Below are positions 1-64,000 of a DNA stretch of 64,000 nt, piece by piece (position 1 is the stretch's first letter; each line of letters begins with the position of its first letter). The notes under the pieces were generated by a model that had not been told where the DNA came from, searched no databases, and saw nothing but the letters and a program-made list of their open reading frames with translations. The stretch comes from Bacteroidota bacterium (lineage in GTDB: Bacteria > Bacteroidota > Rhodothermia > Balneolales > HLUCCA01). The translations under genes were made by a program, and so were the position numbers. Location of the stretch: contig JAFIEZ010000007.1 of NCBI GenBank assembly GCA_020832235.1, forward strand, positions 1-64,000. The letters run 5' to 3'.

Positions 1-201
1 CAGACGTCGAAGTTCACTGGTACCTAATCCGCCGTACTTCTTCTTCCAGTTGAAAAAGGTGGCTTGAGAGATCCCAAACTTTCGACAGATCTCCTCCACT
101 CGGGTTCCGGTCTCGGCTTGTTTGAGGGCAAAGGCAATTTGCGCCTCGGTAAATTTTGATTTTTTTACGGTCTTTCGGGTTTGATTTTGGGATGTTCCCA
201 C
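1..201 (-). CDS. IS3-family transposase OrfA, N-terminal part (runs off the window start)
   Basis: OrfA is the helix-turn-helix subunit of IS3-family transposases; it binds the element ends and is normally joined to the DDE subunit OrfB by frameshifting. The 67 visible codons contain the family signature KKSKFTEAQIAFALKQAE, then a helix-turn-helix reading EEICRKFGISQATFFNWKKK and the YGG that follows it. The best frame starts at a GTG at 201, since no ATG lies upstream in this frame before the element end. The rest of OrfA and OrfB would lie before base 1. The element end is about 60 bp upstream (238-260). Family assignment is firm; the exact start is not. Confidence 0.85.
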   Translation of the reverse strand, partial: MGTSQNQTRKTVKKSKFTEAQIAFALKQAETGTRVEEICRKFGISQATFFNWKKKYGGLGTSELRRL

Positions 202-260
202 CTTCCAAATTACCCGAAAAACTCTATTTTACAACGACTCTATTTTGTGGGAGGAGGTCA
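202..260 (-). mobile_element. Terminal region and inverted repeat of the IS3-family element
   Basis: Read on the minus strand from 260, the sequence begins TGACCTCCTCCCACAAAATA and leads in about 60 bp to the orfA start. A TG...CA end at this distance from orfA is usual for IS3-family elements. The same end, with about 80% identity over roughly 78 bp, recurs at 11605, which supports 260 as the outer boundary. The other end is outside the window, so target duplication cannot be checked. Confidence 0.7.
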
Positions 261-637
261 CTAACACGCGTTACTCTTAGGCAAGAATCAAGAATTATTA
301 CGTATTTCGATTTTTGGGCGTACGATTTCAAGAAATGGCGACCTCCATTTTTTAACATGTACTCCTAAACGGTGGTTTTCGGGCCATGTTACCTTCTCTG
401 GATGCTGAACCCGTCTGTAAGAGGGTCCGCAGAATCATACAATATGGACCTTTTAACCCAATAACCGGCAGAGACATTGATTCGTTTTGCGGTCATCGTC
501 TCATCGAACGTGACCAAACGCTCATCTTTGAATCCTTAGTGCAAATCGTCGCCAAGTTTAACATGTTGCTAATGCAGCACGTTTGCTGTATACTTGCAAT
601 CAGAAGACTATAGTAAGTACCATCCAATTATACCGCA
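261..637. other. Non-coding stretch between the IS end and the Xre/RES pair
   Basis: No convincing gene is visible. The only open frame of any size (386-613, +) has no recognisable protein features. The last 60 bases before the antitoxin start contain TATACTTG, one mismatch from the Bacteroidota -7 consensus TAnnTTTG, and may hold the promoter of the toxin-antitoxin pair. A palindrome typical of an Xre operator was not identified. Confidence 0.4.
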
Positions 638-1126
638 ATGAGCAATCTAAAGGTTTTCGACCCCAAGAAAAGTATCCGACGAGCAAAACGTAACAAAGCT
701 CTCGGGCAAAAATGGAGTATTGCCGTCACTAAAGGCGAATATGAGTGGTCGACACGAATGGATAGAGTGGATATGATTCGAAAAAGGCTTCCGTATGAGG
801 CGATAGAAGTCATCAGTACGAAAGCAAATCTTCCCGTTAAACACTTCTTGCAGCTTTTAGGTATGCCTCAGACTACGTACAATAAAAGAAGAAAAGCCCA
901 GGAGTTGCTAAGTAGCAGAGATAGCGAAATCATTCTTGTTTTGGCAGAATTGCTCGATTATGGATTGTCGGTTTTCAACAGTGAAGAGGACAAGTTTTAT
1001 CGATGGCTCAAAAAACCGAATATTTCGCTGGGTGGAATTTCACCGGAAAGCCTTTTTGATTCGCTAACGGGGATTCAGGAAGTTAAGAACAGTCTGACCC
1101 GGCTGGAATTTGGGAATATGGCTTAA
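638..1126 (+). CDS. Xre/MbcA/ParS-type antitoxin (DUF2384) of a RES-Xre module
   Basis: This is the antitoxin partner of the RES toxin that follows. It is 162 residues long. The N-terminal half carries an Xre-like HTH (KANLPVKHFLQLLGMPQTTY, about residues 63-82). The C-terminal half has the MbcA/ParS toxin-binding domain, with the pattern FYRWLKKPNISLGGISPESL near residue 121 and LTRLEFGNM at the end. In the family the antitoxin binds the toxin active site and represses the operon. Its stop overlaps the toxin start by one base (TAATG), implying coupled translation. The family call rests on this motif order plus the RES neighbour. Confidence 0.9.
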   Translation: MSNLKVFDPKKSIRRAKRNKALGQKWSIAVTKGEYEWSTRMDRVDMIRKRLPYEAIEVISTKANLPVKHFLQLLGMPQTTYNKRRKAQELLSSRDSEIILVLAELLDYGLSVFNSEEDKFYRWLKKPNISLGGISPESLFDSLTGIQEVKNSLTRLEFGNMA

Positions 1127-1566
1127 TGAGGGTATTTCGCATTGAACGAGAAAAGTATCTCGACACCACGTTAAAAGGTATCGGGGCTGCTTTGACTGAA
1201 GGGTTTCGGTGGAATAGTTTAAATACGTATTTAGTTTATACATCTGAGTCTCGGGCGCTGGCAACGTTGGAAATTGCCGTTCACCTGGATCTTAGTGAAG
1301 ATGTGCCGACGGACCGGTTTTATGTCGAAATTGACATTCCGGATTCTGTGGAAATATTGGAATTAAAGCAAGAAGATTTGCCCAAAGGGTGGGATGCGAA
1401 GCCACCAGCGTTGGAATCGCAATATATTGGAGACGACTTTGTGCGTGAGAATAGCGCTGCTGTATTAAAGGTTCCCAGTAGTATTGTTCCGTTAGCGTTT
1501 AACTATTTGATTAATCCTCAGCATGCGGATGCCGAAAAAATAACGGTAGTGTCAAAGATCCGTTGA
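1126..1566 (+). CDS. RES-domain toxin (NAD+-degrading family)
   Basis: RES toxins characterised so far deplete NAD+. The 146-residue protein has the domain's hallmark patches: the early Arg (RVFRIER), GFRWNS near residue 27 (family GxRWN), and YTSESRALATLEIAVH near residue 38 (family YxSxxxALAxLE). A late Ser lies in SSIVPLAFNYLINPQH. Full length for the family. It directly follows its Xre antitoxin. Nothing looks broken, so the module is probably active, although GFRWNS departs slightly from the usual GGRWN. Confidence 0.9.
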   Translation: MRVFRIEREKYLDTTLKGIGAALTEGFRWNSLNTYLVYTSESRALATLEIAVHLDLSEDVPTDRFYVEIDIPDSVEILELKQEDLPKGWDAKPPALESQYIGDDFVRENSAAVLKVPSSIVPLAFNYLINPQHADAEKITVVSKIR

Positions 1567-1626
1567 TTTTCGATAAGCGCATCAAGCAAACGAAGAAACG
1601 TAGCTAAGAAGGTTTTCCGGCTAGGT

Positions 1627-1656
1627 TTTGTAAATTATTGCAGTAATATAGATTTG
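1627..1656 (+). promoter_or_regulatory. Possible Bacteroidota-type promoter for the FAD monooxygenase
   Basis: TTTG at 1627-1630 is followed after 18 bp by TAGATTTG at 1649-1656, an exact match to TAnnTTTG. Transcription would start near 1663, leaving a leader of about 60 nt before the ATG at 1726. This is inference from consensus only. Confidence 0.4.
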
Positions 1657-1725
1657 TAATACAGTCTTGATAGCCGGGAAACATAACCAAGACGCGAAAC
1701 CCATTGAAATCCACACATCCTTGAA

Positions 1726-2898
1726 ATGAAAAAAATCGCAATTATTGGTGGTGGTATTGGCGGTCTATCCACCGCTAATTGTTTACAACATCACGGCATC
1801 GACTTTGACGTTTTCGAGCAAGCCCCGGAACTCACAGAAATCGGTGCCGGAGTAGGCCTGTCAGCCGCCCCGATTCAAATACTGTCATACCTCGGACTCG
1901 ATAAAAAATTGATGGCCGCTGGAGCCCCTATCAGCGGGGCCTGTATGATGGATAAGCATTTTCACATTATACGGCAGATTAACCTCAGTCGTCTCAATGT
2001 CTGCATCCACAGAGCACGATTAATTGACATTTTGAGTGAAAATATTCCATCAGAAAAAGTTCACCTCAACAAGAAAGCCTTTAAAATTGAAGACTCGACC
2101 AACTCTACGACTGGTGCAACACAGGTAAAGATTTATTTTGATGATGGATCCACATCGGTCTGCGATGTATTGATTGTAGCTGATGGAATCAATTCGGCTA
2201 TTCGGAGGCAGCTTTTCCCGGAAATTGGAATCCGTTTCTCAAACCATGTAATTTGGAGGGGCATTACAACGCAACGGTTGCCGGGTGATCTGGTTGAAAA
2301 ATTTATTGAAATTTGGGACCGTGGAAGGCGTTTTTTGTGTATTTCGATTGATAGTGACCGATCGTTTTGGCTGGCACTCGATCGTGGTAAGCCCGGGGGA
2401 AAAGACAATCCCGACACGATCAAACAGGAGTTGCTTCACAAATTTGCCGATTTCGATGGATTTGCCGGCGAATTTATTCGCAATACCGAAAACATCATTC
2501 GGAACGATTTGGCGGATTTGGGTGGATTCACCCGTGATTGGCACAAAGGAAATGTCGTTTTTGTGGGAGATTCGATACACGCGACCACCCCAAACCTCGC
2601 GCAGGGTGCTTGTCAGGCTATTGAGGATGCGTGGTGTTTGGCCAAGTGCCTGAAAAAAGCGTTCGATGCTGCTCCTGCAAGCGGGACTATCAATCCGGGT
2701 GAAATTTTTGCCGACTATCAAAAACGCCGCGAAAAGAAAGTGATGGAAATTGTGCGGATTTCATGGTTGTTTGGAAAGTTGGCACATGCGAAGAGTCCGG
2801 CGGTGAACGCTTTTTCACGACTGATGTGGCGGTTGTTGCCTAGTTTTGTGATGCGCAAGCAAGAGAAGCAGCTGAATGATTTGTCGTATAATGATTAG
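1726..2898 (+). CDS. FAD-dependent monooxygenase (aromatic-ring hydroxylase-like)
   Basis: A group A flavoprotein monooxygenase related to salicylate hydroxylases: NAD(P)H reduces FAD and one oxygen atom is put into an organic substrate. The protein has 390 residues, the usual length. The FAD-binding GGGIGG is at residues 8-13, the DG motif appears in VLIVADGINSAIRRQLFP (about 142-159), and the second FAD motif GD in VVFVGDSIHATTPN (about residue 282). It stands alone between two toxin-antitoxin pairs, so context does not reveal the substrate. A house-cleaning or antibiotic-modifying role is possible but not shown. Confidence 0.85.
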   Translation: MKKIAIIGGGIGGLSTANCLQHHGIDFDVFEQAPELTEIGAGVGLSAAPIQILSYLGLDKKLMAAGAPISGACMMDKHFHIIRQINLSRLNVCIHRARLIDILSENIPSEKVHLNKKAFKIEDSTNSTTGATQVKIYFDDGSTSVCDVLIVADGINSAIRRQLFPEIGIRFSNHVIWRGITTQRLPGDLVEKFIEIWDRGRRFLCISIDSDRSFWLALDRGKPGGKDNPDTIKQELLHKFADFDGFAGEFIRNTENIIRNDLADLGGFTRDWHKGNVVFVGDSIHATTPNLAQGACQAIEDAWCLAKCLKKAFDAAPASGTINPGEIFADYQKRREKKVMEIVRISWLFGKLAHAKSPAVNAFSRLMWRLLPSFVMRKQEKQLNDLSYND

Positions 2899-3006
2899 TT
2901 ATAAAGGAGAAGTTAGTTCAACTATAAATCAGTCCATAGAAAGGTTTCAAGTAGGCACAAAATTTTGTATCATATATGCACCACATTTAATACATATCAG
3001 GCAATT

Positions 3007-3300
3007 ATGGCTACAAATACGTTATCACTGGAACAGGATATTCAACCTCTTTCTGAGTTTCGCCGTAATTCGGCTCAGATTATATCAAAACTGAAAAAAG
3101 AGAACCGAACTATTGTTCTTACGCAGCATGGCAAAAGTGCTGCAGTTTTAGTCGATGTGGCAGCTTATCAAAGAATGTTGGATAAAATGGAACTCATGGA
3201 AGAGTTACTTGAAGCCGAACGTCAAATCAATACCGGCGATGTGGTTTCACACGATGAAGCGAAACGCCAAATTCTGCATAATCTGGAGAAATGGAAGTAA
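3007..3300 (+). CDS. Phd/YefM-family antitoxin
   Basis: The start at 3007 gives a 97-residue protein of normal Phd/YefM size; an upstream in-frame ATG at 2965 would add 14 non-conserved residues. The N-terminal DNA-binding fold is recognisable: PLSEFRRNSAQIISKLKKENRTIVLTQ followed by HGKSAAVLVDVAAYQRMLDK. The C-terminal tail is charged, as expected for the toxin-neutralising segment. Its last 10 bases overlap the toxin gene. Phd-type proteins usually repress their own promoter. Confidence 0.9.
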   Translation: MATNTLSLEQDIQPLSEFRRNSAQIISKLKKENRTIVLTQHGKSAAVLVDVAAYQRMLDKMELMEELLEAERQINTGDVVSHDEAKRQILHNLEKWK

Positions 3301-3578
3301 TTTGGACCAGGCAAGCTGTCCATCAGTTGAATAGATATGCTGACTACATCGCGCAAGACAATGTATTAGCCGCTGAAAAATGGGTTTTGAGTTTATTGGG
3401 CAAAACCGATCAGCTAAGTGAATTGCCTAAAAGTGGACGAATTGTGCCGGAGTATAGTGATCCCAACTTAAGGGAGATCATCGAGGGAGATTATCGGCTT
3501 ATTTACAGGATTAAGGACAAAAAAGTTTATGTTCAGGCGGTTCGACATACGCGTCAGGATTTGAGAAAAAAGAAGTAA
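3291..3578 (+). CDS. ParE/RelE-superfamily toxin
   Basis: The 95-residue protein fits the ParE/RelE fold. It begins EVIWTRQAVHQLNRYADYIAQD and has the core LRELP-like patch SELPKSGRIVPEYSDPNLREI, then DYRLIYRIKDKKVYVQAVRHTRQDL near the end. The pattern NLREIIEGDYRLIYRI with RHTRQDL is closer to ParE (gyrase poison) than to RelE (mRNA cleavage), but sequence alone does not settle the target. It is translationally coupled to the Phd-type antitoxin by a 10-bp overlap. Confidence 0.88.
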   Translation: MEVIWTRQAVHQLNRYADYIAQDNVLAAEKWVLSLLGKTDQLSELPKSGRIVPEYSDPNLREIIEGDYRLIYRIKDKKVYVQAVRHTRQDLRKKK

Positions 3579-3672
3579 ATCGTTTTCTGGTTCGATAACT
3601 TGACTTGACTATCTTATATTGATAGGACCTCACTCCGTCAATCGATGCGAAAATCGTATAACTAGTTCGTCA

Positions 3673-4578
3673 ATGGCCATTGTAGTTGGTAAAATACAAC
3701 CCTTGAAAAAGCTGAGAGAATCTCTGGAGAGGCAGGGAATTACAAGGTTCAACTCGGTAGGTGATATCAATCTGTTCCTCATGAGCTATGATACTGAGAA
3801 GAGGGATATTCCAAGTGCCGAAAAGAGCAAACTCGACAGCGAAATCCATACACTTCAAGAGTCTATTGAGGTAGCCCTGCCGAGGATGAATGAAAACCTG
3901 TTCAATAGAATCTATTATGGCACAAAGGTTAAATATTACGCTTATCAAAAGAATAAGCTTGAAACGTACTACGATAAGATTTTATCAAAACGGTGCGATG
4001 AATCGATTAAAAAGCTCGAGCACATAAAAGAAACAGTAGATGGATTGTATCCAGTCATTTCCGGTGCGATTGGAGAGAATGCAGTTGTTAATGAGCTCAG
4101 CCTATTGCCCGATACGTACTATCTGATAAATGATTTTTCAGTGACGTTCAATCCACCGATTTTCAATAGGAAGAACAATGATAGGATTGTTAGTATTCAG
4201 GTAGATCACTTACTGATTGGTCCGGCAGGAGTTTATATTATCGAAACGAAAAACTGGGGTGCGCAGTCTGTGCAAAATCTTGACCTCAGGTCCCCGGTTG
4301 ATCAGATCAAAAGATCGAGCTATGCCTTATTTGTGTCACTAAACAGCGCTTCGGATGTAGGACTAGCGCAGCATCATTGGGGTCGAAAGAGGGTTCCCAT
4401 CCGAAGTATTATCGCTATGACGAATAGTATGCCTCGGGAAGAGTTTCAGCACGTGAAAGTTTTGTCCATCAGTAAGATCAATGCCTACATTACATACTTC
4501 GAGCCTATATTTAGTAACACCGAAGTTGAGGGTCTTTTTAATCACCTGTACCGGTTATCAAATAATCCTAAGGAGTAG
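3673..4578 (+). CDS. NERD-domain protein (nuclease-related)
   Basis: NERD domains belong to the restriction-endonuclease-like superfamily. With the ATG at 3673 the protein has 301 residues; a TTG at 3619 is the alternative. Residues 1-120 are mostly helical and charged and unrecognised. The NERD domain starts at about residue 131 (GAIGENAVVNELSLLPDTYYLINDF). The active-site-like residues are D178 in IQVDHLLIGPAGVYIIETKNW, and E191 and K193 of ETK. The domain is complete, so nuclease activity is plausible. Position next to three toxin-antitoxin pairs suits a defence or DNA-processing role, but substrate and partner are unknown. Confidence 0.85.
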   Translation: MAIVVGKIQPLKKLRESLERQGITRFNSVGDINLFLMSYDTEKRDIPSAEKSKLDSEIHTLQESIEVALPRMNENLFNRIYYGTKVKYYAYQKNKLETYYDKILSKRCDESIKKLEHIKETVDGLYPVISGAIGENAVVNELSLLPDTYYLINDFSVTFNPPIFNRKNNDRIVSIQVDHLLIGPAGVYIIETKNWGAQSVQNLDLRSPVDQIKRSSYALFVSLNSASDVGLAQHHWGRKRVPIRSIIAMTNSMPREEFQHVKVLSISKINAYITYFEPIFSNTEVEGLFNHLYRLSNNPKE

Positions 4579-4601
4579 CAAATGGAAAATCATGCATCAA
4601 G

Positions 4602-4865
4602 ATGCCTAATCGCGTTTATTGTGCTCTTTTCAATCGACTCCTCGAGAAAAGTGAACATCCTCCCAAAACCTATTATTTCGAAAGTTATATTGCGGATGAC
4701 GTGGATGACGTGGATGACTTGGTTGGTGGATTCGGATTCGAGTTCGTGTTTAGTCGACCGGGCGCATTAACGGAAATCATCTTTCTGGAAAAAGAACTGT
4801 CGTGCATAGACTTAGATGGATATATTCCGTATACCGAAACAAAGGTTATCAAACTGGTTCTGTAA
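4602..4865 (+). CDS. Small hypothetical protein downstream of the NERD gene
   Basis: This frame encodes 87 residues with ordinary protein composition (CALFNRLLEKSEHPPKTYYFE) and an acidic run DDVDDVDD, made by a 9-bp repeat (GTGGATGAC, about 4700-4720). However, the best ribosome-binding site (AAGGAG at 4570-4575) is spaced for an ATG at 4582 in a different frame, whose 62-residue product looks less natural. The gene may therefore be frameshifted near its start, or use the weaker start at 4602. No family recognised. Confidence 0.35.
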   Translation: MPNRVYCALFNRLLEKSEHPPKTYYFESYIADDVDDVDDLVGGFGFEFVFSRPGALTEIIFLEKELSCIDLDGYIPYTETKVIKLVL

Positions 4866-4952
4866 GCATTGCATAACACGAAACCTATACAAGACGTCAT
4901 CCGGATAGATATCGCATGCTTTTACTTACATGGACATAACCAATAAAGTACA

Positions 4953-6161
4953 ATGAACTACAGAAGTATCGCCTCCGCAGCAATAGTTGTCCTGTTTATC
5001 GGGTGTTCGGAGCAGGAAAAAGTGAATCTCCCTAACCATGTGGATGAGCCTGATAATTTAGTGGTCTACTCCCCGGATGCTGAGCCTGTTAAGAATATTC
5101 AAATAGTACAAGAAGTTAGCTTTGGCGATACGGATGATGTTATTATCGGAAGGCTTGGTCGCACCACGGTCGATGATCAAGGACGAGTTTATATTGCTGA
5201 TGCCTCCCAACAGGTTATTCATGTATTTCTGCCGGATGGGAGCTATTTGACACAGATTGGTCGCGAGGGTTCCGGACCGGGTGAATTTCGTCAAATTTCG
5301 AAGATGCAAGTTCAATCAAATCAATTGTTTGTTCATGATGCCAATCAGCATAGAATCGTTGTTTTTTCGATGTCAGACACCGGTGAAAATCCTGCTGATA
5401 TAGCAAGGTATTCACATAATGTGAATCTTTCGCCCGAACACTGGCGCCATGTTGAGTCCCTGAGCAGGGCTCATCCGAATCAATTTTACGTGTGGGATGA
5501 GCATACTTTTTTAATTGGATTTGAACGAATGCTCAGTATGGATGAGCGGTATGTGAGCTATTATCTGCTCGATATGAACGGTAGCCTAGTTTCTGATGAG
5601 CTTTTGGAGCTCAGAGATGCCAATTTCTATAGTCAGGTTATGAACGAAACACCACATGTATTTCTGGTGCCTTTCACCCGCAAGCCGGTTTTGGCCATTG
5701 GTAACGGACGCATCCACTCAGCCTATTCGGATGAATTTCTGGTCCGATCTCATGGTGCGGAAGGAGAGTATTTGGGCGCTTTTTACTATCCGAAAGATGT
5801 ACTCAACTTTGAGCGGGATAAAGTGATGGGCCAACTTTCGGAGTTCAATCAACGGCTTCTTCAGAACGTTACATTTCCCGACACCTGGCCGGTATTAGAC
5901 AAAATGTTTGTAGATGAGGAAAACCGGTTTTGGATAGCCAATGTATCCGATGATGAGGAGCATCTTAGTTGGTGGATACTTGATGAAGAGGGATTGTTTT
6001 TGGCTGAGTTTTCGTGGCCGGGATATCGCATGGGACGATATTATCAGAATCGAAATCCTAAAGATATTGAGGAAATCAGGAACGGATCATTCTACACCCG
6101 TGAAACCGACGATTCTGGACTGGAACGGATTGTGAGGTACAGTTTTGAGATAGTTAATTGA
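4953..6161 (+). CDS. 6-bladed beta-propeller lipoprotein
   Basis: A 402-residue predicted lipoprotein: a hydrophobic signal ends in the lipobox LFIGC with Cys18. The body has NHL/6-bladed-propeller strands such as GRVYIADASQQVIHVFLPDGSYLTQIGREGSGPGEFRQI, typical of a family abundant in Balneolota and Bacteroidetes. GEGPGEF-like turns, KMFVDEENRFWIANV and WWILDEEGLFLAEF mark further blades. These proteins probably sit on the outer membrane and bind ligands or other proteins; the specific role is unknown. It is a single-gene unit with no evident operon partner. Confidence 0.8.
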   Translation: MNYRSIASAAIVVLFIGCSEQEKVNLPNHVDEPDNLVVYSPDAEPVKNIQIVQEVSFGDTDDVIIGRLGRTTVDDQGRVYIADASQQVIHVFLPDGSYLTQIGREGSGPGEFRQISKMQVQSNQLFVHDANQHRIVVFSMSDTGENPADIARYSHNVNLSPEHWRHVESLSRAHPNQFYVWDEHTFLIGFERMLSMDERYVSYYLLDMNGSLVSDELLELRDANFYSQVMNETPHVFLVPFTRKPVLAIGNGRIHSAYSDEFLVRSHGAEGEYLGAFYYPKDVLNFERDKVMGQLSEFNQRLLQNVTFPDTWPVLDKMFVDEENRFWIANVSDDEEHLSWWILDEEGLFLAEFSWPGYRMGRYYQNRNPKDIEEIRNGSFYTRETDDSGLERIVRYSFEIVN

Positions 6162-6329
6162 ATTTGAGAAGTCCTTATTCCTGATGCTCGGGATAACCAA
6201 TGAACATTGATTATCTGCATTATGCATTTACTCGAATACCCATAAAATCACGCGTTTATTTACCTGTTCAATACGTGAGTTTTATAAGAGGGAGAGCACG
6301 CCAGGTTTATGTCAGAGGTGACGGTGTAG

Positions 6330-6794
6330 TCACTTTCCAAACTGTTCGAGGTGGTGCGTTAAATGTTTGCTGTGGAAGACCTGCCACTCGTCGTACGTCA
6401 GCGGACCCATTACCGGATGTACAGGTCGCGAGCCGGGGTATTTTTTGAACCATCCTTCGAAGGCGTTGATTTCATCTTCTAGCGCATCGATGGCTGCGTT
6501 CAGGCTTTCATACTGATACGGCAGGGTTTCGTTTTCGGGCAAAACCGGGGCTTTAAATCCTTTCGGAAATGCCATTTCCGACTCAAGCAGCCTACGCTTG
6601 GTGATATTAGCCAATCGTTCGGGAGTTGTCTGGGGGATTTCCCTCCGGCCATTCGACAGGGAGAACGTCAAGCAAACATGTTCGACCATGTGCTGGGCCG
6701 TCATCAGTCCGAAAACGGGCGCACTGTCGGGAGAAAGCGTTCGGAATCGATCAAGCAGGCGTTTCCGGTCGGAGGGGGACATGAAATAAGTCAT
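6330..6794 (-). CDS. DUF1569/DinB-superfamily protein
   Basis: A 154-residue soluble protein whose two histidine-rich helices (GLMTAQHMVEHVCLTF near residue 29 and EWQVFHSKHLTHHLEQFG at the C terminus) match the DinB four-helix-bundle superfamily, in which such histidines bind a divalent metal. DUF1569-like members are common in Bacteroidota, and their reactions are mostly undefined; some relatives use low-molecular-weight thiols. The gene stands alone on the minus strand. Confidence 0.6.
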   Translation of the reverse strand: MTYFMSPSDRKRLLDRFRTLSPDSAPVFGLMTAQHMVEHVCLTFSLSNGRREIPQTTPERLANITKRRLLESEMAFPKGFKAPVLPENETLPYQYESLNAAIDALEDEINAFEGWFKKYPGSRPVHPVMGPLTYDEWQVFHSKHLTHHLEQFGK

Positions 6795-7016
6795 TGAAGT
6801 TAGATTGGTTTTTTGAGTAGCATCACGTAGGTAGCTGTTTATTATACCATAAATTGCAGCGAAATGTGAGTAAATGTGGGACTTGGAAATTTATTGATAG
6901 TGTGGTTTATCTGACTGGAAAATAGCTGCGCGCTTATTCCTCGTTGAGGGGTGCATATTTCAGAATGAGGCTCAGTATCACCGAAATCTGAAGGACATTG
7001 ATTAACCAATGCGGTG

Positions 7017-7060
7017 TTGACTTTCATGCATGCCGTAATTACATTGTATGTACATTATAA
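7017..7060 (+). promoter_or_regulatory. Possible mazEF promoter/operator
   Basis: TTGACT (7017-7022) lies 17 bp before TTACAT (7040-7045). The following bases hold the palindrome ATGTACAT (7048-7055) and two direct copies of TACATT. MazE-type antitoxins repress their own promoters through such palindromes, so this is the likely control region. Consensus-based inference only. Confidence 0.35.
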
Positions 7061-7077
7061 ACTAACATTCAATCATT

Positions 7078-7335
7078 ATGAAAACCAAACTCATCCGTAT
7101 TGGGAACTCAAAAGGAATCCGCATTCCAAAGCCTGTACTTGAGCAATTAGAGCTAACAGATGAGGTAGAGTTAATTGTCGGAGTTGATGAAATTATTCTT
7201 CGATCTGTTTCCAGTCCACGTGAAGGGTGGGATAATGCATTTAAGTCCATGGCCGAAAACCGTGACGATACGTTGTTGGATGTGCATTCACCAAGTCTGG
7301 ATGATCATTGGAATGAAGACGAGTGGACATGGTAA
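7078..7335 (+). CDS. mazE: MazE-type (AbrB/SpoVT fold) antitoxin
   Basis: The 85-residue protein starts with a swapped-hairpin AbrB domain (KTKLIRIGNSKGIRIPKPVLEQL...DEVELIVGVDEIILR, residues 2-43). An acidic C-terminal tail (SLDDHWNEDEWTW) follows, of the kind that threads into the MazF groove. It overlaps the following mazF-like gene by 7 bp, the standard arrangement. It should repress its own promoter alone and with the toxin. Confidence 0.88.
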   Translation: MKTKLIRIGNSKGIRIPKPVLEQLELTDEVELIVGVDEIILRSVSSPREGWDNAFKSMAENRDDTLLDVHSPSLDDHWNEDEWTW

Positions 7336-7664
7336 AGCGTGATGCCGTGCGCCGGTTTGACGTATATCTGATAGCTTTAGACCCAACAGTGGGGTCTGAG
7401 ATTCAGAAAACACGACCTTGTGTTGTCATTTCACCCGACGAAATGAACCGTCATATTCAAACCGTAATTATTGCTCCACTGACCTCAACGGTGAGAGCGT
7501 ATCCGACTCGTGTGAATACCACATTTCAGGGCAAAAAGGGACAAATTGTGTTAGATCAGATCAGGACGGTCGACAAAAAACGGTTGATAAAGAAAGTTGG
7601 AGCTATAAACGAAGCAACGCAACGCAAGGTTTTTTCTGTACTATTTGATTTGTTCGCTCCATAG
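7329..7664 (+). CDS. mazF: MazF/PemK-family endoribonuclease toxin
   Basis: MazF toxins cut single-stranded RNA at short sequence motifs. The chosen ATG at 7329 gives 111 residues; a GTG two codons earlier is possible. Landmarks are RRFDVYLIALDPTVGSEIQKTRPCVVIS (residues 8-36, SH3-like barrel with the G-x-E-x-x-K-T-R-P signature), VIIAPLTSTVRAYPTRV, and GQIVLDQIRTVDKKRL with the catalytic-type Arg. Intact and full length. Third toxin-antitoxin pair within 7 kb. Confidence 0.92.
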   Translation: MVKRDAVRRFDVYLIALDPTVGSEIQKTRPCVVISPDEMNRHIQTVIIAPLTSTVRAYPTRVNTTFQGKKGQIVLDQIRTVDKKRLIKKVGAINEATQRKVFSVLFDLFAP

Positions 7665-7868
7665 GACTAAGCATGGTTAATCTGTGAGCGTTAAAGCAAC
7701 AAACCCTGAACGGAAAACTCACGGGCTCATCAAAATCAGCAGAACGCATAAAAACACTTCCATTCCAAGTCGATTTATAACGCTATTTGATTTGCCAGCA
7801 TTTATATTGTAGACGGTGTTCCATATTTGCACCAATCAAGTTTATCAATCTATTTTTGGGAGACTCAA

Positions 7869-8861
7869 ATGAATGTTGCTGTTTTCAGTACCAAAAGTTA
7901 CGACCGTGACTATCTCAACAGGTTCAATCAAAAAAACGGTCTTGAGCTGGTCTATTTCGAGGCGCAGCTGAATATCAACACAGCGGCACTTGCTGATGGA
8001 AGTAAAGCCATCTGCGTTTTTGTTAATGACGATCTGAGCGCGGTTGTTCTGGATAAACTACACGCACTTGGAGTAGAACTTATTGCCCTAAGATGTGCTG
8101 GTTTCAACAACGTAGACCTTAAACGCGCCGCGGAGCTGAACATTGATGTAGTACGTGTTCCAGCCTACTCTCCCCGGGCAGTGGCAGAACATGCTGTAGC
8201 GCTGATGCTCACAGCGAACCGTAAAACCCACAAAGCTTATAACCGTGTACGGGAGCATAATTTTTCGTTGGAGAACCTTGTAGGATTCGACATGTTAGGT
8301 AAAACAGTAGGTGTAATCGGTACCGGGAAAATTGGAGATGCGTTCTGCCGTATTATGCTTGGATTCGGTTGTCGGGTACTGGCCTTTGATGTCTACGAAA
8401 ATGAGGAACTGAAAAAGATAGGCGTTCAATACAGTGACGTGAATACACTATTTGCAGAATCAGATATTCTTTCCCTTCACTGTCCACTAACACCGGAAAC
8501 CCGTCATATCATCCGCGGCGAAACCATAGCCAAAATGAAAGATGGTGTAATGATTGTAAACACCAGCAGGGGCGCACTTATTCATACCCGAGATACCATT
8601 CACGCACTTAAGAAGGGTAAGATAGGGCACCTGGCTATTGATGTATATGAGCAGGAGGAAGAGCTCTTCTTTCGTGACCTCTCCAATGAAATTATTCAAG
8701 ATGATGAAATCGCCCGTCTAATTTCCTTCCCCAATGTTCTGATTACAGCGCATCAGGGGTTCTTTACCCAAGAGGCACTCAGTCAGATTGCACAAACCAC
8801 CATCAACAACATTTCCGAATTTATGGATGGTGCCGAATTAACGAACCGGATATCCGAATAA
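7869..8861 (+). CDS. ldhA: D-lactate dehydrogenase (D-isomer 2-hydroxyacid dehydrogenase)
   Basis: Interconverts pyruvate and D-lactate with NAD(H). With the ATG at 7869, preceded by GGGAG at 7859-7863, the protein has 330 residues, as in LdhA. The Rossmann motif GTGKIG is at 151-156. The catalytic trio is visible: R234 in NTSRGALI, a Glu near 261-263 in DVYEQEEE, and H295 in TAHQGFFT. YEQEEELFF matches the D-lactate branch rather than other 2-hydroxyacid dehydrogenases. The lactate permease gene starts 18 bp downstream, so the pair probably handles lactate excreted or taken up during low-oxygen growth. Confidence 0.92.
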   Translation: MNVAVFSTKSYDRDYLNRFNQKNGLELVYFEAQLNINTAALADGSKAICVFVNDDLSAVVLDKLHALGVELIALRCAGFNNVDLKRAAELNIDVVRVPAYSPRAVAEHAVALMLTANRKTHKAYNRVREHNFSLENLVGFDMLGKTVGVIGTGKIGDAFCRIMLGFGCRVLAFDVYENEELKKIGVQYSDVNTLFAESDILSLHCPLTPETRHIIRGETIAKMKDGVMIVNTSRGALIHTRDTIHALKKGKIGHLAIDVYEQEEELFFRDLSNEIIQDDEIARLISFPNVLITAHQGFFTQEALSQIAQTTINNISEFMDGAELTNRISE

Positions 8862-8879
8862 ACGCCTAATATTTTACGG

Positions 8880-10376
8880 ATGGACCTTACATTATTATCG
8901 CTGCTGCCTTTTTTAGTATTAACCTGGCTGCTGCTGGTTCAAAAACTGGACGCGGCAAAGACCCTGTTTATCGTTTCCGTTCTAACCGCAGGACTGTTGT
9001 ACTTTTTTTGGGATGCGAGTGCCGGCCTGTTAATCGCGGCTTCGCTCAAAGGCGTGGTTATCGGTATAGAGCTTTTCCTCATTATCATCGGCGTGATGCT
9101 CTTGTTTTTTTTGCTCAAGCACAACGGTCGACTCGATGATTTAGAACGTTTTTTTAAAGCTTATTCAGAAGACGAACGGATTCATATCATCATCATTGGC
9201 TGGTTTTTTGTCTCGTTTCTGGAGGGTGTTGCAGGATTCGGTACACCGGCAGCCATTGCCGCACCGTTGCTCGTTGTGCTGGGCATTAAACCCATATTGG
9301 CGGTCATTCTTACCCTTATGGCCGATAGCGCCGCCGTTGCCTTTGGGGCGTTTGGCACTACGGTTGTGGTAGGCATCGCGAATGCAGTCCCCGGAGCCGA
9401 TTTAGCAGCTGTAACCGCAACAGCCGGCATCATTACAGCCGTGGTAGCGCTGTTTATGCCGCTATATATGCTGTTTATCTATAGTTATTACACCCAAACT
9501 CCACTGACACGAAACTACGTGACGTTCGCTTTGGCCTCCGGCGCTGCATTCAGCGTTCCCTTTCTGCTCACGGCCTTGTTTATAGGTCCGGAACTACCCT
9601 CTGTAATAGGCTCCACGGTTGGACTGGTCATTATTATGGCGCTTCTTAAAAAAGGATTCTTTTTCAAAGAAAAGAAACAGCTACCGCCGGTGAAACCCGT
9701 CCTTGGTGCGCTTATGCCCTACGCCATTGTAGTAGCTTTGCTGTTCATCTCGCGCGCCAACCTGTTGGGTTTTGGCGACGTTCTGTTCTCTTTGGGATTT
9801 ACCATTACCTTCGCTGAATATGTGAAACACACCCTAAGTGCATACACGCCGGGGGTTCTCATACTCGTGGCTTTTGGCATTGCCTATTTTATGAAGCCCA
9901 ACCGTAAGAGCTTTGAGGCTTTTGGGAAAGCATTGCCAGCCTTGCTGGTCCTCATTCCGACGCTCGCTTTTGCGCAGCTTATCATTACCAGTGAGCTTAC
10001 CTCCGAGCAGGGTATCCCTCAGCAGGTAGCATCCCTTTTCACCGGTACTCATTATGTTTATCTGTTATTTGCGCCGTTGATAGGGGCATTCGGATCGTTC
10101 ATTGCGGGAAGTGCAACGGTATCTAACCTGATGCTTGGCGCGGTGCAGGCATCTGCAGCCGGATTCAATGCCCTGCCCGAAACCCTTGTCATTGCCCTCC
10201 AGGTGGTAGGCGCAGCAGCGGGGAATATGATTGCCATTCACAATATTGTAGCTGTTCTGGCAGTTGTGAACCTGCAGGATGGGCTTCCGGCCATCATTCG
10301 GAATAATTTTATAGTCGCCATCTGTTTCGTGGTACTCGCCGCGCTAACGGCAGCACTGCTATTGGCAGTGCAATAA
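8880..10376 (+). CDS. lctP: L-lactate permease family transporter
   Basis: An inner-membrane proton-coupled carrier for lactate and related 2-hydroxy acids (LctP family). The 498-residue protein is almost entirely hydrophobic helices. It has the family patch SFLEGVAGFGTPAAIAAPLLVVLGIKP (about residues 112-138), then LMADSAAVAFGAFGTT and a late segment GAFGSFIAGSATVSNLMLG. It follows the D-lactate dehydrogenase by 18 bp, evidently in one operon; the family can carry both lactate isomers. No truncation seen. Confidence 0.92.
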   Translation: MDLTLLSLLPFLVLTWLLLVQKLDAAKTLFIVSVLTAGLLYFFWDASAGLLIAASLKGVVIGIELFLIIIGVMLLFFLLKHNGRLDDLERFFKAYSEDERIHIIIIGWFFVSFLEGVAGFGTPAAIAAPLLVVLGIKPILAVILTLMADSAAVAFGAFGTTVVVGIANAVPGADLAAVTATAGIITAVVALFMPLYMLFIYSYYTQTPLTRNYVTFALASGAAFSVPFLLTALFIGPELPSVIGSTVGLVIIMALLKKGFFFKEKKQLPPVKPVLGALMPYAIVVALLFISRANLLGFGDVLFSLGFTITFAEYVKHTLSAYTPGVLILVAFGIAYFMKPNRKSFEAFGKALPALLVLIPTLAFAQLIITSELTSEQGIPQQVASLFTGTHYVYLLFAPLIGAFGSFIAGSATVSNLMLGAVQASAAGFNALPETLVIALQVVGAAAGNMIAIHNIVAVLAVVNLQDGLPAIIRNNFIVAICFVVLAALTAALLLAVQ

Positions 10377-10505
10377 GTTGCTGGAACTATACCCATTCGT
10401 ATTCAGGTTTTTATAGATGGTAATGCATTCTGCGGTGAAATACGTATTATTCTTAGCATGCCTTCCTTAACTATGTTACCTGAATTTACATCAAACCTAT
10501 ACTAA

Positions 10506-11523
10506 ATGGCTCTCAGACAAATTGAAATAGTAGTTCCTGAGGAAGGTATTGAAATCAGTAAAAAATTGGTTGAAAATGAAGCCGTGCACCACTTTTGGCA
10601 AGACAGTTCAGAGCTGCAAAAAGGGTACATGGTAAAGGTATTGGTGGAGGCTTCAGGCACCGAGGCTTTCCTCGACAAAGCCGAAGAACTTTTGGGGAGC
10701 TTGAGTACTACCGCTTGGTCATGTTGCCGGTTGAGGCCACCCTCCCTCGCATTGATGAAGAAGAGGAAGAAGAAAAACAAAAAGAATCTTCTGATGAAAA
10801 TGAACCCTGGAACGCCCCCCGCAGCGTATGCGTGTAAGTCGGGAGGAACTCTACACCGATATCACCGATGGTCTCGGCGTTTCCTGGGTTTATATCGTGA
10901 TGGTTATTCTATCCACTATCGTGGCTTCGCTGGGCGTCATTCGTGATAGTACTGCCGTTGTAATTGGCGCCATGGTAATTGCTCCTTTGCTTGCCCCCAA
11001 TGTAGGATTGGCGCTGGCGACTGTACTTGCTGATATCAAACTGGGCATCATGGCCCTGAAAACCAACGGAATCGGTATTTTAGTTGGCCTCCTGCTTTCT
11101 GTTTTCCTCGGATTTATTCTGGAGGTGGATAGCAGTGTGAACGAAATTGCGATGCGTACCAACGTGGAGCTCGCTGATATTGCGCTTGCTCTTGCTTCCG
11201 GGGCCGCTGGTGTTTTGGCGTATACCCTCGGGATGTCGGCCGCTGTTATCGGTGTGATGGTGGCCGTTGCACTGCTGCCTCCGCTCGCCACGGCCGGAAT
11301 CTTGCTCGGAAACGGGGAACTAGCTCTTGCAGGTTATGCCTTTCTGCTGCTGGTTACCAACATTATCTGCGTGAATCTGGCAGCCATTACCACATTTATT
11401 TTGCAGGGAGTGCGCCCACGTTCGTGGTATAAATCGGCTCGGGCGGATCGTGCAAACCGAATTGCTATTGGATTATGGATAAGCCTGCTGATCATTTTAG
11501 GTGTAATTATATACTTCCTGTAA
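10506..11523 (+). pseudogene. DUF389 (TIGR00341-type) membrane protein, split by two single-base frameshifts
   Basis: Three frames must be joined to recover the family. Residues 1-66 (RQIEIVVPEEGIEISKKLV...DKAEELLG) end at a G run at 10694-10697; the next frame continues ELEYYRLVMLPVEATLPRID to a C run at 10815-10820; the third continues RVSREELYTDITDGLGVSWVY with about six membrane helices, including STAVVIGAMVIAPLLAPNVG. One extra G and one extra C restore a single protein of about 340 residues. Both faults lie in homopolymers, so they could be sequencing errors, phase-variable tracts or real decay. Family function is unknown. The separate 231-residue C-terminal frame has its own ATG at 10828. 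Confidence 0.8.
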
Positions 11524-11604
11524 TCAATTTTGCTTGTGCCTTTGTGTTGCCAACACATGCTGAAATTACTGTCAGACCTTTTGATCTACCCCCCGCCAAC
11601 TAAC

Positions 11605-11718
11605 TGACCTCCCCAACAAAATAGCGTCGTTTTGAAGTAGTGTTCTTCGGGTAATTGGACAGGAGGTCACATCCCGAAAGCGCTGCTTTTGGTTGACGTT
11701 AAAATTGGGAGGAGTCCA
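11605..11718. mobile_element. 114-bp MITE-like element derived from the IS3-family element at the window start
   Basis: The left 78 bp, starting TGACCTCCCCAACAAAATAG, align at roughly 80% with the terminal region of the IS at 183-260. This includes TTCGGGTAATT and ACATCCC. The right end, read inward from 11718, is TGGACTCCTCCCAATTTTAA, a plausible partner inverted repeat. The transposase coding part is missing, as in a MITE made by internal deletion. An extra internal GGAGGTCA at 11662-11669 mirrors the left tip. No target-site duplication is evident at the edges. Confidence 0.6.
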
Positions 11719-11782
11719 CACTGGGTTGCGGATTGCGGTTCTGTTGATGCAGCTTTGTAGTCGTACACTTCGACAAAAATAA

Positions 11783-12463
11783 TTACGCCCGAAACGTAAT
11801 TTTGAAGGTAGTACCTGCGTCTATCTTACTATCTACGGTGATGCTGCCACCCAAACTGGTAATATGATTATAGACCAGGTACAAGCCAATTCCCTTGCTG
11901 TCTTTGTTATCGTGGAAGGTTTTATTCAGTCCAAAAACCCGATCTTTCTGTTTTTTACTGTCAAAGCCGATTCCGTTATCCGAGAAGAATAGTGCCTTTC
12001 TTCCCTCATCAAAAGCTGTTCTGATTTGGATTTCAGGGGAGCGGTCAGCGTGGGCGTACTTGATTGAGTTAGAAATGAAATTCAGAAAAATGCTCTCAAG
12101 ATACTTGGGGTTAAAACGCACACTGTCGAAGGCACTCAAATCAATATGAAATGTAGCCTCAGCATCTCTGATTAGTGATTTCAGTGTTTTTTTGACGGTA
12201 TCTATAGCATCTGAAATGGAGACATCCGTTAATTCTATAAGGCGTGAGTCCTGACTTTTAATTTCATCCACATGGTTATCCAGTGTTACTTTCATACTTT
12301 CGGCCGACAATCTCAGCAACTCGATGAGTTGGCGTGTTTCCTCGTCGTTGACATGCGATACATCCAGCAGACTGAAAATGGAAATCAGGTTACTCACCGG
12401 TGCCCGAAGGTCGTGTGATGTAGTGTAGTTGAGCTGGGTTAACTTATCGTTGTTTTTGCTCAT
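11783..12463 (-). CDS. Histidine kinase core (HisKA + HATPase), downstream half of a PAS kinase
   Basis: A cytoplasmic sensor-kinase transmitter of 226 residues. The H-box is YTTSHDLRAPVSNL (His near residue 17), the N-box FLNFISNSIKYAHA (about 128-141), and the G-boxes DNGIGFDSKK and KGIGLYLVYNHI. The SHDLRAP type usually follows a PAS domain. The PAS domain is encoded just upstream, ending in an ATGA overlap with this start. One extra base would fuse them as LLTELSKNNDKL, a natural linker, so this may be one gene with an indel. No response regulator is adjacent. Confidence 0.8.
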   Translation of the reverse strand: MSKNNDKLTQLNYTTSHDLRAPVSNLISIFSLLDVSHVNDEETRQLIELLRLSAESMKVTLDNHVDEIKSQDSRLIELTDVSISDAIDTVKKTLKSLIRDAEATFHIDLSAFDSVRFNPKYLESIFLNFISNSIKYAHADRSPEIQIRTAFDEGRKALFFSDNGIGFDSKKQKDRVFGLNKTFHDNKDSKGIGLYLVYNHITSLGGSITVDSKIDAGTTFKITFRA

Positions 12464-12849
12464 TCAGTGAGCAAAAAATTACGCTCCGCCTCTAGCTGTT
12501 TCTTAAGTGTAACATTCTTGGTAATTGCGTAGATCAATTCTTCTTGGAGTACAGGAATAGAGGTCCAGGAGAGCCATACAATATTCCCCTCTTTAGTGAT
12601 GTAACGGTTTTCGAAGTTAATCAGAGGCTTGCCATTCAGAATGGGTTCACGTGTAATACGGGTGACTTCCCGGTCGTCGGGATGTTGAAAATGCTTAATG
12701 GGTTTGGCCATCAACTCTTCTTCCGTGTACCCGAGAATGTGACAAACCGCGGGGTTAATCCGGCGGAAGTAGCCATCAAAGCCGGCAATGCAGAGTAAAT
12801 CGTGCGATAAGTCGAAGATAGGTTGAAGAGAATACTCTTTATAATTCAT
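12460..12849 (-). CDS. PAS-domain protein, upstream half of the split kinase
   Basis: Starting at the ATG at 12849, 129 residues form a PAS fold: DLSHDLLCIAGFDGYFRRINPAVCHILGYTEEEL is the classic PAS core, and ENRYITKEGNIVWLSWTSIPV the PAC strands. The C terminus (ITKNVTLKKQLEAERNFLLTE) is the coiled linker that normally runs into a histidine kinase. The stop overlaps the kinase start (ATGA, 12460-12463). Two reading possibilities stand: a translationally coupled two-protein sensor, or a single gene broken by one deleted base. Confidence 0.7.
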   Translation of the reverse strand: MNYKEYSLQPIFDLSHDLLCIAGFDGYFRRINPAVCHILGYTEEELMAKPIKHFQHPDDREVTRITREPILNGKPLINFENRYITKEGNIVWLSWTSIPVLQEELIYAITKNVTLKKQLEAERNFLLTE

Positions 12850-12949
12850 TGCGGCTATTATTATTCCACGCTTTTTTACTTGCTGGCTCGTTGAAGCCAA
12901 TATAGTAAAGTCTTCTTGAAATTATTGTGAGGATAAGTAAGTAAACCAC

Positions 12950-13165
12950 TTACACAAGAATTACACTGAAAGGAGTATAGAGCGCTGCCAGATAATTCGG
13001 ATTAAGCCCGATCAGATACACATTATCCGGGAACGTATTTCTCAAAAAAATCAGTATAAGATGACAGATGAACAGAAAAAAAGATAAATATACGGTCCAA
13101 TGTTCGGCCTTCTTTTTTACAGATTCATCGCTCAGTATGTCGTATAAGTTGTTATTTTTAAGCAT
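12950..13165 (-). pseudogene. Remnant of a membrane protein (N-terminal part)
   Basis: 71 residues with a charged N terminus (MLKNNNLYDILSDESVKKKAEHW) and two hydrophobic stretches: YLSFFLFICHLILIFL, then a loop NTFPDNVYLIGLNPNYLA leading to LYTPFSVILV. It stops at a TAA, but the same frame continues past the stop with VVYLLILTII, so the gene appears cut short rather than genuinely tiny. I do not place the family. It lies between a split kinase and an SDR gene, in a neighbourhood of broken genes. Confidence 0.4.
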
Positions 13166-13200
13166 TTACGAGTCAACAAAACCATAAATATATTCATTCC

Positions 13201-13977
13201 ATGAATCTAGAAATTGATCACCAGCGTTTCCTCGTTACCGGAGCCAGCAGCGGACTGGGCAATGCCGTAGCCCGCCAATTACTGAAAGAAGGTGCCCATG
13301 TTGTGGTAGTAGCCCGCCGTGCCGATATGCTTCAGGATGTTTTCAGTGCCTGGAGCGACAGTACGACTATTATTGAGGGCAACATCCTACATCGCGAAAC
13401 CATCGACGCCATTGAAAAAGATGCGCGCAAAAACGGACTTCACGGGGCGTTCATCAACGCCGGTGGTCCGCCTACAGGAACGCCGCTGGAAACGACCATG
13501 GACGATTGGGATGCAGCCTGGCAGCTCGTCATGCGCTGGAAAATTGACCTCAGCCTGCGGCTGGCACCGCTTATGGTGGAGCAGCGCTATGGGCGCATTG
13601 TTTTCCTCGAATCGCGCTCGGTGAAGCAGCCGTTGCCTGTTCTGGCCCTCAGCAATGCATTTCGTGCGGGAGTGGTGGGCTTCGCGAAGTCCCTCGCGCT
13701 GGAGGTGGCCTCAAAGGGCGTGACCGTGAATGTAATTGCCCCCGGGTCGCACGATACCCCGGCCATTGAGCGAGTCATTGAAAAAAGTAAAGGCAAGACA
13801 GGCAATTCCTACGATGAGGCCAGGAAAGCAATGGAGGCGAACATTCCGGTCGGACGTATGGGTAAGGCTGAGGAACTGGCCACACTCGCTGCCTGGTTAT
13901 TTTCGCCACACGCTTCTTTTGTAACAGGACAAACCATCAGTCATGACGGGGGAGATGTTGCCGGACTATTCGGATAA
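13201..13977 (+). CDS. SDR-family oxidoreductase of the BKR-like type without the standard Tyr-Lys pair
   Basis: A 258-residue Rossmann-fold short-chain dehydrogenase. The cofactor motif TGASSGLG is at 13-20 and AGGPP is the NAG-like motif. The C-terminal half (VTVNVIAPGSHDTP, IPVGRMGKAEELA, SFVTGQTISHDGG) is like 3-oxoacyl-ACP reductases. Where classical members have YxxxK, this one reads SNAFRAG, with Ser and Arg instead. That is the pattern of the BKR_like_SDR_like subgroup known to lack the perfect tetrad. Activity and substrate are unknown. Monocistronic. Confidence 0.85.
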   Translation: MNLEIDHQRFLVTGASSGLGNAVARQLLKEGAHVVVVARRADMLQDVFSAWSDSTTIIEGNILHRETIDAIEKDARKNGLHGAFINAGGPPTGTPLETTMDDWDAAWQLVMRWKIDLSLRLAPLMVEQRYGRIVFLESRSVKQPLPVLALSNAFRAGVVGFAKSLALEVASKGVTVNVIAPGSHDTPAIERVIEKSKGKTGNSYDEARKAMEANIPVGRMGKAEELATLAAWLFSPHASFVTGQTISHDGGDVAGLFG

Positions 13978-13999
13978 GTACCCCCCCATGTGATTTCGT

Positions 14000-16900
14000 T
14001 TACTCGCCACGGTGTGTTAATGGAATTTCAAGTGTAAACAGTGTTCCCACTTCAGCCCGTGCGTAATGACTTTTACCACCAAGCTGATCACTCAATGTGC
14101 GAATTAGCTGCATCCCTAGTGTTTCTGTTTCCTCAATCGATATGTTTTCTGGCAGTCCAATTCCATCGTCTTTCACTCTTATTTCAACAATATCTCCCAT
14201 TAACTTCGTACTCACCTCAATATTTCCGGCACCTTTGGGGAAGGCATGTTTATAGATATTGGTAATGACCTCATTTAGTATTAATGCAGAGGGAATAGCC
14301 TGATTCATATCTAATCTGAAATCTTCCAGATTCAGTACGGTACCGACCTGTTGGTTGCCCTCAACAAGTCCCGAAATGCTGCTTACCAGTTTCTTCACAA
14401 TATTACTGAATGTAACTTCGGCAAAGTCACTAGTCTTATAGAGATCTTCATGAATAACCGCCATCGTGCTTATGCGTGTGATACTGTCCGTAAGCTTTTC
14501 TATTACAACGGTATTGGTTTCATCCATGAGCTGCAGCTGCATCATCGACGATACAACCGCCAGATTATTTTTTACTCTATGATGGATTTCCGCCAGCAGA
14601 ATCTCTTTTTCCTTGAGTGATTTGCGCAGCCTCGTTTCGGCAAGACTGAGCTCTTTGTTACTTTTCAGCAGGTTTTTTTCGAAGTCATGGCGCGCCGTTT
14701 CGTCCTGAATAGTACCAAATAACTTAACGGTTCTGGTGTGTATGGTTATTGGCTTACAGGTGATGCGAATCCATCGCTCTTGCTCAATACCCGTCTGCAC
14801 TTCCAGGTCAAAGGGCTTCCCACTAGCCAGCGCTTCCTGTATGGCTCTTTCCAGGGCAAGGGCCCCTTCGTCGTTGAACGTACTGTACATACGCTCAAGG
14901 GTAAGCTCAGTTTCCGGCGACATCTGAAAAATGTTATAGCTCTCCTCGGTGAATGTAAGTGCATGTGTAATCGAATCCAGTTCCCATCCACCTATATGCC
15001 CCTTCTCCTGGGTCACGGTGGCCAGATGCTCATATTTTTTGCTTTCTGTAATGTCGTGGATTGAGGTGATTTTAAACCTGCTTCCATCCTCGTATTCTAA
15101 CAGACGTGCTGTGGCGAATACATCGATTCTGCGGCCATCTTTTCGTTCCACAACCCATTCGGCATCCAGTTCTTTTTCACCGCCGATGAAACGGTCATGA
15201 AGTTCTGTGAGCGTGTCACCAAATTCCTCGGGAACTACACTCAAAAAGCTTTGACCGACCAGCTCGTCACGGGTATATCCGTATATATCACAGTATTTGG
15301 CGTTTACATCCACGTAGCGGCCTTTCTCGTCGGTTATACAAATTCCCGCGCTGGTTGTATCAAAAATAGAGTGCAGCAGGCGCTCTGTATGGCTGAGTTT
15401 CTGCGAAAATAATTTTTTCTCGGTAACGTCTATAAGTCCGCACGATACGGAGTCTACTTCATTGTTGTGACCGAAAACAGGGGTGAAATTATAGTTAAGC
15501 CAGATATCTTCACCATTGGTACCGGTTTCTTTTATTTCGCCGAAGACTACATCACCGGTAAACGCTTTCTTAAGTTGGTTCAACCAGAAGGAAGTGCGTT
15601 CAGATGATCCGAACATAACCAGGTTATCGCTGACTGCGAGTGCTTTTCCTGAAAGCTTGAGCGCAATTTTCTCAGCTGTTTTATTAAATTCAACCACCCG
15701 GAAGTTTTCATCAATCAACATGAATGCCTGCAGGGTGTTGTTCAACAGGGCACGTTGATTTTTTTCAATGACACGAAGACGATTCTCCTGAAATTCGAGT
15801 TCTTTCTTGGTGATGTCTAATTCGCTGTAAGCAATCTGAATCTCTTCATTCGTACTTTGCAGTTCTTCGTTGGTGGTTTCCAGCTCTTCGTTACTGCTTT
15901 GCAGCTCCTCATTACTGCTCTGAAGTTCCTCGTTGAGCGATTGCAGTTCTTCATTACTGGTTTCAATTTCCTCGATGTACGTTTGCAGGTGCTCTTTCGT
16001 GATTGCCAGCTCGTGTTCGAGTTCCTGAACACGTACATCGTTCAGTGCTTCGTCCCTGTTTTCACTGCCTTTATTCAAATAGGGCTGAATATCCAGTCCC
16101 TCAAAAACTACAATAAACAGGTTTTCAGCATGTCGTTTATAGAGCAAAGGTTTACACGTGATGCGCACATAATATTCTTTCTCAAACAACACAAACTTTC
16201 GCACCCCGCTACGAACGGTTTCTAGTTTACTGATGGCCTTACTGATAACAGAGCGCCCCTCAATCTGCATTTCCTGATTCATCATTCGTAGCAGATTCGA
16301 CTGCATACTTCCCTTGGGCAGACTCAGATACAAGCGGAGATCCCCGTTACTTTCTACAATATTATATTCACCATCGATAACCACATAGGGATGTTCATAC
16401 GAGTTGAACAGGGTCTCCTTGACCATATCGTCGATAGACATTTCTCTTACCCGAACATTCTGTGATTGTACCGGTGGTGTACTGCCCCGACGAAAATGCT
16501 GGAAAGATGCGAAGCGAATAGGGTTTTTATTCCGGCCAATTCTACGGGAAAACAGCTTCGACTTGGCATCTATCGTACTGAATAAATCGGTGAATTGCCC
16601 GACTGTTTCGGACTTGCCCAGAAACAAGAGGCCGTCGGTATTTAGGGCGTAGTGAAAAACAGGGATCACCTGCTTTTGCAACGTATCACCGAAGTAAATA
16701 AGTAAATTTCGACAAGATATAAGATCGAGCTTCAAAAAGGGCGGATTCCGCGTAAGGTCGTGCTTTGAAAACAATACCATCGAACGGATGTTTTTGTCTA
16801 ATTCGTACGTATCGTCGCTTCGTTTGCGAAAATACTTGCTGATATGATGGGAGGGGGTGTTTTTCAAGGATTCCTTCGAGTAGATGCCTATGCGTCCTTT

Positions 16901-17155
16901 CCTCACGGCCTCTTCATCAATGTCGGTTGCGAAAATTTGAATGCTCTGGTTTTCCCTCGTATTACCAATAAATTCTTTGATGGTGATGGCAATACTGTAT
17001 GCTTCCTCCCCTGTGGAACAGCCCGGAACCCACACGCGTATAGGTTCTTGTACAGGCTTAGCTACAAGTTTTTTATGGAGATGCTTTGTAAGCGCATCAA
17101 AAGCTTCTGCATCTCTGAAGAATTCGGTTACACCGATAAGGATAGACTGAAACAT
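14000..17155 (-). CDS. CheR methyltransferase-PAS-histidine kinase, main fragment of a CheB/CheR/kinase fusion
   Basis: A 1051-residue multidomain sensor. Residues 1-180 are the CheR SAM-dependent methyltransferase (RVWVPGCSTGEEAYSIAI, QIFATDIDEEAVRKG, DLISCRNLLIYF). Residues about 370-455 are a coiled coil built on SNEELQSxNEELQ heptads. Three or more PAS/PAC modules follow, and the C terminus is a HisKA_2/HWE-like kinase (LLAEIHHRVKNNLAVVSSMMQ, then NEVITNIYKHAFP, DDGIGLP and LGMQLIRTLSDQLGG). The frame remains open upstream of the ATG to an amber codon at 17210-17212, which separates it from CheB; the true gene starts at 18165. As drawn it lacks the first residues of CheR. Confidence 0.85.
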   Translation of the reverse strand: MFQSILIGVTEFFRDAEAFDALTKHLHKKLVAKPVQEPIRVWVPGCSTGEEAYSIAITIKEFIGNTRENQSIQIFATDIDEEAVRKGRIGIYSKESLKNTPSHHISKYFRKRSDDTYELDKNIRSMVLFSKHDLTRNPPFLKLDLISCRNLLIYFGDTLQKQVIPVFHYALNTDGLLFLGKSETVGQFTDLFSTIDAKSKLFSRRIGRNKNPIRFASFQHFRRGSTPPVQSQNVRVREMSIDDMVKETLFNSYEHPYVVIDGEYNIVESNGDLRLYLSLPKGSMQSNLLRMMNQEMQIEGRSVISKAISKLETVRSGVRKFVLFEKEYYVRITCKPLLYKRHAENLFIVVFEGLDIQPYLNKGSENRDEALNDVRVQELEHELAITKEHLQTYIEEIETSNEELQSLNEELQSSNEELQSSNEELETTNEELQSTNEEIQIAYSELDITKKELEFQENRLRVIEKNQRALLNNTLQAFMLIDENFRVVEFNKTAEKIALKLSGKALAVSDNLVMFGSSERTSFWLNQLKKAFTGDVVFGEIKETGTNGEDIWLNYNFTPVFGHNNEVDSVSCGLIDVTEKKLFSQKLSHTERLLHSIFDTTSAGICITDEKGRYVDVNAKYCDIYGYTRDELVGQSFLSVVPEEFGDTLTELHDRFIGGEKELDAEWVVERKDGRRIDVFATARLLEYEDGSRFKITSIHDITESKKYEHLATVTQEKGHIGGWELDSITHALTFTEESYNIFQMSPETELTLERMYSTFNDEGALALERAIQEALASGKPFDLEVQTGIEQERWIRITCKPITIHTRTVKLFGTIQDETARHDFEKNLLKSNKELSLAETRLRKSLKEKEILLAEIHHRVKNNLAVVSSMMQLQLMDETNTVVIEKLTDSITRISTMAVIHEDLYKTSDFAEVTFSNIVKKLVSSISGLVEGNQQVGTVLNLEDFRLDMNQAIPSALILNEVITNIYKHAFPKGAGNIEVSTKLMGDIVEIRVKDDGIGLPENISIEETETLGMQLIRTLSDQLGGKSHYARAEVGTLFTLEIPLTHRGE

Positions 17156-17209
17156 AACATCCAGTTCGGAAGGATGACTATCCAGATACGTCAGGTAATC
17201 GCTTATATT

Positions 17210-18165
17210 CTAGATGTTGAGTGCATCCAGTCGCTTTTTGAGGCGGCGTGCGATGGTTGCTCTTTTATAATTAGAAAAATCGGTCCCCGCATGACTTCCC
17301 AGCATATCGAAAATTTTCTCAAGGTCGTCGTCGGTGCGGATTTCAGCTACCGTCTCGGGTACACGTTCTGGTTTACGGATGTAGTCTAGTATACGTTCTG
17401 CAATTTCCTCGGGTGGTAGTACCGCATCATACATTCCAGTTTGTATAGCTGCCTGCGGCATCCCGTCGTATTTTGCAGTTGAAGGGTCTTGAATCAAGAC
17501 GGTGCCACCACACTCTTTGAGGGCGCGACTGCCGGCAGCGCCATCGGTACCGGTGCCGGAAAGTATTACCCCAATGATATTGTAATCTTTCTGCTCGCAC
17601 AGACTATAAAATAGCGTGTCTACGCTGGGTTTAGGGCCTATTGTGGTATCGGGCTTGCGCAGTACAATTTTATTTGCACTAAAAACAATTTGTTTGTCGG
17701 GAGGTGTAATGTATACCGTATTGGCTTTTAAAGAGGAGCCATGCTGTGCTTCAGCTATTCTCAGCTTTGCATCTTTACTGAGGAGCTGTACCATCATGCT
17801 TTTGTGGGTAGGACTCAGGTGCTGTGCAATAAGCATACTGGCTTACCGATATCTCCAGGCAGCGCTGAAATCAGTTGCTTGATGGCTTCAAGTCCGCCGG
17901 CGGAGGCTCCAACGGCAATTATCGTATGGGCCTCCAGTGCTGAATTGTACTGCTTGTTCGCATCCTTGTCGGATGGCGAATTTACTGCAGCTACGTCGGG
18001 TGGTGCGTTTATTGCAACTACGTCGGATGGGGTAGTTCCTGCAACTGCATCGGATGGTGCGTGTATCGCATCAACCTGAGATGGGGTATCCATCGCGAGT
18101 GCACGTGCTTCATCAGCAATATGATTTTGATTGCTGGTTGCATCACTTTTCTTTGTCTCTTCCAT
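17210..18165 (-). pseudogene. CheB methylesterase part of the same fusion, broken by a frameshift and an amber stop
   Basis: The CheB catalytic domain begins HTIIAVGASAGGLEAIKQLISALPGDIGKP and continues after a one-base frame change near 17836 as LIAQHLSPTHKSMMVQLLSKD, with VILSGTGTDGAAG further on. It then enters CheR (KRATIARRLKKRLDALNI) and meets TAG at 17210-17212. After the TAG the same frame reads NISDYLTYLDSHPSELDVMFQ straight into CheR. Both faults look like point events. The start at 18165 has AAGAAGG 5 nt upstream. A 9-residue repeat leader precedes the domain. Confidence 0.8.
17969..18103. repeat. 27-bp degenerate tandem repeat, five units, in the CheB leader
   Basis: Units start at 17969, 17996, 18023, 18050 and 18077 on the plus strand (TCGGATGG-like starts). 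On the minus strand each encodes nine residues ending in PSD or PPD (VVAINAPPD, VAAVNSPSD and so on). The period is a multiple of three, so unit gain or loss keeps the frame. The segment is a hydrophilic spacer ahead of the CheB domain. Confidence 0.7.
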
Positions 18166-18367
18166 CAATACCTTCTTCCCCAAAATACGAATTAATCAGC
18201 CTCATGAACCCGCTGAAAGACTACGCCACTAGTTAAATACGATTCTTTTGCAATTATCGGCAGGCCCTAATAATTTATAAATAAATCAGCAATTTTGTCG
18301 GTAAAGCTGGGCGTTGTGCGGCCGCAAGTAATCGCCCGTTCGTCAGCTCCCATGAGCACGCTCAGAC

Positions 18368-19093
18368 TTAAGGCTTACCAGTCGGATGGATGCCCGCCAG
18401 CTGACGGAGCGCTTTTTCATCGAGCAGCCGTACCCGTTTGCCCGGTGTTTCGATAAAACCTTCCGACCGGAAGTCTGATATCAGCCGGATGACTGTCTCT
18501 GTTGCAGTACCAACCAGTGATGCAAAATCCTCCCTCGACAGATGAACATCCAGCATTTTATCGTCATCGGGAGTAAACCCGTAGGTATCGCGCAGCAGGA
18601 TGAGTGCGTCGGCGAGACGTTCCCGTACCGTTTTTTGAGCAAGCCTTAAGATACGTTCCTCGGCCTGGCGCAGGTCACGGCTGAGCGTCTGTATGAGCTC
18701 CATGGAAAAATCCGAATTCATTCCGATGTACCTGAAAAACTCGTCAGCAGGTACAAAACACACCCTCGATTCTTCCAGCGCAACAGCTGAAGCATAATAA
18801 GGCTCCCGACTAATCAGGGCCCGATAGCCAATTGTATCACCTCCCCTGGCCAACCGCACAATCAGGTCGCGGCCTTCCTCACCGGTCTTGAACACTTTAA
18901 TTTTACCCGAACTCAGGCAAAAGAGTCCTGCCGCATGCTCCCCTTCACGGAAGATAAGCTCACCCCGGCGGTACACCTTGCTTCGCTTATTGGCACTCAT
19001 CGTACGCACCTCATCAATATTCAGGGCTCTGAATATATTTTCCATTCTGCAGCTGCAGTTTTCACATTGAAGATTTCGTTCGGATGTTCGCAT
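18368..19093 (-). CDS. Crp/Fnr-family transcription regulator
   Basis: 241 residues: an N-terminal cyclic-nucleotide-binding-type barrel (GELIFREGEHAAGLFCLSSGKIKVFKTGEEGRDLIVRLARGGDTIGYRALI), a dimer helix, and a winged HTH with the recognition helix in SREDFASLVGTATETVIRLISDFRSEG. ETVIR keeps the Glu and Arg that in FNR-type proteins contact TTGAT/ATCAA half sites. Cysteines 10, 13 and 15 (CENCSC) near the N terminus recall, but do not match, the FNR iron-sulfur spacing. Oxygen, redox or nitric-oxide sensing is therefore possible, not proven. It may regulate nearby fermentative genes, which cannot be tested here. Confidence 0.88.
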   Translation of the reverse strand: MRTSERNLQCENCSCRMENIFRALNIDEVRTMSANKRSKVYRRGELIFREGEHAAGLFCLSSGKIKVFKTGEEGRDLIVRLARGGDTIGYRALISREPYYASAVALEESRVCFVPADEFFRYIGMNSDFSMELIQTLSRDLRQAEERILRLAQKTVRERLADALILLRDTYGFTPDDDKMLDVHLSREDFASLVGTATETVIRLISDFRSEGFIETPGKRVRLLDEKALRQLAGIHPTGKP

Positions 19094-19229
19094 AGCTGAG
19101 AATATAACCGTTTCACGAGCCTAATTGTAGCATAGGATGATATTTTGTATATATAAAGTCACTTACATCATGTAAAAAATCTATTTTTTTATCAGCGATT
19201 CTACTTTTGAATCAACAGTAAATCTTACC

Positions 19230-19562
19230 ATGCTAACCGATGCCGACAGATCAAAACTGACAGACATCCTCGAAGCGCATATCGCCGAGGCCGCGACCGA
19301 CATAGCCGGTCTCGAGGAGGCCACCCGACCTGTCGCACCTGAGAACTCCATAGGACGTATCTCGCGGATGGATGCCATCCACAATAAAAGCGTCGCCGAA
19401 GTTTCTCTCCGCGAGACCAAAAACCGCCTGAAACGCCTGAATACCGCACTGTCGAAAATCGATTCCCCATCCTTCGGTAAATGCATACGCTGCGGTGAGG
19501 ACATCCCCATGGGTCGACTCGAATTCATGCCTCACACCACCCGCTGCGTTCAGTGCATGTAA
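19230..19562 (+). CDS. DksA/TraR-family zinc-finger protein
   Basis: 110 residues. An N-terminal coiled-coil hairpin (LTDILEAHIAEAATDIAGLEEATRP...SLRETKNRLKRLNTALSKID) is followed by the four-cysteine DksA finger CIRCGEDIPMGRLEFMPHTTRCVQC at residues 85-109. Family members enter the RNA polymerase secondary channel. The Asp-x-x-Asp-Ala coil tip of true DksA is not evident, so this is a DksA-like or TraR-like protein rather than a clear dksA. Its 3' end is duplicated downstream (19587-19673). It is divergent from the Crp/Fnr gene. Confidence 0.85.
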   Translation: MLTDADRSKLTDILEAHIAEAATDIAGLEEATRPVAPENSIGRISRMDAIHNKSVAEVSLRETKNRLKRLNTALSKIDSPSFGKCIRCGEDIPMGRLEFMPHTTRCVQCM

Positions 19563-19673
19563 TTCAACCAAGGCTTTGTGTCGCTTTCAGTGCATGTAAT
19601 TCAACCGAGGTCGTCTATCGATCAACCCGCTACGGATCGGTACATTTAATTCAACCGAGGCTTTGTGTCGCTT
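19550..19673. repeat. Degenerate repeats of the DksA-like gene's 3' end
   Basis: TCAGTGCATGTAATTCAACC, which contains the last codons and stop of the gene, starts at 19550 and recurs at 19587. A third, weaker copy (TACATTTAATTCAACC) starts at about 19641. The first and third are followed by nearly the same GAGGCTTTGTGTCGCTT. Copies are 37 and about 53 bp apart. Confidence 0.7.
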
Positions 19674-19884
19674 ATTCCGCTGCGTTCAGGGTATACCCAC
19701 TCCGAAAACATGTCGTGCAACCCCAGCTTGTGAGATCGTTAATTGACCCAATTCTCACAAAGAAACGCTATCAAACGTAAACGATAGCCCGCAATCCCCA
19801 CATCGGTCGAATACTGTACGTATATTACCGTGTTCTCGCGTCATGAGAACAACTGTAGATTATCACGACCATAATTAACCCGCT
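19674..19884. other. Intergenic stretch before the MFS gene
   Basis: No gene seen. It contains the inverted repeat GTTCTC (19832-19837) / GAGAAC (19845-19850), 35 bp before the transporter start, which might be an operator. With the repeats at 19563-19673 it makes up the 320-bp gap between the DksA-like and MFS genes. Confidence 0.3.
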
Positions 19885-21285
19885 TTGCGCTCTTACTTAG
19901 ACTTCCTCAAACGCAATTTCGAGCCGGTTTTCTTCGGCTTCCTGCTCACCTTCTTTTCAAGTTTCGGACAAACCTTCCTTATCTCCCTGTTTGTTCCGTT
20001 TATTCTGGCCGATCTGGCCTTCTCAAACTCCGTTTTCGGTGGATATTACGCCATGGCCACCATCGTTTCCTCACTGATCATGCTCCGGGTCGGACATGTC
20101 ATCGACGACCGTCCGGTACGTCCGTTCACCATCCAAACCACCATCCTGCTCACGGTCGCCTGTGTTTTGCTGGCACTGGCCTGGCATTCCGCGGTACTTT
20201 TCGTGGCTCTTGTAGGACTTCGACTCGGCGGACAAGGCTTGCTCAGTCACATCTCCCTGAGCACCATGTCGAGATATTTCAGCAAAGATCGCGGCAAAGC
20301 CTTGAGTATTTCCAGTCTGGGCTACTCGGTAGGCGAGATGATATTTCCGATACTCATTGCCACGGTGATTGGTGCTTTTGGCTGGAGGGCGGGCGCGATG
20401 GCAACTGCGGTGATGGCGCTGCTGCTGCTGGCGATTATGCCCCTGTTTCGGGTTGAGCGGCTCGACTATGTGCCGGGCAAGGGTCGAATTGGCAAGGCCA
20501 GTCCCATCCCGTCGCGGGTAAGCAATATGGATGCAACTGCGAGGCAGGAGGGGGTATCAGCGAAAGAAATACCAGGCACCGTGAGCGATCAGTCTGCTGA
20601 ACAATGCGCAGGTAACTCCGAAAAGCTCGCAGATAACACCGAAAAGCTCGTCACCGAGACTGGATCTACATCAAGAGAGGCTGAAAAACCCACCGGAAAA
20701 CGGGCTTTCTACTGGCAGATGCTAAAAGAAGCCCGCTTCTACATCCTTGTCACGCCATCCTTCATGCTTAGCTTCACCGTAACCGGATTCTTCTTCTACC
20801 AATACCTCATGGCCGAGGTGCAAGGTTGGCCGATATCCGTCTATACGTATTTATTTGCCGGATATGGTTTCATCCGGCTGCTATCCGGACTTTACGGCGG
20901 CGTGCTTACCGATACCTACCGTACAACAACCTTGTTTGTGCTGCACCTCATGCCCATGGCGCTTGGGATTCTGGCCCTGGCCCTGGTTCCAGGACTGCTT
21001 GCGGCCGGACTCTTTCTGTTTGGAGTAGGTATAACCACAGGAGGAGGGATGGTCGTTAAAAATGCTATCGTGGCTGAGATATACGGTGTTTCCAGAATCG
21101 GACAGGTCCGAAGCCTGTTTATGATGTTCATGGTTTTCAGCACGGCCCTGGCGCCCTTGCTTTTCGGCATCCTGCTCGACAATGGCATTACATTTGAACA
21201 AATTGCATTGGGATCGGCCGCCACTCTCGTACTGGTTACACTGCACACCTTTCGCATTTACCGGTTGGAAGCGGCAGCCTCATAA
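19885..21285 (+). CDS. Major facilitator superfamily transporter
   Basis: A 466-residue polytopic membrane protein with twelve likely helices in two halves. It carries an MFS loop-2/3-like patch (MLRVGHVIDDRPVRP, residues about 70-84) and the long central loop (about 195-270). That loop is hydrophilic and low in complexity and includes an in-frame near-duplicate NSEKLADNTEKLV. Helix patterns such as LVGLRLGGQGLLSHISLSTMSRYF suit the oxalate/formate- or monocarboxylate-like antiporters, but the substrate is not assignable. The start is a TTG; the upstream in-frame ATG at 19843 is blocked by a stop. Confidence 0.85.
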   Translation: MRSYLDFLKRNFEPVFFGFLLTFFSSFGQTFLISLFVPFILADLAFSNSVFGGYYAMATIVSSLIMLRVGHVIDDRPVRPFTIQTTILLTVACVLLALAWHSAVLFVALVGLRLGGQGLLSHISLSTMSRYFSKDRGKALSISSLGYSVGEMIFPILIATVIGAFGWRAGAMATAVMALLLLAIMPLFRVERLDYVPGKGRIGKASPIPSRVSNMDATARQEGVSAKEIPGTVSDQSAEQCAGNSEKLADNTEKLVTETGSTSREAEKPTGKRAFYWQMLKEARFYILVTPSFMLSFTVTGFFFYQYLMAEVQGWPISVYTYLFAGYGFIRLLSGLYGGVLTDTYRTTTLFVLHLMPMALGILALALVPGLLAAGLFLFGVGITTGGGMVVKNAIVAEIYGVSRIGQVRSLFMMFMVFSTALAPLLFGILLDNGITFEQIALGSAATLVLVTLHTFRIYRLEAAAS

Positions 21286-21333
21286 ACCTTTATTAAGACT
21301 GCACACCTATCAACGGTAATATTCGGTCTGCTT

Positions 21334-23502
21334 TTAGCGTATCAGTAGCATGGTGCGCGTTTCAGTGTAAGATCCTGCCTCCAGACGGTACAGGTACATA
21401 CCACTGGCCAGGTCTCCGGCATCGAAGATAACTTCATGCCTGCCGGCCGGCATACGATCGTTATGCAGGGTCGATATCCGCTCGCCGGTCACGCTATAAA
21501 CTTCCAGCGTTACCTGTTCGCTTTCGGCCAGTGAAAAAGCAATGCGGGTAGCAGGATTAAACGGATTTGGGTAGTTCTGGGCCAGCTCCGTTTCCAGAGG
21601 TTGTTCCCCTGCGATGATATCTACCGAAGAAGCCGTGGCAAATACCCATGTCTCGCTCCAGGCACCTGCTGTATCCGGTGTTTCAGCCCGGACCTTCCAA
21701 TAATACGTTGTAACCGGATCCAGTTCGAAGGGCAACGCCAATCGGGTGGTGTCAATTCCGCTGGAGTCCGCTAGTACAGAACCTGGCAGAAAGTCGGAGG
21801 TTGTAGATAGTTTCAGCTGATAGGTGACAGGGTAATCTTCATTCATTACTGGTTTGCTTCCTTTTTGTGCTTTCTTCTGCGCAGCGAAATCCACTTCATT
21901 CCATTCGAAAACGGGACGAAGATCTACCCCCCGGTCATTCAGAGACGGGCTGGTCAGTACAACTTGCTCCGGTACGGCAACGGGAGGCATGGTGTCCTCC
22001 ACTTCTTCCACACCTAGATGCCATAACCCGCGTGGATTAAACACACCCGTTCGGGCGGAGAAGTACACCGTGTCGTTCAGATATACCAGGTTTTCGAACG
22101 TTGTGAGGGAATCACTGGCCGGACCTATACGTACGGTGTTTGCGTTGGTGCCTCTGGTATAGCCCAGAGCGATTCCGGTAGAAAACCAGGCTCCATGCTC
22201 TGTATTAAGCATGTTCGAAACCACATTACGGTCTATGATATTTCCATCGAACAAGAGCTCGTCATAGGCTTTTGTTTCCGGATGTACAGACCACCATGAT
22301 TGGTCAGAGGAACTTATAAACAGTACACGCTCGCCTACTGGAATGAGTGGTAAGATTGCCGCTTCCTGACCGGTCCAGCTGTACGGAAACAAATCTTCAT
22401 CCCAGATATTTTGTACGGCCTGCTCACCGGCTGCCAGACTAAAAAGTTGCCATTGTACTGAAAAAGCGCGTCTGTCAGCATTCCATGGTCTGGACTTAAA
22501 ATACAGATGATCACCGTCGGGAGTTAACTGCAAAGCACCCGAAAGCTGTTCATTAACGGGATCGAAAATGGTTTCAACGGTGCCATCCACGTAACGATAT
22601 AAGCCTTGTCCGCTCCCCGCATTGGCGGCGAAATAAAGTTGGTTACCGGCTATGGTAAGACTATTTGGAGGGTAGATGATCTCACAGTCGGGTCCGGAGT
22701 TCCATACTTCGGTAACAGTTCCTGATTGGTCAACGCGGTTCAGCAGGCAGCGTTGCGTGTCGGGGTTAAAAGCCGATACATATAGGTTACCTTCAAATTC
22801 GGCTGTGCGACCAAAGGTAGAGTTGCTAGCCATGTTCAGACCTTCAACGAGCTGCACACTCTGGGTGTCATCATCGATTAAAAAGAGTGCCGCCCCGCCA
22901 CCGTCCGGGAGGTCAGCTACTATTGCGGCTGTCTGTCCAACGGAAGTCAGGCTAACAATTCCGCTGTAACCGGCTGTTTGACCGTCAACAACCTGAAGGG
23001 TACCCTCTGTGGTCCCGTCGGTGCGCCATACACCCCAGCTGCTGATGCCATCGGCATCAAGATCGTTAGCTACGAAATAAAAAAAGTTATCAATAAACAC
23101 GTAGCTTGGATTTCGTAAAGGGCCTCTCACACGTTCGATGATATTTTCGGGCAGCTGTATGCTTCTTGTATTATCGGAAGTACCGTCGCTCACCCAGAGC
23201 ACGTTGACAGAAAAACGGAGTGAAAAGTACATTCGATCTTCACCGACAGCCAGATGATCAAATCCATTTCGGAAGTCTTCTTCCGGTGCCACCTGCAAGG
23301 CAGAGAGATTAGCCAGACTATCTAAGGAGGGAGGAGGCATCTGAGCGCCTGCAATGCTCGTGAACGTGATTAGCCATAGTACCGCCAGGCTGATAAAAAC
23401 TAGAGAAGACTTTCTGGCGGAGCGTTGCGCGGTAGCTGAATAAACGGTTTTGAGTTGATTAACGGAGTGGGGATATGCACGAGAGTGGTTTAGTACAGAC
23501 AT
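21334..23502 (-). CDS. Secreted ELWxxDGT/fibronectin-like protein with C-terminal sorting domain
   Basis: 722 residues. A signal segment near residues 30-53 (SLVFISLAVLWLITFTSIAGAQ) follows a long cytoplasmic-like N terminus. The middle has ELWxxDGT-type repeats (VLWVSDGTSDNTRS, GVWRTDGTTEGTLQVV). A fibronectin-III-like domain follows (LTSPSLNDRGVDLRPVFEWNEV...TYYWKVRAE). The last 80 residues are a type A sorting domain (LAQNYPNPFNPATRIAFSL...SGMYLYRLEAG) that directs export by the type IX route and is removed at the surface. Role unknown; adhesion or matrix binding is typical of such architecture. Confidence 0.85.
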   Translation of the reverse strand: MSVLNHSRAYPHSVNQLKTVYSATAQRSARKSSLVFISLAVLWLITFTSIAGAQMPPPSLDSLANLSALQVAPEEDFRNGFDHLAVGEDRMYFSLRFSVNVLWVSDGTSDNTRSIQLPENIIERVRGPLRNPSYVFIDNFFYFVANDLDADGISSWGVWRTDGTTEGTLQVVDGQTAGYSGIVSLTSVGQTAAIVADLPDGGGAALFLIDDDTQSVQLVEGLNMASNSTFGRTAEFEGNLYVSAFNPDTQRCLLNRVDQSGTVTEVWNSGPDCEIIYPPNSLTIAGNQLYFAANAGSGQGLYRYVDGTVETIFDPVNEQLSGALQLTPDGDHLYFKSRPWNADRRAFSVQWQLFSLAAGEQAVQNIWDEDLFPYSWTGQEAAILPLIPVGERVLFISSSDQSWWSVHPETKAYDELLFDGNIIDRNVVSNMLNTEHGAWFSTGIALGYTRGTNANTVRIGPASDSLTTFENLVYLNDTVYFSARTGVFNPRGLWHLGVEEVEDTMPPVAVPEQVVLTSPSLNDRGVDLRPVFEWNEVDFAAQKKAQKGSKPVMNEDYPVTYQLKLSTTSDFLPGSVLADSSGIDTTRLALPFELDPVTTYYWKVRAETPDTAGAWSETWVFATASSVDIIAGEQPLETELAQNYPNPFNPATRIAFSLAESEQVTLEVYSVTGERISTLHNDRMPAGRHEVIFDAGDLASGMYLYRLEAGSYTETRTMLLIR

Positions 23503-23705
23503 CGTAATACGTTCGACAGGTATTTTTATGGATATTTATTTCCTAAAAGCCTAATAAAAACTTGGTAGGATGTAAACTGTTTTAATAGGGTTTTACAAGG
23601 TTGGTCTGACTTGTATCAATGAGAAGGACTGCTTAAACTGCAACCTGATGTTGGTATGCTGCATTACCTAGTTGAAAAAATATGGTGTAGAAACTGGAGC
23701 CTAGT

Positions 23706-24305
23706 ATGAAATATTTCCTGGTTTTACTGCTTTGCTGCATGAGTACGCAGCTCACCGTTGCTCAACAACATGAAACGCCCGAGTGGTACCAGACCCCTTC
23801 AGGTTGGCTGGAGTCGGAGGGCGTACATATTTCGGTTGCATCGGGCGACACCCCGATAATGGCGGTAGTTGCGGCCCTCGGGACGCTCTCGGAGAACATG
23901 CGTGCTATCTTTTCAGTAGAAGACGATGTCATTTCTTCTATATCAGCATTTCAGTGGCAGGATGTGTACGTCTATCAGGAATTTTCAACAACATCGGCTT
24001 TTTTTGAATCTGACATGGATGAGGCCCCTGTCCGTATTCAGATTCGCCTCATAGCCGACTTGGATGATGGTTACTTCGCCGTTGACTATGTTTTTAAGGA
24101 AGATGCTGACGGTTACCGTGCAGACGTGTCTATTACCGAGCGCAATGCGAGCTTTGCTGAGGTGTTGTCGTATCTTGAAGATCTTGGACTTGAACTAACT
24201 ACAGAACTGTATCCCGATATTGCTTACGTAAAGCTCCGTGTTTCAGAAGAGCAGCTTCCTGTCCCCCTGGAAAATATCAGCGTACGACCGATACGGCCGT
24301 ATTGA
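23706..24305 (+). CDS. Secreted protein of unknown function
   Basis: 199 residues with a clear signal peptide (MKYFLVLLLCCMSTQLTVAQQ, cleavage likely after AQ near residue 20). The mature part is acidic, with beta-strand-like stretches (VRIQIRLIADLDDGYFAVDYVFKED) and a helix near SFAEVLSYLEDLGLEL. No recognised family. The two cysteines present lie in the signal, and the lipobox rule is not met, so it is likely soluble or periplasmic. Repeats follow its stop. Confidence 0.6.
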   Translation: MKYFLVLLLCCMSTQLTVAQQHETPEWYQTPSGWLESEGVHISVASGDTPIMAVVAALGTLSENMRAIFSVEDDVISSISAFQWQDVYVYQEFSTTSAFFESDMDEAPVRIQIRLIADLDDGYFAVDYVFKEDADGYRADVSITERNASFAEVLSYLEDLGLELTTELYPDIAYVKLRVSEEQLPVPLENISVRPIRPY

Positions 24306-24412
24306 AATGATGGTGGCTTTCGGTCAGGTGGTCAGAACTAACACTTGGCCATTTAGCTCCGTGGCCATCCATGCTCGAAACCGATTGTTTGAGTCACAGC
24401 TGACAGAACACG

Positions 24413-24522
24413 CCATGTAAAAGCATCGTGCTGCCGGATACTCTATCAATAGTATCGTGCTGCTCGCATTCTCCATGTAAAAGTATCGTGCTGCTGAAAC
24501 ACTCTAAGTAAAAGCATCGCGC
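24413..24522. repeat. Short degenerate repeats after the 199-residue secreted protein
   Basis: A motif close to CCATGTAAAAGCATCGTGCTGC occurs at 24413, in part at 24446 (AGTATCGTGCTGC), again at 24472 and in weakened form at about 24505 (AAGTAAAAGCATCGCGC). Spacing is about 30 bp. It does not code for a convincing peptide. Confidence 0.6.
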
Positions 24523-24567
24523 GCATTATCCACCTGATGCTTCCTCAATCAAAGGCTGCATCGCGCA

Positions 24568-25422
24568 CTACAACCGGTACGACCCGCTCAAGTTAAAAGG
24601 CAATCGGCTGGACTCAAAGAAAGGGAGGTCCAGATCAACGGTACCGTTTCCGGTCACCTCATAATTGAACGCCTGAGAACCGGTAAGCATGCGATATACC
24701 GACATCCCCAGCTGACCCAGGTCGAGTCGGACAGGAACCGTTACAATCTGTTCACTGCGTGCATCTACCTGAATTTGCTCACGAATTACCGAGGAAATCC
24801 ATCGGCTTCCATCCACATTCAAGGTGTAGTCCACATCCGAAAGCGACATGCTGAAATTATTTGGATTGTTGAATTTCAGGCTCACCAATACTTCTGCGCC
24901 CGATAAGGACAGGCTTCCAACCGAAATATTTTCCAGCGACAGGCGTGGCAGGCGGGGGATAGGCAGATAGCCGGCAGCCGAAACCGGCACTTCGCGTCGA
25001 CCCAGCACGGGAATGTCGAACGCAAAGGTGGAGGCAACACCATAGGCGATGCTGTCTTGTGTTGCGATAGCCGAAACGGAGTTATATAACTCCCGAAAAT
25101 TCAATGAAATCGGTACGGTAACGGTGGATGCCGACCGGGCTGCAAGATCGATGCCGCGATCACTGCTTCCGCTCAGGAACTCGTTCCCCTCCACGGAAAA
25201 TCCGTAGGTATAGCCAAGCGCACGAAGGTCGAGACGGTTCGGATTATCCACTTCGAAGTCGAAATCCAGCGTTACGCCATCGAAACTCAGGGAATTGAAT
25301 TTCATGGATGTATACGTGACCTCGGGCGTTTGTACGGAGCCGGAAAGCTGTTGTACGAGCGAACATCCGCCTATAAGAATAAGGAAGGCAGCAGAAAGGA
25401 GGAGGGGAGTGTAGCGTTTCAT
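24568..25422 (-). CDS. LEA14-like lipoprotein
   Basis: With the start at 25422, 284 residues. The lipobox LIGGC has Cys20. Two tandem LEA type 2 (WHy-like) domains follow: TLDFDFEVDNPNRLDLRALGYTYGFSVEG...STVTVPISLNFRELYNS, then EVLVSLKFNNPNNFSMSLSDVDYTLNVDG...QIVTVPVRLDLGQLG. LEA14-like domains are beta-sandwiches, and here they probably face the periplasm from a membrane anchor. Role unknown; related proteins are linked to desiccation or envelope stress. Single gene. Confidence 0.85.
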   Translation of the reverse strand: MKRYTPLLLSAAFLILIGGCSLVQQLSGSVQTPEVTYTSMKFNSLSFDGVTLDFDFEVDNPNRLDLRALGYTYGFSVEGNEFLSGSSDRGIDLAARSASTVTVPISLNFRELYNSVSAIATQDSIAYGVASTFAFDIPVLGRREVPVSAAGYLPIPRLPRLSLENISVGSLSLSGAEVLVSLKFNNPNNFSMSLSDVDYTLNVDGSRWISSVIREQIQVDARSEQIVTVPVRLDLGQLGMSVYRMLTGSQAFNYEVTGNGTVDLDLPFFESSRLPFNLSGSYRL

Positions 25423-25500
25423 CGGGAAGTGGACTTTGTTTTGGTTTTTAGGCACAACTTTACAGATTATTGGATTAAACTAAATTACGGCAATATTTTT

Positions 25501-26886
25501 TTATAAAACCGGCGTGTTGGATTCATTAGCATTGGCAGCATTGGCGTTTTCAATAAACCAGTCAATCCAACGCTCTAATTGTGTTCCCAGGTAATAAGGT
25601 AAGTTTAGCAGTTTAAACGGTTTATTACCCAGGTTGGTCGTATGCTCTTCTACTGAAAAGCGTCCCGCGTACATTCGCACGGCTAAATTGTGGTTCGTTT
25701 TGTCGATGTACGTATGTAAGGATCGCAATGTACCCTTCTTTCCGGACTTAATTTCGATGGGTATTGCCAACCCGCCCCGCACAAGTACCAGGTCTACTTC
25801 AGACGAAGCACTGGTTTGTTCGCGAACCCAAAATGCAGGTTTGATATTTCGGAATTCCCGGGTCGAAGTGAGTTCCTGAGCAATCAAATGTGGTATAATC
25901 GCACCTTTATAGGCTGCGTTAAGATCATCGAGGGAAAGCATATCCGATTGAATGCCTAACATGTGATTCACCAGGCCTGTATCCAGGAACTGTAAACGTG
26001 GAGCTCTGCGCAGGTTTTGAGTCAGGGGTGGGACTGTTTGCGTCACCGGATAGATTAACTGAATTGCTTTGGCGCGGTCGAGTGTGTGAAAGGCCTGCGA
26101 TACCTCTCTGGATTTCAGGCCACTATTGGCGAAATTCGCAAATGTGATGCGTTCGTCCAGAAATCCGGCCGCATGATCTAGAATGAAGTTAATGGTATCT
26201 CGCTCGGTATTGTTCGCCGCATATTTCGGGATGTCTGCTTTATACATCTCCCAAATACTGTGATAAATGGGATCTAATTCTACTAAACTGTCTGAAGTCA
26301 GGAAGTTTTTTACAGCTTCAGGCATCCCTCCAATAATGGCATATTTATGAAATTCACTTAGCAGCAGTGGATGAGCGGCCTCACGTATCGGAATTTTCAG
26401 CAATTCCTCATACAGTAAGGGATTTTTTGCCTGAAGGTATTCACCAAAATTAACGGGATGTAACCAGAGAAACTGGATTCTCCCGACAGGGAAATTTTCA
26501 ACGGAACCCAGGGCAAATTCAAGTAATGATCCTGCTGCAATTACATGTAATTCGGGCAATTCTTCGTAAAAGTACCGAAGAAGCTTAATAGCCTGAGGAG
26601 ATTCTTGAATTTCATCGATGAATAGTAATACCCGGTCTCCGTGCGAAATTTGGTGCTGCAGGAAAAGTCGGTCACGGATAACCTTCACGTCGTCTGTAGA
26701 TGAGAATAATTGCCGGTCGTCGGACCGCTCTAGGTTCAGGAAAATATGTTGTGCGTATTGTTTGGCGAACGATTTTATAAGTGTTGTTTTACCAACCTGA
26801 CGTGCACCTTGCAATATCAGGGGTTTGCGATCATTCGACTCGCTCCAACTGTGCAGATACTGCACTATATGTCGCTGAATATGCAT
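25501..26886 (-). CDS. AAA-type ATPase with C-terminal DUF4143
   Basis: 461 residues. Walker A is GARQVGKTT (27-35) and Walker B is LLFIDEIQ (87-94, Asp91/Glu92). An ATPase core and lid follow (SLLEFALGSVENFPVGRIQFLWLHPVNFGEYL). The DUF4143 part runs from about residue 240 to the end and includes a PD-(D/E)XK-like VDLVLVRGGLAIPIEIKSGKK patch, as usual for the family. These ATPases are frequent in mobile or accessory DNA and have no settled role. The gene stands alone. About 80-160 bp upstream lies a set of 33-bp-spaced repeats. Confidence 0.88.
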   Translation of the reverse strand: MHIQRHIVQYLHSWSESNDRKPLILQGARQVGKTTLIKSFAKQYAQHIFLNLERSDDRQLFSSTDDVKVIRDRLFLQHQISHGDRVLLFIDEIQESPQAIKLLRYFYEELPELHVIAAGSLLEFALGSVENFPVGRIQFLWLHPVNFGEYLQAKNPLLYEELLKIPIREAAHPLLLSEFHKYAIIGGMPEAVKNFLTSDSLVELDPIYHSIWEMYKADIPKYAANNTERDTINFILDHAAGFLDERITFANFANSGLKSREVSQAFHTLDRAKAIQLIYPVTQTVPPLTQNLRRAPRLQFLDTGLVNHMLGIQSDMLSLDDLNAAYKGAIIPHLIAQELTSTREFRNIKPAFWVREQTSASSEVDLVLVRGGLAIPIEIKSGKKGTLRSLHTYIDKTNHNLAVRMYAGRFSVEEHTTNLGNKPFKLLNLPYYLGTQLERWIDWFIENANAANANESNTPVL

Positions 26887-26965
26887 GGTGTTTATATTTA
26901 ATGCCTTATCCTATTGTTAATATATGTATTTAAGTCAGTATTTGGCATTACTATTCAATACTTAT

Positions 26966-27046
26966 GTTACAGAATATAGGTATTTTATGACAAATTTTGT
27001 AACAAAATATAGGTTGTTTGTGTATTAATTTGTAACAAAATATAGG
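26966..27046. repeat. Three direct 15-bp repeats at exactly 33-bp spacing, upstream of the DUF4143 gene
   Basis: GTTACAGAATATAGG (26966-26980), GTAACAAAATATAGG (26999-27013) and GTAACAAAATATAGG (27032-27046). The second and third are identical, and each is within TTTGTAACAAA, a short near-palindrome. The copies lie on the same face of the DNA (three turns apart), as protein-binding arrays often do. Confidence 0.65.
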
Positions 27047-27052
27047 TAACAT

Positions 27053-27087
27053 ATCTACTGGATCTACTGGATCTACTGGATCTACTG
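27053..27087. repeat. 9-bp tandem repeat ATCTACTGG, about four copies
   Basis: Copies start at 27053, 27062, 27071 and 27080, the last partial. Adjacent to the 33-bp array. No coding role is apparent. Confidence 0.8.
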
Positions 27088-27115
27088 AACATGCTGAATC
27101 TGTAGTCGGCAAGCC

Positions 27116-27205
27116 ATGAAGACAATCTTGGGCACACGTTCGGGCGATCTTAAACAGGTACTGAGAAAAGAAGAAATAGAGGCAGATACTGTAAGTAACA
27201 TTTAA
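27116..27205 (+). CDS. Possible 29-residue peptide
   Basis: An open frame from ATG at 27116 to TAA at 27203-27205 encodes MKTILGTRSGDLKQVLRKEE-type sequence. It has no ribosome-binding site of note and no known family; it may be chance or a gene remnant. Listed because nothing else in the 26887-27684 gap is coding. Confidence 0.12.
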   Translation: MKTILGTRSGDLKQVLRKEEIEADTVSNI

Positions 27206-27379
27206 CTGAACGATGCCAATGATAAAGCCCCAAGCATGCTAATATGGATTCCGACAGCGTGTCCGAACCAAACAAAAAAGTGCATTATTTTGGAGGAAAT
27301 AGTCAAAAAAAACGAGTGAATTTAGCCCTGAACCCCTAACCTCATGTACTGCAAAAACCTACGGGAGCTAAAAAAATCG

Positions 27380-27503
27380 TGCTAAATTGAAACGATTCAC
27401 AACTTTCAATAGTTATTGAAAGTGCAGTTGCAGTAATGCAGCTGTCAATGCTACCTGAGAAGTGCCACCCTGCCGCGGCTTGCCAAAGCAGGGTGGTTTT
27501 TTT
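27380..27503 (+). ncRNA. Candidate small RNA with hairpin terminator
   Basis: The perfect hairpin CTTTCAATAGTTATTGAAAG (27403-27422) is followed by a smaller stem-like stretch around TGCAGTTGCAGTAATGCAG and then a strong terminator (27465-27503). No plus-strand gene lies upstream that would need this terminator. The 5' end is unknown; the start given is a guess. This is a structural inference without conservation evidence. Confidence 0.4.
27465..27503 (+). terminator. Rho-independent terminator
   Basis: Stem CCACCCTGC (27465-27473) pairs with GCAGGGTGG (27488-27496), followed by seven T (27497-27503), so it acts on plus-strand transcripts. Confidence 0.85.
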
Positions 27504-27607
27504 ATGTCCGGTTGACCGAATACTTCACGCTCTGCCTCAAAATTGGATGCAGCGCCCGTCTGGAAGGGCTCTACTTTTCATCTGCACACGATACCGTCTA
27601 CCATCCA

Positions 27608-27655
27608 CAAAAAAGCCTGCCTCCACAATTCATTGAAGAATCGTCAAGGCAGGCT
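27608..27655 (-). terminator. Rho-independent terminator of the amidohydrolase cluster
   Basis: On the minus strand AGCCTGCC (27655-27648) pairs with GGCAGGCT (27621-27614) and is followed by T residues (27614-27609). It lies 30 bp beyond the stop of the first amidohydrolase. Confidence 0.85.
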
Positions 27656-27684
27656 CATTATGGTTTACCGGAAGAAACAGCTGA

Positions 27685-28938
27685 CTACTCTGGCTTCACC
27701 AACCATTGCCCGTTAATCATCACACCTGTGGTACTGGTTAAATACTCAAACGGGTCCCCGTCGAACAATGCAATATCAGCGTCTTTGCCCCGCTCGAGCG
27801 ATCCAACCCGACTATCAATGCCCAAAATACGTGCTGAACCGATGGTGATGGCTTCGAGTCCGGCCAGAAATGGGAGTCCGTTCGCAACGGCAATGGCCGC
27901 CTCGTAATGCACAACGCGTGTTTTAGGCACATAGCCTTCGAAACCCGCCTGAAACGCAAAGGGGATGCCGGCTTCGTGAAGCTTGGCGGCGGTGTCCCAG
28001 CTGGCATTCACGGTCTCGCCTGTAGTTCTCACCATGGGCGGATGTATAAACACGTGCACGCCCGCCGCTTTGATCTGATCTAAAACCAGGTACGCCTCCG
28101 CAGCTCCGTCCAGCACCAGGTCGAATCCGAATTCTTCCTGCAATCGCAGCGCCGCTAAGATCTCGGTGGTTTGCTGGGCCGTGATCATGGCTCTGATTTC
28201 GCGATTCAGTATGGCCATCATGGTTTCCATTTTCAGGTCGCGGGCAGGCATCTTGGAGAGATCTCCGTCCGCCGCATCTACCCGTCGCTTGTACTCCTGA
28301 GCTTTGATGAACTCCGCGCGCAGCATGGCAATGGTGCGTGAGCGGGACCCGACTTGTGTGTAATTCCGCCCAACCGAGGGACCTAACGTAAAGGCGACCA
28401 TGGTCACCGAGTCGATGAGGGCTTCGTTGATGGTGCCTCCGGTGGTTTTCACAATCATGGTCTGTCCACTGGCAATCGCTCCCGGACCATGACCGGTATG
28501 GATGGTGGTAATACCCATATTGCTCACAAACACAACGAGATGCTCCCGGGCATTGTAGGCGTCAATGGCGCGTAGGTCCGGCTGAAAGGGATGCGAGCGC
28601 TCCAGCTGATCTTGGTCGTGCGGTACGTTGAGCGCTCCGGAGAGTCCGACCACAGAATGGGCATCGATGAATCCTGGTGTAACGACCTTCGCCTGAACCA
28701 CCTCAACGCCTGAAGGAATACGCACTCTGGCGGCGGTTCCAACCTGCTCAATGCGTCCGTCCCGCACCAGAACCACACCGTTGGTGATCGGATTTCCCGC
28801 CATCGTGTACACGATTTCACCCTGTATGGCGTAGGTTTGTGCTTGTACTTTATTTTGTAAAGTAATCAAGAGGAGGAGGGTTAGAAAGACTGTTCCCATA
28901 CCTAACGAAAACCGGCCAGCATGGGTATTTCCAGTCAT
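27685..28938 (-). CDS. Secreted amidohydrolase-like protein lacking the metal ligands
   Basis: With the start at 28938 the protein has 417 residues and a signal segment (LGMGTVFLTLLLLITLQNKVQAQ). The fold is amidohydrolase: the N-terminal sandwich (GNPITNGVVLVRDGRIEQVG) and the entry strand TPGFIDAHSVVGL. But the HxH is HSV, and where its neighbour has FHTHRHDD, LHHVSEAW and HTDDG this one has TAQQTTE, LDGAAEAY and QAGFEG. Catalysis is therefore unlikely. It lies downstream of, and probably in one operon with, the active-looking 29061-30362 gene. It may be a regulatory or binding partner, or a degenerate copy. Confidence 0.75.
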   Translation of the reverse strand: MTGNTHAGRFSLGMGTVFLTLLLLITLQNKVQAQTYAIQGEIVYTMAGNPITNGVVLVRDGRIEQVGTAARVRIPSGVEVVQAKVVTPGFIDAHSVVGLSGALNVPHDQDQLERSHPFQPDLRAIDAYNAREHLVVFVSNMGITTIHTGHGPGAIASGQTMIVKTTGGTINEALIDSVTMVAFTLGPSVGRNYTQVGSRSRTIAMLRAEFIKAQEYKRRVDAADGDLSKMPARDLKMETMMAILNREIRAMITAQQTTEILAALRLQEEFGFDLVLDGAAEAYLVLDQIKAAGVHVFIHPPMVRTTGETVNASWDTAAKLHEAGIPFAFQAGFEGYVPKTRVVHYEAAIAVANGLPFLAGLEAITIGSARILGIDSRVGSLERGKDADIALFDGDPFEYLTSTTGVMINGQWLVKPE

Positions 28939-29060
28939 GCTATTGCCACGACTAAAGCGCAAGAATGCGCCATTTTTCAAAGGCTTCGCGTTTGTCCATT
29001 CGGCAAATCCCGCAGCACGTATATCCAGTATCATATTCAATAATTTCATAGGGATGTTCC

Positions 29061-30362
29061 TTAGTTTGAGTCGGTGCTGTAGTGATCAAAAAACTCGCCG
29101 CGGAAGACTTCCCATCCTCCGGTGTTGAAAACACGCTGTGCAGGCACCGAGCGGTCATACACCTTGATTCCTTCAATCCAGGTCTGCTCCACAAAGGTGT
29201 ACACACTAAACGGATCCCCGCTGAGGATAATCAGATCGCCATCTTTGCCCACTTCCAGCGAACCCACACGGTCTTCCATGTCCATCATGCGGGCGCCGGC
29301 CAGGGTGAGTCCTTCCAGGGCCTTCTCGCGCGACATCCCTACGCGTACCGCCTGCGCCGCCATGCGCAAGAACAGACGTGAGTCGGTCACACCGTCATCT
29401 GTGTGAAAGGCCACATCCGCCCCGGCCTGCTCCAGTGCCCTGCCGCTGATGGGAAGCAGGTTCATGGCTTCCAGCTTTCCGCCGGGAGAATCGATCAAAA
29501 TGATGGAGCTTCCCACTCCGGCCGCAGCGATTTCATCGGCTACTTTCCAGGCTTCGCTCACGTGATGCAGTACCACCCGAAACCCGAATTCCTCGCGCAA
29601 TCGCAGCACAGTGAGGATGTCGTCGTGGCGATGGGTGTGAAAATGAACCAGTCTCGTTCCCTCCAGAACCTCCACCATGGCCTCGAGCTGCAGATTACGC
29701 GCCGGCATCTTATCGATATCGCCATCCGCCTGCTCAATCTGCCGCTGATAATGCTGGGCCCGCACGAACAAGTCGCGCATCATGGCTGCACTGCGCGCCC
29801 GGGTGCCCGGAAACGGCGCTCCACGCAGGGAGTTGGTTCCGTTGGCCATCTTGATGCCGCCAATCATGCCGTTGGTGATGTCGGGATTCACGAGCATGTC
29901 GTAAATGGTGTTGGCATGACGGAGTTTCAGGTACACGGTCTGACCGCTGAGGAGGTGTCCGCTTCCGGGCATGACGTTTACCGTTGTTACCCCGCCTGTG
30001 CGTGCCTTCCGGAAGGTGTCGCTGTTCACGTCAATGGCATCTACAATGCGCACGTCAGGATGCAGGGCCGAGGTAGCATCGCCGCCATCACCGCCACCGA
30101 TATGAGAGTGGGTGTCGACGAGTCCGGGCATGATGACTTTCCCGCTGGCGTCTACACGCTCGGCGTTGGACGGGATGCGGGTAGTGGCGTCGCCCACGGC
30201 GGTGATTACACCATTGTGCACAATAACGACGCCGTTTTCAATGGGAGGGGAGCTGATGGGATACACCGTTGCGCCGGTGAAGGCCACGGGACGATCCTGC
30301 GCCGTGAGCACCGAGGTGCCCGCCAGCAACAGCGCCAGTAGGAGACTAAGATTTCTGATCAT
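29061..30362 (-). CDS. Secreted amidohydrolase (imidazolonepropionase-like)
   Basis: 433 residues from the ATG at 30362, with a signal peptide (SLLLALLLAGTSVLTAQ). The metal-site pattern is intact: HxH in MPGLVDTHSHIGGG, then VHFHTHRHDDIL, VVLHHVSEAWK and the final Asp in FHTDDGVTDS. The C-terminal strand (GSLEVGKDGDLIILSGDPFSVYT) completes the fold. These enzymes hydrolyse C-N bonds in cyclic amides or peptides outside the cell; the substrate is unknown. It is cotranscribed with the degenerate paralogue (122 bp apart). The S9 peptidase gene upstream (30501-32759) points the same way, so a peptide-scavenging role is plausible. Confidence 0.85.
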   Translation of the reverse strand: MIRNLSLLLALLLAGTSVLTAQDRPVAFTGATVYPISSPPIENGVVIVHNGVITAVGDATTRIPSNAERVDASGKVIMPGLVDTHSHIGGGDGGDATSALHPDVRIVDAIDVNSDTFRKARTGGVTTVNVMPGSGHLLSGQTVYLKLRHANTIYDMLVNPDITNGMIGGIKMANGTNSLRGAPFPGTRARSAAMMRDLFVRAQHYQRQIEQADGDIDKMPARNLQLEAMVEVLEGTRLVHFHTHRHDDILTVLRLREEFGFRVVLHHVSEAWKVADEIAAAGVGSSIILIDSPGGKLEAMNLLPISGRALEQAGADVAFHTDDGVTDSRLFLRMAAQAVRVGMSREKALEGLTLAGARMMDMEDRVGSLEVGKDGDLIILSGDPFSVYTFVEQTWIEGIKVYDRSVPAQRVFNTGGWEVFRGEFFDHYSTDSN

Positions 30363-30500
30363 AGCATTTGGATTGGTTTCGATTGATTGATTTAAAAAAA
30401 CGACATCATGATTGTGCCTTACGGGCATGCTCACCCGGTGGTATTACCCTATTAACCAGCGCATCGGTTAACAGGCACCGAATATTTGGATAGGGTCACC

Positions 30501-32759
30501 TTACCGTTCACTGCCTACATAACGCTCAAAATACTCGTAAATCCGCAGGATTCTATCCATACGCTGCAGCGGTTCCCCAGTGCGTGACATATCATGGGCA
30601 GCACGCGGATAACGCACGTATTCAACGGGTTGCTCGCGGATTTTCAATGCTTTGTACAGCATTTCGCTTTGGATGACGCCCGTGCGAAGATCCACATCCC
30701 CGTGTTTGATGAGCAGCGGTGTACGCATCTGGTCCACATAGGTCATGGGGGAGTTCGCCCGCAAGACGGAATCGATTTCAGCCGACTCCCACGGGAAACC
30801 ACCAAAGTGACTCGGAATCAGTCGCCAGGCGTTGCCCTCGCCCAAAAACGTGTGCAAATCGTACACTCCGCGCTGGGCAAAGGCGGCCTTGAACCGATGG
30901 TCGTGGCCTATGATAAACGCTGTGAGATAACCGGCATACGATCCACCGGTGACAACCAGTCGATCGGAATCGACCCACTCCAGCACCGTGGCCACATCCG
31001 TAGCCGCGAGTACGTCCCGCTTCGGACCAAACCCCCAGTCGCGGTTATTCCCAAATTGAAAATCGCGCCCATATCCGCCCGATCCGCGGGGATTGCTATA
31101 CACCACCCCATAACCACGGGCGGCGAAGTACTGAAATTCAAACCACATCGAGGCCTCGCCCGGTCCCCACATGGCCGAGGGACCGCCATGAATCTGCAGC
31201 ATCAGCGGATAGGTTTTTCCGGCTTCACGCACTGTAGGTTCCATGATCCAGTATTCAATCTCGAAACCATCAACGGCAACCACACCCCGCTCCGGTCGAC
31301 TAATATGCTTGCCTTCCAGCCAGCTTGCATTGAAATCGGTGATTCTCGTGGGATTCCTCATGCCTTGCATAGCTGTGAGGTTACGCCTTGGCGCCAGCTG
31401 AGCGGTATATAACTCGAAAGGATTCTCAATCGTTGTGAGCACATAGGCCACCCGATCGCCGTGCAGGTCAAAGCTTCGAATACCTTCGGTAAAGCCGGTT
31501 AATTGCTGTACAACAGCCGAACTGCCTCCAACCGATCCACGGTACAGTACCGTACCTCCGTTGCTGTTTCCGGTGAAATACACAAATTGACTGTCGCCTG
31601 ACCAGGTAACACCGCTCATCGACCGGTCGAGGGGCTGGGAAAGTGCCCGGAAATCACTTTTGTCAGTACGCACTACTGAAATCATGGTCTGAGCGTAGCT
31701 CGGGTCGTTGATATCAGACTGACTGAACGCAACCCAACGCCCATCCGGGGAAACCACGGGATTAAAAATGCTGTAGTTTTCAACATCCAGAAACAGCTCT
31801 GGTTCACGGCTTCCATCGGTTGCAACACGATACAGCCGGCTCTTGAATAGCCGGTCGGGATGGGTTTCGCCATCGGCGGAACTATGCAGATACACATACC
31901 GTCCGTCGCGGCTCCAGCTACCACCGCCCCAACTCATGTAGCCTGCTGTTAACGCCGTGGCTTCAGCCGGCTCTTCGGGAAGGCGGTTTACATTTACATC
32001 CACCACATAACGGTGGGAAAAGCTCAGGTTTGGCTGCAAATCCGTCTCCCCCTGAAAATTCAATCGGGTTAAAACGCGGGGATTTCGGTCGGATTCGTTG
32101 CGATCCAACCAGGCCCGGATTTCTGCGAGGTTTCCGTCCGGATTCGGGGTCACATCCCCATGATTACGCGATGCCAATGTGCGACCATCTTGCTCGGTCG
32201 ACCATGAAGGTCCTGCGCTGAACGCATCCGTTTCCAGTAAATCCTGCATGCTCATGGAGGAGGAAAACAGGAGGCGGCTCCCGTCCGGACTCCACAGCGA
32301 ACTCGTCGCACCGTTCGCATGGTTTGTAATAGGTTGGGGCTCGCCTCCATCCAGCGAAAGCAACATAATCTGCGAGCGACCGTCGATAGATCGGGTAAAG
32401 GCTATGTGTCGTCCGGCGGGATGCCAGGCGGGTTGAGAAGCATTCGCCCGGTCGCTGGTCAGTGCCCGTGCCGGAGCGCTTCCATCGGCCGGAACCAGCC
32501 AAATGCGGTTACGATAAGCGTAGGGCTGTTGACGATCGTCCTGCTCCATAATCGCGTTAACCGTAAATAGAATAAACCGACCGTCGGGTGAGTACTGTAC
32601 ACTGCCCAGCTGTTGTAATTGAAGCAGGTCGGTCAGTTGAATCAAGGAATCATCATCACCGATGGAAGCCAGCGCTGATGCCGGCTGAAATGTGAGTAAA
32701 GCGCAGGTAATACCCGCTAGCAGGAGCAGCTTAGGCCCCCTGCTTGTCCAGTTGAGCAT
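30501..32759 (-). CDS. S9-family (prolyl oligopeptidase-type) secreted peptidase
   Basis: 752 residues. A signal peptide (LLLLAGITCALLTFQPASALA) precedes a PD40/WD40-like beta-propeller (repeats such as SPDGRFILFTVN, SPDGSRLLFSS, SPDGRWVAFSQ). The C-terminal alpha/beta-hydrolase domain follows. Catalytic residues: Ser607 in TGGSYAGYL, Asp690 in KHGDVDLRTG and His722 in RAAHDMSR. Dipeptidyl- or acylaminoacyl-peptidase activity is expected, but the exact specificity cannot be read. It is upstream of the two amidohydrolases in the same direction, likely part of one nutrient-scavenging cluster. Confidence 0.88.
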   Translation of the reverse strand: MLNWTSRGPKLLLLAGITCALLTFQPASALASIGDDDSLIQLTDLLQLQQLGSVQYSPDGRFILFTVNAIMEQDDRQQPYAYRNRIWLVPADGSAPARALTSDRANASQPAWHPAGRHIAFTRSIDGRSQIMLLSLDGGEPQPITNHANGATSSLWSPDGSRLLFSSSMSMQDLLETDAFSAGPSWSTEQDGRTLASRNHGDVTPNPDGNLAEIRAWLDRNESDRNPRVLTRLNFQGETDLQPNLSFSHRYVVDVNVNRLPEEPAEATALTAGYMSWGGGSWSRDGRYVYLHSSADGETHPDRLFKSRLYRVATDGSREPELFLDVENYSIFNPVVSPDGRWVAFSQSDINDPSYAQTMISVVRTDKSDFRALSQPLDRSMSGVTWSGDSQFVYFTGNSNGGTVLYRGSVGGSSAVVQQLTGFTEGIRSFDLHGDRVAYVLTTIENPFELYTAQLAPRRNLTAMQGMRNPTRITDFNASWLEGKHISRPERGVVAVDGFEIEYWIMEPTVREAGKTYPLMLQIHGGPSAMWGPGEASMWFEFQYFAARGYGVVYSNPRGSGGYGRDFQFGNNRDWGFGPKRDVLAATDVATVLEWVDSDRLVVTGGSYAGYLTAFIIGHDHRFKAAFAQRGVYDLHTFLGEGNAWRLIPSHFGGFPWESAEIDSVLRANSPMTYVDQMRTPLLIKHGDVDLRTGVIQSEMLYKALKIREQPVEYVRYPRAAHDMSRTGEPLQRMDRILRIYEYFERYVGSER

Positions 32760-32879
32760 AATGACCAGGTTAGTTAATTGTTGGGCTAAGAATTTAGCTA
32801 ACTAACAGTTATTTTATCGAGAATCCAAACCACGATTACCGCTCACCAGTAAAAAGATTTTAAGTTTTAAACCAGTGCA

Positions 32880-33767
32880 ATGAAAGAAATCACGGCCGAT
32901 ATTCTAAATCACATAGGTCTAAAACTTATTTTCGACTCATCCATCGGTGGAGGCAGTATCCATCAGGCAAGTCGACTCATTGAACCTGCTACCGGCAAGT
33001 CATACTTCCTGAAATCCAATTCAGCCGATGCCGCTGCGATGTTCGAAGCCGAAATGCGTGGACTTCGTCTGCTCAAGGAGGCATCTGAGCGACAGCAGTC
33101 GGCAATGGTCGTGCCAGAGGCCCTGGCATCGGGTAAAGTTGCCAATACGGCCTGGCTGCTGATGGAATACCTCCCTGAAACCCGACCTTCAGGTGAGCAC
33201 TGGATGGATATGGGCCGTGCATTAGCGCAGCTTCACCGCGATCCACCCGCAGATTTTTCATACGGACTGGATCACGACAATTTTATCGGAAGCTTGCCTC
33301 AGCATAACACGTCCAGAAATCAGTCCTGGCCTGAGTTTTTTATCCTCAACAGGCTCGAACCTCAATACGAGCATGCCATCAATCAAGGGAGGATGGGGGC
33401 ATTGAAAGCCTGGTCGAATCTGTGCAGCTGGGTACAGGAAAACTTTCCTGATGGACCTCCGTCATTGGTGCATGGGGATTTATGGAGCGGGAATGCTATG
33501 TTTGTAAATGCTCCGGAAGGTCCGAAACCCGCAATTTTTGATCCCGCTGTATATGTCGGTCATGCCGAGGTAGACCTGGCTATGACACACCTTTTTGGCG
33601 GATTTCCACCCTCGTTTTATCAAGGTTACGAAGAAACGACGCCCACGATTCCCGGCTTTCAGGAGCGTCTGGATGTGTTGAATCTGTATTTCGTTCTGGT
33701 TCATGTGAATTTGTTCGGAGGCGGGTATGTACGCCAGGCCGAACGGGTAATCCACCGATTCGATTGA
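32880..33767 (+). CDS. Fructosamine kinase family protein
   Basis: 295 residues with the kinase-like fold of FN3K-type enzymes, which phosphorylate sugars attached to protein amines so they fall off. Features: the ATP-binding lobe (GGGSIHQASRLIE, GKSYFLKSNS), the catalytic loop LVHGDLWSGNAMF (about residue 195) and FDPAVYVGHAEVDLAMTHLF. Length is normal and the gene is intact. Divergent from the S9 peptidase. Confidence 0.88.
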   Translation: MKEITADILNHIGLKLIFDSSIGGGSIHQASRLIEPATGKSYFLKSNSADAAAMFEAEMRGLRLLKEASERQQSAMVVPEALASGKVANTAWLLMEYLPETRPSGEHWMDMGRALAQLHRDPPADFSYGLDHDNFIGSLPQHNTSRNQSWPEFFILNRLEPQYEHAINQGRMGALKAWSNLCSWVQENFPDGPPSLVHGDLWSGNAMFVNAPEGPKPAIFDPAVYVGHAEVDLAMTHLFGGFPPSFYQGYEETTPTIPGFQERLDVLNLYFVLVHVNLFGGGYVRQAERVIHRFD

Positions 33768-33836
33768 TTTTACAGTGACTACGAATACCCGTAACTTTCG
33801 GCCTTCACCTCCCTATCAAATGAACTCTGAACGCGC

Positions 33837-34784
33837 GTGATTCTAACCCTCATCCAGCTAATTGCCGGTTTCGCATTGCTCACCTATGGTGCGGCCCGTC
33901 TGGTAGACGGCAGCAGCGCCCTCGCCCTCAAAGCCGGACTTACTCCGCTGGTTGTGGGCATAACCGTAGTGGCCTTCGGCACCAGCGCACCCGAACTGGT
34001 TGTCAGCATTCGGGCAACGATTGCCGGCAACAGCGAAATTGCCATAGGGAATGTGATTGGATCGAATATTGCCAATATAGCTCTTATTTTGGGAGTTACG
34101 GCTGTCATCCGACCCATGATGATACACGCCTCTTTACTCAAGGTTGATATCCCCTTAATGATGGGGATTACTTTTCTGGCCTCCGTTTTTATCATAAATG
34201 AGGTCATTGGCAGATTAGAGGGGGCTATCTTATTTGCCGGACTTATCGCCTACATCGTGTACAATATCCTTAGAACCCGTTCATTGCCCAAAGAGCTAGT
34301 GGAGCAGCTGGTGGAGGAACCTGATGAAGACGCTGTTGCGATGGGAACCGGTAAAATTTGGTTGTTGATAGTATTTGGAATGGCCCTGTTGATTGCAGGA
34401 GGCGAGCTTCTGGTAAGCGCTGCAGTGAGTATAGCCCGTGATCTGGGTATCAGTGAGGCTGTCATTGGCATCACCATCGTGTCGGTGGGTACAAGTCTGC
34501 CCGAACTGGCCACCTCAGCCGTCGCCGCCATCAAAAAGGAAGCTGATATTGCGGTAGGAAATATCATCGGCTCCAACGTGTTTAATCTGCTGAGTATTCT
34601 GGGTATAACCGGTCTCATTCATCCGCTCGACAGCAGTGCCTTCGGACTGGTAGATCTTTCGGTGATGCTTGGGGTTACCATTGTGATCTGGCCGCTGATG
34701 CGCCGGGGCTTTGAAATAAACCGCCTGGAGGGCGCTCTGTTGCTCTGTATTTACGGCGGGTATATGGCCTGGCTGTTGCTTTGA
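33837..34784 (+). CDS. Ca2+/Na+ antiporter (CaCA family)
   Basis: 315 residues in two homologous halves of five helices, each with the alpha-repeat: first GITVVAFGTSAPELVVSIRA...GNVIGSNIANIALILG, second GITIVSVGTSLPELATSAVAA...GNIIGSNVFNLLSILG. The GTSxPE acid is in both. The start is GTG at 33837, the only in-frame choice of sense. The family exchanges Ca2+ (or K+) for Na+ across the inner membrane. The stop codon and its flank are duplicated once downstream (34774-34895). It is downstream of the fructosamine kinase, 69 bp apart. Confidence 0.9.
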   Translation: MILTLIQLIAGFALLTYGAARLVDGSSALALKAGLTPLVVGITVVAFGTSAPELVVSIRATIAGNSEIAIGNVIGSNIANIALILGVTAVIRPMMIHASLLKVDIPLMMGITFLASVFIINEVIGRLEGAILFAGLIAYIVYNILRTRSLPKELVEQLVEEPDEDAVAMGTGKIWLLIVFGMALLIAGGELLVSAAVSIARDLGISEAVIGITIVSVGTSLPELATSAVAAIKKEADIAVGNIIGSNVFNLLSILGITGLIHPLDSSAFGLVDLSVMLGVTIVIWPLMRRGFEINRLEGALLLCIYGGYMAWLLL

Positions 34785-34895
34785 ATGGCTGATATACCGA
34801 ACGAGCATGACCACTTTACCAAGGACGCATGTTATGTTGCTTTGAATGGCTGATATACCGAACGAGCATGACCACTTTACCAAGGACGTAGGTTA
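34774..34895. repeat. 61-bp direct tandem duplication spanning the antiporter stop codon
   Basis: Two copies (about 34774-34834 and 34835-34895) differ only at a few bases near the end (GCATG versus GTAGG). Each includes the sequence TTGCTTTGAATGGCTGATAT, so the antiporter's last codons and stop are repeated. Confidence 0.85.
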
Positions 34896-34972
34896 TGCTG
34901 ATGCTTTCAATCCGTATCCCGTCGAAGTGGTTAAGGAAACGGTGGTCTGGTTACCGCTTTTAAACGCTCAAC

Positions 34973-35974
34973 TTATTCTGCTAGCTTCTCTTCTTCAATG
35001 AGGCGCATCGTACGCTGATATCCGTCATCTATGGTGGGCGAAGCCTCGTCGTAGTCGAATAGTCCGAGGTGCCCTACTGCAGGATTGATATACAAATCGG
35101 CCGGGCACTTCTCGAAATTACGGCGGGTAATCTGCACACTCATAATGTCAATTGAGAACGCCAGTGCATCAAAGATCGACGGCCCTTTTCCTGCTTTATC
35201 ATCGGCTTTCTCATCGTCATCCATCCAACGCCCGAATGTGTCGCGCACCGAACGCTCCATTTCTTTGAAGCTTTTCCCCAACGCACTCATTACAAAGTTG
35301 GAGTGGGTACCCACAAGACCATGAAGGTTTTCGGCTTCTACCGGATTTGGCTCGGCCTTTACCTTTTTCGATTCCTTTAATACTTTCTTGCTCTTTTTAG
35401 AACGCTTCTGACCATTCGCATCCAGAACATCGTTGTTTAAGTCAACAGCAATTACAATATCTACATCCTGCTCGCGTACCACGCTCACCGGTACGGGGTT
35501 CACAAGGCCGCCATCTACCAGCCACATGCCCTCGTGTTTAACAGGCAGAAAGATGCCGGGCAGTGAGATACTGGCCCGAACGGCGGTATGCACATCACCG
35601 GTGTCGAGCAAAACCTGCCGACCGGTATGGATGTCGCAAGCTACAGCACTGAATGGAATCGACAGCTCGCTGAAATCACTCACGGGAATAATTTCATGGA
35701 TGAGCTCCATGATTTTATCTCCTTCCATGAGAGCCTGACGAGGGATGGTGAAGTCCAGGTAGTTGGCCATTTTGCCCAGGGTAATGGTGCGCATGAGTTT
35801 TTCAACAGCGTCCAGATTGCCGCTGGCATACACCGCACCAATCATCGATCCTATACTGGTTCCGCAGATGTAAGCCGGTTTGATGCCGGCATGATCAAAG
35901 GCTTTGAGTACACCGATGAGCGATAGTCCCCGTGCAGATCCGGCTCCCAGTGCAAGGCCAATTTTTTTGCTCAT
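34973..35974 (-). CDS. Patatin-like phospholipase (RssA-type)
   Basis: 333 residues from the ATG at 35974. Oxyanion motif GAGSARG (10-16), nucleophile elbow GTSIG with Ser40, and the catalytic Asp in VDGGLVNPVP. The family uses a Ser-Asp dyad to hydrolyse lipid acyl esters. Between residue about 185 and 225 there is a lysine-rich insert (KRSKKSKKVLKESKKVK) unlike short RssA proteins. It lies upstream of nothing obvious on its strand; the kinase gene at 36021-37409 precedes it by 46 bp. Confidence 0.88.
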   Translation of the reverse strand: MSKKIGLALGAGSARGLSLIGVLKAFDHAGIKPAYICGTSIGSMIGAVYASGNLDAVEKLMRTITLGKMANYLDFTIPRQALMEGDKIMELIHEIIPVSDFSELSIPFSAVACDIHTGRQVLLDTGDVHTAVRASISLPGIFLPVKHEGMWLVDGGLVNPVPVSVVREQDVDIVIAVDLNNDVLDANGQKRSKKSKKVLKESKKVKAEPNPVEAENLHGLVGTHSNFVMSALGKSFKEMERSVRDTFGRWMDDDEKADDKAGKGPSIFDALAFSIDIMSVQITRRNFEKCPADLYINPAVGHLGLFDYDEASPTIDDGYQRTMRLIEEEKLAE

Positions 35975-36020
35975 AACTAAATAGAATTGCGTTCGGTAAT
36001 GAGCACTTAAATTACGTGTA

Positions 36021-37409
36021 TTACCCGGTGAATTCCAACTCAAACAATGTATGAGGATCTCTGCTGTACTTGAGTGTACCGTCGAGCTGACGTGTGAGTG
36101 AGTCGATGAGCTGCATACCCAGGGTGTCGGTATGTTCCAGGGTAAAGCCTTCGGGGAGCTTATTTCCATCGTTACCCACGGTTATGCGTACTTTTCCATC
36201 GTTTTTATGCAACGAAAGCCACAAATTGCCTGAGGGCTGATGTTTAAGTCCATGCTTTACCGCATTACTTATAAGCTCATTTACAAGGAGACCACAGGGA
36301 ATGGCCTTGTCAATATCGATTTCAACGTAGTCAACATCGAAATGCTTTTGTACAACGGAGTCTTTGCCCAGCCAGGTGTTCATCTGGTCGCCGGTGAGTT
36401 CTATGATATAATCGTCGAAGGCGATACGAGACAAATTCGTAGACCGGTAAAGTTTTTCGTGTACCATCGACATCGACCGAACCCGATTCTGACTTTCAAT
36501 GAGAATATCTTGAATGAGCTTATCGTCTGTTTGCATCGACTGTAAAAACAACAGACTGGAAATAACCTGCATATTATTCTTAACCCGATGGTGAATTTCT
36601 TTTAGCAGGACTTCTTTTTCACTGAGTGACTCTTCGAGTTCATCCTGAATTTTCTTTAGATAGCTGATGTCGGTAGATACCCCGATATACCCGATTACTT
36701 CCTCGTCGTCACCTAGTAATTTACGGTTACTAACCAGAGCCGGAAAGCATGTGCCGTCTTTGCGCTCGAGTCGTATTTCGCCTTCCCATTGACCGGTTTC
36801 AATCATGGCTTTAACAGCCGCATTGGCAATATGGCTATCTTCGTGATAGGTAAGTTTCCCGGCTTTATTCCCCATCATTTCTTTGGCCGTGTACTGATAG
36901 AGTCGTTCAGCGGCATCATTCCAGTACATTACCTTCTGATTTTTATCCAGTACTACCACACCGTTTTGGATCTGGTCCAGCACAGATGCGTGCAGTAACA
37001 TGGTGTTCTGTACATTTCGCTGACGTGTAATGTCGCGGTTCACAGACATATAGTGCGTGAAGGAAGCGTTCTGAGTGCGAAGGGGAGTTAACGTGATTTC
37101 AACCCAATAGGGTGATCCGTCCCGATGATAATTCTTCATTTCAGCACAGAAAGATTCATCATTCAGCATCGCCTTATAAATTTCATCAAGGCGCTCATGG
37201 TCAGACTCTTCACTGTTTAAGATTTTTGGTGATTTGCCAACCAATTCTTCCGGAGAGTAGCCCGTTAACTGCTCAACTCTGGCATTTGCATATTCAATTA
37301 CGGGCTCAACGCCAGCACTCTCAGGTTTTCTAATAATCAAAATAGCGTCTTTGAAATGCTCTACAGCAACAGAAAATAATTGACTATCCAATGAACTCAA
37401 TCCTTTCAT
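36021..37409 (-). CDS. PAS-PAS histidine kinase (HisKA_2 type)
   Basis: 462 residues. PAS 1 runs from about 15 to 130 (IEYANARVEQLTGYSPEELVGKSPKIL, then the PAC strand), and PAS 2 from about 145 to 255 (GVVVLDKNQKVMYWNDAAERLYQY). The transmitter is of the HisKA_2 kind (VLLKEIHHRVKNNMQVISSLLFLQ), with the ATPase residues NELISNAVKHGL, GNDG and LGMQLIDSL. Soluble, with no receiver. Its output partner is unknown. Confidence 0.9.
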   Translation of the reverse strand: MKGLSSLDSQLFSVAVEHFKDAILIIRKPESAGVEPVIEYANARVEQLTGYSPEELVGKSPKILNSEESDHERLDEIYKAMLNDESFCAEMKNYHRDGSPYWVEITLTPLRTQNASFTHYMSVNRDITRQRNVQNTMLLHASVLDQIQNGVVVLDKNQKVMYWNDAAERLYQYTAKEMMGNKAGKLTYHEDSHIANAAVKAMIETGQWEGEIRLERKDGTCFPALVSNRKLLGDDEEVIGYIGVSTDISYLKKIQDELEESLSEKEVLLKEIHHRVKNNMQVISSLLFLQSMQTDDKLIQDILIESQNRVRSMSMVHEKLYRSTNLSRIAFDDYIIELTGDQMNTWLGKDSVVQKHFDVDYVEIDIDKAIPCGLLVNELISNAVKHGLKHQPSGNLWLSLHKNDGKVRITVGNDGNKLPEGFTLEHTDTLGMQLIDSLTRQLDGTLKYSRDPHTLFELEFTG

Positions 37410-37539
37410 AATAATTTTGGAATGATGTATTACTCGCTAAAAAAAGTAGCTGTTTAAAAGTACCCCAATTAAACATATAACTAATATGCGTTCTCTTTAA
37501 GCATTATCGACCGATTCATGTTTTGTTCAAGGTATTAAT

Positions 37540-38214
37540 TTAAATTTTAACAGGCACAATAATCCCATCTTCGTTTACCGTGCGTTGTGTTTTTGTTGTA
37601 ACAAATATGCGATCATTCTCGCCAGCTCTTACATCCGATAAACCCGTAAAATGGCCGAAAGCGGGCAATACACCAACATTATCCCGAAACCAGTAACAAG
37701 GCAGTCTGAGTCGCTGCCGGCCTTTCCCAGTTAAAGCAACACCCGGGTGCAGGTGCCCGCAAAAAGTATACCCGTTCCCCCCATCCTCTTGCGGAGGCTC
37801 GTGCTGCAGGCGGATGGTTCCGATTGTAAGTACCGGTGGATGCAACAGTATACCGGCCTCCAGATAGTCGGATGCGTTCAGTATGTCATGGTTGCCGGGG
37901 ACCAGTTCCACCGGCAATCCCATTTTTTTCTGGTGTAGGCACCAGTCTTTTACTGAAATCCAACCTGCATTGATAACACTATGAAAGAAGTCACCCAGTA
38001 TAATACATCGACGCGCTTTTGTTTCTCTTATCAGTGACGCGAGTTCGTTCATTCCCTGCTTGTCGGCCCCATCCGGAACCGGAATACCCCCGCGCCGAAA
38101 CGTGTCGGTTTTGCCGAAGTGCGTATCCGCAACGAGTAAAATCTGCTCTTCCTCCCAGAGCAACGCCCTGCCCGGGAGCATTTCGAAGGTGTTATGATGG
38201 ATGGTTATGCGCAT
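37540..38214 (-). CDS. pdeM: Ligase-associated metallophosphoesterase (PdeM-type)
   Basis: A calcineurin-like phosphoesterase that accompanies the DNA-repair ligase system. From the ATG at 38214, 224 residues. Metal motifs: VADTHFGKTDTFRRGGIPVP (DxH, near 29), LGDFFHS (GD), LVPGNHDIL (GNHD) and CGHLHPG (GHxH). It starts 4 bp after the helicase stop, so the two are certainly one transcript. A ligase and an exonuclease, usually next to these, are not in the visible neighbourhood. Confidence 0.9.
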   Translation of the reverse strand: MRITIHHNTFEMLPGRALLWEEEQILLVADTHFGKTDTFRRGGIPVPDGADKQGMNELASLIRETKARRCIILGDFFHSVINAGWISVKDWCLHQKKMGLPVELVPGNHDILNASDYLEAGILLHPPVLTIGTIRLQHEPPQEDGGNGYTFCGHLHPGVALTGKGRQRLRLPCYWFRDNVGVLPAFGHFTGLSDVRAGENDRIFVTTKTQRTVNEDGIIVPVKI

Positions 38215-38218
38215 CAGC

Positions 38219-40672
38219 CTAATCTGCCGTAAGTTTGGTGTACATTTTCCGGATGCGATCTTCCAGTTTCTCACTGCTGAGTTTAGAGCGCAGGCGGTCT
38301 ACCATAATAGGGAAACTGAAGGGGGTAAAACGTTCGGGATTCGTAATTATGATGGTACCATTTCGGATGCGTTCTAAGGTGTTGGCCAGGCGTTGGGTTT
38401 CAATCTGGCTCTGCATGATTTCTGCGTATGATTGCAGGATGAGACGATTTTCGGGTTCATACTTTTCGAACACATCGAAAAGTAGTCCTGAATTTGCCTG
38501 CAAATGGCGATTTTGCAACTTCTTGCCCGGATACCCCTGGAAGATGAGTCCTGCGATGCGGGCTATTTCTCGAAAATGCCGTTTGGCCATCTCGGAGGCA
38601 TTAATAGCCGAACGAATATCATGTTCGAGGTCTTCGGTACGGAACAGGTCGGGCTCATGAAACAATTCTGGCGGAACGGGCTGATCGGACAGCAGTTCAA
38701 AGCCGTAGTCGTTCATAGCTATAGAGAATGAAATAGGCATTTTCTGACCTATTCGCCAGGCGATGAGCGACGACAACCCCTCATGCACGGCTCGGCCGTC
38801 CAGAGGAAACACAAAATGATGCCAGCCTTCACGAGTACGGATCTGTTCAATGAGCAGCTCTTGTTGTGTGGGCAGATGAGAGCGTTCAGACTGTTTGTGC
38901 AGGAGGGGTATCATGGCCTGCAACTCCGTATCCAGATGGATGTGGTCGCTTTCGGAGATTTCCTGAAGCAGCACCCGTATATGGTGGGCCAGCTGGGAAG
39001 ATAGCTGCATCCGGCCTCCCATCCACCGGCTGACCGCCCCTTTGGTTGCGCCCGACTTTCGCACATAAACCGTGAGGTCTTTGAGGCGTACGAACTCCAG
39101 ATATCGACCTGCAAAAAGAAAGATATCACCGGGTTTCAGGCGCGCTATAAACGATTCTTCCACGCTGCCAATGCGTCCTCCTTTAACAAAACGAACCGAT
39201 AGGCTGGTGTCGGAGAGTATGGTGCCAATCGATAGGCGGTGACGCATGGCGGTTCGGCGATCTACGATATGAAGCGTTCCGTTTTCCGCCCGCTTCACCC
39301 TGCTGTATTCTTCATAGTGCTGCAGTACCGATCCGCCGTTGGTTAGAAAGGCTACAGCCCAGTTGAGCTCCTCTGAAGTAAGCTCGCGATAGGTATGGGT
39401 GCCGCGAAGCTGATTAAAAAGCTCTTCCGGCTCACATCCTGCTCCGGTAGCCAGCGTACAGATAAACTGTAGCAGTACATCCAGCGGTTTGTGCAGGGCA
39501 GGGCGACTTTCAATCTGATCGGTTTTCATGGCTCGCTGCAGAGCTACGGAATCTAATATTTCCAGAGCATGGGTAGGCAGAAAGTAAATGGTAGAAGTGG
39601 CCCCCGGCTGATGACCGCTACGGCCTGCCCGTTGCATGAATCGTGCTACACCCTTTGGAGACCCCACCTGAATGACGGTCTCGACGGGGGCAAAATCAAC
39701 GCCTAGGTCAAGACTCGACGTACAGATAACCAGCTGCAGCTCTCCATCGTGCAAGGCTTTTTCAACCCAGTTACGGATGTCCTGACTCAGGGAACTGTGG
39801 TGAATCGCCATTCGTCCGGCCAGATCGGGGGCCGCATCCAGCAGATGCTGGTACCAGATTTCGGTCATGCTGCGGGTATTGGTAAAAAGCAGGGTGGTGG
39901 TGCTTTCCCGAACGATTTCGGCAACCCGAGGAGCCAGTTTAAGCCCAATATGGCCGGCCCAGGGGAACTGGTCGATGTGTTCAGGCAATAACGTGTGTAC
40001 AGCAATGTTTTTTTGAATATCTGCTTTGATGACGACCGCCGCTGGTTTAAGTCCCAGTGTTCTTGCCGATTCTTCCATGTTGCCGATGGTGGCTGAAATA
40101 CCCCACAATTGAAGCGCAGGACGCATTGCACGCAAGTGAGCTATAGCCAGTTCGGTTTGCACGCCACGTTTGGTGCCCATAAGTTCGTGCCACTCGTCTA
40201 CGATGATGCCGTCTAACCGTGAGAAAAGAGTGGGATAATCGGCCTGACTCAGCAACAGATGCAGTGTTTCCGGGGTTGTAATCAGAACTTCAGGCGGAGA
40301 TTTTCGCATACGAGCTTTGTCTGCTGCGCTGCTGTCGCCCGTTCTTCGTGCAACCTGCCAGCTAACACCCAATTCCCTGGCCGACTGCTGCAAGGCCAGC
40401 TCCGTATCACGAGCCAGGGCACGAAGAGGGGTAATCCATAACAAGCGAATTGCAGGTTTTGTACGCTGATTATGTTCAGACAACGCTTTTACCGCAAAAG
40501 GCAGCCACATCGCCAAAGTCTTACCCGATCCCGTGGGGGCATTTAATAATCCATCGTTGCCTTCAAGTACAGCATTCCAGCACGCTCTCTGAAAATCAAA
40601 TACCTCCCATTTCCGATTATGAAACCAGGCATCCAGATGTTTCAGTAATGGTGCGTAATCACGGTCTTGCAT
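38219..40672 (-). CDS. Ligase-associated DEXH-box helicase (Lhr-like)
   Basis: 817 residues. Walker A APTGSGKT (45-52), the DEWH motif in GIIVDEWHELMG, the SAT motif (GISATIGN), the helicase C domain (CTSSLDLGVDFAPVETVIQVGSPKGVARFMQRAGRSGH) and a C-terminal Lhr/WYL-like accessory region. This is the large helicase of the ligase-associated DNA damage response group, and it directly precedes pdeM. It probably unwinds DNA or RNA-DNA hybrids during repair. Intact. Confidence 0.9.
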   Translation of the reverse strand: MQDRDYAPLLKHLDAWFHNRKWEVFDFQRACWNAVLEGNDGLLNAPTGSGKTLAMWLPFAVKALSEHNQRTKPAIRLLWITPLRALARDTELALQQSARELGVSWQVARRTGDSSAADKARMRKSPPEVLITTPETLHLLLSQADYPTLFSRLDGIIVDEWHELMGTKRGVQTELAIAHLRAMRPALQLWGISATIGNMEESARTLGLKPAAVVIKADIQKNIAVHTLLPEHIDQFPWAGHIGLKLAPRVAEIVRESTTTLLFTNTRSMTEIWYQHLLDAAPDLAGRMAIHHSSLSQDIRNWVEKALHDGELQLVICTSSLDLGVDFAPVETVIQVGSPKGVARFMQRAGRSGHQPGATSTIYFLPTHALEILDSVALQRAMKTDQIESRPALHKPLDVLLQFICTLATGAGCEPEELFNQLRGTHTYRELTSEELNWAVAFLTNGGSVLQHYEEYSRVKRAENGTLHIVDRRTAMRHRLSIGTILSDTSLSVRFVKGGRIGSVEESFIARLKPGDIFLFAGRYLEFVRLKDLTVYVRKSGATKGAVSRWMGGRMQLSSQLAHHIRVLLQEISESDHIHLDTELQAMIPLLHKQSERSHLPTQQELLIEQIRTREGWHHFVFPLDGRAVHEGLSSLIAWRIGQKMPISFSIAMNDYGFELLSDQPVPPELFHEPDLFRTEDLEHDIRSAINASEMAKRHFREIARIAGLIFQGYPGKKLQNRHLQANSGLLFDVFEKYEPENRLILQSYAEIMQSQIETQRLANTLERIRNGTIIITNPERFTPFSFPIMVDRLRSKLSSEKLEDRIRKMYTKLTAD

Positions 40673-40760
40673 AGATTAAAAATAACCGATGAATCCCTGT
40701 CAAAAGTTTCCATGAATATTGAATATATTGTACTAATCATATCAACTGGTTTATGGAAAA

Positions 40761-42026
40761 ATGAGTAGAGAAGAACCCAAAACCGATTACAGCGAAGAGC
40801 TTCTGCATAAAATTCAACAGTACAACTCAGAACTTGAGCAACGTATACAGGAGCATGTTGATGAACTGCGAGAAGAAGTACTCATCCGTAAACGATCCGA
40901 GCAGGCACTAAGAGAGAGTCAGCGAAGATTTCAGACCCTGGTAGAGAAAATCCCGGAGGTTATCTTTCAGCTTGATACTGCACAGCGCATCCGCTATCTC
41001 AATGGCGCATGGACATCCACCACCGGTATCCGTTCAGACGAGGTTATTGGTGAATTTCTGCCCGACCTGTTCGATGGGGAATCGCGCGACCAGTTTCGTG
41101 CCGCTTTGAACGATCTCACCGATGGTAAGCGGGATTCTGTTGGACTCGAGTGCCGGTTTATGCGTGAAAATGGCACTGAAATTTGGTTTGATGTATATGC
41201 TGATGTAGAACGTGGTGTTGATCAGAAAGTGACCGGTGTTTTTGGGATGGCTTACAATATTACCCGGCGAAAACTTGCTGAAGATGATATGCGCAGGGCC
41301 TTGACGAAAGAGAAAGAGTTGAGCAGACTACGCTCGCAATTTGTATCGATGACATCCCACGAGTTCCGTACGCCTCTGGCCAGTATTCTCACTTCTTCTG
41401 AATTACTCGAACATTACAGCCAGCGCTGGTCACATGAAAAGAATTTACTCCACCTGAAACGGATTCAGTCATCGGTAAAGCATATTGTACGCCTGATGGA
41501 CGATGTGCTCATACTCGGCAAGTCTGATGTTGACCGACTTAACCCGGAACCTGTTCCTGTTAGGCTCAAAGAACTGATTCGGACGCTGATTGACGAATAT
41601 GTTGAAAGTCATGAAGCCACCCAAAATGTTGTATTTGATGACGAGATGGATTGTAATGAAACCGTTCTCGACGATAAATTATTTCGGCAGATATTCGGCA
41701 ACATTTTTTCCAACGCCTTGAAATATTCTTTGCCTGACAGTACCATAACGGTATCGCTGGCAGGTAACTGCGAGATGCTCCGCCTTTCGGTAAATGATGA
41801 TGGCATCGGGATACCTACGGAAGATATGAACCAGTTATTTGAGCCTTTTTATCGCGCAAGAAATGCAGGTAATGTTAGTGGTACCGGGCTTGGTATGAGT
41901 ATTGTAAAACGTTCGGTTGAAGCCATGGGGGGCACCGTACACGTTAGCAGTGAAGTTGGTCGTGGTACCCGGGTACATGTAATTCTAGACCTTTCTGATA
42001 ATAACGTAAAATTCAAAAATGCATGA
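40761..42026 (+). CDS. PAS histidine kinase (HisKA)
   Basis: 421 residues. A coiled segment (1-55) leads into a PAS domain (RRFQTLVEKIPEVIFQLDTAQRIRYLNGAW, about 57-175), then HisKA with the H-box SMTSHEFRTPLASIL (His near 207) and HATPase with NIFSNALKYS, NDDGIGIP and GTGLGMSIVKRSV. No transmembrane segment, so cytoplasmic. The stop overlaps the next start by ATGA, so it is translationally coupled to a receiver-kinase protein and likely phosphorylates it. Confidence 0.92.
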   Translation: MSREEPKTDYSEELLHKIQQYNSELEQRIQEHVDELREEVLIRKRSEQALRESQRRFQTLVEKIPEVIFQLDTAQRIRYLNGAWTSTTGIRSDEVIGEFLPDLFDGESRDQFRAALNDLTDGKRDSVGLECRFMRENGTEIWFDVYADVERGVDQKVTGVFGMAYNITRRKLAEDDMRRALTKEKELSRLRSQFVSMTSHEFRTPLASILTSSELLEHYSQRWSHEKNLLHLKRIQSSVKHIVRLMDDVLILGKSDVDRLNPEPVPVRLKELIRTLIDEYVESHEATQNVVFDDEMDCNETVLDDKLFRQIFGNIFSNALKYSLPDSTITVSLAGNCEMLRLSVNDDGIGIPTEDMNQLFEPFYRARNAGNVSGTGLGMSIVKRSVEAMGGTVHVSSEVGRGTRVHVILDLSDNNVKFKNA

Positions 42027-43129
42027 CTAAAATACTATTGGTAGAGGATGATCCCGACGTGAGGCAGAATCTGCACGACCTGCTGGAGGCAGAATCGTTC
42101 GATGTTCGGATTGCAAAAAACGGAAAGGAAGGGCTCACTGTTGCCTATGAGGTGGTTCCGGATTTGATTCTATGCGATGTAATGATGCCTGAAATGGACG
42201 GACATGAGTTTTATAAAAGGCTTTCCCAAGACACCCAGATGGCTTCTATCCCGTTTGTTTTTCTAACCGCGAAAGCCGATCCGACTGACCAGCGGGAGGC
42301 GATGGACATGGGTGTAGATGACTACCTCACAAAACCGTTTACCCGCGAGAGACTTTTACATGCTATTGAAACCCGCCTTAGCAAAAGCAATAAGATAAGT
42401 ACGAATTACAATCAACAATTTGATGAACTTCGTACCACCATTGCTGTTTCTTTACCGCATGAACTGCGCACACCGCTAACCGGTATCATGGGCTTTTCAG
42501 AGTACCTGCTAGACAATATTGAAACTACCAGTCGGGAAGAAATCGTTGAATTTCTCACAATGATTAATAATTCTGCACAACGGCTCAATCGCCTCATTGA
42601 AAATTATATCACGTACAGTGAGCTGCAAATAAAGCAGTACGATGCAGAACGCATGAAACATATCGTTAACGTGAATCTGTCATTGGTTGAATACCTTATA
42701 CAGATTGCAAAAACAGTTGCTTACGAATTCGATCGTGACGAAGATCTGGAGATTGATATTGATGATGTGGACATCGCTGTCTCACAGAAAGATCTTCAAA
42801 AGGTTTGCGAAGAGCTGTTATCTAATGCTTTTCGGTTTTCCCAAAAAGGTCAGAAAGTTCATTTATCCAGTAAGGAGAAAGGAGATTTCGTTGAAATCTC
42901 TATTCGTGATCATGGCATTGGAATGGAAACGTCAAAAATTCGGTCGTTGGGCGGTTTTGTGCAGCTCGATCGAGATAAGAATGAGCAACAGGGCAGCGGT
43001 CTCGGTTTTACTATAGCCAAACAGCTGGTTGAACTGATGGGAGGATCGTTGAAGGTCGATAGTAAACCCAACTACGGTACAACGGTTACCTTTCGATTAC
43101 CTGTAAAGCCTGCATCTTCTGCCGAATAA
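42023..43129 (+). CDS. Receiver-histidine kinase hybrid (REC-HisKA-HATPase)
   Basis: 368 residues. An N-terminal receiver (LLVEDDPDVRQ, phospho-acceptor Asp in LILCDVMMPEMDG near residue 52, VFLTAKAD, DDYLTKPF) is followed by HisKA (SLPHELRTPLTGIMGFSEYL) and HATPase (ELLSNAFRFSQ, RDHGIGM, GSGLGFTIAKQLV). The coupled gene upstream is a kinase, giving a two-protein relay without a DNA-binding output. Downstream targets are not visible. Confidence 0.92.
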   Translation: MTKILLVEDDPDVRQNLHDLLEAESFDVRIAKNGKEGLTVAYEVVPDLILCDVMMPEMDGHEFYKRLSQDTQMASIPFVFLTAKADPTDQREAMDMGVDDYLTKPFTRERLLHAIETRLSKSNKISTNYNQQFDELRTTIAVSLPHELRTPLTGIMGFSEYLLDNIETTSREEIVEFLTMINNSAQRLNRLIENYITYSELQIKQYDAERMKHIVNVNLSLVEYLIQIAKTVAYEFDRDEDLEIDIDDVDIAVSQKDLQKVCEELLSNAFRFSQKGQKVHLSSKEKGDFVEISIRDHGIGMETSKIRSLGGFVQLDRDKNEQQGSGLGFTIAKQLVELMGGSLKVDSKPNYGTTVTFRLPVKPASSAE

Positions 43130-43172
43130 CTCAGATTATTTGAATATCAATCATTACCTGCTGCACTCCTGA

Positions 43173-43265
43173 TATGATTCATGTATGGTACACGGTGTCG
43201 TTCCTGTAGCGAAGACTAACGGTATTTTAGAAGTCAGTTATGATTCATGTATTGTGCATAGTGTA
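43173..43265. repeat. Two imperfect direct repeats, period 66 bp
   Basis: TATGATTCATGTATGGTACACGG-like sequence at 43173 recurs at 43239 as TATGATTCATGTATTGTGCATAG. They lie between the receiver-kinase gene and mgtE, which are convergent. No gene or terminator is evident here. Confidence 0.55.
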
Positions 43266-43316
43266 GTGAGTTCATCTCAGTAGAGAATCGTGGGGCATAT
43301 AACCACGACGATTCCA

Positions 43317-44699
43317 TCATCCGATGGCCCCGCTCAAAATCCACGTTGCTGCGCCAAAGTAAATCATAAGACCGGTAACATCCACAAGCGTAGCTACAAA
43401 GGGCGCCGAACTTGTAGCGGGATCAAGCCCGAATCTGCGCAGTATAAAGGGCAGCATACTTCCGGCCAGTGAGCCCCACGAAACTACACCAACCAAAGCT
43501 ATGGCTACCGTGAGTGCAATGAGTGTTGATTCTGCCCCGTAATCAGACCAGCCAAAGTGCTGAAAAAGAACCACGCGTAATAGTCCGATGATAGCCAGGA
43601 ATATACCCAGCAATACCCCGGTGATAAGTTCCCGACGCATAACGGTAAACCAGTCGCGCAGGGTGACCTCGCCAACAGCCATTGCACGAATAATCAGCGA
43701 TGTTGCCTGCGATCCACTATTGCCTCCGCTGGAAATAATCAGCGGAATAAAAATGGCCAGTGCAATAACGGCCTCCAGCTGTCCTTCGAAGTTTTCCATC
43801 GCAGAGGCTGTGAGCATCTGACCTAAAAAAAGCACGGCCAGCCATCCGCCTCGCTTTTGGAACATGGTCATAATCGATGCCGACATGTAGGGGGTATCCA
43901 GCTTTGATACACCACCCATTTTCTGAAAATCTTCTGTTGCCTCTTCTTCGGCAACATCCAGAACGTCATCTACTGTTACAATGCCTAGCAGTACACCCTC
44001 AGAATCAACAACCGGAAGTACAACTTTATCATATTTCTGCATCATTTGAACAGCTTCTTCACGGTCTTCAGCGGCTTGGATGTACACAAAAGTATCGTCC
44101 ATGAGGTCTTCAACCGTTGCGTCGGGCCGGGCTAGTATGAAATGCTGCAGTTCCAACGCATCCAGCAGTTTCCAGGACGTGTCGGTAACGTAAATCATGT
44201 TGATGGTTTCCGAACTCTTGCCCATCTTGCGGATGTGCTGCAAAGCCTCTTCTACCGTCCACCCCGGCCTAACCGCTACGTAGTCGGGGGTCATGAGCCG
44301 GCCCACCGACTCTTCAGGGTAGCCCAGCAGTTGCCGTGCTTCTTTAAGATCCTGAGGATTCAGGAAGTTGAGTAAACGTTGCGTAACCTGACCGGGAAGT
44401 TCACCTAAGAGTGTTGTTCGGTCATCAGGACGAAGGTTCGCAAGCAGGTGACGTGTTTCCTCGGCGGTGAGTTCGTCGAGGAGGGCATTTTGAAACTCGG
44501 TTTCCAGATAGGAAAACACATCCGAAGAAATATGCCTGGGTAATATGCGAAAAAAGATAACACTGTCGGCGGGGGACAGGTCCACCAGAATATCGGCGAT
44601 TTCAGCTACGGGCCACTCCTCCAGAATTTCCCTCAGTTCTTCCCACTTTTGCTCTTTGATAAGCTCAATGATTTCTGGCTGGAGCAGTTCTTTGATCAT
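43317..44699 (-). CDS. mgtE: Magnesium transporter MgtE
   Basis: 460 residues in the standard order: the N-domain of helical repeats (LRPDDRTTLLGELPGQVTQRLL), two CBS domains (about 135-265, VGRLMTPDYVAVRPGWTVEEAL and VLPVVDSEGVLLGIVTVDDVL), and five membrane helices from about 285 with PLIISSGGNSGSQATSLIIRAMA lining the Mg2+ pore. The gating domain senses Mg2+ in characterised members. No riboswitch was seen in its leader. Intact. Confidence 0.93.
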   Translation of the reverse strand: MIKELLQPEIIELIKEQKWEELREILEEWPVAEIADILVDLSPADSVIFFRILPRHISSDVFSYLETEFQNALLDELTAEETRHLLANLRPDDRTTLLGELPGQVTQRLLNFLNPQDLKEARQLLGYPEESVGRLMTPDYVAVRPGWTVEEALQHIRKMGKSSETINMIYVTDTSWKLLDALELQHFILARPDATVEDLMDDTFVYIQAAEDREEAVQMMQKYDKVVLPVVDSEGVLLGIVTVDDVLDVAEEEATEDFQKMGGVSKLDTPYMSASIMTMFQKRGGWLAVLFLGQMLTASAMENFEGQLEAVIALAIFIPLIISSGGNSGSQATSLIIRAMAVGEVTLRDWFTVMRRELITGVLLGIFLAIIGLLRVVLFQHFGWSDYGAESTLIALTVAIALVGVVSWGSLAGSMLPFILRRFGLDPATSSAPFVATLVDVTGLMIYFGAATWILSGAIG

Positions 44700-44989
44700 G
44701 GGCGTCCTGTTTTAGCAATGAGGGTTCTAGTGGATGGTCGTGCTATGAGAGCCGGCTACTGAGGTTTTGATGTGTATTACAACACGCTGCCTCAACAACG
44801 TCTATGCTGACGGGAGAAATGTAAAATAGGAGATTTCTTGCGATTTATAAACTGACATGCGTGTTCGGTGAATATTTCGGAAGTAAACGGGGGTTGTTGT
44901 GATGTTCTTATCGGGGTATATTCCGTTACATCTACAAGTAAAAAAAATCGCACCAGCGATCTAAACAGCCACGAAACCACCTGTATTGT

Positions 44990-45862
44990 ATGAAATTAAC
45001 GTACCTCGCATCATGTATTCTGTTCCTGTTGGTAGCCTGCAGCTCTCCGCAACAAATCGATTTTGAACAGCTTGAGGCCGAGCTTCGAGAAAAAGCGAAT
45101 GCTTTTGCCGGTGATGCCGGTATACATTTTAAACACATACCAACCGGCCGGGAAATTGCCATCAATGCCGATACCCTATTTCCAACCGCCAGTACCATTA
45201 AAGTACCTCTGGCTGTACGTATAGCTGAACTGGTTGATGAAGGCGTATTGCATTACGACAGCCTGCACGTCTATGAAGACCGATTGTTTTACCCCGGGTC
45301 GGATCTGGTTGGAGCAATGCGGGAGGGCGAAACGATATCATTGCGGAAAATGGTTTTTCTGAGCCTTTCGTTTAGCGATAATACGGCCAGCTTGTGGATG
45401 CAGGAGCTGGGTGGTACCGGTACGATGGTCAACGAAGCCATGGCCCGTCTCGGATTGGAACATACCCGTGTGAACTCAAGAACGGACGGTCGTCAGGATG
45501 ACTTTCGCCGTTATGGTTGGGGTCAGACAACGCCCCGTGAAATGTCACAGCTTATGGAAATGATTTTCAGAGGTGAGGTGATTAACGAGGCACGTAGTGA
45601 GGAGTTATACAGACTTTTGTCAAAAACACTGTGGGATGAAACAGGTATTGCCCCTATTCCCAATACGGTAAATGTGGCCTCTAAACAGGGTTCCGTGCGT
45701 GCTTCAAAATCGGAGACCATGGTCGTGAATGCTCCCGGTGGAGACTATATCCTCACGGTTATAACAAAAAATCAGGAAGACAGGTCCACAGGTAGTGAGA
45801 ACGAGGGGTTTGTGCTGATCAGAGACGTTTCCCGGATGATTTGGGAGGCTGTTGGAGAGTAA
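44990..45862 (+). CDS. Class A beta-lactamase-like lipoprotein
   Basis: 290 residues with lipobox VAC at Cys17. Active-site motifs of the serine beta-lactamase/DD-peptidase fold are present: S68-x-x-K71 (TASTIK), SDN at 129-131 (SFSDNTAS) and KQG at 232-234 (KTG in classical enzymes). The omega-loop Glu166/Asn170 pair is not recognisable in its expected place (RTDGRQDDFRRYG), so a slow, PBP-like or other serine hydrolase activity is more likely than efficient beta-lactamase action. Membrane anchored. Monocistronic. Confidence 0.85.
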   Translation: MKLTYLASCILFLLVACSSPQQIDFEQLEAELREKANAFAGDAGIHFKHIPTGREIAINADTLFPTASTIKVPLAVRIAELVDEGVLHYDSLHVYEDRLFYPGSDLVGAMREGETISLRKMVFLSLSFSDNTASLWMQELGGTGTMVNEAMARLGLEHTRVNSRTDGRQDDFRRYGWGQTTPREMSQLMEMIFRGEVINEARSEELYRLLSKTLWDETGIAPIPNTVNVASKQGSVRASKSETMVVNAPGGDYILTVITKNQEDRSTGSENEGFVLIRDVSRMIWEAVGE

Positions 45863-46032
45863 TCGCTTATTTTCCGGTGCATTTCGAGGAACTGCTCATT
45901 CCACTGTAGACAGATAAGACACGCATCATTTAAGGCTAAGATTCACTTTCGCCATGGATGTACTGTTCCCCTGACCTCGAATCTCTTCTTTAATGCGTGT
46001 TTCAGTGCTTTGAGCGGATGCAGATGAACCTG

Positions 46033-46557
46033 TCAGCTGCGTGCAGGTGACAGGGCAGGAACATATCGCTGAGCCAGTTCAAATCCGCCGAAAAATACAC
46101 CGGTAAATACTAAGTCCCCGGCAAGTGTATTGTGGAAGAACGGAATAGCAGCAGTGTAGCTCATCATGAGACCTTCAAGTGTGAGCGGATAAAATACGCC
46201 TCCTCCTGAAATCCACACAGCAAAGTTGGTCACGAGGAAAAACAGGATAGAGCCGCTTAAAGCACCGGCAACCACAGTTCCGAACGTTTTTTTGCGTGAT
46301 ACCAGAATACCAATTCCAACCATAGCGATGAAGCAAAGATAGACAGCCCACATCAGACCGTGGAAGCCCAAAAATAGGTCTGAAATTAACATGGCTGCCA
46401 GTGGCAACAGAAATGCCAGTCGCTTGTCGGCGAAATATGCACCACCGAACATGGCCATAGCCGCGACCGGTGCAAAATTAGGAGGGGTAGGCAGGAAGCG
46501 GAACAGTGCTGCAACGGCTATAATGACGATAATGGTGATAATGCGTGGATTTAACAT
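46033..46557 (-). CDS. DUF6580-family membrane protein (ECF-transporter S-component-like)
   Basis: 174 residues with five or six hydrophobic helices and family patches PNFAPVAAMAMFGGAYFADKRLAFLLPLAAMLISDLFLG, LVTNFAVWISGGG and FFHNTLAGDLVFTGVFFGGFEL. Such proteins resemble substrate-binding parts of vitamin transporters, yet no ATPase or T-component gene is near, and no cobalamin riboswitch was found upstream. The substrate remains unknown. Confidence 0.8.
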   Translation of the reverse strand: MLNPRIITIIVIIAVAALFRFLPTPPNFAPVAAMAMFGGAYFADKRLAFLLPLAAMLISDLFLGFHGLMWAVYLCFIAMVGIGILVSRKKTFGTVVAGALSGSILFFLVTNFAVWISGGGVFYPLTLEGLMMSYTAAIPFFHNTLAGDLVFTGVFFGGFELAQRYVPALSPARS

Positions 46558-46637
46558 ATGTCCCTGTATTGCTTGTAGCTTGATTAAAAAAGAAAATAGA
46601 AGTTACGATGTAATAAAAAAAATTGGTGACGAAACAA

Positions 46638-47384
46638 TTAGAATGTACCGGGAGCTCCGAACGTATTGGTTGCGGCAACACGATTGGTAGAAGGTTTCCA
46701 GTAAACGGTTATTTCGTCACTCATTGAACGGCCAAACTCGTCTATAATTACCAAGTCAAACACGGTAACAGGTCTTTCAAACGGAGTTTCGTCATATATG
46801 TCTTCGAATTCATAGACTCTGATTGCATAACCGTTTGACGCGGGAACCTGATTGATTATTCTTCGATTCAGGTGGTCGCGTATGGCGTACTCGTCTATTC
46901 GTAAAAAAGCAAGATCATCACGAACGACAACTAAGGAAGTTATAATGGTGTCGAAACCAGCCTCCCGGAGACCTCTTTCCAGAACGATATTACGTGTACT
47001 TAACTGAGCTGTTATCGTCTCGTGTTGACCATCCCCGTTCATATCAACAGATGGGATGATGAGAATGTTTTCAGGTAACGGTCGTGCGGGAACAGTTCCC
47101 GAGCTAGCCTCAGGCCCATACGCTTGTGCCAGGTCTAGCAAAGGCATCAGGCGGGGGTGTAGTGGCTGGGCATCCAAAGTCTCGGTCTCTTCCGTCTGAG
47201 CGGGTGTAGGTTGTGGTAAGTTCAAAACTCTGTTCATCAACACACCCGCAATAACAACTACCACAAGAACTCCGGAGACAATAATGCTCATAACTCGTTG
47301 CTGCGCTTTCTTCCTGCTGGAAGATTTGCGTTTCCGACGCTTGCCAGTAACTATTTTTTTCTTTCGGCGTTTAATTTCTGCCAT
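46638..47384 (-). CDS. Single-pass membrane protein of unknown function
   Basis: 248 residues. The N terminus is very basic (KRRKKKIVTGKRRKRKSSSRKKAQQR), followed by one hydrophobic span (MSIIVSGVLVVVVIAGVLMN, about 32-51), so the C-terminal part is probably outside the membrane. That part begins with proline-rich sequence, has a Ca2+-loop-like DMNGDGQHE near residue 115, and beta-rich sequence to the end (TVFDLVIIDEFGRSMSDEITVYW). No family recognised. The DUF6580 gene is 80 bp downstream. Confidence 0.6.
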   Translation of the reverse strand: MAEIKRRKKKIVTGKRRKRKSSSRKKAQQRVMSIIVSGVLVVVVIAGVLMNRVLNLPQPTPAQTEETETLDAQPLHPRLMPLLDLAQAYGPEASSGTVPARPLPENILIIPSVDMNGDGQHETITAQLSTRNIVLERGLREAGFDTIITSLVVVRDDLAFLRIDEYAIRDHLNRRIINQVPASNGYAIRVYEFEDIYDETPFERPVTVFDLVIIDEFGRSMSDEITVYWKPSTNRVAATNTFGAPGTF

Positions 47385-47617
47385 CTGTTGTTGTGGCTGA
47401 TTACTAGTTTGTTACAAGTAGTAAAAATAGTGTTATATCTCAGCAAATTAAAGTAGAAATGCGAGCTCAATCAAGAGTTCGCATTTCCAGGCAAATGATA
47501 ACGATACAGGTAGTTGTACGCGGGAATTCGAGAGATAATTACCTATTTGAGAAGCTTCTGAAAACGTTATATTCGATTAAAATTAGCAGTCAGAGAGTCG
47601 TGCTCAGTACACGTAAC

Positions 47618-48229
47618 TTACTTGGTACGGGTTACTTCCAGAAAGATGTCGATGTTTACATCCTCGCCAACTACAGCAGTTTGTACAAAGCTGCCGCTGC
47701 CTACACCGTACTCGAGTCTGCTGAGCGAGGTATTGGCTTCAAAGCCAGCCACAAGTGTATTCTCGCGCATGGGATGGTCCATAACCCCGAGAAGACGAAA
47801 TGGTAGTTCTATGGTTTTGCTCACGTCGCGAATGGTCAATTCACCGGTGGCAATAAACTCATTGTCACCAGCGGCACGGATATCAGTACTTCTGAAGGTC
47901 ATTTCCGGCCAGGTAGTCACCTCGAAGAAGTCCGGATCACGAAGGTGTTCGTCGCGACGGGTGTTTTGTGTGTTTACACTGCTTACATCGATGGTTACAT
48001 CAATTTTACTACCCGCAAGATTTTCGGGATCGAAGTGGATAGCGCCCGACCAGCGCTCAAATGTTCCCGGAACCGGTGTGAAGAAATGGCGGATGTTGAA
48101 TTTTACAGAACTGTGAGCTGCATCGATGGTCCATTCCGCCGCGGCAGGGGTTCCATGGTGATCGTTTCCGTTGGCAAAAGCTGTAGCACTCAACAAGAAG
48201 GCGAGGGCGATAGTAAGCAGAAATTTCAT
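47618..48229 (-). CDS. YceI-family periplasmic protein
   Basis: 203 residues with a signal peptide (KFLLTIALAFLLSATAFA) and the YceI lipocalin-like barrel: WTIDAAHSSVKFNIRHFFTPVPGTF, GAIHFDPENLAGSKIDVTIDVSSVNTQNTRRDEHLRDPDFF and ELTIRDVSKTIELPFRLLG. Members bind polyisoprenoids or amphipathic compounds. It is upstream of nothing on its strand and divergent from mutS; an 18-bp palindrome lies 25 bp before its start. Confidence 0.9.
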   Translation of the reverse strand: MKFLLTIALAFLLSATAFANGNDHHGTPAAAEWTIDAAHSSVKFNIRHFFTPVPGTFERWSGAIHFDPENLAGSKIDVTIDVSSVNTQNTRRDEHLRDPDFFEVTTWPEMTFRSTDIRAAGDNEFIATGELTIRDVSKTIELPFRLLGVMDHPMRENTLVAGFEANTSLSRLEYGVGSGSFVQTAVVGEDVNIDIFLEVTRTK

Positions 48230-48253
48230 TATAGATGGTTTCTTTTTGGTTAA

Positions 48254-48271
48254 TATTTGTTGAAACAAATA
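48254..48271. promoter_or_regulatory. Palindrome in the yceI/mutS intergenic region
   Basis: TATTTGTTGAAACAAATA has perfect 8-bp arms (TATTTGTT / AACAAATA) around GA. It lies 25 bp upstream of the yceI-like start and 76 bp before mutS, where a repressor or activator could act on either promoter. Operator status is inferred. Confidence 0.4.
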
Positions 48272-48346
48272 ACTTAGTGTTACGGCATGCAACGTGCATG
48301 AAACTGGACTTCGTTCCCGTGGTTCTTTTTTTATAAATTTCATGCT

Positions 48347-51166
48347 ATGGCAAAATCCAATGCAACCACACCGCTGATGCGGCAGTATTTCGAAATCAAA
48401 GACAAACATCCCGGAACTATACTCTTATTCCGGGTGGGTGATTTCTATGAAACCTTCGCAGATGATGCGATTTTGGTGAGTAAAGAGCTGGGCATCACGC
48501 TTACCAAGCGCAATAATGGAGGCGACATGACGCCACTAGCAGGGTTCCCATACCATGCGCTGGATACCTACATGCCCAAGCTGATCAAGCGGGGACATCG
48601 GGTGGCGGTCTGTGAACAGACCGAGGATCCGGCCACGGCCAAGGCGCAAAAGCGCAAAATTGTAGAGCGGGAAGTCACCGAAATCATGACTCCCGGCGTT
48701 ACGCTCAGCGACAAATTGCTCGAACATAAACGCAATAACTTTCTCGCCGCTGTTCATATAGATGGTCAGACAGCCGGCGTGGCCTTCAGCGATGTTTCAA
48801 CAGGGGAATTGGCCCTCACACAGATGCGTCGCGACGCTCTGCCTTCGTTTCTGAACTCTATTTTGCCCTCGGAGCTGTTGCTTTCCAAAAAACTAAAGGC
48901 CCTGGCCGCCGATCAGTTTGCCGGTTACATCATCACCTTTGTCGACGACTGGATTTTCGAAGGGGAATACGGATATGGCCTGCTGCTCGATCACTTTAAA
49001 ACGCATTCTCTCAAAGGATTCGGCGTGGAAGAACTGGCCGTTGCCCGCGTAGCTGCCGGAGCCTTGCTCCATTATGTGAAGGAGAATCAGAAGGCGTCTC
49101 TGGCACAGATTCGACGGATTTACGCCTTCGAGAATACCGATTTTATGATGCTGGATGCCTCCACCAAACGCAACCTGGAGCTCACCGCCAGTCTGCAGGA
49201 GGGGGGCAGTGAAGGCACGCTTATTTCGATTTTAGATGAAACCCGAACGCCCATGGGCGGTCGGCTCCTGCGTCGGTGGATTATGCGTCCGCTCAAGCGC
49301 CTAATTGAAATTCAGCACCGCCTCGATGCGGTGGAAGTGTTGCACAACGACCACGAACTCCGATCTGAGCTGCGCGAACAGCTCAAACAAATCGGGGACC
49401 TGGAACGCCTCATGTCTAAGGTCATGGTCGGCCGGGCAAATGGTCGTGACCTTGTGCAATTAAAACGATCTCTTGAGCAAATTCCCCTGCTTAAGGAATC
49501 GCTTGAAGGTCAGACCGACCACATGCTGCACATTATCAATGCCCGTTTGCAAGCGATTGATGCGCTCCAGCAAGACATTCAGGAAACCCTGGTTGATGAA
49601 CCTCCGGCTTCTGTGCGGGATGGTGGACTTATACGGGACGGATACCATGAAGAGCTGGAGGAATTACGCGATATCACCCGGAACGGAAAAGAATACATCG
49701 CCCGCATCCAGAAAGGACTTATCGAAAAAACGGGCATTAATTCTCTGAAACTGGGTTACAACAAAGTCTTTGGCTATTACATTGAAGTCACCAATTCCCA
49801 CAAGGAGAAGATTCCGGAGTACTTCATCCGCAAGCAGACTTTGGTGAATGCCGAGCGATACATTACCCCTGAGCTCAAAGAAATTGAAGAGAAAATTCTT
49901 TCGGCAGAAGAACGCATTGTTGTCCTGGAGGCCCGTTTATTTGAAGAATTGTGTATTCGAATAACCGAATATGCGGATGCTGTCTATGATAATGCCCAAT
50001 CCATTGCTATGCTTGATGTACTTCAGGGTCTTGCCGAAATTTCGGTAACCCGAGGCTATTGTAAGCCCGAAGTGCACGAAGGTAGCGAGCTGGACATTAA
50101 AGCAGGTCGGCATCCCGTGGTTGAGCGGTTTATGCCCATCGGCGAGACGTTCATTCCCAACGACATCTACCTCGATAATTCCACTGAGCAGATTATGATT
50201 ATCACCGGTCCTAACATGGCCGGTAAGAGTATCATTCTTCGTCAGACCGGACTGATCGTGCTGTTGGCTCAGATTGGCAGTTTTGTGCCCGCAACCCAGG
50301 CCCGAATCGGCATGGTGGATAAAATTTTTACCCGTGTGGGAGCCTCCGATAACCTGGCTGCCGGTGAAAGTACCTTTCTGGTGGAAATGAACGAGGCGGC
50401 CAATATTCTGAATAATGCCACGCCCGATTCCCTCATTTTGCTGGACGAAGTTGGCAGGGGAACGTCCACCTTCGACGGACTGTCTATTGCCTGGTCGCTG
50501 GCCGAGTACCTGCACAATCAGCCCGATGTTGCTGCCAAAACACTCTTTGCCACGCATTATCATGAACTTAACGAATTGGAATCGCTCTACGAACGTATCG
50601 TGAATTTCAATGTTCAGGTGCGAGAGCACAACGGCAAGGTTATCTTTTTAAGGAAGCTTGTAAGGGGGGGGACCGACCACAGTTACGGAATTCAGGTGGC
50701 ATCCATGGCCGGACTCCCCGATACCGTTATTCGCCGGGCACGCGAGATATTAACCAACCTGGAACGGCACAGTCTGGATATCACCAATAAAAATGGAACC
50801 GCCGGTGCGGATGGAGGCGCGGATGAAGGCGCTGATGGAGGCGCTGATGGAGGTGTTACCGCAGGTGCTATCACAGGCGCGGATGCAGGTGCGGATGCTA
50901 TCCTTGATGCACAAAAAGATACAGGCAACGTCGCCCCAAATCAATCGGCGCCCGATAAGGTCGCCACCGCCCGTGCCGCCACCCGAAAAGCACTTCGGGA
51001 GGTGGAAAAGCAAGAAACGTTGCCTCAGCTAAGCCTGTTTGCCGGAACAACCGACCCCCGCTGGGAAACGATTAAAAATCGACTCGAAGGCGCCGAACCA
51101 AACCGAATGACACCCATCGAAGCCCTGCTGCTATTAACGGAGCTCAAACGCGAAATGAATTCATAA
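48347..51166 (+). CDS. mutS: DNA mismatch repair protein MutS
   Basis: 939 residues. N-terminal mismatch-contact motif FYETF (in LFRVGDFYETFADDA, about 27-41), connector and lever domains, and the ATPase with Walker A IITGPNMAGKS (about 622-632) and DEVGRGTSTFDGLSIAWSLAEYL. The C-terminal piece before TLPQLSLFAG contains an unusual linker at about 819-851 made of eight 12-bp units (GADG-like) not expected in MutS. The core is full length and looks functional; the linker lies after the ATPase. Start at 48347. Confidence 0.95.
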   Translation: MAKSNATTPLMRQYFEIKDKHPGTILLFRVGDFYETFADDAILVSKELGITLTKRNNGGDMTPLAGFPYHALDTYMPKLIKRGHRVAVCEQTEDPATAKAQKRKIVEREVTEIMTPGVTLSDKLLEHKRNNFLAAVHIDGQTAGVAFSDVSTGELALTQMRRDALPSFLNSILPSELLLSKKLKALAADQFAGYIITFVDDWIFEGEYGYGLLLDHFKTHSLKGFGVEELAVARVAAGALLHYVKENQKASLAQIRRIYAFENTDFMMLDASTKRNLELTASLQEGGSEGTLISILDETRTPMGGRLLRRWIMRPLKRLIEIQHRLDAVEVLHNDHELRSELREQLKQIGDLERLMSKVMVGRANGRDLVQLKRSLEQIPLLKESLEGQTDHMLHIINARLQAIDALQQDIQETLVDEPPASVRDGGLIRDGYHEELEELRDITRNGKEYIARIQKGLIEKTGINSLKLGYNKVFGYYIEVTNSHKEKIPEYFIRKQTLVNAERYITPELKEIEEKILSAEERIVVLEARLFEELCIRITEYADAVYDNAQSIAMLDVLQGLAEISVTRGYCKPEVHEGSELDIKAGRHPVVERFMPIGETFIPNDIYLDNSTEQIMIITGPNMAGKSIILRQTGLIVLLAQIGSFVPATQARIGMVDKIFTRVGASDNLAAGESTFLVEMNEAANILNNATPDSLILLDEVGRGTSTFDGLSIAWSLAEYLHNQPDVAAKTLFATHYHELNELESLYERIVNFNVQVREHNGKVIFLRKLVRGGTDHSYGIQVASMAGLPDTVIRRAREILTNLERHSLDITNKNGTAGADGGADEGADGGADGGVTAGAITGADAGADAILDAQKDTGNVAPNQSAPDKVATARAATRKALREVEKQETLPQLSLFAGTTDPRWETIKNRLEGAEPNRMTPIEALLLLTELKREMNS
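50804..50899. repeat. 12-bp degenerate tandem repeat, eight units, inside mutS
   Basis: Units of the type GGCGCTGATGGA run without gap from 50804 to 50899. They encode GADG/GADE/GAIT tetrapeptides. The 12-bp period keeps the frame on expansion or loss. Confidence 0.85.
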
Positions 51167-51265
51167 GCACCGATTAAGTTCGTATTTTTAGCACTCTATA
51201 CGAAAAGTGGAAAGACAACGGGTTGCTCGCACATCGCGGCTATCCGTGAATGCAATAAAATTACG

Positions 51266-52522
51266 ATGGGAAAAACCGAAATCATGGCTCCAGCCGGTGA
51301 CTGGGCCTCCTTTAATGCTGCCATTCAAGCCGGTGCCGACGCTATCTATTTTGGTGTCGAGCAACTGAACATGCGCGCCCGCGCTACCAATAACTTCACC
51401 CTGGATGACCTCCCGAAACTGGCCGAACTGGCCCAGGCGCATGGTGTAAAGACCTACCTCACCCTTAATACCATCCTCTATGATCACGACCTTCCGCTCA
51501 TGCGCAACGTGATTGATACCGTGAAATCATCCAGTATTACCGCCATAATTGCCGCCGATCAGGCAGCCATTTCCTACGCATTCTCCAAGGGCGTAGAGGT
51601 GCATATATCCACGCAAGTGAATATCTCCAATATCGAAATGGTTCGGTTTTATGCCCATTTCGCCGATGTGGTGGTGCTGGCCCGGGAGCTGAGTTTGCGT
51701 CAGATGAAACACATCGTAGACGGCATCCAACAGGAACAGATTAAAGGTCCTTCCGGCGAGCTGGTTCGTATCGAGGTTTTTGCCCACGGGGCACTTTGCA
51801 TGGCCGTTTCGGGTAAATGCTATCTCAGTCTGCATGCCTACAACTCCTCCGCCAACCGCGGCGCTTGTCGACAGAATTGCCGGCATAGCTATACCGTAGA
51901 GAGCACGGAAGATGGTACCACGCTGGAGGTGGATAATGAATACATCATGTCGCCAAAGGACCTGTGCACGCTCGGATTTATGGATGAGCTGCTGCATACC
52001 GGGGTAACCGTGCTCAAAATTGAGGGTCGCGGTCGTTCGCCGGAGTACGTTAAGACCGTAACGCGATGCTACAAGGAGGCCGCCGAAGCGGTTGAACAAG
52101 GCACTTTTACAGCCGAGAAGGTTACCCAATGGATGGAGCAGCTGGAATCGGTATATAATCGCGGATTCTGGGATGGATACTACCTCGGTCGCAGACTTGG
52201 GGAGTGGAGCACTGTGTATGGATCGGCTGCAAACCGGCAGAAAATCTTTGTGGGCAAAGTCCTGCATTATTATCCGAAAGCCGGTGTAGCCCACCTCCGC
52301 ATTAAGACCAAGGGGATTAAAGTGGGCGATCCGGTGCTGATCATTGGGGACACCACGGGCGTGGTGGAACTCACGGTAGAATCGGTTTATGTGGATGATA
52401 AACCTGCTGATAAGGCCGTTCATGGACAGGAATGTACCATTACGGTTGCCGAGAAAGTACGTGAGGGAGATAACCTGTATTTGTGGGAAACCCGCGAATC
52501 TGAAGCAGTGGTACCCGTATGA
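51266..52522 (+). CDS. trhP: U32-family tRNA hydroxylation protein (TrhP/YegQ-like)
   Basis: 418 residues. In known members TrhP adds the 5-hydroxyl to uridine 34 of tRNAs, using prephenate. It has the U32 TIM-barrel start (EIMAPAGDWASFNAAIQAGADAIYFG), LARELSLRQMKHI, and the four-cysteine cluster CMAVSGKC...CRQNC (about residues 174-210) shared by the family, then the C-terminal beta domain. Its stop overlaps the following ferredoxin start (ATGA). The pairing suggests the ferredoxin supplies electrons or a cluster; that link is inference. Orthology to TrhP rather than to another U32 group is likely but not certain. Confidence 0.8.
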   Translation: MGKTEIMAPAGDWASFNAAIQAGADAIYFGVEQLNMRARATNNFTLDDLPKLAELAQAHGVKTYLTLNTILYDHDLPLMRNVIDTVKSSSITAIIAADQAAISYAFSKGVEVHISTQVNISNIEMVRFYAHFADVVVLARELSLRQMKHIVDGIQQEQIKGPSGELVRIEVFAHGALCMAVSGKCYLSLHAYNSSANRGACRQNCRHSYTVESTEDGTTLEVDNEYIMSPKDLCTLGFMDELLHTGVTVLKIEGRGRSPEYVKTVTRCYKEAAEAVEQGTFTAEKVTQWMEQLESVYNRGFWDGYYLGRRLGEWSTVYGSAANRQKIFVGKVLHYYPKAGVAHLRIKTKGIKVGDPVLIIGDTTGVVELTVESVYVDDKPADKAVHGQECTITVAEKVREGDNLYLWETRESEAVVPV

Positions 52523-52740
52523 AAATCCTGTTTCATCGGTCAAAATGCATTGGATGCAACTACTGCGTAGAGCAGGCCCCACAACGCTGGCAGATGTCGA
52601 AACGCGACGGGAAATGCGTGCTGCTCGGTGGCAAGGAAAAAGGCGGAATGTTTCAAGTGGATGTGGGCGAGGCGGAACGGGAATCTATAGAGAAAGCCGT
52701 TTCGGTGTGCCCGGTTCATGTTATCCGAATTGCCCGGTAA
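52519..52740 (+). CDS. Single-cluster [4Fe-4S]-type ferredoxin coupled to the U32 protein
   Basis: 73 residues with CIGCNYC (Cys10, 13, 16) and SVCPVHVI (Cys64), the four ligands of one [4Fe-4S] cluster. Cys33 is an extra cysteine. It starts within the stop codon of the upstream hydroxylation gene, so it is made with it. Likely the electron donor for that enzyme; no other partner is adjacent. The gene is intact. Confidence 0.85.
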   Translation: MKILFHRSKCIGCNYCVEQAPQRWQMSKRDGKCVLLGGKEKGGMFQVDVGEAERESIEKAVSVCPVHVIRIAR

Positions 52741-52744
52741 ATAA

Positions 52745-52815
52745 TTACAGACTTCTCTCCAGGCTGTACAGGTTACCCTGCACGTTTACAGACTTCTCTC
52801 GAAGCGGTACGGTTT
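52745..52815. repeat. 41-bp imperfect tandem duplication after the ferredoxin stop
   Basis: TTACAGACTTCTCTC occurs at 52745 and again at 52786, followed in both by a similar GGCTGTACAGGTT/AGCGGTACGGTTT stretch. It lies between convergent genes. Confidence 0.7.
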
Positions 52816-52905
52816 GTGTAGTAAAACAAAAGCAGATTGAGATACGATTTACCATTGCTGGTGTGCCGTACGAAATGTCCGACGAGCGGGCCTGGTTGCC
52901 AGCAG

Positions 52906-53724
52906 CTACTCTACACGGAGATCGTAAATAGCACGGGTTAAATCCACAAATTCTAAAGGGGTGAGCTCCTCTGCGCGACGCGACAACCCTTGAGCCGCGG
53001 CAAAATCCGCTCTTGTTTCAGCATCCGGAAATCGCTCTACAAGAATGGATTTCAGCGCGTTAGATAGCGTTTTGCGCCGCTGATTAAATGCGGTACGTAC
53101 AACCATTTTGATTTTGCCGGCATCCACCTGGGTATCCAACCGTGTATTTTCCTGTGGTTCTGTGGAATGGTCGAAGGTGAGACGCACAACGGCACTTTCC
53201 ACATTCGGTTTTGGCGTAAACACATGCCTGGAAACACTGAAAAGGTACTCGGGCTTCGACCATAACTGCGTCTGCACGCTCAAAATGCCGTAATCTTTGG
53301 TGCGGGGCTTGGCTACCAGTCGTTCAGCGACCTCTTTCTGCATCATAAAAACGGCGGATGAAAACAGCTCCCGGCGATCCAGCACAGAAAAAAGAATAGG
53401 AGAGGTGATGTAATACGGAAGGTTCCCCACAACGCTGATGGGGGATGTGGCCAGTCCCTGCCAGTCGGTTTTCAGCACATCCTGCTCATGAATTGTAAGG
53501 TCTGGATACACGTCACGCAGGTAATCCACCGCACGCGAATCGATTTCAATAACTTCGAGGTCGGCATAGCGTTCCATGAGCAGACGCGTAAGGGCTCCGG
53601 TTCCCGGACCAATTTCCATGACCTTACCTCCGGGTACGGGCTCAACTGCATCCACGATTTTTCGGATGATGTTGGTGTCGGTCAGGAAGTGCTGACCCAG
53701 ACTTTTCTTTGGTTTTACCTGCAT
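52906..53724 (-). CDS. rsmA: 16S rRNA adenine dimethyltransferase
   Basis: Adds two methyl groups to each of two adjacent adenines near the 3' end of 16S rRNA (KsgA/RsmA). From ATG at 53724, 272 residues. Motifs: KKSLGQHFLTD (the start of the family), MEIGPGTGALTRLL (SAM site), VVGNLPYYITSPILF with the catalytic NLPY, and VRTAFNQRRKTLSNALKS. Full length and intact. Convergent with the ferredoxin gene. Confidence 0.95.
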   Translation of the reverse strand: MQVKPKKSLGQHFLTDTNIIRKIVDAVEPVPGGKVMEIGPGTGALTRLLMERYADLEVIEIDSRAVDYLRDVYPDLTIHEQDVLKTDWQGLATSPISVVGNLPYYITSPILFSVLDRRELFSSAVFMMQKEVAERLVAKPRTKDYGILSVQTQLWSKPEYLFSVSRHVFTPKPNVESAVVRLTFDHSTEPQENTRLDTQVDAGKIKMVVRTAFNQRRKTLSNALKSILVERFPDAETRADFAAAQGLSRRAEELTPLEFVDLTRAIYDLRVE

Positions 53725-53893
53725 CCTTAAATATACACCCTGCAATGCTCACAAACTGCTGTAAATATGTGCGCTGGTTGATGGAGGGTGGATTTCCCCG
53801 CGGAGGATGTTTGCAACTGTACTTGCCCGTTTTTTATAGTATATTCGAGGGCAACCCTAAATGCATTCGTTCACTTTTACTCTGGATAGCAGC

Positions 53894-55114
53894 ATGGAGA
53901 TTCTAAATCCATCAGACATACAATCTCAATATGGTCTGAAAACACTGGAAAAACTCAGCCGAACGGAATCCAAAGGATCTTCTCTGGTGATAGGATTCCC
54001 GAAGGAGGTCAGCGCCGATGAAAACCGCGTGTGTATCACTCCCGGAGGTGCATCAGTACTGGTAGCTAACGGACATCAGGTACTCATCGAAACCGGTGCG
54101 GGTGCAGATGCACATTTTCCAGATCAAGAGTATGCCGAAGCCGGGGCGCAGGTGTGCAATACCGCGCAGGAGGTTTTCAAAAAAGCCGAAATTATATCAA
54201 AAGTGGCTCCTCCAACTCAAACAGAGCGTGAACTGCTGCAGCCTGGACAAATTCTGATTTCAGCGATCCACTTAGGTAATGTTACCATCGACCTGTTTAA
54301 AGAACTTATTGCGCGCAATGTAACCGGAATTGGATTTGAGTTCATTCAAAGCGCAGATGGCAGCTATCCGATTGTTCGTATGATGCACGAAATCACCGGA
54401 TCGATGGCTGTTCAAATTGCGGCGCGGCATTTAGAGACGAATCAAAACGGCCCCGGGCTTATTATCGGTGGTATATCGGGTGTGCCCCCGGCCACAGTTA
54501 CCATTCTGGGATCGGGAATTATAGCCGAATACGCGGCCCGAACAGCGCTGGGTTATGGCGCGCAGATATTTGTGCTGGATACCGATCTGAGTTCGCTGCG
54601 CAGACTGGAAAATGCTCTCGATCGAAGAATTATCACGGCTGTGGCCAATCAGCAATATCTGAACGCCGCCGTGAAATCGGCCGATGTGATTATCGGAGCA
54701 GCACTTACCGAAGGGCATCGCGCTCCCTGCTGGGTTACCGAAACGATGGTGGCATCCATGAGAGCTGGATCTGTAATTGTAGATACCGTCATTGACCAGG
54801 GAGGATGCGTGAGTACAAGCAGACCCACCACGCACTCCAGTCCTGTGTTTACCGAACACGGTGTAATTCATTACTGTGTGCCCAATATGCCCTCGAATGT
54901 TGCCCGTACGGCTACCTTTGCGCTTAATAATGTACTGGTACCTTATTTGATGAGTATCGGTGATGCTGGCGGACTTGAGCCTGCATTGTGGCAGAACCCC
55001 GATCTTCGGAATGGCACCTACATTTACCGACGCACCCTGACCAAAAAGTCATTGAGTACCCAGTTCGATGTGCCTTATCGAGAAATCGATATGCTTCTGG
55101 CCAGTCGGATGTAG
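53894..55114 (+). CDS. ald: Alanine dehydrogenase
   Basis: Converts L-alanine to pyruvate and ammonia with NAD+. With the ATG at 53894, 406 residues; an ATG at 53861 is an alternative. N-terminal AlaDH/PNT domain (IGFPKEVSADENRVCITPGG, ISKVAPPTQTE), Rossmann motif VTILGSGIIAEYAARTALG, and the C-terminal MPSNVARTATFALNN. Length and ISAIHLGN favour alanine dehydrogenase over the transhydrogenase alpha subunit. Monocistronic. Confidence 0.85.
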   Translation: MEILNPSDIQSQYGLKTLEKLSRTESKGSSLVIGFPKEVSADENRVCITPGGASVLVANGHQVLIETGAGADAHFPDQEYAEAGAQVCNTAQEVFKKAEIISKVAPPTQTERELLQPGQILISAIHLGNVTIDLFKELIARNVTGIGFEFIQSADGSYPIVRMMHEITGSMAVQIAARHLETNQNGPGLIIGGISGVPPATVTILGSGIIAEYAARTALGYGAQIFVLDTDLSSLRRLENALDRRIITAVANQQYLNAAVKSADVIIGAALTEGHRAPCWVTETMVASMRAGSVIVDTVIDQGGCVSTSRPTTHSSPVFTEHGVIHYCVPNMPSNVARTATFALNNVLVPYLMSIGDAGGLEPALWQNPDLRNGTYIYRRTLTKKSLSTQFDVPYREIDMLLASRM

Positions 55115-55242
55115 CACGTTTTCTGTACATGGCCGAATCAAGACTACGATTGAACAGGCTAGTATGGCAGGTTTTTCGCCGGGTTTGGCGCATCAAACGC
55201 TGTTCAGGCGTACCCGAACGAGTGAGTTTTTGAAATCTCTTG

Positions 55243-55710
55243 CTACCGCTTGCGAAGTATCGCCGCAGTAAAGAGCGAAATTACCACTCCTGAAATGAGT
55301 CCGAAAACGATATTCAGCTGTGTGTACCTCTTCAGATTGAAATGCTCACGGGCCATGTCTTCTGTCATGCGCATCTGATCAATAGACATACGAATCATCG
55401 CTTCAAAGAAATCCTGATTGATGAAGCTATGGAAAACATAGTTCGTGAGCGGACTCACCAGCACTGCCACTATGGTGATGTAAACACCGCTTAAAAAGAG
55501 CTGACCATATGTGATTTCGCCGTTGTGAAACTCCTTGCGGGATTTCATGCCCTGGTAAATAACCGCAATGGCTACAAAAAGAAACAGAAAAGAGGCGTAG
55601 GTGTGCAGTACGATATAGGTGGAGTGGAACCCCAAAAGGTATTCAATGCTGATCCAGATCAGGGTGGCCGCTGCGTAAAGGAGTCCGAATTTAAGCTCTA
55701 TCTTTGTCAT
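55243..55710 (-). CDS. DUF4199-family membrane protein
   Basis: 155 residues with four predicted membrane helices. Family patches are LLYAAATLIWISIEYLLGFHS, VIYQGMKSRKEFHNGEITYGQLFLSGVYITIVAVL and NIVFGLISGVVISLFTAAILRKR. It is widespread in Bacteroidota-like genomes and has no known function. It is downstream, on the same strand, of the acyl-CoA synthetase and the 15-bp repeat array. Confidence 0.85.
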   Translation of the reverse strand: MTKIELKFGLLYAAATLIWISIEYLLGFHSTYIVLHTYASFLFLFVAIAVIYQGMKSRKEFHNGEITYGQLFLSGVYITIVAVLVSPLTNYVFHSFINQDFFEAMIRMSIDQMRMTEDMAREHFNLKRYTQLNIVFGLISGVVISLFTAAILRKR

Positions 55711-55800
55711 ATGCTGAGTCCCGTTTGGGAGTTAATTGAAATTCAAAAACAAGGGTTACGTGCCAGAAGGCTGGTCGGGCCAAATCCGCTTTTATTAAAG

Positions 55801-55950
55801 CATCAACGTGCCGAGTATCAGCGTGCCGAGTATCAGCGTGGCCAATATCAGCGTGCCGAATATCAGCGTGCCGAGTATGAACGTGGCCAATATCAACGTG
55901 CCGAGTATCAGCGTGGCCAACATCAGCGAGCCGAGTATCAACGTGAGAGC
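55801..55950. repeat. 15-bp minisatellite, ten units
   Basis: Ten units (55801-55950) on the theme TATCAGCGTGCCGAG, with variants such as TATCAGCGTGGCCAA. Unit ten (55936-55950) contains the acyl-CoA synthetase's stop on the minus strand. On the plus strand one frame reads YQRAE/YQRGQ, but with no supporting gene signals it is treated as non-coding. Confidence 0.9.
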
Positions 55951-57845
55951 AGTTTTTTGAGTGCTTCCAGGTTTTTCGGGTGATGCATACTTTTGGCCTC
56001 GGGTAAATAAAGATACTGCATCAATCCTGAGTAATGCTCTTCTATTTTACCACGAACCATTTTTAGTGTCGAGTTTAGCATAAGATTGTCTTCAGTGAAA
56101 CTCTCCGACAAAAACCCAACGGTACTGGGTAACCATCTTTCGGGGAACATATCGGCATATCGTCCACCCGATTTATAGGCGAGCACTTCGGCCTCAAGCA
56201 GATCAATGGCGCGCGAAACGGCTGCATCTGAGTTCACATCTGTAATACCTTCTTTTTTCAACTTACCGATAAGCGCTTCGCGGTTGGGTACGATGAGTCC
56301 GATGGTGAAGGGATCCTGATTGTTGTGCAACATCACCTGATCAATGAGTGGGCTTTGGTCGGCCAGGGCCTCCTCAATCGACTCGGGCGAATATTTTTCC
56401 CCATCGTGACCAATCAGCAGGCTTTTGTATCGACCCAGCACGTACAGGAATCCATCTTCATCCACATAGCCCATATCGCCTGTGTGTAACCAGCCTTGGC
56501 GGATGGTGTCTTCTGTTGCCTGGGGATTCTTCCAGTAGCCCAGCATGACATTCTCGCCCTTAATGACGATTTCGCCCTTTTCGCCAACGGGTACATCCTT
56601 ACCGTCTTCATCCAGAATGCGCAGCTCCATGGGTTTGACCAAAGTTCCCGATGAGCCGAGTTTGTGCTGGTGGGGCACATTCGATGAAATGATGGGGGTA
56701 GCCTCGGAAAGGCCATATCCTTGAAACATGGGCATGCCGAGGGCATAGAAAAAGCGTTGCAGTTCGATGTCGAGCAGGGCCCCGCCCCCAATAAAGAACT
56801 TGAGTTTTCCGCCGAAATTTTCGCGAATTTTGCTGAAAATCAGCTTGTCGTAGATCATCAGTTTCATACGGGCGATGATATTCCACCGCTCTTTGTTGAA
56901 TCCCTCCCGATTGTACTGGTAGGCGGTTTCCAGGGCGTCGTTGAAGAGCTTCTCGGTGAGGCTGCCCTTGGCCCGAATGGCCGACTCAATACCCTTTCTG
57001 AAATTCTTGGCCAGCGCGGGTACACTCATGAGCAGGTCGGGCTGGAGTTCTTTAATATTCACGGGAATATTTCGGAGGGTTTCCTGCGGGGTTTTGCCCA
57101 GCTCAAGAAACCCGATACTGGCCCCTTTTACCATAAAGCTGTAGATACCGGCTGTGTGCGCAAAAGAGTGATCGAGCGGCAGAATAAGCAGGGTGCGGTA
57201 CGCCTCGGGGATGTGCATGAGCGACTGGGCCTGCTCTACATTGGCTGTATAATTGCGGTGGGAGAGCATGATGCCTTTAGGATCGGCCGTAGTGCCGGAG
57301 GTGTAGGAGATGTTGGCACAGTCCGCAGGCTTTACACCCTTACTGCGTGAGGCGACCTCTTCAGGGTGTTTTTGTAGAAACTGAGCGCCCATTTCCATGA
57401 CCTTCTTCATACTCATTTCGTTTTCGCGGTATTGTTCGCGAGGGTCGAGCAGAATAACATGGCGGAGTGCGCCGAGGTTCTTGCGAATGTGCTCGTAGTT
57501 GGGGTATTGTCGCTCCGATATGATCAGAACGGAGGTTTCGCTGTGCAACAGTCGAAACTGCAGCTCCGAGGGATTCAGTTTCACGCTGAGGGGAACGTTG
57601 ATGGCGCCGGCGAACAGGATGCCAAACTCGGAGATCACCCAGTGGTTGCGACCCTCGCTGAGCAGGGCCACGCGATCGGCTTTCTCTACGCCAAGGGCCA
57701 TGAGTCCGGCAGCGAAGGTGCGGGTGTGCTCGAGCGTCTGTGCATAGGTGGTGGAGTGGTATTTGCCAGATTTCTTCTCCCACATGTATGGATTGGCTGC
57801 ATAGCGTGTGCAATTGCCTTCAATAAATTCGATGAGGGTTTTCAT
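55938..57845 (-). CDS. Long-chain acyl-CoA synthetase (AMP-forming)
   Basis: Activates fatty acids with ATP to acyl-CoA, at the membrane. 635 residues. AMP-binding P-loop ISYTSGTTADPKGIMLSHRN, FQGYGLSEATPI, the hinge and C-domain GWLHTGDMGYVDEDGFLYVLGRYKSLLIG. An N-terminal signature (RVALLSEGRNHWVISEFG) as in FadD15-like ligases. Its last codons are inside the 15-bp repeat array. Divergent from groES; its own promoter is not identified. Confidence 0.92.
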   Translation of the reverse strand: MKTLIEFIEGNCTRYAANPYMWEKKSGKYHSTTYAQTLEHTRTFAAGLMALGVEKADRVALLSEGRNHWVISEFGILFAGAINVPLSVKLNPSELQFRLLHSETSVLIISERQYPNYEHIRKNLGALRHVILLDPREQYRENEMSMKKVMEMGAQFLQKHPEEVASRSKGVKPADCANISYTSGTTADPKGIMLSHRNYTANVEQAQSLMHIPEAYRTLLILPLDHSFAHTAGIYSFMVKGASIGFLELGKTPQETLRNIPVNIKELQPDLLMSVPALAKNFRKGIESAIRAKGSLTEKLFNDALETAYQYNREGFNKERWNIIARMKLMIYDKLIFSKIRENFGGKLKFFIGGGALLDIELQRFFYALGMPMFQGYGLSEATPIISSNVPHQHKLGSSGTLVKPMELRILDEDGKDVPVGEKGEIVIKGENVMLGYWKNPQATEDTIRQGWLHTGDMGYVDEDGFLYVLGRYKSLLIGHDGEKYSPESIEEALADQSPLIDQVMLHNNQDPFTIGLIVPNREALIGKLKKEGITDVNSDAAVSRAIDLLEAEVLAYKSGGRYADMFPERWLPSTVGFLSESFTEDNLMLNSTLKMVRGKIEEHYSGLMQYLYLPEAKSMHHPKNLEALKKLLSR

Positions 57846-58016
57846 AGAATGGATGATAAATATGCCTTTAATGATGATTTAACGTCGATCATAGGAGTAA
57901 TAAATGGTAAGTCCATACTACTTGAATCCGTCATTAGTTGCAATCAAAATGAGCGGATGTACAGGTGTTTTTGCAGGGGCTTGAATGGATGGAGCAGAAC
58001 AATGACAGAATCATTT

Positions 58017-58043
58017 TTAGCACTCCTCGCATTTTTTTGCTAA
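58017..58043 (+). promoter_or_regulatory. Second, degenerate CIRCE-like element
   Basis: TTAGCACTC (58017-58025), a 9-bp spacer and TTTTGCTAA (58035-58043), against the consensus GAGTGCTAA, keep the spacing of CIRCE with three changes in the right arm. It lies about 90 bp upstream of the better element and before the -35 hexamer. Confidence 0.5.
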
Positions 58044-58060
58044 ATTGTAAAACTGCAGAC

Positions 58061-58092
58061 TTGACAAAGAATATCACTGATTTTTAAATTTG
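58061..58092 (+). promoter_or_regulatory. groESL promoter
   Basis: TTGACA (58061-58066) with TTAAAT at 58084-58089 (17-bp spacer) resembles an E. coli-type promoter. The overlapping TAAATTTG at 58085-58092 matches the Bacteroidota -7 box TAnnTTTG exactly, 21 bp after TTG. Transcription would begin just ahead of the main CIRCE element. Confidence 0.6.
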
Positions 58093-58107
58093 ACGAACAA
58101 AAATTTA

Positions 58108-58134
58108 TTAGCACTCTATTCGTTAGAGTGCCAA
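58108..58134 (+). promoter_or_regulatory. CIRCE element (HrcA operator) of groESL
   Basis: TTAGCACTC (58108-58116), spacer of 9 bp (58117-58125), GAGTGCCAA (58126-58134): one mismatch to the consensus. HrcA bound here blocks transcription until heat or unfolded protein inactivates it. hrcA itself is not in the window. It lies at the 5' end of the predicted transcript, about 97 bp before the groES start. Confidence 0.9.
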
Positions 58135-58230
58135 AGCCGGGCGAAAAACCACAGGAACACAGGGCATTTTCGCTGCAGGCGCCGATTCTCGATAACAAAA
58201 ACAAAACCATAACAAAATAGGAGAAACACT

Positions 58231-58518
58231 ATGGCATCTATCAAGCCACTTGGTGATCGCGTACTGGTAAAACCAGACGTAGCCGAAGAAAAAACCGCAT
58301 CCGGTATCATTATTCCTGATACTGCTAAAGAGAAGCCACAGCGCGGAACTGTTGTAGCTGTTGGCGGTGGAAAGTTCGAAAACGGCACCAAAATCGACAT
58401 GATTGTCAAAGAAGGCGATAAAGTGCTTTACGGAAAGTATTCCGGTACCGAGCTGAGCCTCGACGGTGAGGACTTCCTCATCATGCGTGAAAACGACATC
58501 CTCGGTATTGTAGGGTAA
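58231..58518 (+). CDS. groES: Co-chaperonin GroES
   Basis: 95 residues; caps GroEL so that substrates fold in the closed chamber. Motifs: [43 protein letters not shown] (first 43 residues) including the mobile loop, and [29 protein letters not shown]. First gene of the groESL operon behind the CIRCE-controlled promoter. A GGAG site precedes the ATG. Confidence 0.97.
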
Positions 58519-58623
58519 CATCCTGCCGATTGCCCTCAGGGGTAATCGAACGCTGGCTGAACGCACTGCCTGAAAAGGCGAGATTTCAGCTGGCATTAAG
58601 AAATTCAATAAAACAACATCTAA

Positions 58624-60279
<1,656 letters not shown>

Positions 60280-60322
60280 GAAATCCATCCACTGTACATT
60301 TCGCTTTCAGGCGAAACATTCG

Positions 60323-60358
60323 AGGCCGGGCTCCGCAAGGGGTTCCGGCCTTTTTTTT
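60323..60358 (+). terminator. Rho-independent terminator of groESL
   Basis: Stem AGGCCGG (60323-60329) / CCGGCCT (60345-60351), then eight T (60351-60358), 44 bp after the groEL stop. Almost the same hairpin is found at 62089. Confidence 0.9.
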
Positions 60359-60509
60359 ATTTTCGGAGTATGGAATCAATATTAGTAAAGTTTAACGGCG
60401 TTTTAACCGATAGTGAAATAAGTAACGTTAAGTTAAGAATACTTAACTGATGACTGATATTGCCGGTGACTATATTTAGTCGTTCTTACTACCCATACAG
60501 CTATATGCA

Positions 60510-62054
60510 ATGAAAAAAAACTACCTTTTCCCAATAATGATTGTGGCACTTTTATTTGTGCTTTCTTGTCAGAATCAAAACAATCGCGAATTATCAACAT
60601 CGGAAAGATATACCATCGAGAATAACAGGTCGAGTTTTGATAATAGGATTCAACCGGTAAATCAACCGATTACACTAACAGGTGGTACACTTGCGAAAGC
60701 AGCAGCAGGTTCAGCCCCAGCAACATCAATAGAGTTAACGCTGGTAGCATCGGTCTCTGCCCCGCAATTGAGCCAGCAAACGCTGTATGCTAGTCATGTC
60801 GGTTACCATGGAAATCGTAGCTATGTCACTTATCATATTCCCGGAGAAGCGTATTCCGGTGCCATCGAGATTTATGATGTTACCAATCCTGTTCAACCGG
60901 TCATCGTAAGCCGTATCAACCTTCTCGACAGTGACTTTTATACCCTCGAACTTACATCTGATGCCTCGCAATTGTGGGTTGGTGGAGCTCGTGATATTTA
61001 TACGAATAACTATCTGAATACGGTAGATCGGCATGCCGGTGCAATATTGACACGTATTCAACTGAGTGATGGAATCTTTACCGATCAAATTGTAGAAAAT
61101 GGTCAAGCCAGTTTTGCGGTTAACTCTGTTGCAATTAACGGGGATGAGGTTTTTGTAGCAACAGGAGATGTAAATGGAACATTTTCATCCGTTAACCGAT
61201 TCACCGGTCAGAAAATCGAGGAGTTTGAAGGAATACAAAATGCGGAGTATGTCGTTGCAAATAACCAGTATGTTGCTGTTTTAGAAGGCAGCGATACCAA
61301 TGCCTACTTACATGTGTTTTCAAAGTCAACATCCGGTTTATCCAAAATTGAAACCGTAAATTTAGCCATACCTTCTACCTTTGTCGGCAAAAACGGCATT
61401 GTGTTACACAACAATACGGTATATGTAGGTGCGGGCGATGAAGGCATAATCAAACACCAGATCAACGGTTCGCAGCCCGTTCAATTGTCGACACTCACCG
61501 GTGGCAGCCACGTGTCGGGTCTTACAGTTAAAGGTAACCTGCTTCTGGTGGCTTCAGGAGTATCCGGACTTCAAGTACTCGAAATGAACAACGGGTATGC
61601 GAACCTTGGTAGTTACATCAGCTCTGCATCGGTCAACTATGTCTCATCGAGTGGTAATTATATTTTCCTCGCTTCAGGTAATGCGGGACTGGAAATATTG
61701 CGATTTGAGCAGCCGCTGAATCCATTTTGTACCAATCAAACCGTTATTGTTGAAAACAGCAGCCTTACGATAAACAATCGAGCCGTTCTCACAGCTATGG
61801 GTACTTACCTTGAAGAAGGGAATACTCAAAATAAACGATGGAGAGTTCGCAATCAGTTTGGTGAAGAAAAAGTGATTCATTGGGAGATCGTTGGCGGTAG
61901 TGAGAGTGGTCAGTTTACACTATCCTCAAAAGAAGAAGTTCACTTTTCTACCTTCTCAAGCGGCACCTTGCGAATTCGCGATGCCGCTGGTACACAACTT
62001 GATGTGAAAGCGCATGGCGGCAGTGTTCGTAATCTGCAAACAGCTTGTAACTAG
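60510..62054 (+). CDS. Lipoprotein with LVIVD-like beta-propeller
   Basis: 514 residues with lipobox LFVLSC at Cys20. After a low-complexity stretch, repeats of the LVIVD propeller type appear (AIEIYDVTNPVQPVIVSRINLLDSD, GIVLHNNTVYVGAGDEGIIKHQI, LTVKGNLLLVASGVSGLQVLEM). The C-terminal part (INNRAVLTAMGTYLEEGN..., KAHGGSVRNLQTACN) is a separate, possibly beta-sandwich domain. Probably outer-membrane anchored. Function unknown. Near-identical terminators bracket it. Confidence 0.75.
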   Translation: MKKNYLFPIMIVALLFVLSCQNQNNRELSTSERYTIENNRSSFDNRIQPVNQPITLTGGTLAKAAAGSAPATSIELTLVASVSAPQLSQQTLYASHVGYHGNRSYVTYHIPGEAYSGAIEIYDVTNPVQPVIVSRINLLDSDFYTLELTSDASQLWVGGARDIYTNNYLNTVDRHAGAILTRIQLSDGIFTDQIVENGQASFAVNSVAINGDEVFVATGDVNGTFSSVNRFTGQKIEEFEGIQNAEYVVANNQYVAVLEGSDTNAYLHVFSKSTSGLSKIETVNLAIPSTFVGKNGIVLHNNTVYVGAGDEGIIKHQINGSQPVQLSTLTGGSHVSGLTVKGNLLLVASGVSGLQVLEMNNGYANLGSYISSASVNYVSSSGNYIFLASGNAGLEILRFEQPLNPFCTNQTVIVENSSLTINNRAVLTAMGTYLEEGNTQNKRWRVRNQFGEEKVIHWEIVGGSESGQFTLSSKEEVHFSTFSSGTLRIRDAAGTQLDVKAHGGSVRNLQTACN

Positions 62055-62088
62055 CAGATACCTTATCTGCGTTTCGACTATAGTTCAA

Positions 62089-62123
62089 AGGCCGGGCTCC
62101 GAAAGGGGTTCCGGCCTTTTTTT
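62089..62123 (+). terminator. Rho-independent terminator, twin of the groESL terminator
   Basis: Stem AGGCCGG (62089-62095) / CCGGCCT (62111-62117) and a T tract to 62123; the loop GCTCCGAAAGGGGTT differs by one base from that at 60323-60358. Confidence 0.9.
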
Positions 62124-62231
62124 ATGACTGGTACTTTCTAAGAAATTACCTCGGAAGTGCACATTTTTATTGATTTTATTTACTTATTATAACGTCAAAT
62201 AAGCCCTGTGTTTTAAAAGTCTGCTTACCTG

Positions 62232-64000
62232 ATGCCGTTTTTACTAACGTTATTTCTACTGTTTCCGGAACTCGTCTTGAGTCTAGATATTTCGCGTGAA
62301 TCTTTAAGTGAAGTTCAGGTTGAAACGTCTTTTGCGTCACCTTCAGGTTTGGCTGAATACGATATCGCGGTATCATCGCCTGATATCACGCCTGCTTCGA
62401 TTACCGTTGCCGACACGAACGAATATGGGTTTATTATCTTGCATGCTTTTCAAGGGTGGCAGTTTACATCCAATCCACCTGAGAGGGTTATAAACGGCAG
62501 AAATCTGCACAGTACCATTCCCGCCAATATCGGTGATATGACCAACCTCCGGGACCTGCCCAACTGGAATAACTACGGCTGGTTTGAAATCGAGCTGATC
62601 GCCGACTCAACCATTGCAGGGCGACCCCGCATGATAACGTACAACGGTATGCAGGCGATGCGACTATGGCACAACGGTGTGGAGGTAATCACCGCCGGAA
62701 ATCCATCCAAAAATCCACGCGAAGAAGTACTTTCCCGCTTCTGGCACGAGGCTTTCAATACCATAGCCTTCACAGAAGGTGTCAATTACTTCCTGATTGA
62801 ATACTCCGGACATAACGTTTCCAGCCATTTTACCCGGTTTCAAATTTTGCCGGATGGACTTCTCGTGAGACTTTTTGAGCCTGTAGAACCAAGCTTACGC
62901 CGGTATCGTGCATTTATCTTCGGAGGTGGCGCTACGTTGCTATTGCTGCTGGTAGTTATACACTCCTTTCTGGCATACAAATTCAGAAATGCCCACCATT
63001 TCTGGGTTACCTTAACCACTCTGTTCCTGCTCATCCATATTTTCGTGTCGATGAGCGACACCTTAATAAACTGGACCTTCGCCTACATCACGCTTTATGA
63101 GTACGTGAATGCCGTTGCATTCATTTTAGCCATGTACTTTTTCCTGATCGCCATCCGTGAGGTGCTGAAACTCGTCATACCCTGGAAAACATTAACCAGT
63201 ATCTTGGGTGTTTCCGTTGTTCTGGCCATCATTTTTATGTATGTGAGTCCGACCTGGTTGAGTTTACTGCACTCCATTTTAACCATTGCTATTATGGGGT
63301 ACGGAATATATACGCTCATTGAAGCCAAACGGAAGTCGCCCTCAACCACGATATGGATTATCGCTGCCGGACTGGTCCTCACTGTAAGTGGAGCTATGTT
63401 GTACGTACTTCCGTACCTCTTACTGGGTATTCATCACGATGGACTGTTTATAATTGCTATTATTCTGGCCTACACAGGAATTCCGGTGGCACTAACCTTT
63501 AACGTGGCTAATAATTATGCCGATCTGATTGACACGCTGGAGGCCAGGGTTAAGGAGCGTACAATAGAACTGGAGGCCGCCAACGAATATCAGAACCGGT
63601 TTTTTGCCAACATTTCTCACGAGTTCAGAACGCCGCTGACCATCGGGGAGGGGTTGGTCAACAAGTTGTTGCGCGTCAAGCAGTACGAGTCCCGAAACGT
63701 ACGCCATGACCTTTCGGTGGTGAAACGGAATATGAATCGCCTGCACGATATGGTGAATCAGATCATCGACCTCACGAAATCCGACGAAAACCACCTCACG
63801 CTGCGTCCGAGTTACTATCAGGCCGACAAACTCGCGTCCATTTCGGTGGAGTCATTCCGGTCCCTGGCCGAATATCATGGTCATCGTTTTGTATTTCAAC
63901 CGGGCGCGCCCGATGCCGTGCTGTATGCCGATCGTGCCAAAGTTGAAATCATGATCAACAACCTGATCTCCAATGCGATCAAATTTACACCGGAGGGAGG
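62232..64000 (+). CDS. 7TM sensor histidine kinase (7TMR-DISM type), cut by the window end
   Basis: The frame is open from ATG at 62232 to the last base (589 codons seen); a stop lies in frame at 62214-62216, fixing the start. The N-terminal ~210 residues, after a signal segment (FLLTLFLLFPELVLS), match the extracytoplasmic domain of 7TMR-DISM kinases. Seven hydrophobic helices follow (about 225-425), then a coiled segment (LEARVKERTIELEAANE), HisKA with FFANISHEFRTPLTIGEG (His near residue 464) and the N-box IMINNLISNAIKFTPEGG at the very end. The rest, possibly a receiver and HTH, is unseen. Confidence 0.88.
   Translation, partial: MPFLLTLFLLFPELVLSLDISRESLSEVQVETSFASPSGLAEYDIAVSSPDITPASITVADTNEYGFIILHAFQGWQFTSNPPERVINGRNLHSTIPANIGDMTNLRDLPNWNNYGWFEIELIADSTIAGRPRMITYNGMQAMRLWHNGVEVITAGNPSKNPREEVLSRFWHEAFNTIAFTEGVNYFLIEYSGHNVSSHFTRFQILPDGLLVRLFEPVEPSLRRYRAFIFGGGATLLLLLVVIHSFLAYKFRNAHHFWVTLTTLFLLIHIFVSMSDTLINWTFAYITLYEYVNAVAFILAMYFFLIAIREVLKLVIPWKTLTSILGVSVVLAIIFMYVSPTWLSLLHSILTIAIMGYGIYTLIEAKRKSPSTTIWIIAAGLVLTVSGAMLYVLPYLLLGIHHDGLFIIAIILAYTGIPVALTFNVANNYADLIDTLEARVKERTIELEAANEYQNRFFANISHEFRTPLTIGEGLVNKLLRVKQYESRNVRHDLSVVKRNMNRLHDMVNQIIDLTKSDENHLTLRPSYYQADKLASISVESFRSLAEYHGHRFVFQPGAPDAVLYADRAKVEIMINNLISNAIKFTPEG

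Follow-up and report, generated by a model that had tools for sequence, protein, structure and literature searches.

Heteromers of an enzyme and a pseudoenzyme are known from several systems. The Aib hydroxylase AibH1H2 is a heterotetramer of two amidohydrolase-superfamily chains that are 28% identical, of which one is catalytic and the other is called non-catalytic (PMC7782822; PMC12141560). AibH1 still binds one Zn, with a ligand set that is partly different, and the complex is a monooxygenase (PMC7782822). An inactive chain homologous to dihydroorotase occurs in the aspartate transcarbamoylase of Pseudomonas aeruginosa, where it is needed for activity of the complex (PMC7053772).

The genes considered here, A and B, lie side by side in a stretch of 64,000 nucleotides of DNA (the window, by which the whole stretch that was analysed is meant) and encode two paralogous amidohydrolases, of which B has an intact metal site and A is without it. 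As in AibH1H2, the two chains are of the amidohydrolase superfamily and one of them is presumed to be non-catalytic. A is without four of the six usual ligands, but the set that AibH1 uses for its one metal is itself partly different. Furthermore, AibH1H2 is a monooxygenase whereas B looks hydrolytic, and the ferredoxin and reductase genes that adjoin AibH1H2 are absent among the three window neighbours that were scanned. In the transcarbamoylase the catalytic partner of the inactive chain is a transcarbamoylase, whereas here the partner, B, is itself an amidohydrolase. Neither of these two systems was found to be of the same family as A/B, and a search of the literature (CC-licensed PMC papers) found no description of such an amidohydrolase pair among the matches listed. 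The tRNA deaminase ADAT2/ADAT3 likewise contains a subunit that is catalytically inactive, as is proposed here for A/B. ADAT2 and ADAT3 are paralogues, with a fold and a substrate other than those of A and B. A/B would best be explained as an enzyme/pseudoenzyme heteromer, comparable with AibH1H2.

Gene pair, family and neighbourhood

The original prediction, made from the sequence of the window, was that two adjacent and co-oriented genes encode secreted amidohydrolases, one with an intact metal site and one in which the fold is conserved without it. Both genes are present at the place indicated (Table 1), with A directly downstream of B on the minus strand. Since the spacer between them is short and contains GGAA, A and B are probably co-transcribed. 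The two proteins share 35% identity across 391 aa (E 3e-61, a value for a single pairwise comparison), and both score above the cut-off of 25 for Pfam Amidohydro_1 (A 44.8 bits, B 57.1 bits), which is matched via their C-terminal stretches. The nearest solved chain found with phmmer is for both proteins 3ooq, an amidohydrolase of Thermotoga maritima MSB8 (B, E 3.5e-57; A, E 1.3e-41); no paper naming this structure was found in a literature search (CC-licensed PMC papers). A specific function is not assignable because every NCBIfam match listed (for B, 25 of 54 matches) is far under its cut-off. Records with annotation call such genes simply 'amidohydrolase'. A hydrophobic N-terminal leader is recognizable by eye on both A and B, that of A possibly starting at codon 38 or codon 51, and on these grounds the two proteins are presumed to be secreted. 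Of the records that carry a name, those of Bacteroidetes bacterium HLUCCA01 and Balneolales are nearest, and in a genome of the same genus as the window genome (G001) the orthologues are 82% (A) and 85% (B) identical.

Table 1 Features of the A/B gene pair in the window
Feature	Position	Strand	Size or codons	Remarks
B, intact, presumably secreted amidohydrolase, presumed catalytic subunit	29061-30362	(-)	433 aa	
Metal ligands of B, by alignment				H85, H87, K171, H242, H267, D322
Spacer, B stop to first A ATG	29050-29060	(-)	11 nt	contains GGAA
A, metal-less paralogue, presumed non-catalytic subunit	27685-29049	(-)	454 aa	counted from first ATG
DAHSVVG of A	28645-28665	(-)	codons 129-135	second His lost (B: DTHSHIG); coordinates from codon numbers
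QAGFEGYVPK loop of A	27922-27951	(-)	codons 367-376; E371, Y373, V374, P375 and K376 invariant in 107 orthologues	coordinates from codon numbers

The three window neighbours that were scanned encode an S9 peptidase, an AAA/DUF4143 protein and an LEA_2 protein. The gene for the first, which is prolyl oligopeptidase-like (30501-32759, minus strand), is the next gene upstream of the pair and shares its strand. Antisense to B there is a 312-aa open frame (29403-30341, plus strand), which the coding strand probably brings about as a by-product. Flanking genes were compared over 69 loci of at least 7 kb, which are redundant between collections and whose flanking open frames are in part antisense. 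No flanking family is common to more than 9 of the 69 loci, and the window neighbours, including the S9 peptidase, are absent from the 14 flank clusters listed. Assignment of a function via gene neighbours was ruled out, the largest flank cluster being drawn from only 9/69 loci; the pair itself therefore seems to be the unit.

The metal site in B and its counterpart in A

The six ligands of B, comprising HxH, Lys, His, His and Asp, are what we take to be the two-metal site of the amidohydrolase superfamily, in which K171 would, by its place, be the bridging Lys. The motifs HSV, TAQQTTE, LDGAAEAY and QAGFEG that had been pointed out in A indeed stand at the places matching the motifs of B (A/B: DAHSVVG/DTHSHIG, TAQQTTE/HFHTHR, LDGAAEAY/LHHVSEAW and QAGFEG/FHTDD), and where B has its HTDD loop at strand 8, A has the QAGFEGYVPK loop.

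Site residues were counted in 107 distinct orthologues of A and 111 of B, a chimeric gene (L158, see below) being excluded from the B counts. The first His is present in all 111 B proteins and in 60 A proteins, among them the one from the window, and is replaced by Arg in the 47 others. At the second His, B has His 110 times and Asn once, and A has Val (84) or Thr (23) and in 0/107 cases His. The strand-4 Lys is likewise invariant in B (111) and missing from all 107 A proteins, which carry Thr (99), Ser (7) or Cys (1) instead. For the strand-5 His, found in 111 B proteins, A has mostly Thr (92), with His in three and various residues in others, and the strand-6 His, again present in 111 B proteins, is replaced in A by Gly (97) or Ser (10), with His in 0/107. 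The strand-8 Asp of the 111 B proteins corresponds to Glu in all 107 A proteins, a match that is unsure because of a two-residue insertion. Because the 111 B orthologues retain all six ligands, save for one Asn, the ligand loss in A exceeds what chance would give.

The claim of an intact HxH/His/Asp set in one copy thus holds for B and its orthologues, with the same single Asn as exception. The claim that the other copy lacks all metal ligands went too far: the A protein of the window has lost four ligands (second His, strand-4 Lys, strand-5 His, strand-6 His), but the first His is kept and an invariant Glu aligns, if unsurely, with the Asp. The loss of the strand-4 Lys comes in addition to the ligands that had been listed.

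In the residue-conservation alignment of A, from which rows shorter than 370 aa and rows with identical residues 81-280 were excluded, E371, Y373, V374, P375, K376, R378, R341, M339 and E383 have a conservation of 1.00. The entropy of columns at most two positions from the ligand sites averages 0.86 bits, as compared to 1.30 bits for shifted controls, with 6 of 380 shifts equally low and 374 higher. When the distance was set to 0, 2, 4 or 6 positions, 21, 6, 15 and 46 of the 380 shifts, respectively, were equally low; conservation of the pocket is local. Because the entropy near the ligand sites is lower than in 374/380 shifts, the old pocket of A is not drifting. Conserved residues, among them an invariant E.YVPK loop, have taken the place of its lost ligands.

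Co-occurrence, fusions and related systems

Among 296 sampled genomes of the phylum (completeness at least 90%; cut-offs E 1e-70 for A and E 1e-85 for B), A was found in 67 and B in 68, the sole difference being a genome in which the contig ends within B (G046). In 65 of the 296 genomes the two genes are adjacent and co-oriented, B preceding A; in G250 each gene lies near base 1 of a contig of its own, and in G222 the searches for A and for B both match one chimeric gene. At the thresholds used, A without B was found in none of the 296 genomes. A set of 59 nearer genomes, including the window's own, has 42 members with both A and B, sometimes on different contigs (G045), and none with a full A without B; in one of the 59 (G023), A is broken into two frames and a B orthologue is absent. 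This A remnant (L182, contig C25 of G023, 125-1056) lies on a contig without B, and joint loss is possible. When loci with a match to A or B are counted instead, which are redundant between collections, 148 of 153 hold both, and of the remaining five, four are truncated where a contig ends and the fifth is the chimera; loci L001-L008 were excluded from all pair counts. The pair is also present in records named Planctomycetota, Akkermansiaceae, Thermoanaerobaculia and Salinivenus. Conservation of such pairs in other genomes, which had been suggested as a check, is thus borne out by the 65/296 genomes and 148/153 loci, and the degenerate copy accompanies B in the relatives with one contig end and one chimera as exceptions. 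Genes of one operon can be gained or lost jointly even without contact between their products.

For 12 genome pairs, the dN/dS of A was 0.023-0.125 (11 finite values, one saturated) and that of B 0.024-0.120; where dS exceeds 1, as it does in several cases, the ratios are rough. By these values both genes are under strong purifying selection, the lack of which in the degenerate copy had been named as a refuting result. Concerning the features by which a pseudoenzyme is recognized, A has retained the fold, lost the catalytic residues and remained under purifying selection.

Natural fusions of the two proteins were encountered in the phylum of G325, from which the Planctomycetia record L054 comes. 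The 195 genomes drawn from this phylum have 44 places that match B (E <=4e-98), eight of which were read. Five (L184-L188) have frames of 851-948 aa with an intact B part first and an A part behind it, and three (L189, L192, L193) have B and A as separate genes. The N halves of the five fusions have the intact site, and the C halves are without the four ligands that the window A protein lacks as well (second His, Lys, strand-5 His, strand-6 His), with E.YVPK retained in all. In a quick tree the C halves cluster with A (SH-aLRT 100) and the N halves with B (99). The chimeric gene of G222 (L158, contig C1, 4429-5775) is a natural chimera of a tandem pair, B-like to about residue 280, counted on the frame as printed, and A-like beyond.

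Structure prediction of the pair, another suggested check, was carried out on relatives as one chain. For L065, the closest relative of the window pair, B and A were joined by reading the intervening stop as Gln, and AlphaFold2 gave a model (105 alignment rows) with pLDDT 88.8 and pTM 0.86, most of the linker being below 50 pLDDT. The natural fusion L184 (89 alignment rows) gave pLDDT 92.6 and pTM 0.93, which, with halves of about 400 residues each, implies that AlphaFold2 is confident of their relative placement. It may be that AlphaFold2 places homologous barrels against each other in the way of a homodimer. The amidohydrolase fold, a barrel with a small composite beta domain, is present in both halves of the L065 model. 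In a comparison with PDB structures, confined to those that Foldseek had already listed, the A half shares its fold with 3ooq (Z 52.5, 1.8 Å, 376 residues aligned), in agreement with the proposal of a fold conserved without its site, and the B half matches amidohydrolases such as 4dyk (Z 26.4). Unlike A, the 3ooq chain is intact, with HxH, His, His and Asp present in the alignment.

A second, distant amidohydrolase system is present on contig C18 of the same genome (L009, 11126-15638), where a 1005-aa protein composed of a degenerate domain D and an intact domain E is followed by a 500-aa degenerate protein C. Of 21 loci of this type drawn from the matches listed, two of which (L166 and L167) belong to one genome, 11 have D fused to E, nine have the two as separate neighbours and one is cut by a contig end. 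Domain E retains four His and the Asp in 21/21 loci, the four His are absent from C in 21/21, and D is without the strand-5 and strand-6 His in 20/20, with HSH retained in two. Near this system, a 1058-aa frame (L009, 5-3181) is amidohydrolase-like in its last third, which is preceded by a long stretch resembling beta-propeller repeats. On a Qipengyuania plasmid (L196, 1623-6623), a peptide MFS transporter, an intact and a degenerate amidohydrolase and an FKBP-type isomerase are encoded in a row. Two relatives from Bacillota (Cytobacillus and Acetoanaerobium) have an intact site, and for Cytobacillus a second amidohydrolase was not found among the neighbouring genes listed; the Acetoanaerobium record is unannotated at this place.

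The quick trees carry SH-aLRT values only and are rooted for drawing only. MAFFT drew the first part of 19 of the 47 A rows of A2 into the B half, for which reason A3 has 16 of these in shortened form and omits three. In the smaller quick tree, which is unrooted, one branch (98) splits 21 intact from 23 metal-less rows. This fits one old duplication; shared loss of site residues may also draw rows together. The D group needs two changes in the first quick tree and one in the smaller tree.

A proposed non-catalytic subunit in a heteromeric amidohydrolase

We consider it probable that A is a working non-catalytic subunit of a heteromeric secreted amidohydrolase in which B would be the catalytic chain. 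The homology, the loss of the site, the co-occurrence, the selection and the natural fusion are observed; that there is a complex is suggested by fusions and structure prediction. The natural fusions, the fused second system and the confident predicted packing together point to A as a stoichiometric partner, and in this respect they favour the original idea of a non-catalytic partner of the intact enzyme. The task of A may be binding, which had been given as an example, or else structural, gating or of another sort. A homo-oligomeric ancestor may have given rise to a heteromer in which one copy lost catalysis, retained its interface and had its pocket rebuilt. The chemistry would be performed by B at its two-metal site (HxH, Lys, His, His, Asp), and A, with its whole barrel retained, would pack on B like a second copy of B in a homo-oligomer and stabilise or shape it. 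With its pocket (DGxxE, Q[SA]G[FYW]E.YVPK), which is rewritten and conserved, A probably takes part in holding or admitting substrate. A peptide-like amide, hydrolysed by B outside the cytoplasm, can be envisaged as the substrate because of the superfamily, the leaders and the peptide transporter near the second type, the latter on one plasmid.

Some observations do not sit easily with such a heteromer. Conservation over the whole protein is slightly lower in A than in B (column entropy averages 1.30 and 1.15 bits, respectively), G222 has swapped the pair for a B/A chimera, and G023 has a broken A with no B orthologue. It is unlikely that A has a function of its own, with a pocket for binding substrate or product or with a metal-free active site, and is co-expressed with B without forming a stable complex. 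Such a function would suit a pocket that has not decayed randomly, as indicated by the comparison with shifted controls and by the invariance of E371, Y373, K376, R378, R341 and E383, but the natural one-chain fusions and the confident packing of the halves speak against it, as does the fact that A was never found without B among the 296 genomes. Quite unlikely, in our opinion, is a composite site in which the conserved loop of A enters the active site of B and neither chain works alone. The strict conservation of the strand-8 loop of A (E371 in 107/107, YVPK at 1.00) and the retention of E.YVPK in five out of five fusions agree with it, whereas the Cytobacillus relative has an intact site with a second amidohydrolase absent among its listed neighbours.

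That A is a decaying duplicate heading for loss can hardly be maintained, even though its metal ligands are lost and both the remnant in G023 and the chimera in G222 exist. Its dN/dS is about as low as that of B, it is spread across several phyla and it has acquired new invariant residues; in view of the low dN/dS and these residues this explanation was rejected.

Returning to A as a non-catalytic subunit of B, it is tempting, but tentative and somewhat short of an even chance in our estimate, to regard the A/B pairs as part of a broad, undescribed class in which one intact barrel is combined with one or two metal-less barrels, encoded by separate genes or in one chain, that stem from one old duplication, the dead barrel having been rebuilt into a conserved substrate-handling pocket. 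If the pairs are single enzymes, B expressed alone, as in a screen, may be inactive or unstable. The solitary, paired, fused and three-part forms outline a possible path, within one family, from a homo-oligomer to an enzyme with dead subunits, which could be tested with a few soluble proteins of environmental bacteria.
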